Shown: one piece after another, positions 1-22,459 of the stretch
Layout: each line of letters opens with the position of its first letter
Position numbering within the stretch: the first letter of the stretch is position 1
IMG/VR virus record: IMGVR_UViG_3300007276_003495
Span: 1 to 22,459 of that record
DNA length: 22,459 nucleotides
From: a virus
Reading direction: 5' to 3' (one strand)
Translations under genes and position numbers: made by a program
The notes under the pieces: model-generated
Databases searched by the model: none
What the model was told of the DNA's origin: nothing
Seen by the model: only the letters and a program-made list of their open reading frames with translations

Positions 1-1900
1 ACTCCATCAAAATTAGAAAGCACTATGTCTGTTTGTCTACCATACCTATCAGCTAATATTATACCAACTTGATAATTTCTGTTTTGCTTTATATGGTGTT
101 GAGGATATTCTATAAATTGTTGGGCAGATTTCTGATCAACACCTACGTAATAATCTAAACCATTAGGTGCACTATAACCTTCTAAATAATTTCCATATAT
201 TATTCTATTTCCAGCTGTTTCTTGTGCTAAAGCTTTAACAGGAACTTTATCAAAAACCCTAGTAGATTGCACTGCTGGAAGAGTTTTTATAGGTATAGTC
301 GACTCGTAAGAGTATTGATATATATTAGTATTGTTTAAACTCGCTATAAAATTAGAATCAACCTTAACTGTCTCTATAACTTGATAAGCTTGAGTGTCTG
401 ATTGTTTAAATATTATATCTATAGCTTTTATTTTGTAATTGTTGATTATATCTATACAAGGCAACTCTATGTTTAAAACAGCATTGTTTATAGAGTTTTG
501 CATAAACTCAACTATGGTTGTTATAAAAGCTTCGTTTTCATCTTCGTTTACAAATTCACCTTCTTGATAAGGTATAAAAACATCTTGGCTAAAAGGTGAT
601 ATTATAGAATATTCGTTGTCATCAAATTTAAATCTATATGCAAATCTTACAAATCTTTCTGTTAAAAAATCTGGATCACCGTTCCACCCAGTATAGTTAT
701 CATTTCTTAAAACTCTAACAGAGTAACCTCTTATTGTGCTAGCGGTTAATGTTGTATCTATGGTGTTACTTGCTTGAAAATCAACAAAGGGCGCGCTACC
801 AGCGGTAATAGCATCACTGGTCCAAAAACCTGCTCTTGCTGTCAAATCAGTAAAACCATCAGGATATGTACTAGTTCCTTGTCGCATACCGCCTGGTAAT
901 ATGTTCGTACCTAATAAATTAGTACCAGCAACATAACCAGTTGTTTGGTCGTCCCACAGAAAAGGACTTTTATAAAGACTACCTGTTGTTCCTCCGGCTG
1001 AAATTATGTTATTCCAGTCTTGAACCGATGGTATTCTATGACCTATTGGTGCTAAACCTCTAGCGTCCATAACGGCCCATTTATTATAAAGAAGTCCGTA
1101 AGTAACACCGTTTCCATTATAATTAGCATAATAACACCAAGCACCTTTTTGATCTGTATCAGCTTGTTGCCAGTCTATTAAAGTTCTAGCCTCTGTTATT
1201 TCGTCTCCATTTCTGTACTTCTTTACGGCTAAGTTGCTTTGAGATATTTTATAAGTACCAATCTCTACAACTTGTGGGTCAGCAGCGTCTGACATTGTAG
1301 ATGGATATAGAGGATCTATTAAATCTACAAATCTTTGCTCTGCTTGAGCTCTTAAATTTAAAAAATGTGGAGGTGTGTAAGGTGCAAATTTAGCTACAGA
1401 TATTTGATCTTCGTTAAAATAGTAACTAGGATCAGCTGTTGCTGTGTCTACGTTTATTTTTCTAGGTTGATTTCTATTGTCTGTGAAAAAAAGTTGGTTT
1501 TCTATAAGACTTATACCATGAATTAAGTGTGTTTGCGAAAAATTAAGAAAATAACCGCTAACTATAGTAGTGTCTGAGTTTGAAAGAGTATTTAAAAAAC
1601 CTATAGTACATATTGCACCTGAGTTTATATTAGGTCTACTTTGTGAATTCCAATTTGTTCTAAAATAATAAAGCCTATTGTTAGCTTCGTCAGCATAAGT
1701 ACCTATTATTTTATGTCCAGTTTCAGAAGATCTACCAGTAGTTCCATTACCGATACAACCTCTAAAGCTCCAACATCACTACCTTCTGATCTAGATACAG
1801 CTACATTTAAAGCGTCTCTATATTCGTTATTTGGAATTAATCTTTCATCTAAGTCTTTGTTCATTTTAGACTTGATGAAACTATTCTTAGCTTCTGCCAT
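1..1900 (-). CDS. Large phage tail / ring-type structural protein with inserted FISUMP-like domain; 3' end outside window; apparent frameshift
   Basis: The start at 1900 (MAEAKNSFIKSKMNKDLDER) is followed by about 46 codons in one frame. That frame then runs into a TAA at 1706. The adjacent frame is open without any stop from about 1775 down to base 1 and reads as natural protein (CIGNGTTGRSSETGHKIIGT and onward), so I read the two as one gene of at least 630 residues with a one-base break near 1757-1762. The N-terminus resembles a large structural protein common in environmental Bacteroidetes phages, usually placed after the connector genes (remembered, not searched). In order, the protein has the N-terminal part, a FISUMP-like insert (about 1262 to 702), and then a β-rich region containing RFVRFAYRFKFDDNEYS. 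It lies 3 bases after the connector gene. A role in the tail or in host contact is inferred. The frameshift may be a sequencing error, a real mutation or, less likely, recoding. Confidence 0.75.
702..1262 (-). other. FISUMP-like (Fib_succ_major, C-type-lectin-like fold) domain inside the tail protein
   Basis: This stretch encodes about 187 residues, beginning IGTYKISQSNLAVKKYRNGD. It continues with GAWCYY, TYGLLYNKWAVMDARGLAP and IPSVQDWNN, then LPGGMR, FWTSD and the closing GYSVRVLRN. The order of these motifs (IGT..., YRNGD, GAWCYY, YGxLYNxxAVxDxRGLAPxG, PSxxxW, GG.R, WTS, GySVRxxR) is the signature I know for the FISUMP family, which is frequent in Bacteroidetes surface proteins and has a lectin-like fold. 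It sits between phage tail-type sequences on both sides, so it looks like a domain insertion. The usual Cys in the final VRC motif is Val here. A receptor-binding role is inferred. Confidence 0.8.
1755..1762 (-). other. Site of apparent -1 frameshift in the large tail gene
   Basis: The upstream frame reads ...GVGALE ending with codon GAG at 1760-1762. The downstream coding frame resumes with TGT at 1755-1757. Only two bases lie between them, so one base appears to be missing. No XXXYYYZ slippery heptamer is present at the junction. The shared open window between the two frames is only 1706-1775. Confidence 0.7.
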
Positions 1901-1903
1901 GTA

Positions 1904-3172
1904 TTAGTTTTTTATCCATTTAGATTTACCTCTCATAACTTGCGTTATTTCGTCAAGCTTAATATTAGATAATCTTATTTTAGCATTTCTCAGTTTAGAT
2001 ATCTTATCTTTTCTTAGTCTTTGCACGACGTATTCTGGTTGGTTTATTCTTCCAGATATTAAAGAATATAATATAGCCGCATACATAGCGTCTTCAGCAA
2101 GCTTGGGAACTCTACTGTCTAAATCGTAAGCTAAACCATCTGATACATACTCAAATACAATTAACTTTCCTACAAGGTTACTAGAAAATGATAATTTATT
2201 TTCTCTTTCATTTATGTTAAACCAACCGTTACCTTGTGCTGCTTGTGGCTCTAAACCATATCTTTGGCCATATCCATAACCACCTGTTATGCCCCAACCA
2301 TACCCATATCCATACCAGTCATTTGCTGTAAAATCACCTCCCATGTTAACAGCACCATCTACTAAATTGTCGTCAGCATTGTGCCATCTTTCTTGCGTTA
2401 TTGAAGTTCCTTCTAGGTCGTTTCCAAAATTATCTTGAGTTGGTATGCCAGAAGAATCCTGCAACTGTGTGTAATATGGACTAATAGTAATATTGTTGGT
2501 TGGATATATAATATGCTTAACACCTAAATCATCTATCCAAGAACATCTAACATAATTGACGTAATCCTGAGGAATAACTAATGTTAAATTGTGAGGTATT
2601 GTTAATTCAGAAGATTTAATACTTTTTAGTGTATCATAACTAAATTCTTGCATTGCTCTTTTTGCAAAAAATATAATATCACTTCTTTTTGCATTTGGAA
2701 GCAATTTGTCTTTACCAACATAACCTACTTGAAAATTATTTATTATGTCATTTAGTTTTACATATTGATAACTTCCATAATTATCGTCAGTTGCTTGACC
2801 ATATGCTTTTTCTGCTTCTGTTTGACCATACTTTCCTCCTGTAAGTATTTTCAACTGAACAACAACGTATGCGTTAGCGCCTGGTGCTGCTATTAGTTTT
2901 ATTGTTTTATTGTCAGAACTTAACGACATATCTGTCAACCACTCTGTATAAGACCCAGCTAAACCTGTTTGACTTGTATAAACTTTGAAATTATTTAAAC
3001 TATAGTTTGGATTACTAGAATTCCAATCACCTAAATATAAGTCAGTATCAAAAGTTGTAACAAACTCTTGATTTGTTGTGTTAGTTGAATTTGCTCTAAA
3101 ACCTTGTGCTCCTTGATAATACTGTTGAGCTGTTTCGTTTATTAATCCGTTATTTGGTGGTAATATAGCCAT
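1904..3172 (-). CDS. Putative head-tail connector / tail stabilisation protein
   Basis: This 422-aa protein lies directly between the 314-aa connector-like protein and the large tail protein, where phages of this layout encode neck or ring proteins. Residues 1-40 are followed by an inserted-looking β segment (about 40-110, ending PGANAYVVVQLKIL). A conserved core begins around residue 138 (YVKLNDIINNFQVGYVGKDK). Residues 286-306 are strikingly Gly/Tyr/Trp-rich (DWYGYGYGWG...GGYGYGQRYG), and the basic C-terminus (residues 378-422) is predicted helical. The core resembles structural proteins that I remember from uncultured marine phages, possibly related to the P22 gp4 type, but that relationship is unproven. 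The gene starts 6 bases after the upstream stop, which suggests translational coupling. Confidence 0.65.
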   Translation of the reverse strand: MAILPPNNGLINETAQQYYQGAQGFRANSTNTTNQEFVTTFDTDLYLGDWNSSNPNYSLNNFKVYTSQTGLAGSYTEWLTDMSLSSDNKTIKLIAAPGANAYVVVQLKILTGGKYGQTEAEKAYGQATDDNYGSYQYVKLNDIINNFQVGYVGKDKLLPNAKRSDIIFFAKRAMQEFSYDTLKSIKSSELTIPHNLTLVIPQDYVNYVRCSWIDDLGVKHIIYPTNNITISPYYTQLQDSSGIPTQDNFGNDLEGTSITQERWHNADDNLVDGAVNMGGDFTANDWYGYGYGWGITGGYGYGQRYGLEPQAAQGNGWFNINERENKLSFSSNLVGKLIVFEYVSDGLAYDLDSRVPKLAEDAMYAAILYSLISGRINQPEYVVQRLRKDKISKLRNAKIRLSNIKLDEITQVMRGKSKWIKN

Positions 3173-3178
3173 GTTCTA

Positions 3179-4123
3179 TTAAGTTCTTTCGTTTTGTTCT
3201 TCTTTTTGTATTTCCGCAGAAGCAGCTTGTATAATCATAGGATCTTTTATTACAACTCCAGCATATTTTAATATTTGTAATATAACGCTTGTTTGCTCTG
3301 TTGGATCTAATTCAAAATCAACAGAAGTAGATGGATCCCATACATAGTAGCCTGCTGTAGAGTCAAAATTCCAAACAACATCAGCTGGTTTTCTTATATA
3401 AGTTGCTTGAACACTACTACTTACTGTTTGAGGATATATTATTATTTGGCTGTTTTCATAAACAAAAACAGGAAAATATTCTGAAGGTTTAGTTATTGGT
3501 GATAAATTCATTAAAGCTAACTCGTTTCTTTCAACCATTTCTACAGCCTTATCTTCTTTATACAAAACCGTGCCTAGTTTGTAAAAATCAATAGGATATA
3601 AAACTATTCTAATAGTATTACCTGCGGCCAACGCGCCCGCTGTTAACTGTAAAGCTCCACCGGTTATTGTATAATTAGAATAAGCAACTCCAGGTGAACC
3701 TGTAGGTTGTTCCAGTGTTACAACTACGTTGCTTGTTTCTACTTGGGCTTGAGTTATTGTTGTTAAAGGATATGATGTTGCATTTAGTATAGTTGCAAAA
3801 GTTTGGGAACCTGTTGAAACCCCTGAAGAGTTTGGTGGGGTAAAATATCCTGGTGATGTACCTACAGGCGCGGTATATCCGCATGAACCTATAGTTTTAA
3901 ATTTATCTAATTTTTCTTGAACTGTTTTGTAGCGATCACCATATTCACTGTCATTTTGAGGAACACGCATTTGCTGATTTATAGTATCAAAATAACCATC
4001 AACTATATCTAATTGAACTTGAGTTGCAAGTTTATTAAATTCATTTGGTGTTAAATAACCTCTTTGCTCTTTGTTAATGATTAACAAGACTGTTTTATAA
4101 ACTTGATCTACGTTTATCGCCAT
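3179..4123 (-). CDS. Putative head-tail connector (adaptor/ring) protein
   Basis: This is a 314-aa protein. The N-terminal segment (AINVDQVYKTVLLIINKEQR, then GYLTPNEFNKLATQVQLDIV) is helical and matches a conserved environmental-phage structural family I recognise only as a virion or connector protein. Residues of about 95-185 are Gly/Thr/Ser-rich and β-like, and look like an accessory insertion. The C-terminal part (KPADVVWNF, then DFELDPTEQTSVILQILKYA) ends in an acidic helix. Its position after the capsid block and before the other connector gene supports a neck role. A hairpin lies just upstream, between this gene and the 251-aa gene. The exact function is not established. Confidence 0.6.
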   Translation of the reverse strand: MAINVDQVYKTVLLIINKEQRGYLTPNEFNKLATQVQLDIVDGYFDTINQQMRVPQNDSEYGDRYKTVQEKLDKFKTIGSCGYTAPVGTSPGYFTPPNSSGVSTGSQTFATILNATSYPLTTITQAQVETSNVVVTLEQPTGSPGVAYSNYTITGGALQLTAGALAAGNTIRIVLYPIDFYKLGTVLYKEDKAVEMVERNELALMNLSPITKPSEYFPVFVYENSQIIIYPQTVSSSVQATYIRKPADVVWNFDSTAGYYVWDPSTSVDFELDPTEQTSVILQILKYAGVVIKDPMIIQAASAEIQKEEQNERT

Positions 4124-4150
4124 TTTTATTTTTTTATTATAATATACTAA

Positions 4151-4171
4151 AGCGCCACGATTAGTGGCACT
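4151..4171 (-). terminator. Intergenic hairpin, possible terminator or processing site
   Basis: On the minus strand AGTGCCAC and GTGGCGCT pair over 8 bp, including one G·U, around a TAATC loop. TTTAGTATATT follows. The wobble pair is tolerated only in minus-strand RNA, in line with the direction of transcription. It lies between the 251-aa gene and the 314-aa connector gene. The U-tract is weak, so RNA processing or partial termination is possible. Confidence 0.55.
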
Positions 4172-4192
4172 CCAATATATTAGTATTACATG

Positions 4193-4948
4193 TTATTTAA
4201 GTTTTTTCTCTATAGACTTAAATATTTCTACTCCTTCATCTGTTTTGAAAAAAGCAGCCATTGCAGAGTAAGGATTTTCATCAAAAGGAACATTCATTAG
4301 TTTCTTTCCATTAGAAGCCCAGGTAAAATATCTTTGATCTTGAGATAGGTCTATTATATTTGCTTCTACAGCTTTAACAGCAAAGTTTCTTAATTGAACG
4401 TTTTCATCGTTAACTAATTCAATAAATAAATCTGGATTTGATCTAGCAAATATTAATAAATCTCTTTTAAGTTCTTTAGAACTCATCTTTGTAACTTTAG
4501 ATCCTATTTCAACTCTCATTATAGCTTCTGCCATATCAATGTCAATATTTCTAGCTGCATTGAGAGCATCAACTTGAAGATTTAATAAATCTAATTCATC
4601 AACAGCAACTTCAACAGGATCAAATTCAAAAAAACTTTTACCTTTTAAAGGGTGATAAAGTGAAAGAAGCTTTTGTAAATTTTGTTTTTCTTTTGGCACC
4701 ATTAAAACACCGTCTTTAAAAATAATATGACCTAAAGTAGCTTCACCTTTTTGTTCGTCTACGAAACAAGAGTCTTGATTTGTAGCGTATCTAATCTCTC
4801 TTTGTTTTCCGCTTTCTTGATCAAAGTACAGTAAAGCGTGTTTTTTTGTGTGTTTAGAAGGTATTGTATAAGTTAATGGTTCCATTCCATTTTTTAATAT
4901 ATATCTTCTATCTTTTATTTCCCAATTTTTTTTATTTTCTTTTTTCAT
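4193..4948 (-). CDS. Conserved phage protein between capsid and connector genes
   Basis: This is a 251-aa soluble protein without signal peptide or membrane segment. The N-terminus is strongly basic (MKKENKKNWEIKDRRYILK) and is followed by a β-rich region (PLTYTIPSKHTKKHALLYFD). Residues of about 105-200 are helical and acidic (DELDLLNLQVDALNAARNID, then SSKELKRDLLIFARSNPDLF). The C-terminus is PFDENPYSAMAAFFKTDEGV. I recall similar proteins in this position in uncultured marine phages, always without a function. It sits between two hairpins, so it may be expressed at a level different from the capsid gene. A head-associated or assembly role is inferred from location only. Confidence 0.6.
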   Translation of the reverse strand: MKKENKKNWEIKDRRYILKNGMEPLTYTIPSKHTKKHALLYFDQESGKQREIRYATNQDSCFVDEQKGEATLGHIIFKDGVLMVPKEKQNLQKLLSLYHPLKGKSFFEFDPVEVAVDELDLLNLQVDALNAARNIDIDMAEAIMRVEIGSKVTKMSSKELKRDLLIFARSNPDLFIELVNDENVQLRNFAVKAVEANIIDLSQDQRYFTWASNGKKLMNVPFDENPYSAMAAFFKTDEGVEIFKSIEKKLK

Positions 4949-4965
4949 AATATAATATAATTAAA
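4946..4965 (-). promoter_or_regulatory. A/T leader identical to that of the scaffold gene
   Basis: The plus-strand sequence cataatataatataattaaa, whose first three bases are the start codon complement, is identical at 4946-4965 and 7689-7708. Reading the minus strand, both genes therefore begin with the same TTTAATTATATTATATTATG context. There is no Shine-Dalgarno sequence. Confidence 0.5.
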
Positions 4966-4981
4966 TAGTTAAGAGTAAGAG

Positions 4982-5008
4982 TTACCCCTGAAGATTTATC
5001 AGGGGTAA
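4982..5008 (-). terminator. Strong hairpin downstream of the major capsid gene
   Basis: TTACCCCTGA (4982-4991) pairs perfectly with TCAGGGGTAA (4999-5008), giving a 10-bp stem with a 7-base loop. On the minus strand the stem is followed by CTCTTACTCTTAACTATTT, which is only moderately U-rich. It is the most stable hairpin I found and lies 15 bases after the capsid stop codon, a common place for a terminator or an mRNA-stabilising structure in phages. Confidence 0.7.
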
Positions 5009-5015
5009 AACTTAC

Positions 5016-5032
5016 AGGATTTTTACAATCCT
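5016..5032 (-). other. Second small hairpin spanning the capsid stop codon
   Basis: AGGATT (5016-5021) and AATCCT (5027-5032) can form a 6-bp stem with the capsid stop codon in or beside the loop. It immediately precedes the stronger 4982-5008 hairpin, so the capsid transcript ends in two tandem stems. Confidence 0.4.
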
Positions 5033-6465
5033 TTAAATAATACAAAGTTGTTAGCAGCTTGTGTTACTAAACATCTTTCAGATAGGAAGTTTACTTCCAT
5101 AGCATCTAAATCAGATGTAAAAGCTCCACCAGCAGAACCAGTTAACCACGACTTCATACGTCTATCATCTCCTTGAGAAGCTCTGTATCGTACGTGCAAG
5201 AATGGACGACGGATATTTGTTCCTAAGATTTGATCATAAACTGTAGATGTTCCAGCAGGAATTAAAACACCTTCAATTGAAGATGGTCCTGTAAGAGCAC
5301 CACGAGTTGAAGCATCATTTAAGTATTTCCAGTCTGTTTTATAGAAATCATAAGATCCTCTACGGAAACCGCTAAATCCAAGATTTAAAGCCATATCTTC
5401 AGAGTTTTCAAATAATCCATAAGCAGTACCGCCTTGAGCACCTCCAGAGATTGCAGATAGCATGTCATCGAAATCCAAAGCAGTTTGTCTTTGTAAAAAT
5501 AACATGTTTTCTTCAATAGCACCTTGAGTATCTAGGTTTTTAAGAATAGCGTCAAAAGAATCAATTCCAGCAGCAGCAGTAAAACCAGTGTTTACGTTAC
5601 CTCTTTCTTCGATTGCAGCAAAAAGACCTTGAGTACCAGCTATGCCAGTAATAGCAGATCCTGTGGCTACTTTTTCACCTTCAACTAATGACATTTCTAG
5701 GTAATCTTCAAAACGTAGTCTTGTTTCAGACTCAGCTTTTAAGTACCATAAATATCCAGATGTTCCATCTTCAGTAGCAACTTCAACCCATCCAATTTGA
5801 GCCATATCAGAACCATTTACAACGTATTTGTTTCTGATTATGATTGGTGAATTATTATATTGAGTAAACTGAGGATCAACACTAATATATCCATCTGTTT
5901 GGTTAGCAGCGTTGTAGTTAGGTGTAACAGATCCTTTTCCATATTCAGAACCATATACAAATACTTTTACAGTACCAGTTAGTCCTGCAGCAGCTAAAGT
6001 AGCAGCAGTGTATGGTAAAGCTGTAATCTGTCCAACACCAGCTCCACCAGGAACAGTAGTGCTAACATAACATTTTGCTTCGTTTCCAAAGTTATCTAAA
6101 ACTACAACTGTTGCGCCAACAGAAATAACGTTGATTACATCAGCAGGAGTTCCAGTAAAATTGATAACATTGCTAGCTCCATAAGCAGGAGTTAAGTCTT
6201 CATAAGCAATATGTAGTCTGTTTTGCTCAGACCATATAACTTGATCAGATGTCATTGGCATTTCAGCGCCAACCATTCTTAAAAAGCCAGATAACGTACG
6301 GTTTCCGTAACGCTCTACTTCTTGTTCATATACTTCAGGTAGATATTGTTGTGCAAAATCTACGAAGTTAGCGCCTGTTGAATCAGTCCACTGTAAGTAG
6401 TTACTGTTAAGCACTTCTTGTTTTTGAGATGGGATTAAGCTCCCAAATTGAGGTTGTAAACTCAT
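5023..6465 (-). CDS. Major capsid protein
   Basis: This 480-aa protein should form the shell of the head (HK97 fold expected). The evidence is order and composition: terminase, portal, a charged scaffold-like protein, then this gene, then connector genes. The N-terminus (SLQPQFGSLIPSQKQEVLNS) leads into a helical arm with YLPEVYEQEVERYGNRTLSG and MPMTSDQVIWSEQNRL. Residues of about 107-175 look like a β-rich insertion (GATVVVLDNFGNEAKCYVS and onward). The C-terminal domain includes RRPFLHVRYRASQGDDRRMK and ends in VTQAANNFVLFKGL. Length is typical for a phage capsid protein. Strong hairpins follow the stop, in line with high expression of this transcript. It does not match the T7 or lambda capsid sequences that I know. 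Confidence 0.85.
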   Translation of the reverse strand: MSLQPQFGSLIPSQKQEVLNSNYLQWTDSTGANFVDFAQQYLPEVYEQEVERYGNRTLSGFLRMVGAEMPMTSDQVIWSEQNRLHIAYEDLTPAYGASNVINFTGTPADVINVISVGATVVVLDNFGNEAKCYVSTTVPGGAGVGQITALPYTAATLAAAGLTGTVKVFVYGSEYGKGSVTPNYNAANQTDGYISVDPQFTQYNNSPIIIRNKYVVNGSDMAQIGWVEVATEDGTSGYLWYLKAESETRLRFEDYLEMSLVEGEKVATGSAITGIAGTQGLFAAIEERGNVNTGFTAAAGIDSFDAILKNLDTQGAIEENMLFLQRQTALDFDDMLSAISGGAQGGTAYGLFENSEDMALNLGFSGFRRGSYDFYKTDWKYLNDASTRGALTGPSSIEGVLIPAGTSTVYDQILGTNIRRPFLHVRYRASQGDDRRMKSWLTGSAGGAFTSDLDAMEVNFLSERCLVTQAANNFVLFKGL

Positions 6466-6482
6466 AATTTTTTAAAGTTTTT

Positions 6483-7691
6483 TTAGTTAAATTTTTTTCT
6501 TCTTATTTTAAGTTTTGAAGAATCAGCACCACTTATAGCTTTAACTTTTAATCCATTAACAAAAACGTTTCCATTAGCACCTTCTTTTCTTGGTTCTGTA
6601 GTTATGTTTTTTGACTTAGCAACGACATCTTTTACAGCATCGGCTTTGCCTTGTTCATAAAAGTGTTTAGCTATTGTATCTGCGTTTCTAGCAGCATACA
6701 TGGCTTTGTGGTAACCCTTTGGATTAATTAGTTCATTATTTTCATTTAAGAACGTCTTAACAAAATCTGTAATGTCTAATTGGTTTTTAACAACATCATT
6801 AGGATTTTTAATTCCGTATCTAAAGTTTTTATCTCCTAAGTTAAAATCGAAACCTTCGAAATTTTCATTAAAAGTATCTTTAGTTACTTTTTCAAAAGCT
6901 TGACGCTGTTGAGTTACTTTTTGTTGATCTTCATTGTATCTATTAAAAAAGTCCATTGCTTTTTGTTGGTCTTCATTAACTGATGATTTCAACTTGATTT
7001 CATCATAGTATTTATTTTTCAAACCTTCTAAAAAGCTTTTGGCTTTTCCAATTTCTTCTTTATATGCTAGTTTCTTTTTTCTAACATCTTTTTCGTCATC
7101 TAGTTCTTCATCATATGAAAAATTATCTTCTAATAAAAAATTAACTTCTTCATATTCTAAGTGTGGACGAGTATTTCTGTAATATTCTCTGAGTAAAGTG
7201 TTGTTGTCTATATTGTCATAATTAGCGTTTAATCTAACATAATCCTCTATAGTAGCCCCTGGCATTTCTTCCATAAAAGAAACTAATTTTTCAATGTTTT
7301 CAGGTAGTTTTTTTCCTAACACCTTTTCATCTCTTATTGCTTCTTTTACTTCTTGTTCAACTTTTTTTGTTTCTTCTTCTACTTTCTGCACTTCTTTAAT
7401 AGGACTTTCAATGGGCTTTTCGTCTCCTTGTCCCACTTCTTGCAGTCCCACCTCGGGTCTTTCTTCGCGTAGCACGCTGCTCTTTGTTTCTGATTTTTGA
7501 ACGGCATTTTCTTCTTGTTTTACTTTACTCAAATCAACCTTTACTGGTTCTTCTTTTTTAGCAACAGCTGCAAAATCTATTTTTATTGTTTCTTCTGGAG
7601 CTGATAATTTTTTAGGTGTTTTTCTTTTTTGTTTTAACTTAAAGTCACCTTCCTGTTTAACAGGTTCATTTGTTTTTGTTTCTTCTGACAT
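6483..7691 (-). CDS. Putative capsid scaffolding protein
   Basis: This 402-aa, highly charged, Lys/Glu-rich protein sits between the portal and capsid genes, the usual place of a scaffold. Residues 1-125 are disordered and low in complexity (VKQEGDFKLKQKRKTPKKLS; EVQKVEEETKKVEQEVKEAI). The centre (about 190-280) is predicted helical or coiled coil with many Gln, Glu and Lys. The C-terminus is basic (SKLKIRRKKFN), as expected for a scaffold that docks to the inner capsid surface. An ESPIK motif occurs at residues 95-99, matching the SPIK motif of the small proteins farther upstream. The gene starts after a leader identical to that of the 251-aa gene. Confidence 0.7.
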   Translation of the reverse strand: MSEETKTNEPVKQEGDFKLKQKRKTPKKLSAPEETIKIDFAAVAKKEEPVKVDLSKVKQEENAVQKSETKSSVLREERPEVGLQEVGQGDEKPIESPIKEVQKVEEETKKVEQEVKEAIRDEKVLGKKLPENIEKLVSFMEEMPGATIEDYVRLNANYDNIDNNTLLREYYRNTRPHLEYEEVNFLLEDNFSYDEELDDEKDVRKKKLAYKEEIGKAKSFLEGLKNKYYDEIKLKSSVNEDQQKAMDFFNRYNEDQQKVTQQRQAFEKVTKDTFNENFEGFDFNLGDKNFRYGIKNPNDVVKNQLDITDFVKTFLNENNELINPKGYHKAMYAARNADTIAKHFYEQGKADAVKDVVAKSKNITTEPRKEGANGNVFVNGLKVKAISGADSSKLKIRRKKFN

Positions 7692-7708
7692 AATATAATA
7701 TAATTAAA
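7689..7708 (-). promoter_or_regulatory. A/T leader of the scaffold gene, copy of the one at 4946-4965
   Basis: This is the same 20-base sequence as at 4946-4965, covering the start codon and the 17 bases before it. It is the longest exact match I noticed between two intergenic regions here. Confidence 0.5.
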
Positions 7709-7724
7709 AAAATTGATAATTGTT

Positions 7725-10139
7725 TTATCTAGGATCAAATTGCTCTAATCCAAAACCTCCTAAATTGTCAAATCCTGCTGATTCAAAATCTTGAGGTAGT
7801 GTGTTGTTTTGTCTTTGATTTATTAGCTTTGACTCTTGAGTTCCTTGCATCTTTATTCTATTGTCTTTTCTATCTTCTATCTCTTGTTCTTTAGTTGTTT
7901 CAGCTCTAGATTTTATTTGCGCAAGCTGCATGTTGTAACTAAACTCTTCAGCCATTAAACCTTTTTTTATTTCTGCTTCTTGAAGCATTTTTTGCATTTC
8001 AAGTTGCATTTTAGAAGTTTCTATTTGTATAGTTGTTTCGGCTAAAGCTTGTTGTTTTTGCATTTCTGCAGTTATAGCAGCTTCTGAAGCTTGAGCGTTA
8101 GCCTGCGCTTGAGCCTGAATATTAGCTTGTTGATTTGCTTGATCTTGTCTAGCTTTTGCTTTTCTTTTTTGTTTTAACAGAGCGTTTGCTAGTTTTATAT
8201 TTTTTACTTGTCTAATGTCTATGGCATCATCTAAATCTATTCCACCTGACTGTAAAGCTATTTGTATGTTTTGCTCTAATTGAGCTTTAGCTTCTTCGTC
8301 TGGTTCTAATTCTAAGAATATTCCAAAATCTTGTAGATTTTTTTCTTGCAACTCCTCTAGTGTACCAGTATTGTACGATGATATAGAATCTATTAAAGCA
8401 GCTCTAGTTAACGGATATTCTAAAGCATCAGCTATTCTTAGCGCTATGTTTTCACAAGTTCTTAAAGTTAGATATAAACCACCTTGCATAACATGTCTTA
8501 GCGCTGTGTTTGAGTTTGCTGCAGCTAATTTCTGTAAACCTACAAGCGCATCTTTACTAGGCGTGCTAGCATCAGACGCTTCATTCAGACCTGTTACGTC
8601 GCGTATCATTTGTAAATAATACTGATATGTTTGTATTAAACTTTGTATTTTAGCACCACCATTACTAGTTTGAAGTTCTTGAATAGGAACTTTACCTCTA
8701 TTCAAATCACCATCTTGTGTCATAGATCTTCCAACTATAGAACCAGTTTGAAAATACATATTTAAAGCTTCAGAAGCGTTGTAGTTTGTGCCATTACCAA
8801 GATCAACCTCAGCTAAACCATCTACATCAACAAAAACCCCGTCTGGTACCATTCTAGATAGTACTTGTTGTAGTTTTAAATGAGTAAGTTGTATTATGTC
8901 CGCAAAACCTGTTATTCTACTAACTGTAGACTCTATCATTCCTTTATACATTCTAGGAGCGCATATAGAATAATTCATGTTAACTTTAGTTAGATTTGAA
9001 TTTGGTCGCGTCATGTTTTCAGACATTTTCCACTCTAACATCATTTCATGTCCTAATATTTTAGCGCCAGTATATAAAACCTCTATACTTCTACCCACTC
9101 TTTCAAAGTTATCGTTTGGTTGTGGATTAAAAGTATCTGGCTTTTCTAATGCTTTTTCAAGACCTTGATCAGTTTGTTTTATTTTAAATATTTGATTACT
9201 GTAAGTTTTGTATTCAAAATATAAAACTTGAACTTGATTATACGAATCTTGTTGCGCATAAAAGTTTCTAGTATAATTAGCGTCTCCAGGAAATTTTTCA
9301 ATTTTTTCTAATTCAGCATCTGATAAACCAGGAAATTGCTTTTTTAATTCAACTAAACTTATTGATTTAACTTCTCCAGCGTAATATATATCATCAAAAT
9401 TTGGATCTTCTGTATAAGAATAAACTAAATTAGCAGGATCTACGTAGTTAACTGTAACGCCATTAGCCAAATTAAAATCAGTTTTTACAGCTCCTATTCC
9501 TATTATAGTTAAATCTTGTATTAATCTCTTTTTTATTAAATCATATTTATTATAAGCTAAAACATTTTCAATAGCCTCTTCTTCGGCTATTTCTATTGAC
9601 TGTTTGTAGCTTAATTGCATGTGTAAGTCCAACTCCTGTTGAGTTTCAGGCAAATTGTCTGTGTCATTAGTGTTAAAGAAATTCATGCCTGTGGCTTGAT
9701 TTGTAGCTTCAATTATTTCTTTAGCATACATATCACGCATTATAGCGTCTGCATATTTTGTTCTTTTCTTTAATGACTCTGGATCTTGAGCAAAAGCTTT
9801 AATATCAAATATTTTTTGCGACATTCCATTTACTATAATATCAACAAATTTTGGTATTATTGGAACAGGTTTCCAGTCTAAGTTTAAGTAAGATAAATCG
9901 CCATTGACAGCTAATTCATCTTTATATTTTTGAACAGGTTGTTCGCCTCTTGCGTAGAGTCTTAATCTGTGAAAGTTTAACCAACTATTTTGATATCTAT
10001 TACCTAAACCCCCTCTATCTCCAGAAAACCACTCTCCTTCAATAGCTCTACCCACGGCGTAACCATAATCATAACTTTGCTTTTCTTCATCAGATACAAC
10101 CTGACTAGGAAACGAACCTGCGTAATTAGTGTAAATCAT
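7725..10139 (-). CDS. Portal protein
   Basis: This 804-aa protein should form the dodecameric portal ring at the capsid vertex through which DNA enters. Evidence is its place directly after TerL (TAA and ATG are adjacent) and before the scaffold, its length, and portal-like segments: SYLNLDWKPVPIIPKFVDII with VNGMSQKIFDIKAFAQDPES near residues 83-120, IIGIGAVKTDFNLANGVTVN with YVDPANLVYSYTEDPNFDD near 212-250, and RMVPDGVFVDVDGLAEVDLG later. Residues of about 640-760 are Gln/Ala/Glu/Lys-rich and read as a long helical barrel or coiled coil (QQANIQAQAQANAQASEAA). Long portals of this kind occur in several environmental phages, including crAss-like ones, but I cannot assign a family. Confidence 0.88.
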   Translation of the reverse strand: MIYTNYAGSFPSQVVSDEEKQSYDYGYAVGRAIEGEWFSGDRGGLGNRYQNSWLNFHRLRLYARGEQPVQKYKDELAVNGDLSYLNLDWKPVPIIPKFVDIIVNGMSQKIFDIKAFAQDPESLKKRTKYADAIMRDMYAKEIIEATNQATGMNFFNTNDTDNLPETQQELDLHMQLSYKQSIEIAEEEAIENVLAYNKYDLIKKRLIQDLTIIGIGAVKTDFNLANGVTVNYVDPANLVYSYTEDPNFDDIYYAGEVKSISLVELKKQFPGLSDAELEKIEKFPGDANYTRNFYAQQDSYNQVQVLYFEYKTYSNQIFKIKQTDQGLEKALEKPDTFNPQPNDNFERVGRSIEVLYTGAKILGHEMMLEWKMSENMTRPNSNLTKVNMNYSICAPRMYKGMIESTVSRITGFADIIQLTHLKLQQVLSRMVPDGVFVDVDGLAEVDLGNGTNYNASEALNMYFQTGSIVGRSMTQDGDLNRGKVPIQELQTSNGGAKIQSLIQTYQYYLQMIRDVTGLNEASDASTPSKDALVGLQKLAAANSNTALRHVMQGGLYLTLRTCENIALRIADALEYPLTRAALIDSISSYNTGTLEELQEKNLQDFGIFLELEPDEEAKAQLEQNIQIALQSGGIDLDDAIDIRQVKNIKLANALLKQKRKAKARQDQANQQANIQAQAQANAQASEAAITAEMQKQQALAETTIQIETSKMQLEMQKMLQEAEIKKGLMAEEFSYNMQLAQIKSRAETTKEQEIEDRKDNRIKMQGTQESKLINQRQNNTLPQDFESAGFDNLGGFGLEQFDPR

Positions 10140-12350
10140 TTATCTTATTATTTTTGAACTAAATCCTTTATTATCGTATTTTTTAAAACCTAAATTTTTA
10201 ACTTCTACTTTTCTTTTAAATACAGGTGTATATAGGTTTTTGTTGCAGGCCATTATAGCTAAACCTGAACTTATGGAAGCATCATGCTTTGTTCTATTAT
10301 TTATATCAAATCTCGACCAATCTTCTAATGTTTTTTGAAAATACATATCACCATATTTTTCCCCTAAATTACCAACATAAGTTTCTATATAAGATTCTAT
10401 AGCTGCGGCGTGGGCTTGTTTTATGTCTTGGCTAGAATTAGGTATACCACCTATTTCTCTTTCTGTAACTGACAACTTCATATATACTTTATCCGGTCTA
10501 TTCATAGAGTAACCTCTATAACCTCTTCTTTTGAAATGATATAATAATCTTGGTTTATTATTTTCAGCCAATATTGGCATACCATAAAATATACAAGCCA
10601 TAAGCACATCTTCAAAAAATATTTCAGCTGTTTGAGGTCTAGCTATATATTCTAAAAAAAACATACTATTTGGTGCATCTTCCATTGAAAATTTAGTTAA
10701 ACCGTGTAGTGAACCGTTTGAACCTCTAGAATCTACCGTACCTGATATATCATATGGGTCACAGCCAAAAGCACCAATATGCTCATTTCCTGGATATTTA
10801 ATACCGTTTTTATTTATTACTAAGTTTTGTAATCTTACAGGAGGTACCCAAGATATGTTAAATCTTCCATTTTTATTAGGAACAAATAAAACTTTACTGT
10901 CTTTAATTCCATTTTGCCATTGAAAAGATCCTTTGGTAATAAGCAATTCGTTTTTAACGTCTTGATTAAAATCTATTTGCTCATATATTTTTGTTAAATT
11001 AAATAAAGACTGTTTTGCCTCATCTCTAAAGGCGTGTTGTTCAGTTCTTGGAAACTGTCTATAAAATTCGTTTAAAGCATCTTGATCTTTTTTTAATCCA
11101 TCAACTTCATTTTGCCAATACTCTAATACACCTATTTTTATTTTTTTTCCGTGCGGACCTTGCGTATCTTTATTTGGAGTTTCGAAGACAGGTAAGCCAT
11201 AAGAATCAATGTAGCCTTCGTAGTTCCATTCCATAGGTATGAACAAAGAATATAATCCTGAGCGAGTCTCTCCATTGGCGTTTCTTTCTCTGACATCTGA
11301 ATCATTATATAGTTTTTTAAAATTACTACCACCTTTATCTAAAGCATTAGATGTTGATCCCATCATGCATTTACCTATAATTCTTCCACCTAATCTTAAA
11401 CAAGTTTTTGTAACTCTCCAGTTATTTAATATGTTATTAGGTTTTTCCCACTTACCACTTTCATCGTGGACAAGTAGTTTTAATTTTTCACCATCATAAG
11501 AGTTATCACCAGTATTTTTCCAATCTATTGTTGTGTCAAGCCCGTCAAGTTCTTGAACTTTTTGGTTTGTTTCAAGTTTTCTTCTTGTGTATTTTGTTGC
11601 TGGTACTCTATAGGCAAGCTCTGTTTTTGGCCTGTCCATACCGTCCTGGATGGGTTTGAAAAAGAACGGGTAGTTGACTGATATTGGTACGACTTTGTCT
11701 GTGAACATTTTCTTAGCATCGGGACCAGATTTGGACAAGATACCATACCGTGCATCTGACGTAATTGTTGCCATATTAACGGTTTCTGCTGAAGACATAA
11801 AAGAAAATCCGGAGCGTCTGTTTTTAAGATAACACATTCCATAACATCGTGAGTCTGCTTTACAAGCTTCCCAGAAAATGTAGAATAATCTATTTGATTC
11901 CCTAAAGTCTGGCTGCCCAACGTCAATTTTGCTCCACTGCAAGTACATAAAGTGAGTACCAGTAATGTAAGTAGCCACGCTCTTATTATAGAACCAAAAG
12001 CCTTGTTCTCTTTTATTAAATTCATTATCAATGTAATCATACCATTTTTCTTTAAAATCTAAAGGATATTGCTCCCAATCAAAAACTGATTTTATTTTTT
12101 TTAATTCTTTTGGATATTCAGTATATTCCCACGTGTTAGAATCAAAAGAATAAACATTGTTTGATTTAGGTAAAGCAATTTTTAGATTTTGTATTTCATA
12201 TATTTCTCCAACAGTACCGTCTTTACTTATAACTACGACATCGTGTTCATCATTATAACCATACTCCCATTTTTTATACCTATTCATTCTTTTGAGAACT
12301 TTAGGTTTAATATGGTCTTTTAAAACTTTATACAAACTTTGCTCGTGCAT
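10140..12350 (-). CDS. terL: Terminase large subunit (packaging ATPase and nuclease)
   Basis: This 736-aa motor protein packages and cuts DNA. In the ATPase domain I see a deviant Walker A, KNRRSGFS (residues 176-183), Walker B LLVHDE (292-297) with catalytic Glu297, and a coupling motif GSTSN (331-335). The nuclease domain shows the expected acidic triad: Asp531 in GCDPYD, Glu596 in PILAENN and Asp690 in KHDASISSGLA. The deviant P-loop lacks the classical GKT; variant P-loops are known among terminases. The N-terminal 120 residues are an extension before the conserved YITGTHFMYLQW segment. The start codon overlaps the stop of the probable small subunit (TAATG), and the stop abuts the portal start. 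Other open frames inside this gene are shadows. Confidence 0.93.
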   Translation of the reverse strand: MHEQSLYKVLKDHIKPKVLKRMNRYKKWEYGYNDEHDVVVISKDGTVGEIYEIQNLKIALPKSNNVYSFDSNTWEYTEYPKELKKIKSVFDWEQYPLDFKEKWYDYIDNEFNKREQGFWFYNKSVATYITGTHFMYLQWSKIDVGQPDFRESNRLFYIFWEACKADSRCYGMCYLKNRRSGFSFMSSAETVNMATITSDARYGILSKSGPDAKKMFTDKVVPISVNYPFFFKPIQDGMDRPKTELAYRVPATKYTRRKLETNQKVQELDGLDTTIDWKNTGDNSYDGEKLKLLVHDESGKWEKPNNILNNWRVTKTCLRLGGRIIGKCMMGSTSNALDKGGSNFKKLYNDSDVRERNANGETRSGLYSLFIPMEWNYEGYIDSYGLPVFETPNKDTQGPHGKKIKIGVLEYWQNEVDGLKKDQDALNEFYRQFPRTEQHAFRDEAKQSLFNLTKIYEQIDFNQDVKNELLITKGSFQWQNGIKDSKVLFVPNKNGRFNISWVPPVRLQNLVINKNGIKYPGNEHIGAFGCDPYDISGTVDSRGSNGSLHGLTKFSMEDAPNSMFFLEYIARPQTAEIFFEDVLMACIFYGMPILAENNKPRLLYHFKRRGYRGYSMNRPDKVYMKLSVTEREIGGIPNSSQDIKQAHAAAIESYIETYVGNLGEKYGDMYFQKTLEDWSRFDINNRTKHDASISSGLAIMACNKNLYTPVFKRKVEVKNLGFKKYDNKGFSSKIIR

Positions 12351-12625
12351 TACTTAGCTCTTCCTTCTGCAAAACCACTAAAAGATTTTTCTTCTTTTAT
12401 TTCTTTTGGTTTTTCGTTTAACAAGTTTTCTTCTTCTTCAATGCGACTTAAAATTTCAAAAGCATCAAATATAGCTAATTTTTTAGTTGCAGCCGCGTTT
12501 TTTAAACGATCAGCAGATATATCATCATCTGAATCAACAATAGCTTCTTTAGCTACTTTTATTAATTCTTCAACTGCTTTTTGACCAGCTTGGATTATAT
12601 TCTTCTTCGTCTCCTTTGTATTCAT
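12350..12625 (-). CDS. Probable terminase small subunit
   Basis: This 91-aa acidic, helical protein lies immediately before TerL (TAATG overlap). Its sequence (MNTKETKKNIIQAGQKAVEE, then LIKVAKEAIVDSDDDISADR and LKNAAATKKLAIFDAFEILS) fits a conserved small protein found at this position in related environmental phages, usually called small terminase by position. I see no clear helix-turn-helix. The start at 12625 places 56 bases inside the end of the previous gene; no later Met is available in the conserved N-terminus, so I keep it. Its job would be to recognise phage DNA and load TerL. Confidence 0.6.
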   Translation of the reverse strand: MNTKETKKNIIQAGQKAVEELIKVAKEAIVDSDDDISADRLKNAAATKKLAIFDAFEILSRIEEEENLLNEKPKEIKEEKSFSGFAEGRAK

Positions 12626-13175
12626 ATTTAATTACAATATCATTTGATTTCATGCAGTATAGTCTTTTATTTTCAACTAAAAACTCCCATTCACCGTCCG
12701 GTGTATAACCAACAAGGTCTCCTTCGTTTATTTCTAGCGATTCTAAGGACTTATTTCCATATTTTAATACACCAATAAGCTTTTGCTCTTTATCAGTTAC
12801 TAGATGGTTATTATTTTTTATTGGTTGTATAAAACATCTTTCACCAAAAGAGTTGTAACCACTTTTATTTTTGTATAAATAAATTTGGTCTATTGAGCAG
12901 AAATATAAATCATCTTTAAAGTAAGATCTTGATTTTTTCTTTTTGCCTTTCATGTCGTAAAATGTTCTAAAAACATTTTGATGAACAATAACTGTGTCAC
13001 CTTTTTTTATTGGCGTTTTAAAAGCTTTAGGTGTTTCTATTACTTCTGCAAACCTGTTCACAAACTTCCAACTTTCAATTTTACTATTTAATATTAACTT
13101 TTTTTTGTCAATATTAATTTCATTATTGTAAGTTTCACCTATAGGTTTTACAATAAAATCATACAGACTTTTCAT
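12570..13175 (-). CDS. Tandem GroES-like (co-chaperonin fold) protein
   Basis: This 201-aa protein appears to hold two GroES-type β-barrels in a row. Half 1 (about residues 1-103) has LYDFIVKP, like GroES LHDRVIVK; then KKLILN where GroES has the mobile-loop GGIVL; AEVIETP like GEVLAVG; KKGDTVIVH like KVGDIVIFN; and LYFCSIDQIYLYK like VLIMSESDILAIV. Half 2 (about 108-194) repeats the pattern: RCFIQPI, LIGVLKYGN, INEGDLVGY and LYCMKSNDIVIKYE, but has no room for a long mobile loop. The duplication recalls plant chloroplast Cpn20. It lies with the terminase genes (TAATG overlap with the 75-aa gene), so it may help fold or assemble head proteins. The fold is inferred from pattern only; a structural role is also possible. 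Confidence 0.65.
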   Translation of the reverse strand: MKSLYDFIVKPIGETYNNEINIDKKKLILNSKIESWKFVNRFAEVIETPKAFKTPIKKGDTVIVHQNVFRTFYDMKGKKKKSRSYFKDDLYFCSIDQIYLYKNKSGYNSFGERCFIQPIKNNNHLVTDKEQKLIGVLKYGNKSLESLEINEGDLVGYTPDGEWEFLVENKRLYCMKSNDIVIKYEYKGDEEEYNPSWSKSS

Positions 13176-13402
13176 TAGTATTCTAAATCATACTCAACTG
13201 ATATAGCCATGTTAGAATTAAACTTCTTCCATGGCAATACCTCGTTGTTCTTTTTTATGTGTATGTTGTAAGAATTATCAAATTCATCTAATAATATATG
13301 TGATATCTCGTGACCACCATAAACTATTTGACCAACAGAATAATGCATTGCGTCATTTTTATAATCAGAACCAATGCTTATTTTTCTTATATTACTCGTC
13401 AT
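13175..13402 (-). CDS. Small conserved phage protein
   Basis: This 75-aa protein begins MTSNIRKISIGSDYKNDAMH and is followed by YSVGQIVYGGHEISHILLDE and a short β-rich tail ending SVEYDLEY. I remember similar small proteins from uncultured marine phages between the structural and terminase genes, without a function. It has no signal peptide or membrane segment. HEISH has the form HExxH, but without other protease features I do not call it one. The start overlaps the end of the upstream coiled-coil gene by 11 bases, and its stop overlaps the tandem GroES-like gene (TAATG), which suggests coupled translation. Confidence 0.6.
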   Translation of the reverse strand: MTSNIRKISIGSDYKNDAMHYSVGQIVYGGHEISHILLDEFDNSYNIHIKKNNEVLPWKKFNSNMAISVEYDLEY

Positions 13403-13643
13403 TTTCTTTTTCTATTGGTGTTATAACGCCTGTCGATAAATCTATATTAATAGAACCATATTCATTTTCTAGTTCTTTTTTAGTAGATTCAATTTCATCA
13501 CTGAGTATTTTTACTCTAGAATGTAAATTCATTTTTTGAACATCTAAAATACCTAAACTTTTAAGCATTTCACCTATATCAGATTGCTGCTTATTTAGTA
13601 ATTCTAATTGTTCTTTTTTAAGTTTTTTAACTTTTTTAGCCAT
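13392..13643 (-). CDS. Small coiled-coil protein
   Basis: This 83-aa Lys/Glu-rich protein starts AKKVKKLKKEQLELLNKQQ. A predicted coiled coil covers residues of about 8-62, and a short tail (YGSINIDLSTGVITPIE) follows. Similar short coiled-coil proteins occur near the terminase in related environmental phages (remembered). The role is unknown; an assembly factor or minor scaffold is possible. The leader is made of ATTAA-type repeats. Confidence 0.6.
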   Translation of the reverse strand: MAKKVKKLKKEQLELLNKQQSDIGEMLKSLGILDVQKMNLHSRVKILSDEIESTKKELENEYGSINIDLSTGVITPIEKENDE

Positions 13644-13666
13644 AATTTAATTTAATTTAATTTAAA
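13644..13666 (-). repeat. ATTAA-type tandem repeat leader
   Basis: The plus strand reads (AATTT)n, about four units, directly before the start codon of the 83-aa gene. On the minus strand this is an A/T-only leader of AAATT units without a Shine-Dalgarno sequence. Confidence 0.5.
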
Positions 13667-13669
13667 AAT

Positions 13670-13686
13670 GTATAGATTTTCTATAC
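13670..13686 (-). terminator. Weak AT-rich hairpin after the 103-aa virion gene
   Basis: GTATAG (13670-13675) and CTATAC (13681-13686) form a 6-bp stem with a 5-base loop. On the minus strand it is followed by ATTTTTAAATT. It begins right after the stop codon of the 103-aa gene. The low GC content makes a terminator call uncertain. Confidence 0.35.
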
Positions 13687-13687
13687 T

Positions 13688-13999
13688 TTATTTTCCTGCT
13701 ACAAGATTGGTTACCGTAGTAGCGTTAGACAAAACGTAATCAACAACCACGGGAAACCATTCCCCTTGAGGTACGTTTTTAAACGTAATTGCTTGAGCTA
13801 AACCAGGTAAACCAGAACCACTAGATCCAACAGATCCAGCGGGAATTACTTGAAGGTCTTTATTAGTTCCAGTGCTCGTTCCTACATATATAATTGATCC
13901 ATTTAATGAATTTGCCGCGGTTAAAGAAGCTGCAGCAACTGGTGTTACAGTTTTTATGTCGTTAGTTATAAAATCAGGTTGATTTCCGTATTGTCCCAT
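13688..13999 (-). CDS. Small virion structural protein (possible head decoration)
   Basis: This 103-aa, Gly/Ser/Ala/Val-rich β-type protein starts MGQYGNQPDFITNDIKTVTP. It contains GSIIYVGTSTG, LQVIPAGSVGS, FKNVPQGEWFPVVVDYVLS and a TTVTNLVAGK tail. I recognise the pattern (MGQYGNQPDF, IYVG, IPAG, PVVVDYV) from a widespread marine-phage structural protein, though its exact place in the virion is not known to me. The related-looking 137-aa protein at 16917-17330 has the same kind of composition. It starts 4 bases after the upstream holin-like gene's stop. Confidence 0.6.
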   Translation of the reverse strand: MGQYGNQPDFITNDIKTVTPVAAASLTAANSLNGSIIYVGTSTGTNKDLQVIPAGSVGSSGSGLPGLAQAITFKNVPQGEWFPVVVDYVLSNATTVTNLVAGK

Positions 14000-14002
14000 T
14001 AT

Positions 14003-14404
14003 TTAATCTTTTTTGTTTGTTATTTTTTTTGCTTTTTCCCAAGTTCTACCCACAAAGTAAGCTCCATAGACTGTAACAAGAAGAGTTTGAAATATTGGGA
14101 TATACTCTTCTGCTATTTTAAATTCACCTATATTACCATGAAAAAAAGCACAAGCTGTAAATATTACTGTTAGGTATATTAAGACCATAGGGCGTATATT
14201 TTTAGATAGTTTACTATCTGACGCCATGTCTGCTTGCCACCTTGCTGTAACTTGCTCTTGTGCTTCTTTGTCGGCTTTTTCTAATATTTCTGTAATAAGG
14301 CGCTGAGCTTCAAGCTTTTCCTCTTTAGTTGTTGTAAGATTATCTAAAACCTCGCCAACTTCTTTTATGACGGAACCTGTAAGCCATTGCCAAATTTTTT
14401 TCAT
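14003..14404 (-). CDS. Holin-like membrane protein
   Basis: This 133-aa protein has a helical N-terminal half (residues 1-65, rich in Lys and Glu). It is followed by two clear membrane segments, about 72-89 (PMVLIYLTVIFTACAFF) and 101-119 (YIPIFQTLLVTVYGAYFVGR), and a basic tail (TWEKAKKITNKKD). The SKNIRPMVLIYL junction and the second segment resemble the three-TM phage holin family. A holin would form pores in the inner membrane at lysis. It overlaps the secreted-protein gene by one base (TAATG). No endolysin is recognisable in this window. Confidence 0.7.
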   Translation of the reverse strand: MKKIWQWLTGSVIKEVGEVLDNLTTTKEEKLEAQRLITEILEKADKEAQEQVTARWQADMASDSKLSKNIRPMVLIYLTVIFTACAFFHGNIGEFKIAEEYIPIFQTLLVTVYGAYFVGRTWEKAKKITNKKD

Positions 14405-14799
14405 TATATTTCTTTTCTTTTATAATAGTATGTAAAATTATAATCTCCTTTAAAAACAACTTTTAATTTGTTTTCTTCTACTAACTCATATGTTGTTTCA
14501 AAATAAGCGCTTTCGTTTTGATTATACCAATATAAAATAATTCCTTTTAATTTACCGTTTTCTTTACCGGTATATCTTATTGGTAAATATTTATATGATT
14601 TTGTTTTACAATTGTAATAATCTAAGGTTTCAACTTCTTTGTATTGCCAAAAAACTAGTTTTTTTTGAGCTTTATTAAAATATATTCTAAGATTTATTTC
14701 TGATTTTTCAGTAACCCAATGACCTTTGAATTTATTATAATCTTGAGCTTTTACACTAAAAAAACAAAATAATAATAAAATTAATAATATTTTTTTCAT
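14404..14799 (-). CDS. Secreted small β-rich protein next to the holin
   Basis: This 131-aa protein has a textbook signal peptide, MKKILLILLLFCFFSVKA, probably cleaved before QDYNKF. There is no lipobox Cys at the cleavage point, so it is a free periplasmic or secreted protein, not a lipoprotein. The mature part alternates short β-strands (GHWVTEKSEINLRIYFN, KLVFWQYKEVETLDYYN, KLKGIILYWYNQNESAYFET, LKVVFKGDYNFTYYYKR) like a small lipocalin-type barrel common in Bacteroidetes. The function is unknown: lysis aid, envelope modification or exclusion of other phages are all possible. The next gene (holin) is coupled by a TAATG overlap. Confidence 0.65.
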   Translation of the reverse strand: MKKILLILLLFCFFSVKAQDYNKFKGHWVTEKSEINLRIYFNKAQKKLVFWQYKEVETLDYYNCKTKSYKYLPIRYTGKENGKLKGIILYWYNQNESAYFETTYELVEENKLKVVFKGDYNFTYYYKRKEI

Positions 14800-14849
14800 A
14801 TAATTATATTTAATAGTTATATTTATATAATTACATGTTTTATAATTAT

Positions 14850-16376
14850 TTACGCAAAAGAACCAAAATCATCAGATTCAAAAAGTTTATTCATTTTTAA
14901 CTCATCAAATCTAGTTTTTCCAGGATTTTTTTTATTATTAGAGGCAACTGTGTTTAAAGCATCTATTAAACTATCTTGATCAAACGTTCTATAAAACTCA
15001 GTTTGCTCTAAGTTATTTTCTTTTATTCTTTTTTCTAGCTTTTCTTTGTCAAACTGCTCTCCAGGTTCCATATTCAAAGCTCTTCTAAATTGATGAAAAT
15101 TATTGTAAAGCTCTCCATATTGGGTAAAATAATCTTTTAGTTGTGTTGTTGGACCTGCTTTTAATCTTAGTTTAGATCTTAAATAAGGGTCCATAGCGTG
15201 ATCTCTACCTGACTTATGTAATATTTCATGCTCACCAACATTAACACCACTTAGTAATGCTCTATTGTATTCATCTTCACCTCCGTAATTATCGTAAGAA
15301 AGATCTCTACCTACGCCTGGTATAAGCTGTTCATTTATTATAATATCACCAGTAGAAGAAATTGAACCACCTCCACCAAATCCACTTCTAGGGTTTAAAA
15401 GGTTTCTTAAATCACTATTTAAAACATCAGATTTAGCTTGACCGTAGTTACCCGTAGACATTACCTTTGGTTGTATTCCTAAATTGCTAACCATTCTATT
15501 TATAGATATATCCATGTCCATTTCACTAGCTAATTCACCTGCTTTTTCTACATTTTCGCCAAACATTTGAGAGTTTAAATCGTCACCATATCTAACATTT
15601 TTTCTGTTAAAATCAACAGGTAATGAACCTAGTTTTTGAGCTTGCTGTGGATATCTTTCTCTAGTTACTGGGTGATTAGCCCAATCTAAAGCTTGTTGCG
15701 CAGATTGTATTAAATATTGATTAGCAGGATCTTCCATGTCTAAACCACTATTTTCTAATTTATTTTGAAAATATTTTTCTTTTTCCTCTTGGCTCATTCC
15801 GTATAAAGATAACTCAATGTTTGGATCTTCGACATTAAATCTTTGATCCGTATAACCAATAGCGTATTCCATATCTGGAGACCAACTTTGATCTTGTAAA
15901 TTAGAAAGTTCATAACCAGTGCTTACATATGGATTTCTTGGTTTACTTCTGTCAGAAACATAATCTTTATCTTTAGTTTCATCTTTTTTAAGACCATAGT
16001 AAGCTTGGGTAGGTGTTAAACCAAATTGACCACTAAACGCATAAGATTCTAATTCTTCATTACTAGCATTTGGGTTTTTCTTTTTTAACTCATCTAGTAT
16101 GTAGTTTCTATAATCTTCAGTCATTCTCTGCCTTTCGCTGTATCTTTTTTTTGCTTCTTCAGCTTCTGGCTTTAAACTTAATTTTTTACCTTCAACATCC
16201 CTTAAATCTTCTTTTAGAATAAACTTAGGCTTATTAACTCTAGTATTATCTACTTGAACGTTTGGTCTTCTTTTGTCTGTTGGATTGATTGGGTGTTGAG
16301 TACCATCATGAAACTTTATAGGGCTGTTGTTTACACCACCTTTTAAATTCTTAAAATAACCTTTTTTTAATCCCAT
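14850..16376 (-). CDS. Putative metzincin-like zinc metalloprotease with N-terminal SPIK motif
   Basis: This 508-aa protein carries HEILHKSGRDH at residues 383-393, an exact HExxHxxGxxH zinc-binding motif of the metzincin type, followed by AMDPYLR, where Met395 may act as a very close Met-turn. The preceding segment (DIIINEQLIPGVGRDLSYD) and GVNVGEHE suit the edge strand and active-site helix. The first 30 residues contain VNNSPIKFHDG (SPIK at 18-21), a motif shared with several neighbours. Residues 50-340 are hydrophilic and unrecognised. There is no signal peptide or membrane segment. It ends 2 bases from the next upstream gene's stop. Possible roles are virion maturation, processing of SPIK proteins or cell entry. 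The protease call rests on the motif only. Confidence 0.6.
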   Translation of the reverse strand: MGLKKGYFKNLKGGVNNSPIKFHDGTQHPINPTDKRRPNVQVDNTRVNKPKFILKEDLRDVEGKKLSLKPEAEEAKKRYSERQRMTEDYRNYILDELKKKNPNASNEELESYAFSGQFGLTPTQAYYGLKKDETKDKDYVSDRSKPRNPYVSTGYELSNLQDQSWSPDMEYAIGYTDQRFNVEDPNIELSLYGMSQEEKEKYFQNKLENSGLDMEDPANQYLIQSAQQALDWANHPVTRERYPQQAQKLGSLPVDFNRKNVRYGDDLNSQMFGENVEKAGELASEMDMDISINRMVSNLGIQPKVMSTGNYGQAKSDVLNSDLRNLLNPRSGFGGGGSISSTGDIIINEQLIPGVGRDLSYDNYGGEDEYNRALLSGVNVGEHEILHKSGRDHAMDPYLRSKLRLKAGPTTQLKDYFTQYGELYNNFHQFRRALNMEPGEQFDKEKLEKRIKENNLEQTEFYRTFDQDSLIDALNTVASNNKKNPGKTRFDELKMNKLFESDDFGSFA

Positions 16377-16378
16377 AA

Positions 16379-16846
16379 CTAAGCATTTTTAGTTTTATCG
16401 TAAGCTTCTTTTTCCCAAGGTAAATTTTTAGCTCCTTCGTTCATTTGAGATCTAGGATATTTTTTACCTTCCCAATAAACATTATCATCATCATAAGCAA
16501 GTCGACGATCTTTTATTTGCTTAATATGAATCATTTCATGATCTATAACGTCTTGTTTTTGCTTTAGGTCTGTTATGTCTTTGTTTATAAGTATAGTACC
16601 ATTATTAGTAGCCATACCTAAAGTATCATCACCCATATCGACATGCATTATAGGTGTATTGTATTCTTCTTTAATATATGGAGACCCTTTCATTTTAAAA
16701 CCCATTTTTAAAGGAGAAGTTCTTTTCTTTTTAGCTGCTTTTAATGAAGCGTCATTTCCAGTTCCAGAGCCAGATCTTTTTCTTGCTTTATTCCAGTTTT
16801 CGCTGTGCATTAAAGAACTCCAACAGTGTTTTATAGGTGAACCCAT
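16379..16846 (-). CDS. Small HExxH zinc metalloprotease with SPIK motifs
   Basis: This 155-aa protein has an active-site helix VIDHEMIHIKQIKDRRL with HEMIH at residues 103-107. Downstream acidic residues in LPWEKEAYD (Glu145, Glu147) could supply the third zinc ligand of a gluzincin-like enzyme. It is preceded by the β-like NGTILINKD. The N-terminal 60 residues are basic, with MGSPIKHCW at the start, TSPLK at 43-47 and GSPY at 54-57. I remember similar HExxH proteins ending DDDNVYW...LPWEKEA in marine phages. The gene follows a hairpin and is next to the metzincin-like gene, so the two may work on shared targets; that is inference. Confidence 0.65.
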   Translation of the reverse strand: MGSPIKHCWSSLMHSENWNKARKRSGSGTGNDASLKAAKKKRTSPLKMGFKMKGSPYIKEEYNTPIMHVDMGDDTLGMATNNGTILINKDITDLKQKQDVIDHEMIHIKQIKDRRLAYDDDNVYWEGKKYPRSQMNEGAKNLPWEKEAYDKTKNA

Positions 16847-16868
16847 ATATTGTTTTTTTATAAATAAA

Positions 16869-16892
16869 CCCCGCGACTATTAAGCCGCGAGG
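16869..16892 (-). terminator. Probable Rho-independent terminator
   Basis: On the minus strand CCTCGCG and CGCGGGG form a 7-bp GC-rich stem (one G·U) around a 10-base loop. TTTATTTATAAAAAAAC follows. The stem is conspicuous in an AT-rich region. It lies between the 137-aa gene and the HExxH gene, and the wobble favours minus-strand RNA. Confidence 0.65.
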
Positions 16893-16916
16893 ATATATTT
16901 AATTGTTGATTAATTT

Positions 16917-17330
16917 TTATACGTCGTCAACAGTTCCAACGGACCAAGTTGACCAGTACATTTGCTTTGGTGTAGCAGCTTGATCTTTTCCTAATTGAGC
17001 TGTAGATACAACTCCACCTGGATTAGCAGTCATAGCTGAAAAGATAGCTTTGTCTGGAGCGTAAGCACCGTCTGTAATAGTTGGTACTCCAGCACTTCCA
17101 TCTTTTGTTGTTGTAACTGTAGCTGTTAAAACTCTTGCAGAGATACCTGCAGAAGCGGCATCTACTCCAAAACCACCAGCAGCAGCAGTTAAAACTGCAG
17201 TTACAACACCTGTTGAAGCATTGTAAGATACATCTCCAATGTGGTCAACATTGATTAATTTTGTACCTTGAGTTAGTAAAGCAGCTGCATCAGCAGTGTT
17301 TACCACGTTAAATTTAATGAATTTTGCCAT
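16917..17330 (-). CDS. Small virion structural / decoration-like protein
   Basis: This 137-aa, Ala/Thr/Val/Gly-rich β-type protein starts MAKFIKFNVVNTADAAALLT. Alternating hydrophobic strands follow (TKLINVDHIGDVSYNAS, GVVTAVLTAAAGG), and the end is YWSTWSVGTVDDV. Composition and the lack of charged stretches suit a decoration or fibre-base protein, similar to the 103-aa protein at 13688-13999. The start follows a CAAAA-repeat leader, and a GC-rich terminator follows the stop, so it may be a separate, well-expressed transcript. I do not recognise a named family. Confidence 0.55.
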   Translation of the reverse strand: MAKFIKFNVVNTADAAALLTQGTKLINVDHIGDVSYNASTGVVTAVLTAAAGGFGVDAASAGISARVLTATVTTTKDGSAGVPTITDGAYAPDKAIFSAMTANPGGVVSTAQLGKDQAATPKQMYWSTWSVGTVDDV

Positions 17331-17350
17331 TTTGTTTTGTTTTGTTTTTG
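17331..17350 (-). repeat. CAAAA tandem repeat leader
   Basis: On the minus strand CAAAAA, CAAAA, CAAAA and CAAA units run directly into the start codon of the 137-aa gene. The leader of the 152-aa gene (17850-17872) has a similar, less perfect run. Such A-rich leaders are a Bacteroidetes-style translation start without a Shine-Dalgarno sequence. Confidence 0.5.
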
Positions 17351-17390
17351 TTAATGATTTGTTTGACTTGGGTTTTACAGTTCCCTACTG

Positions 17391-17849
17391 TTATCCTTTT
17401 AATCCAAATTCAAGTCCTTTATCAACTTTCATTTTTAAAGCATGAATCTTTTTAAGCATGATAGGATCTCCTTTCATCATAGCTGGATCATTAGCATCAC
17501 CCATTGCGTTATAAGCTCCAGACATGTCTTTAATGTCGTCTGAATCAGCTAAGTTTTTTATAGGCATTGTTTTGCCGTCTACTTCCATTGTTGTTGCATC
17601 TGGATTTTTCTTTAATGTTTCAGCTTTTATAAAGCCTAAGTTTTTAGGAGCGTGATCCATTTTGGCAGCTGGTTCTCCGTACATTTTAGCGACGCAATGT
17701 TTTTTAGCCGGATGACTATGCTTGTCATGCTCACTGTTTTCTAAATAATGTAGTCTAGCGTTTGCAGTAAGATCTTTGTTATAAGCTTCTCTAGCATCAT
17801 ATTTTTGCCCCGAAGAATATCTCGGGTGATTTCCTGAATAATTTCCCAT
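17391..17849 (-). CDS. Hypothetical His/Lys/Met-rich protein
   Basis: This 152-aa hydrophilic protein starts MGNYSGNHPRYSSGQKYDAR. It has a His-rich stretch (SEHDKHSHPAKKHC), then AKMYGEPAAKMDHAPKNLGF, a short TMEVDGKTMPIKNL and a Met/Asp-rich region with MKGDPIMLKKI. No catalytic motif, signal peptide or membrane segment is visible. Its leader resembles that of the downstream 137-aa gene. The KGDPIMLK segment loosely recalls the SPIK motif of the neighbours but is not the same. The composition suits an internal virion or DNA-associated protein, but I do not assign a function. Confidence 0.5.
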   Translation of the reverse strand: MGNYSGNHPRYSSGQKYDAREAYNKDLTANARLHYLENSEHDKHSHPAKKHCVAKMYGEPAAKMDHAPKNLGFIKAETLKKNPDATTMEVDGKTMPIKNLADSDDIKDMSGAYNAMGDANDPAMMKGDPIMLKKIHALKMKVDKGLEFGLKG

Positions 17850-17874
17850 TTTGTTTATGTTTTGTTTTGTATTG

Positions 17875-18219
17875 TTATTGTTTGAGTTTTTCTACTGCGT
17901 TTTTTGCAATACCAAATAACCCACCAGTTGCAGCGTCTGCAAGTTTAAATTTATTTTTATTTACAAATTTTTTAGCAGTGCTAGCAAAATCGCTTACTTT
18001 TTCTCCAAAAGTTTTTGGTATTGTATTATCATATTTCCAGTCTAATTTGTCGTAAACATCTCTTCTACCTTTACTTCCTGGAGGATTGTTTGTTAACATT
18101 TGACTTTTAATAGCGTCTACACCTCTTTTTTGTAGATCGCTTGATGATACTTGTATTGAAGACCCATCGTCTTGCAATATATTTTTTTTGTCGTGATTAT
18201 TTTTAATTGGTGATGGCAT
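17875..18219 (-). CDS. Small SPIK-motif protein
   Basis: The start at 18219 (MPSPIKNNHDKK) gives 114 residues. An upstream Met at 18318 would overlap the previous gene by about 90 bases, and the chosen start places SPIK at residues 3-6, as in two neighbours (18908-19063 and 16379-16846). Other features are DDGSSIQVSSSDLQKRGVD, a basic middle and a helical, amphipathic C-terminus (FGEKVSDFASTAKKFVNK, then AATGGLFGIAKNAVEKLKQ) that could touch membranes. The function is unknown. The upstream gene's stop is 10 bases before the start. Confidence 0.55.
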   Translation of the reverse strand: MPSPIKNNHDKKNILQDDGSSIQVSSSDLQKRGVDAIKSQMLTNNPPGSKGRRDVYDKLDWKYDNTIPKTFGEKVSDFASTAKKFVNKNKFKLADAATGGLFGIAKNAVEKLKQ

Positions 18220-18229
18220 AATTTTTATT

Positions 18230-18535
18230 TTAACATTTCCAGCGTCTACGCGCTGCTTTACCTCTTTCGCCCGTCCAACCTTTGGATCTAGCGCAGAATG
18301 ATTTTCTTCTTTTAGCATCTTTGCTGCCAGGTTTTACTTTACCTGTCACAGCTGTTTTAAGTTTACTACCAGGGTTTTTCTTTCTATATTCTTTAACGCC
18401 TTTTTCTGTCATACCAGCGCCTTCTTTAGTAGTTCTAAAATTTCTACCTTTACCCTTAGTAGTTTTTCTTGGCTCGTTTTTATGTAACGGTGATTCTATT
18501 GATGATGATTCTTTTATTCTTTTTAACCAAGTCAT
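18230..18535 (-). CDS. Small basic Cys protein of an environmental-phage module (DUF6321-like)
   Basis: The start at 18535 (MTWLKRIKESSSIESPLHK) gives 101 residues and leaves a 1-base gap from the upstream stop; an earlier Met at 18601 would overlap that gene by 65 bases. The body matches a module I remember from marine phages and some algal viruses: TTKEGAGMTEKGVKEYRKK, NPGSKLKTAV, KRRKSFCARSKGW and a C-terminal RRRWKC. It is very basic, with Cys in the SFCARSKG motif and at the end, suggesting metal or nucleic-acid binding, but no function is established. An SPL motif is at residues 15-17. Confidence 0.6.
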   Translation of the reverse strand: MTWLKRIKESSSIESPLHKNEPRKTTKGKGRNFRTTKEGAGMTEKGVKEYRKKNPGSKLKTAVTGKVKPGSKDAKRRKSFCARSKGWTGERGKAARRRWKC

Positions 18536-18536
18536 A

Positions 18537-18908
18537 TTATTCTCCGCATTTTTTTGATGGATCATCAACTCTTCTCCAGTCTTCTTTTTCAAACCAGTCA
18601 CGTAATGTAGCTCCTTTTTTACGAGCGCCTTTTACATTAGTCTTTGATGATCTTTTATATTTACCTTTAGCACCAGCGGCTTTTTTAGAGTTAACTAGCT
18701 TTTGTCTTTGCTCTTTACTCATGCTTCTTATTTTAGAAGCTGGTAAACAAGTTTTAGTTGTACCGCCACCTTTTTGTTTTTTCTTTTTAACTGGCGAGTT
18801 TTTTTTACAACTGCCTTTACTATACGGATCTTTACCTTCTACTGCAGAATAACCAGACCAACATCTTTTTAAGACAGGTGAATTAAAAGGTTGCTTATAT
18901 CCTTGCAT
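18537..18908 (-). CDS. Small basic Cys protein with two SP motifs
   Basis: This 123-aa, Lys-rich protein begins MQGYKQPFNSPVLKRCWSGY, with SPVLK at residues 10-14 and NSPVKKKK at 37-44. Its body contains TKTCLPASKIRSMSKEQRQK, AAGAKGKYKRS and TLRDWFEKEDWRRV with a C-terminal DPSKKCGE. The LPxxKIRSMSKE and LRDWFxKExW...KKCG parts resemble modules seen in environmental phages and large algal viruses (remembered, near DUF5872). It is coupled by TAATG to the upstream 51-aa gene. Nucleic-acid binding is plausible from charge only. Confidence 0.6.
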   Translation of the reverse strand: MQGYKQPFNSPVLKRCWSGYSAVEGKDPYSKGSCKKNSPVKKKKQKGGGTTKTCLPASKIRSMSKEQRQKLVNSKKAAGAKGKYKRSSKTNVKGARKKGATLRDWFEKEDWRRVDDPSKKCGE

Positions 18909-19063
18909 TATTTTTTCTTTTTACCACCAAATTTACTAGGACCTCCAGCTTTTGTGCAACGCACTCCCCAGCCAGAAGCATAAGCGCTTGGCCATACTTT
19001 AAATTTTCTTTTAGCAGCAGATTTACAAGCTGAACTTATTTTCTTTATTGGTGAAATTGGCAT
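18908..19063 (-). CDS. 51-aa basic SPIK protein with FKVWPSAYASG module
   Basis: This short gene lies exactly between two TAATG junctions, at 19061-19065 and 18906-18910, which supports both ends. The 51-residue product starts MPISPIKKISSACKSAAK, with SPIK at residues 4-7. It then contains RKFKVWPSAYASGWGVRC and ends GGPSKFGGKKKK. The FKVWPSAYASG...C core is a recurring module of environmental phages (remembered as DUF5872-like), of unknown function. Two Cys residues and high charge suggest binding to nucleic acid or metal, which is inference. Confidence 0.65.
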   Translation of the reverse strand: MPISPIKKISSACKSAAKRKFKVWPSAYASGWGVRCTKAGGPSKFGGKKKK

Positions 19064-19269
19064 TATCCTAGTTTTGCTCTTTTAGTAATTGGCATACCAG
19101 CTCCACACTCACATGGTGCTTTTGAAACTTCAAGTCCATATATACCACTACTTGATCCTTTACCCATTGGGAAACCTGTTTTGTCTAGAGGTCCGTCCCA
19201 TATAGCGTTTTCACCAATTTGGCCGTCTAATTTTGGGTTACTTTTTATTTTTTCAATATCGTGATTCAT
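19063..19269 (-). CDS. Hypothetical small protein with CxC motif
   Basis: This 68-aa protein begins MNHDIEKIKSNPKLDGQIGE and contains DKTGFPMGKGSSSGIYGLEV and APCECGAGMPITKRAKLG. The CECG pair could bind a metal. The stop overlaps the next start (TAATG). The 1-to-5-base spacing on both sides and lack of alternative frames support it as a real gene. No family is recognised. Confidence 0.55.
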   Translation of the reverse strand: MNHDIEKIKSNPKLDGQIGENAIWDGPLDKTGFPMGKGSSSGIYGLEVSKAPCECGAGMPITKRAKLG

Positions 19270-19274
19270 AATTT

Positions 19275-20375
19275 TTAGTTTTTACCTTTAAATATATTAA
19301 TAGATCTTAAGAAATTACCAACACCAGTACCTTGACCTGTTTGTCTGTCTTGCCAGTTATCTCTTCTTCTTGTTATTCTAGCTGCCTTGTTTAGTTGCCC
19401 TTTGTCTTTAGCATCTTTAATTCTACTTTCGAAAGTTTGTTTATCTCTTTTAAAAGTTCCCCAAAAAGGGTCTTTGTATGGGTTTGTTACTTTAATATCT
19501 AAATTTTTATCTAAAAAAGAATAACCGCTATTATTATTGTCATTTCCACCTGTGTTTATATTTACATTTGTTCCAGGAGATGTTGATGAAGTTCCTTTAG
19601 GGTTAGAATAACTACCACTAGTATTGCCACCAGTGTTTCTTGTTGGTAAACCCGGTAAAGATAAACTTGATCCAGTCTTACCAGTATCTCTCATATAATT
19701 AGTTTTACCACTCATATCTGATTCACCAAGAGACATAGTGTTTTTTAATTGATCAACTGCACTATAAACTTTAGATGGATCAATATTAGTTTTTAGAGCT
19801 ACTGGGCTAGGTCTATTCACAGATGCCGTTCGCTCTGCTAGATCACCATAAATATTACTAGCAGCATTTATAGCTCCCATTGAAAAAGTATTACCTTGAG
19901 GTTGTTGTGCCATAGCATTATTAGCCATTCCAAATTGGGGATTGTTGTTTGTGTTATTTGTATTCATAGTTTCATTTGAAATTACTGGTTGACCTGCTGT
20001 TCCGTATGTTTGTAATTGTTGTTGTTGGTCTTGATATCTTTTTTTATTTTGAAATTTTAAATAATCCATACCTTGTTTGTCTCTGTCAGAAACATATCTA
20101 TCATCATATCTTAAATTATCAGGCAATTGCCAACTTTCATAAGCACCAACAATATTATCACCCATGCCATTAGCCCAAACTTGTTTTTCAACAGGTTTTT
20201 CCATATCGCCAGTTCCTTTACCTATGGCTTTTAAATAAGATTCTTTTTGCCACCATGGAGTACCATCATTGAAACCACCTGGCTCAAAAGAAGCTTTTGT
20301 TCTAGCCTCGTTTGTGTCAACGTAGTTTTGTAGGTTCTCATTTCTGGAGTAAAGTCTGTTAGATTTAAAACTCAT
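19275..20375 (-). CDS. Hypothetical Asn/Gln/Gly-rich protein, possible internal virion protein
   Basis: I start this gene at 20375 (MSFKSNRLYSRNENLQNYVD, 366 aa). This leaves a 1-base gap after the upstream stop, whereas the longer start at 20402 would overlap it. Residues 30-115 contain GGFNDGTPWWQKESYLKAIG and DDRYVSDRDKQGMDYLKFQ. Residues of about 115-290 are low complexity (Gln, then Asn, Thr, Gly and Ser). The last 60 are basic and helical (RIKDAKDKGQLNKAARITRR). RPSPVALK is at residues 188-195. No enzymatic motif or signal is visible. Flexible proteins of this kind are often virion-internal or ejected, which I only suggest. Confidence 0.5.
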   Translation of the reverse strand: MSFKSNRLYSRNENLQNYVDTNEARTKASFEPGGFNDGTPWWQKESYLKAIGKGTGDMEKPVEKQVWANGMGDNIVGAYESWQLPDNLRYDDRYVSDRDKQGMDYLKFQNKKRYQDQQQQLQTYGTAGQPVISNETMNTNNTNNNPQFGMANNAMAQQPQGNTFSMGAINAASNIYGDLAERTASVNRPSPVALKTNIDPSKVYSAVDQLKNTMSLGESDMSGKTNYMRDTGKTGSSLSLPGLPTRNTGGNTSGSYSNPKGTSSTSPGTNVNINTGGNDNNNSGYSFLDKNLDIKVTNPYKDPFWGTFKRDKQTFESRIKDAKDKGQLNKAARITRRRDNWQDRQTGQGTGVGNFLRSINIFKGKN

Positions 20376-20376
20376 T

Positions 20377-20823
20377 TTATCTATTTTTATCTTTATTAAC
20401 ATCGTATATAGACCTTGTTAAAACTTTATCTATATAACTGTTACCTTTTATGATGTTGTTTCTTCTTTTGCTAGTAGGTATATCTTCTTCCCCTAACATT
20501 ATTTTATATATCCTAATTATAAGTTGTTTAAATTTAAAAGAAACTTTATATATATTATATTTTTGTGTTGTTCTGTTTCTATGCCTCCAAACAACTATCC
20601 AGTTTTCTTTTATTAATTTATTCCACCTTCTGTTGTTCCAACTGTAAGAATATGTACCTTTTATAAAATCTTTTTTTGTAAAATAATTTACGGCGTCTAG
20701 ATATATTAAAAGTTCTAATTCAGCGTCAGTTAAGCCGTTGTTTTTGCAAGCCCATTTGCGTATTATACGGTAATGTTTTAACAGATTCAATTCTTTAATA
20801 TCTTCTGCGTCTAGCTTTCTCAT
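20377..20823 (-). CDS. Winged-helix-like protein after groES
   Basis: This 148-aa basic protein has an N-terminal helical part (RKLDAEDIKELNLLKHYRII, then NGLTDAELELLIYLDAVNYF). It continues with TYSYSWNNRRWNKLIKENWI and VVWRHRNRTTQKYNIYKVS, the pattern of a winged-helix (MarR-like) fold in which a helix, a recognition helix (NRRWNKLIKE) and a β-wing (WIVVWRHRNRTTQKYNIYKV) follow each other. The C-terminus is a basic tail (PTSKRRNNIIKGNSYIDKVL). I remember this family from marine phages. It may regulate late transcription or bind DNA in the virion. It starts by an ATGA overlap with groES. Confidence 0.6.
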   Translation of the reverse strand: MRKLDAEDIKELNLLKHYRIIRKWACKNNGLTDAELELLIYLDAVNYFTKKDFIKGTYSYSWNNRRWNKLIKENWIVVWRHRNRTTQKYNIYKVSFKFKQLIIRIYKIMLGEEDIPTSKRRNNIIKGNSYIDKVLTRSIYDVNKDKNR

Positions 20824-21080
20824 ACAACAACGACCACGTCTTGTGACTTTATAACGTGATATATATTTTTTTCAAACTCTATTTTATGACCAGCGTGTCT
20901 ATCAAAAAATATTTCATCATTTTCTTTAACACCATCAACTTCATTTCCAACTGATATTACTAGTGCTCTTCTGTATCTTAAATCATTTTTTTGATTTTCA
21001 GAAAGAAGTAAACCACCTTTTGTTTCTGTAGTTCCTTCTTTTTTGACTAATATTATTAAGTTTCTACCTATTGCTTTCAT
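20820..21080 (-). CDS. groES: Phage GroES co-chaperonin
   Basis: This 86-aa protein forms the lid of the chaperonin chamber. It shows NLIILVKKEGTTETKGGLLL, matching the first strand and mobile loop of GroES (RVIVKR...GGIVL); then ALVISVGN, like GEVLAVGN; and VKENDEIFFDRHAGHKIEF, like VKVGDIVIFNDGYGVK, with YHVIKSQDVVVVV as the last strand. The hydrophobic LLL tripeptide that docks on GroEL is kept. It is slightly shorter than the usual 95-100 residues. It overlaps groEL by 17 bases and the winged-helix gene by 4, so the three are probably translated together. Order is groEL then groES, opposite to the common bacterial order. Confidence 0.85.
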   Translation of the reverse strand: MKAIGRNLIILVKKEGTTETKGGLLLSENQKNDLRYRRALVISVGNEVDGVKENDEIFFDRHAGHKIEFEKNIYHVIKSQDVVVVV

Positions 21081-22459
21081 TTATTCTAACGTTATTTATT
21101 ACACAATTAGTAGAAAGTATAGTAGTTGCTACAGAAGCCGCATTTTTTAATGCACTTTTAGTAACTAATAGTGGATCTATAATTCCACTTTTAATCATAT
21201 TAACCATTTTTCCTGTAACCACGTCGTAACCTTGACCCTTTTTATAAGGATAATCTAAGTTATCAACACCTGCATTAGAAAGAATAGTTCTATAAGGTGC
21301 GGTTATAGCACTTAACAACAGTCGTTCGCCTAATGAATAAGCTTTAACTTTTTGAGAAGCGTTTAGAAGCGCAATACCACCACCTGGAACAATACCTTCT
21401 TTAACAGCGGCTTTTGTAGCACAGATAGCGTCTTCCACTCTATCCATTTTTTCTTTAAGTTCTATTTCAGAATTAGCTCCAACTTTTACTACAGATATCC
21501 TAGATGAAAGCATTGCTAATCTTTTTTCTAAACTTATTACTTGATCAGGTATTTTACAAGTTATAAGCTTTTTTTCTATATCTTTGATTATCTCAGCACA
21601 TTCATGGCTTTGCTCTTTAAACTGTAATATAGTATCTGTTTGGCTGGTTATAGACTTAAAACATGTACCTAGATGATCTATTTCTATTAAATCCATATCA
21701 TCACCTAAATCTTCGTTTATTAACGTCGCTCCTGTTAGCAAAGAAAGATCATCAAACATTTGTTTTCTATTTACACCTAACACAGGTGCATCTATAACAT
21801 TAACTTTTATATTTCCTTTTGTTTTATTCATTGCTAATGCTGATAAAACCTCAGGACTTAAATCTGCTATTATTAAAAGTGATTTATTGTTTTTTATAAC
21901 ATATTCTAAAACACTTTGTATTTGTCTTATGTTTTCAACATTATTTTCTACCAACAAAACAAGAGGGTTATTTAACTCAGCTGTTTTTTTAATTTTATTA
22001 GTAACAAAATGAGGACTTGTTAGACCTTTAAAGTATTGAGAACCCTCTATTGTCTCTATTTCTGTTTTACCAGAATCAGATTGTTCCATTATAACTACAC
22101 CTGTGTTTTTCACATTTTCAAATGCCTCACCTATTAAGTGTCCTAACTCTTTATCATTATTTGTTGATATAGTAGCTATTTGTTTTATCATTTTATCTTC
22201 AACAGGTATAGATATTTTATTTAAATAATCTACAACTCTATCAACAGATTTATTTATGTCTTCTTTTAACTCTCTTACGCTTAACTCTGATTTAACTTTA
22301 TTAGCTTCATGAAGTATTGAATGAGCTAAAACAGTAGCTGTGGTAGTGCCATCACCCGCTTCTTTAACAGTTTTTTTTGCGGCTTGTTTTAACAAGTTGC
22401 AACCTAAATTTTCTACCGGATCTATTAACACTACGCTTTCAGCAACTGTTACACCATCT
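21064..22459 (-). CDS. groEL: Phage GroEL chaperonin, 5' end outside window
   Basis: The visible 464 codons run from DGVTVAESV (22458), equivalent to about residue 52 of E. coli GroEL, to the stop at 21064; roughly 50 residues are missing. Key parts are seen: the DGV nucleotide Asp, the AGDGTTTAT ATP-binding loop, RVEDAICATKAAV with the second catalytic Asp (Asp398 equivalent), PGGGIALL and DPLLVTKSAL. The apical domain is present, but substrate-contact positions differ: TSPHF replaces YLSPYF, and the 259-264 region is LSALAM. The C-terminus ends NNVRINESNR without the Gly-Gly-Met tail, so the floor of the cavity differs. It is expected to fold phage proteins together with the adjacent GroES, whether as homo-oligomers or with host partners. 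Confidence 0.92.
   Translation of the reverse strand, partial: DGVTVAESVVLIDPVENLGCNLLKQAAKKTVKEAGDGTTTATVLAHSILHEANKVKSELSVRELKEDINKSVDRVVDYLNKISIPVEDKMIKQIATISTNNDKELGHLIGEAFENVKNTGVVIMEQSDSGKTEIETIEGSQYFKGLTSPHFVTNKIKKTAELNNPLVLLVENNVENIRQIQSVLEYVIKNNKSLLIIADLSPEVLSALAMNKTKGNIKVNVIDAPVLGVNRKQMFDDLSLLTGATLINEDLGDDMDLIEIDHLGTCFKSITSQTDTILQFKEQSHECAEIIKDIEKKLITCKIPDQVISLEKRLAMLSSRISVVKVGANSEIELKEKMDRVEDAICATKAAVKEGIVPGGGIALLNASQKVKAYSLGERLLLSAITAPYRTILSNAGVDNLDYPYKKGQGYDVVTGKMVNMIKSGIIDPLLVTKSALKNAASVATTILSTNCVINNVRINESNR

Follow-up and report, generated by a model that had tools for sequence, protein, structure and literature searches.

A short motif, S-P-[L/F/I/V/M]-[K/N] in its general form, recurs in the N-terminal tails of numerous small late proteins that are otherwise unrelated. 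Its carriers are uncultured marine phages that form a large group and probably infect Bacteroidota. The motif is non-random, N-terminal, late-only, conserved as protein, portable and found on basic proteins. Because it combines these properties with shortness and with occurrence on unrelated basic proteins, we favor the reading that it may serve as a portable docking tag which packages small basic late proteins by way of a partner in the head, and we give this reading slightly less than an even chance.

Source DNA and phage clade

The DNA analyzed here (the window) is a 22,459-nucleotide fragment of the IMG/VR virus record IMGVR_UViG_3300007276_003495 and encodes 29 proteins. All genes used in the analysis lie on the minus strand, in the order GroEL, GroES, a block of small genes (20823-12350), TerL, portal, putative scaffold, major capsid protein and further virion proteins. 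Gene names were taken from PHROG, and the scaffold was assigned from its position between the portal and capsid genes. Beside TerL, a 201-aa protein (12570-13175) matches phrog_13932 (co-chaperonin GroES) and is separate from the GroES gene proper at 20820-21080. A 131-aa protein at 14404-14799 has a signal-peptide-like N-terminus (MKKILLILLLFCFFSVKA) and adjoins a holin-family gene (phrog_3427, 14003-14404).

The nearest cultured or complete relative is an unclassified podovirus from Manatee Spring (63% TerL identity), followed by the Flavobacterium phages elemo (45%) and, at greater distance, by phages of Cellulophaga, Maribacter and Tenacibaculum. Many uncultured contigs are far closer to the window (78-88%). 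Relatives carried in MAGs are often, though not solely, binned with Bacteroidota, so a Bacteroidota host is likely for the clade. A TerL match, mostly at 71-85% identity, was present on 48 of 50 tested contigs bearing modules of the 51-aa, 123-aa and DUF6321 types (Table 1), and these contigs therefore belong to one clade. The TerL frames of contigs G067 (7231-9437) and G037 (32422-34630) are split or interrupted by stops, for which sequencing error, gene decay or an intron are all possible.

The motif in the window

The residue positions originally claimed for SP(I/L/V)K motifs in neighboring proteins all hold (Table 1).

Table 1. Motif-bearing and related proteins of the window; positions are those of the window.
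Feature	Coordinates	Strand	Motif (residues)	Pfam
Putative scaffold	6483..7691	-	ESPIK (95-99)	
508-aa late protein, HEILH motif	14850..16376	-	SPIK (18-21), in N-terminal tail	
155-aa protein, tail 1-61 and minigluzincin-like core 62-155 (HEMIH, WEKEAY)	16379..16846	-	SPIK (3-6); SPLK (44-47)	
114-aa protein starting MPSPIK (internal ATG of 147-aa ORF)	17875..18219	-	SPIK (3-6)	
101-aa DUF6321 protein, tail before core	18230..18535; longer starts 18565 or 18601	-	SPLHK (15; 37 in GTG-started ORF)	PF19846
123-aa two-module protein: SPVLK, CW-GY module, SPVKK, KGGGT...KKCGE core	18537..18908	-	SPVLK (10); SPVK (38)	
51-aa DUF5872-like protein starting MPISPIK	18908..19063	-	SPIK (4-7)	PF19197, below cut-off
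68-aa conserved late protein	19063..19269	-	untagged in window	

The original prediction had proposed that the motif be weighed against composition, and its frequency proved to be far above that level: within-protein shuffles of the 29 proteins gave an expectation of 0.28 for SP[ILV]K, which occurs seven times (0/2000 shuffles reach 7), and of 0.09 for SPIK, which occurs five times. The proteins of 14850-20402 hold six SP[ILV]K against 0.11 expected, and SP[LFIVM] lies within residues 2-60 of 6/29 window proteins (1.0 expected). Conservation was likewise borne out, as the motif turns up again across the clade, both in homologues and in proteins unrelated to these.

The predicted extension to the scaffold fared less well. 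ESPIK is indeed present there, but its membership of the tag system is poorly supported by 42 homologous scaffolds, in which the site is conserved as I-x-E-[V/I] while S is kept in only ~40% and P in only ~50%. Since the conserved element is IxE[VI] and SP is poorly kept, sequence comparison indicates that the scaffold copy is probably a separate feature. Cleavage sites of the T4 head protease are of the [I/L]-x-E type, and scaffold residues about 95-101 recall this type.

The tagged proteins themselves differ widely. Few relatives of the 508-aa protein were found, namely close copies at loci L269 and L270, a further relative at L271, and longer forms with SPVKM/SPLRM tails at L003 and L005. 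A 114-aa ORF in relative L003 supports the start chosen for the 114-aa protein, whose group is tagged in all six members. The 101-aa protein passes the Pfam cut-off for DUF6321 (E=2e-11, 44.7 bits vs 28.5); the 51-aa protein misses that for DUF5872 (E=0.005, 17.7 bits vs 27.5) and is termed DUF5872-like only. The 123-aa family has no Pfam match, and comparison by sequence of the 155-aa and 123-aa families with solved structures gave nothing convincing. The model of the 123-aa protein, itself of low confidence, is poorest at residues 1-11, 40-49 and 84-97; the first and second of these segments lie at or beside its two motifs. The core of the 68-aa protein follows an MK..SPLK tail in 2/25 family members.

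Enrichment across the clade

In an unbiased count of all tripeptides at residues 2-61 of 232 gene families from 82 clade contigs (family counts being approximate, as BLAST grouping may separate distant homologues or merge proteins that share modules), SPL ranked first, with 29 families against 2.84 expected (z=15); PLN (z=7.7) and SPF (z=6.4) came next. The third motif position is L in 48% and F in 21% of cases clade-wide, and the I/V of the window is a local variant. For 11 near-complete clade genomes with simple ATG ORF calls, genes on the same strand as TerL were defined as late; 67/501 of these carry SP[LFIVM] in residues 2-60 against 18.6 expected (sd 4.2). Early genes (9/399 vs 10.4 expected) and late proteins of at least 450 aa (5/106 vs 4.3) show no such enrichment. 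Along small late proteins the motif peaks at residues 2-15 (33 vs 4.6 expected) and then falls, and the last 40 residues, taken as a C-terminal control, are not enriched (5 vs 4.4). The reordered forms PS[LFIVM] and [LFIVM]PS and the variant AP[LFIVM] gave no enrichment comparable to that of SP[LFIVM] in the same 11 genomes.

As orthologues repeat across genomes, protein bodies were also grouped strictly, with the tail removed and any pair with E<=1e-3 joined. Twenty groups were at least half tagged, against 2.9 expected and a maximum of 7 in 100 shuffles. A short N-terminal peptide is thus common to non-homologous late proteins, as expected of a T4-type capsid targeting sequence. Among small late proteins, those with the tag are the more basic (+0.089 per residue vs +0.014 for those without, p=1e-8), and the difference persists outside the first 60 residues (+0.08 vs +0.006). 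Most genes for the tagged proteins are located upstream of TerL, and others form a second cluster ~27 kb on its downstream side.

The tag was enriched in none of the cultured phages checked; the five cultured sister phages together gave 7/216 against 8.5 expected. A tblastn search with a tail peptide and with the 123-aa protein found no match among 50,697 phage records.

Portability of tails and modules

In IMG/VR homologues of the 51-aa, 123-aa and DUF6321 proteins the tails are highly variable, with the motif directly before the conserved core. Near the core, [SNT]P[LFIVM] occurs in 46/59 non-redundant tails of 51-aa homologues (3.5 expected), 17/27 of DUF6321 homologues (1.4 expected) and 18/26 of 123-aa homologues (1.1 expected; the 123-aa alignment, A2, includes two fragments and one misplaced neighbor gene, L178). 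It also stands ahead of the CW-GY module in 25/29 cases (2.6 expected) and of the HC-MHS module in 6/6 (0.4 expected). Residues 1-47 of the 155-aa protein are found in other genomes detached from its core, at two loci (L235, L236) the 51-aa core is preceded by a fused HC-MHS module, and the same cores occur within the clade both tagged and untagged.

Synonymous codons vary among the window's eight tail copies and among 195 non-redundant motif instances of the clade; conservation and selection therefore act at the protein level. The same variation rules out both a recent duplication and conservation of an element at the DNA level.

DUF6321 identity reaches ~80% with proteins of Pelagibacter and Synechococcus phages, and this comparison suggests that the small basic module may be exchanged between phages of unrelated marine hosts. 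The tail is absent from the four DUF6321 homologues of such phages that were read. On contig G002 (728-1557), near the contig end and ~35 kb from TerL, a neighboring gene pair shares GISRK(S/T)SPLND and carries SPLN tags.

A proposed docking tag for virion cargo

We propose that S-P-[L/F/I/V/M]-[K/N] may act as a short linear docking motif within N-terminal tails that are disordered, and that it would bring numerous small late proteins, unrelated and mostly basic, to a single partner. The likeliest partner would be part of the head under assembly or of its core. Proteins recruited in this way would then enter the virion as internal cargo, much as with the T4 capsid targeting sequence. Phages of the clade would acquire small modules (DUF6321, DUF5872-like, CW-GY, HC-MHS and others) and prefix the tag to them, and as these modules recombine the motif would be retained before each. 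Partner binding, the location of the partner in the head and packaging of the tagged proteins are steps that we infer from pattern and precedent. Among the original suggestions of a targeting tag, a virion-incorporation signal or a protease site, the first two fit best with an N-terminal, late-only and portable motif on small basic proteins, and the third is less likely.

The precedent is the N-terminal capsid targeting sequence of T4, ~10 aa long, which encapsidates virtually any attached protein (PMC7697877). As on the T4 internal proteins IPI-III (PMC7697877, PMC3012670), a short and portable N-terminal peptide is here placed on diverse small proteins. The T4 sequence is removed by the head protease, whereas the clade motif, known from sequence alone, has a core of 3-5 residues, is often present in multiple copies and also stands between modules. 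The resemblance is in the proposed manner of working only, and we claim no homology. An excerpt of the report on the Bacteroides phage crAss001, which likewise has a Bacteroidota host, describes several phage-made cargo proteins stored in its head and tail (PMC10172136); these are large (60-277 kDa, RNA polymerase and others), and no shared short N-terminal tag is described in that excerpt. Polyvalent phage proteins, which are multi-domain and co-injected, are also mentioned as injected (PMC7824862). Within phrog_727 and phrog_3477, single large PHROG families that may belong to this class, the 51-aa and the DUF6321 module match different portions, so that elsewhere they are fused; in the clade, by contrast, most modules are separate small genes, each with its own motif. 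Literature searches found no paper on SPLK, SPLN or SPIK in phages, no similar N-terminal packaging signal besides that of T4, and only unrelated work under the DUF names of the tagged modules.

The parallel with the T4 capsid targeting sequence, together with small basic proteins recorded as structural in the sister phage phi38:1, makes virion incorporation the most likely destination of the tag. The phi38:1 proteins in question are gp69 and gp80, whose GenBank notes cite a different phage and thus lend limited support; a homologue of gp80 is present in the clade (E=3e-12). A paper checked for direct virion evidence does not mention gp69 or gp80. Three observations count against a docking tag. 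Internal copies between modules are superfluous for a single tag, cultured sister phages, which likewise have small late proteins, manage untagged, and, when a narrower motif is used, tagged genes near TerL are few or absent at many of the related loci.

A possible but doubtful elaboration of the docking tag is a clade-specific addressing code, in which a motif of 3-5 residues placed before new modules loads variable internal proteins into the head. Repeated motifs would set valency, or would allow release of the modules by a dedicated minigluzincin-like protease.

The 155-aa core and alternative readings

The candidate for such a protease is the 155-aa protein. Most of residues 1-61 have pLDDT <50 in its model, so that the tail appears to be disordered, and the core is predicted with confidence. 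Across 10 homologues of the core H103, E104, H107 and E145 are invariant and E147 nearly so, which combines HExxH with a later conserved Glu (WExxAY) in the manner of minigluzincins and SprT/IrrE-like proteins. Foldseek also found a resemblance of the core to SprT, IrrE, abylysin and selecase-like folds (probability 0.9-1.0), with E about 1e-4 against viral SprT-like models and no significant match in the PDB (best E=0.13, probability 0.99). The likeness to abylysin/selecase minigluzincins and to IrrE/SprT-like peptidases thus lies in the HExxH and WExxA motifs and, weakly against solved structures, in the predicted fold; the putative peptidase core differs from them in sitting behind a disordered, tagged tail.

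The main rival explanation, which we regard as unlikely, is that the motif is a processing site at or near which (SP[LF]xK) this minigluzincin-like HExxH protein or another protease cuts, trimming N-termini and separating fused modules during head maturation. Such a site accounts for motifs between modules better than a docking tag does, and the motifs stand at module junctions in stretches that appear unstructured in the models. The HExxH/WExxAY family is moreover present in 11/11 near-complete clade genomes and 0/5 untagged sister phages, but this co-occurrence with the tag is one evolutionary event and not eleven. Processing is made less likely by the many copies at residue 3-4, where a cut would take off almost nothing, by the large late proteins without enrichment for the motif and by the untagged homologues of the same cores.

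The motif might instead gather small proteins, with no packaging involved, at a late complex in the cell and outside the virion; candidates would be the phage chaperonin, the replicated DNA and a site of assembly. Many tagged genes do lie in the GroES-TerL block and their products are basic; this reading is nevertheless also unlikely, as the tag is missing from sister phages that have the same chaperonin genes and the small basic phi38:1 proteins are recorded as structural.

Linkers commonly contain S, P and K, and the motif is found between modules, so it could be merely a favored flexible linker that travels with recombining modules and binds no partner. We consider this improbable, given that residue order and the hydrophobic residue matter in the reordered and variant controls, that the bias to residues 2-15 is strong, and that the residues stay while codons diverge. 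Coincidence or composition, with nothing but the shortness of the motif in its favor, is ruled out for practical purposes by the shuffle, early-gene, C-terminal, reordered-motif and sister-phage controls.

Biological significance

If the tag loads cargo, sequence alone would suffice to pick out internal virion proteins from the thousands of small genes without a name that this large marine phage group carries, and a second encapsidation tag, short enough for portability, would stand beside that of T4. What these phages bring into the host would then become directly testable. If the motif is instead a protease site, a candidate maturation protease would have been identified along with its substrates.
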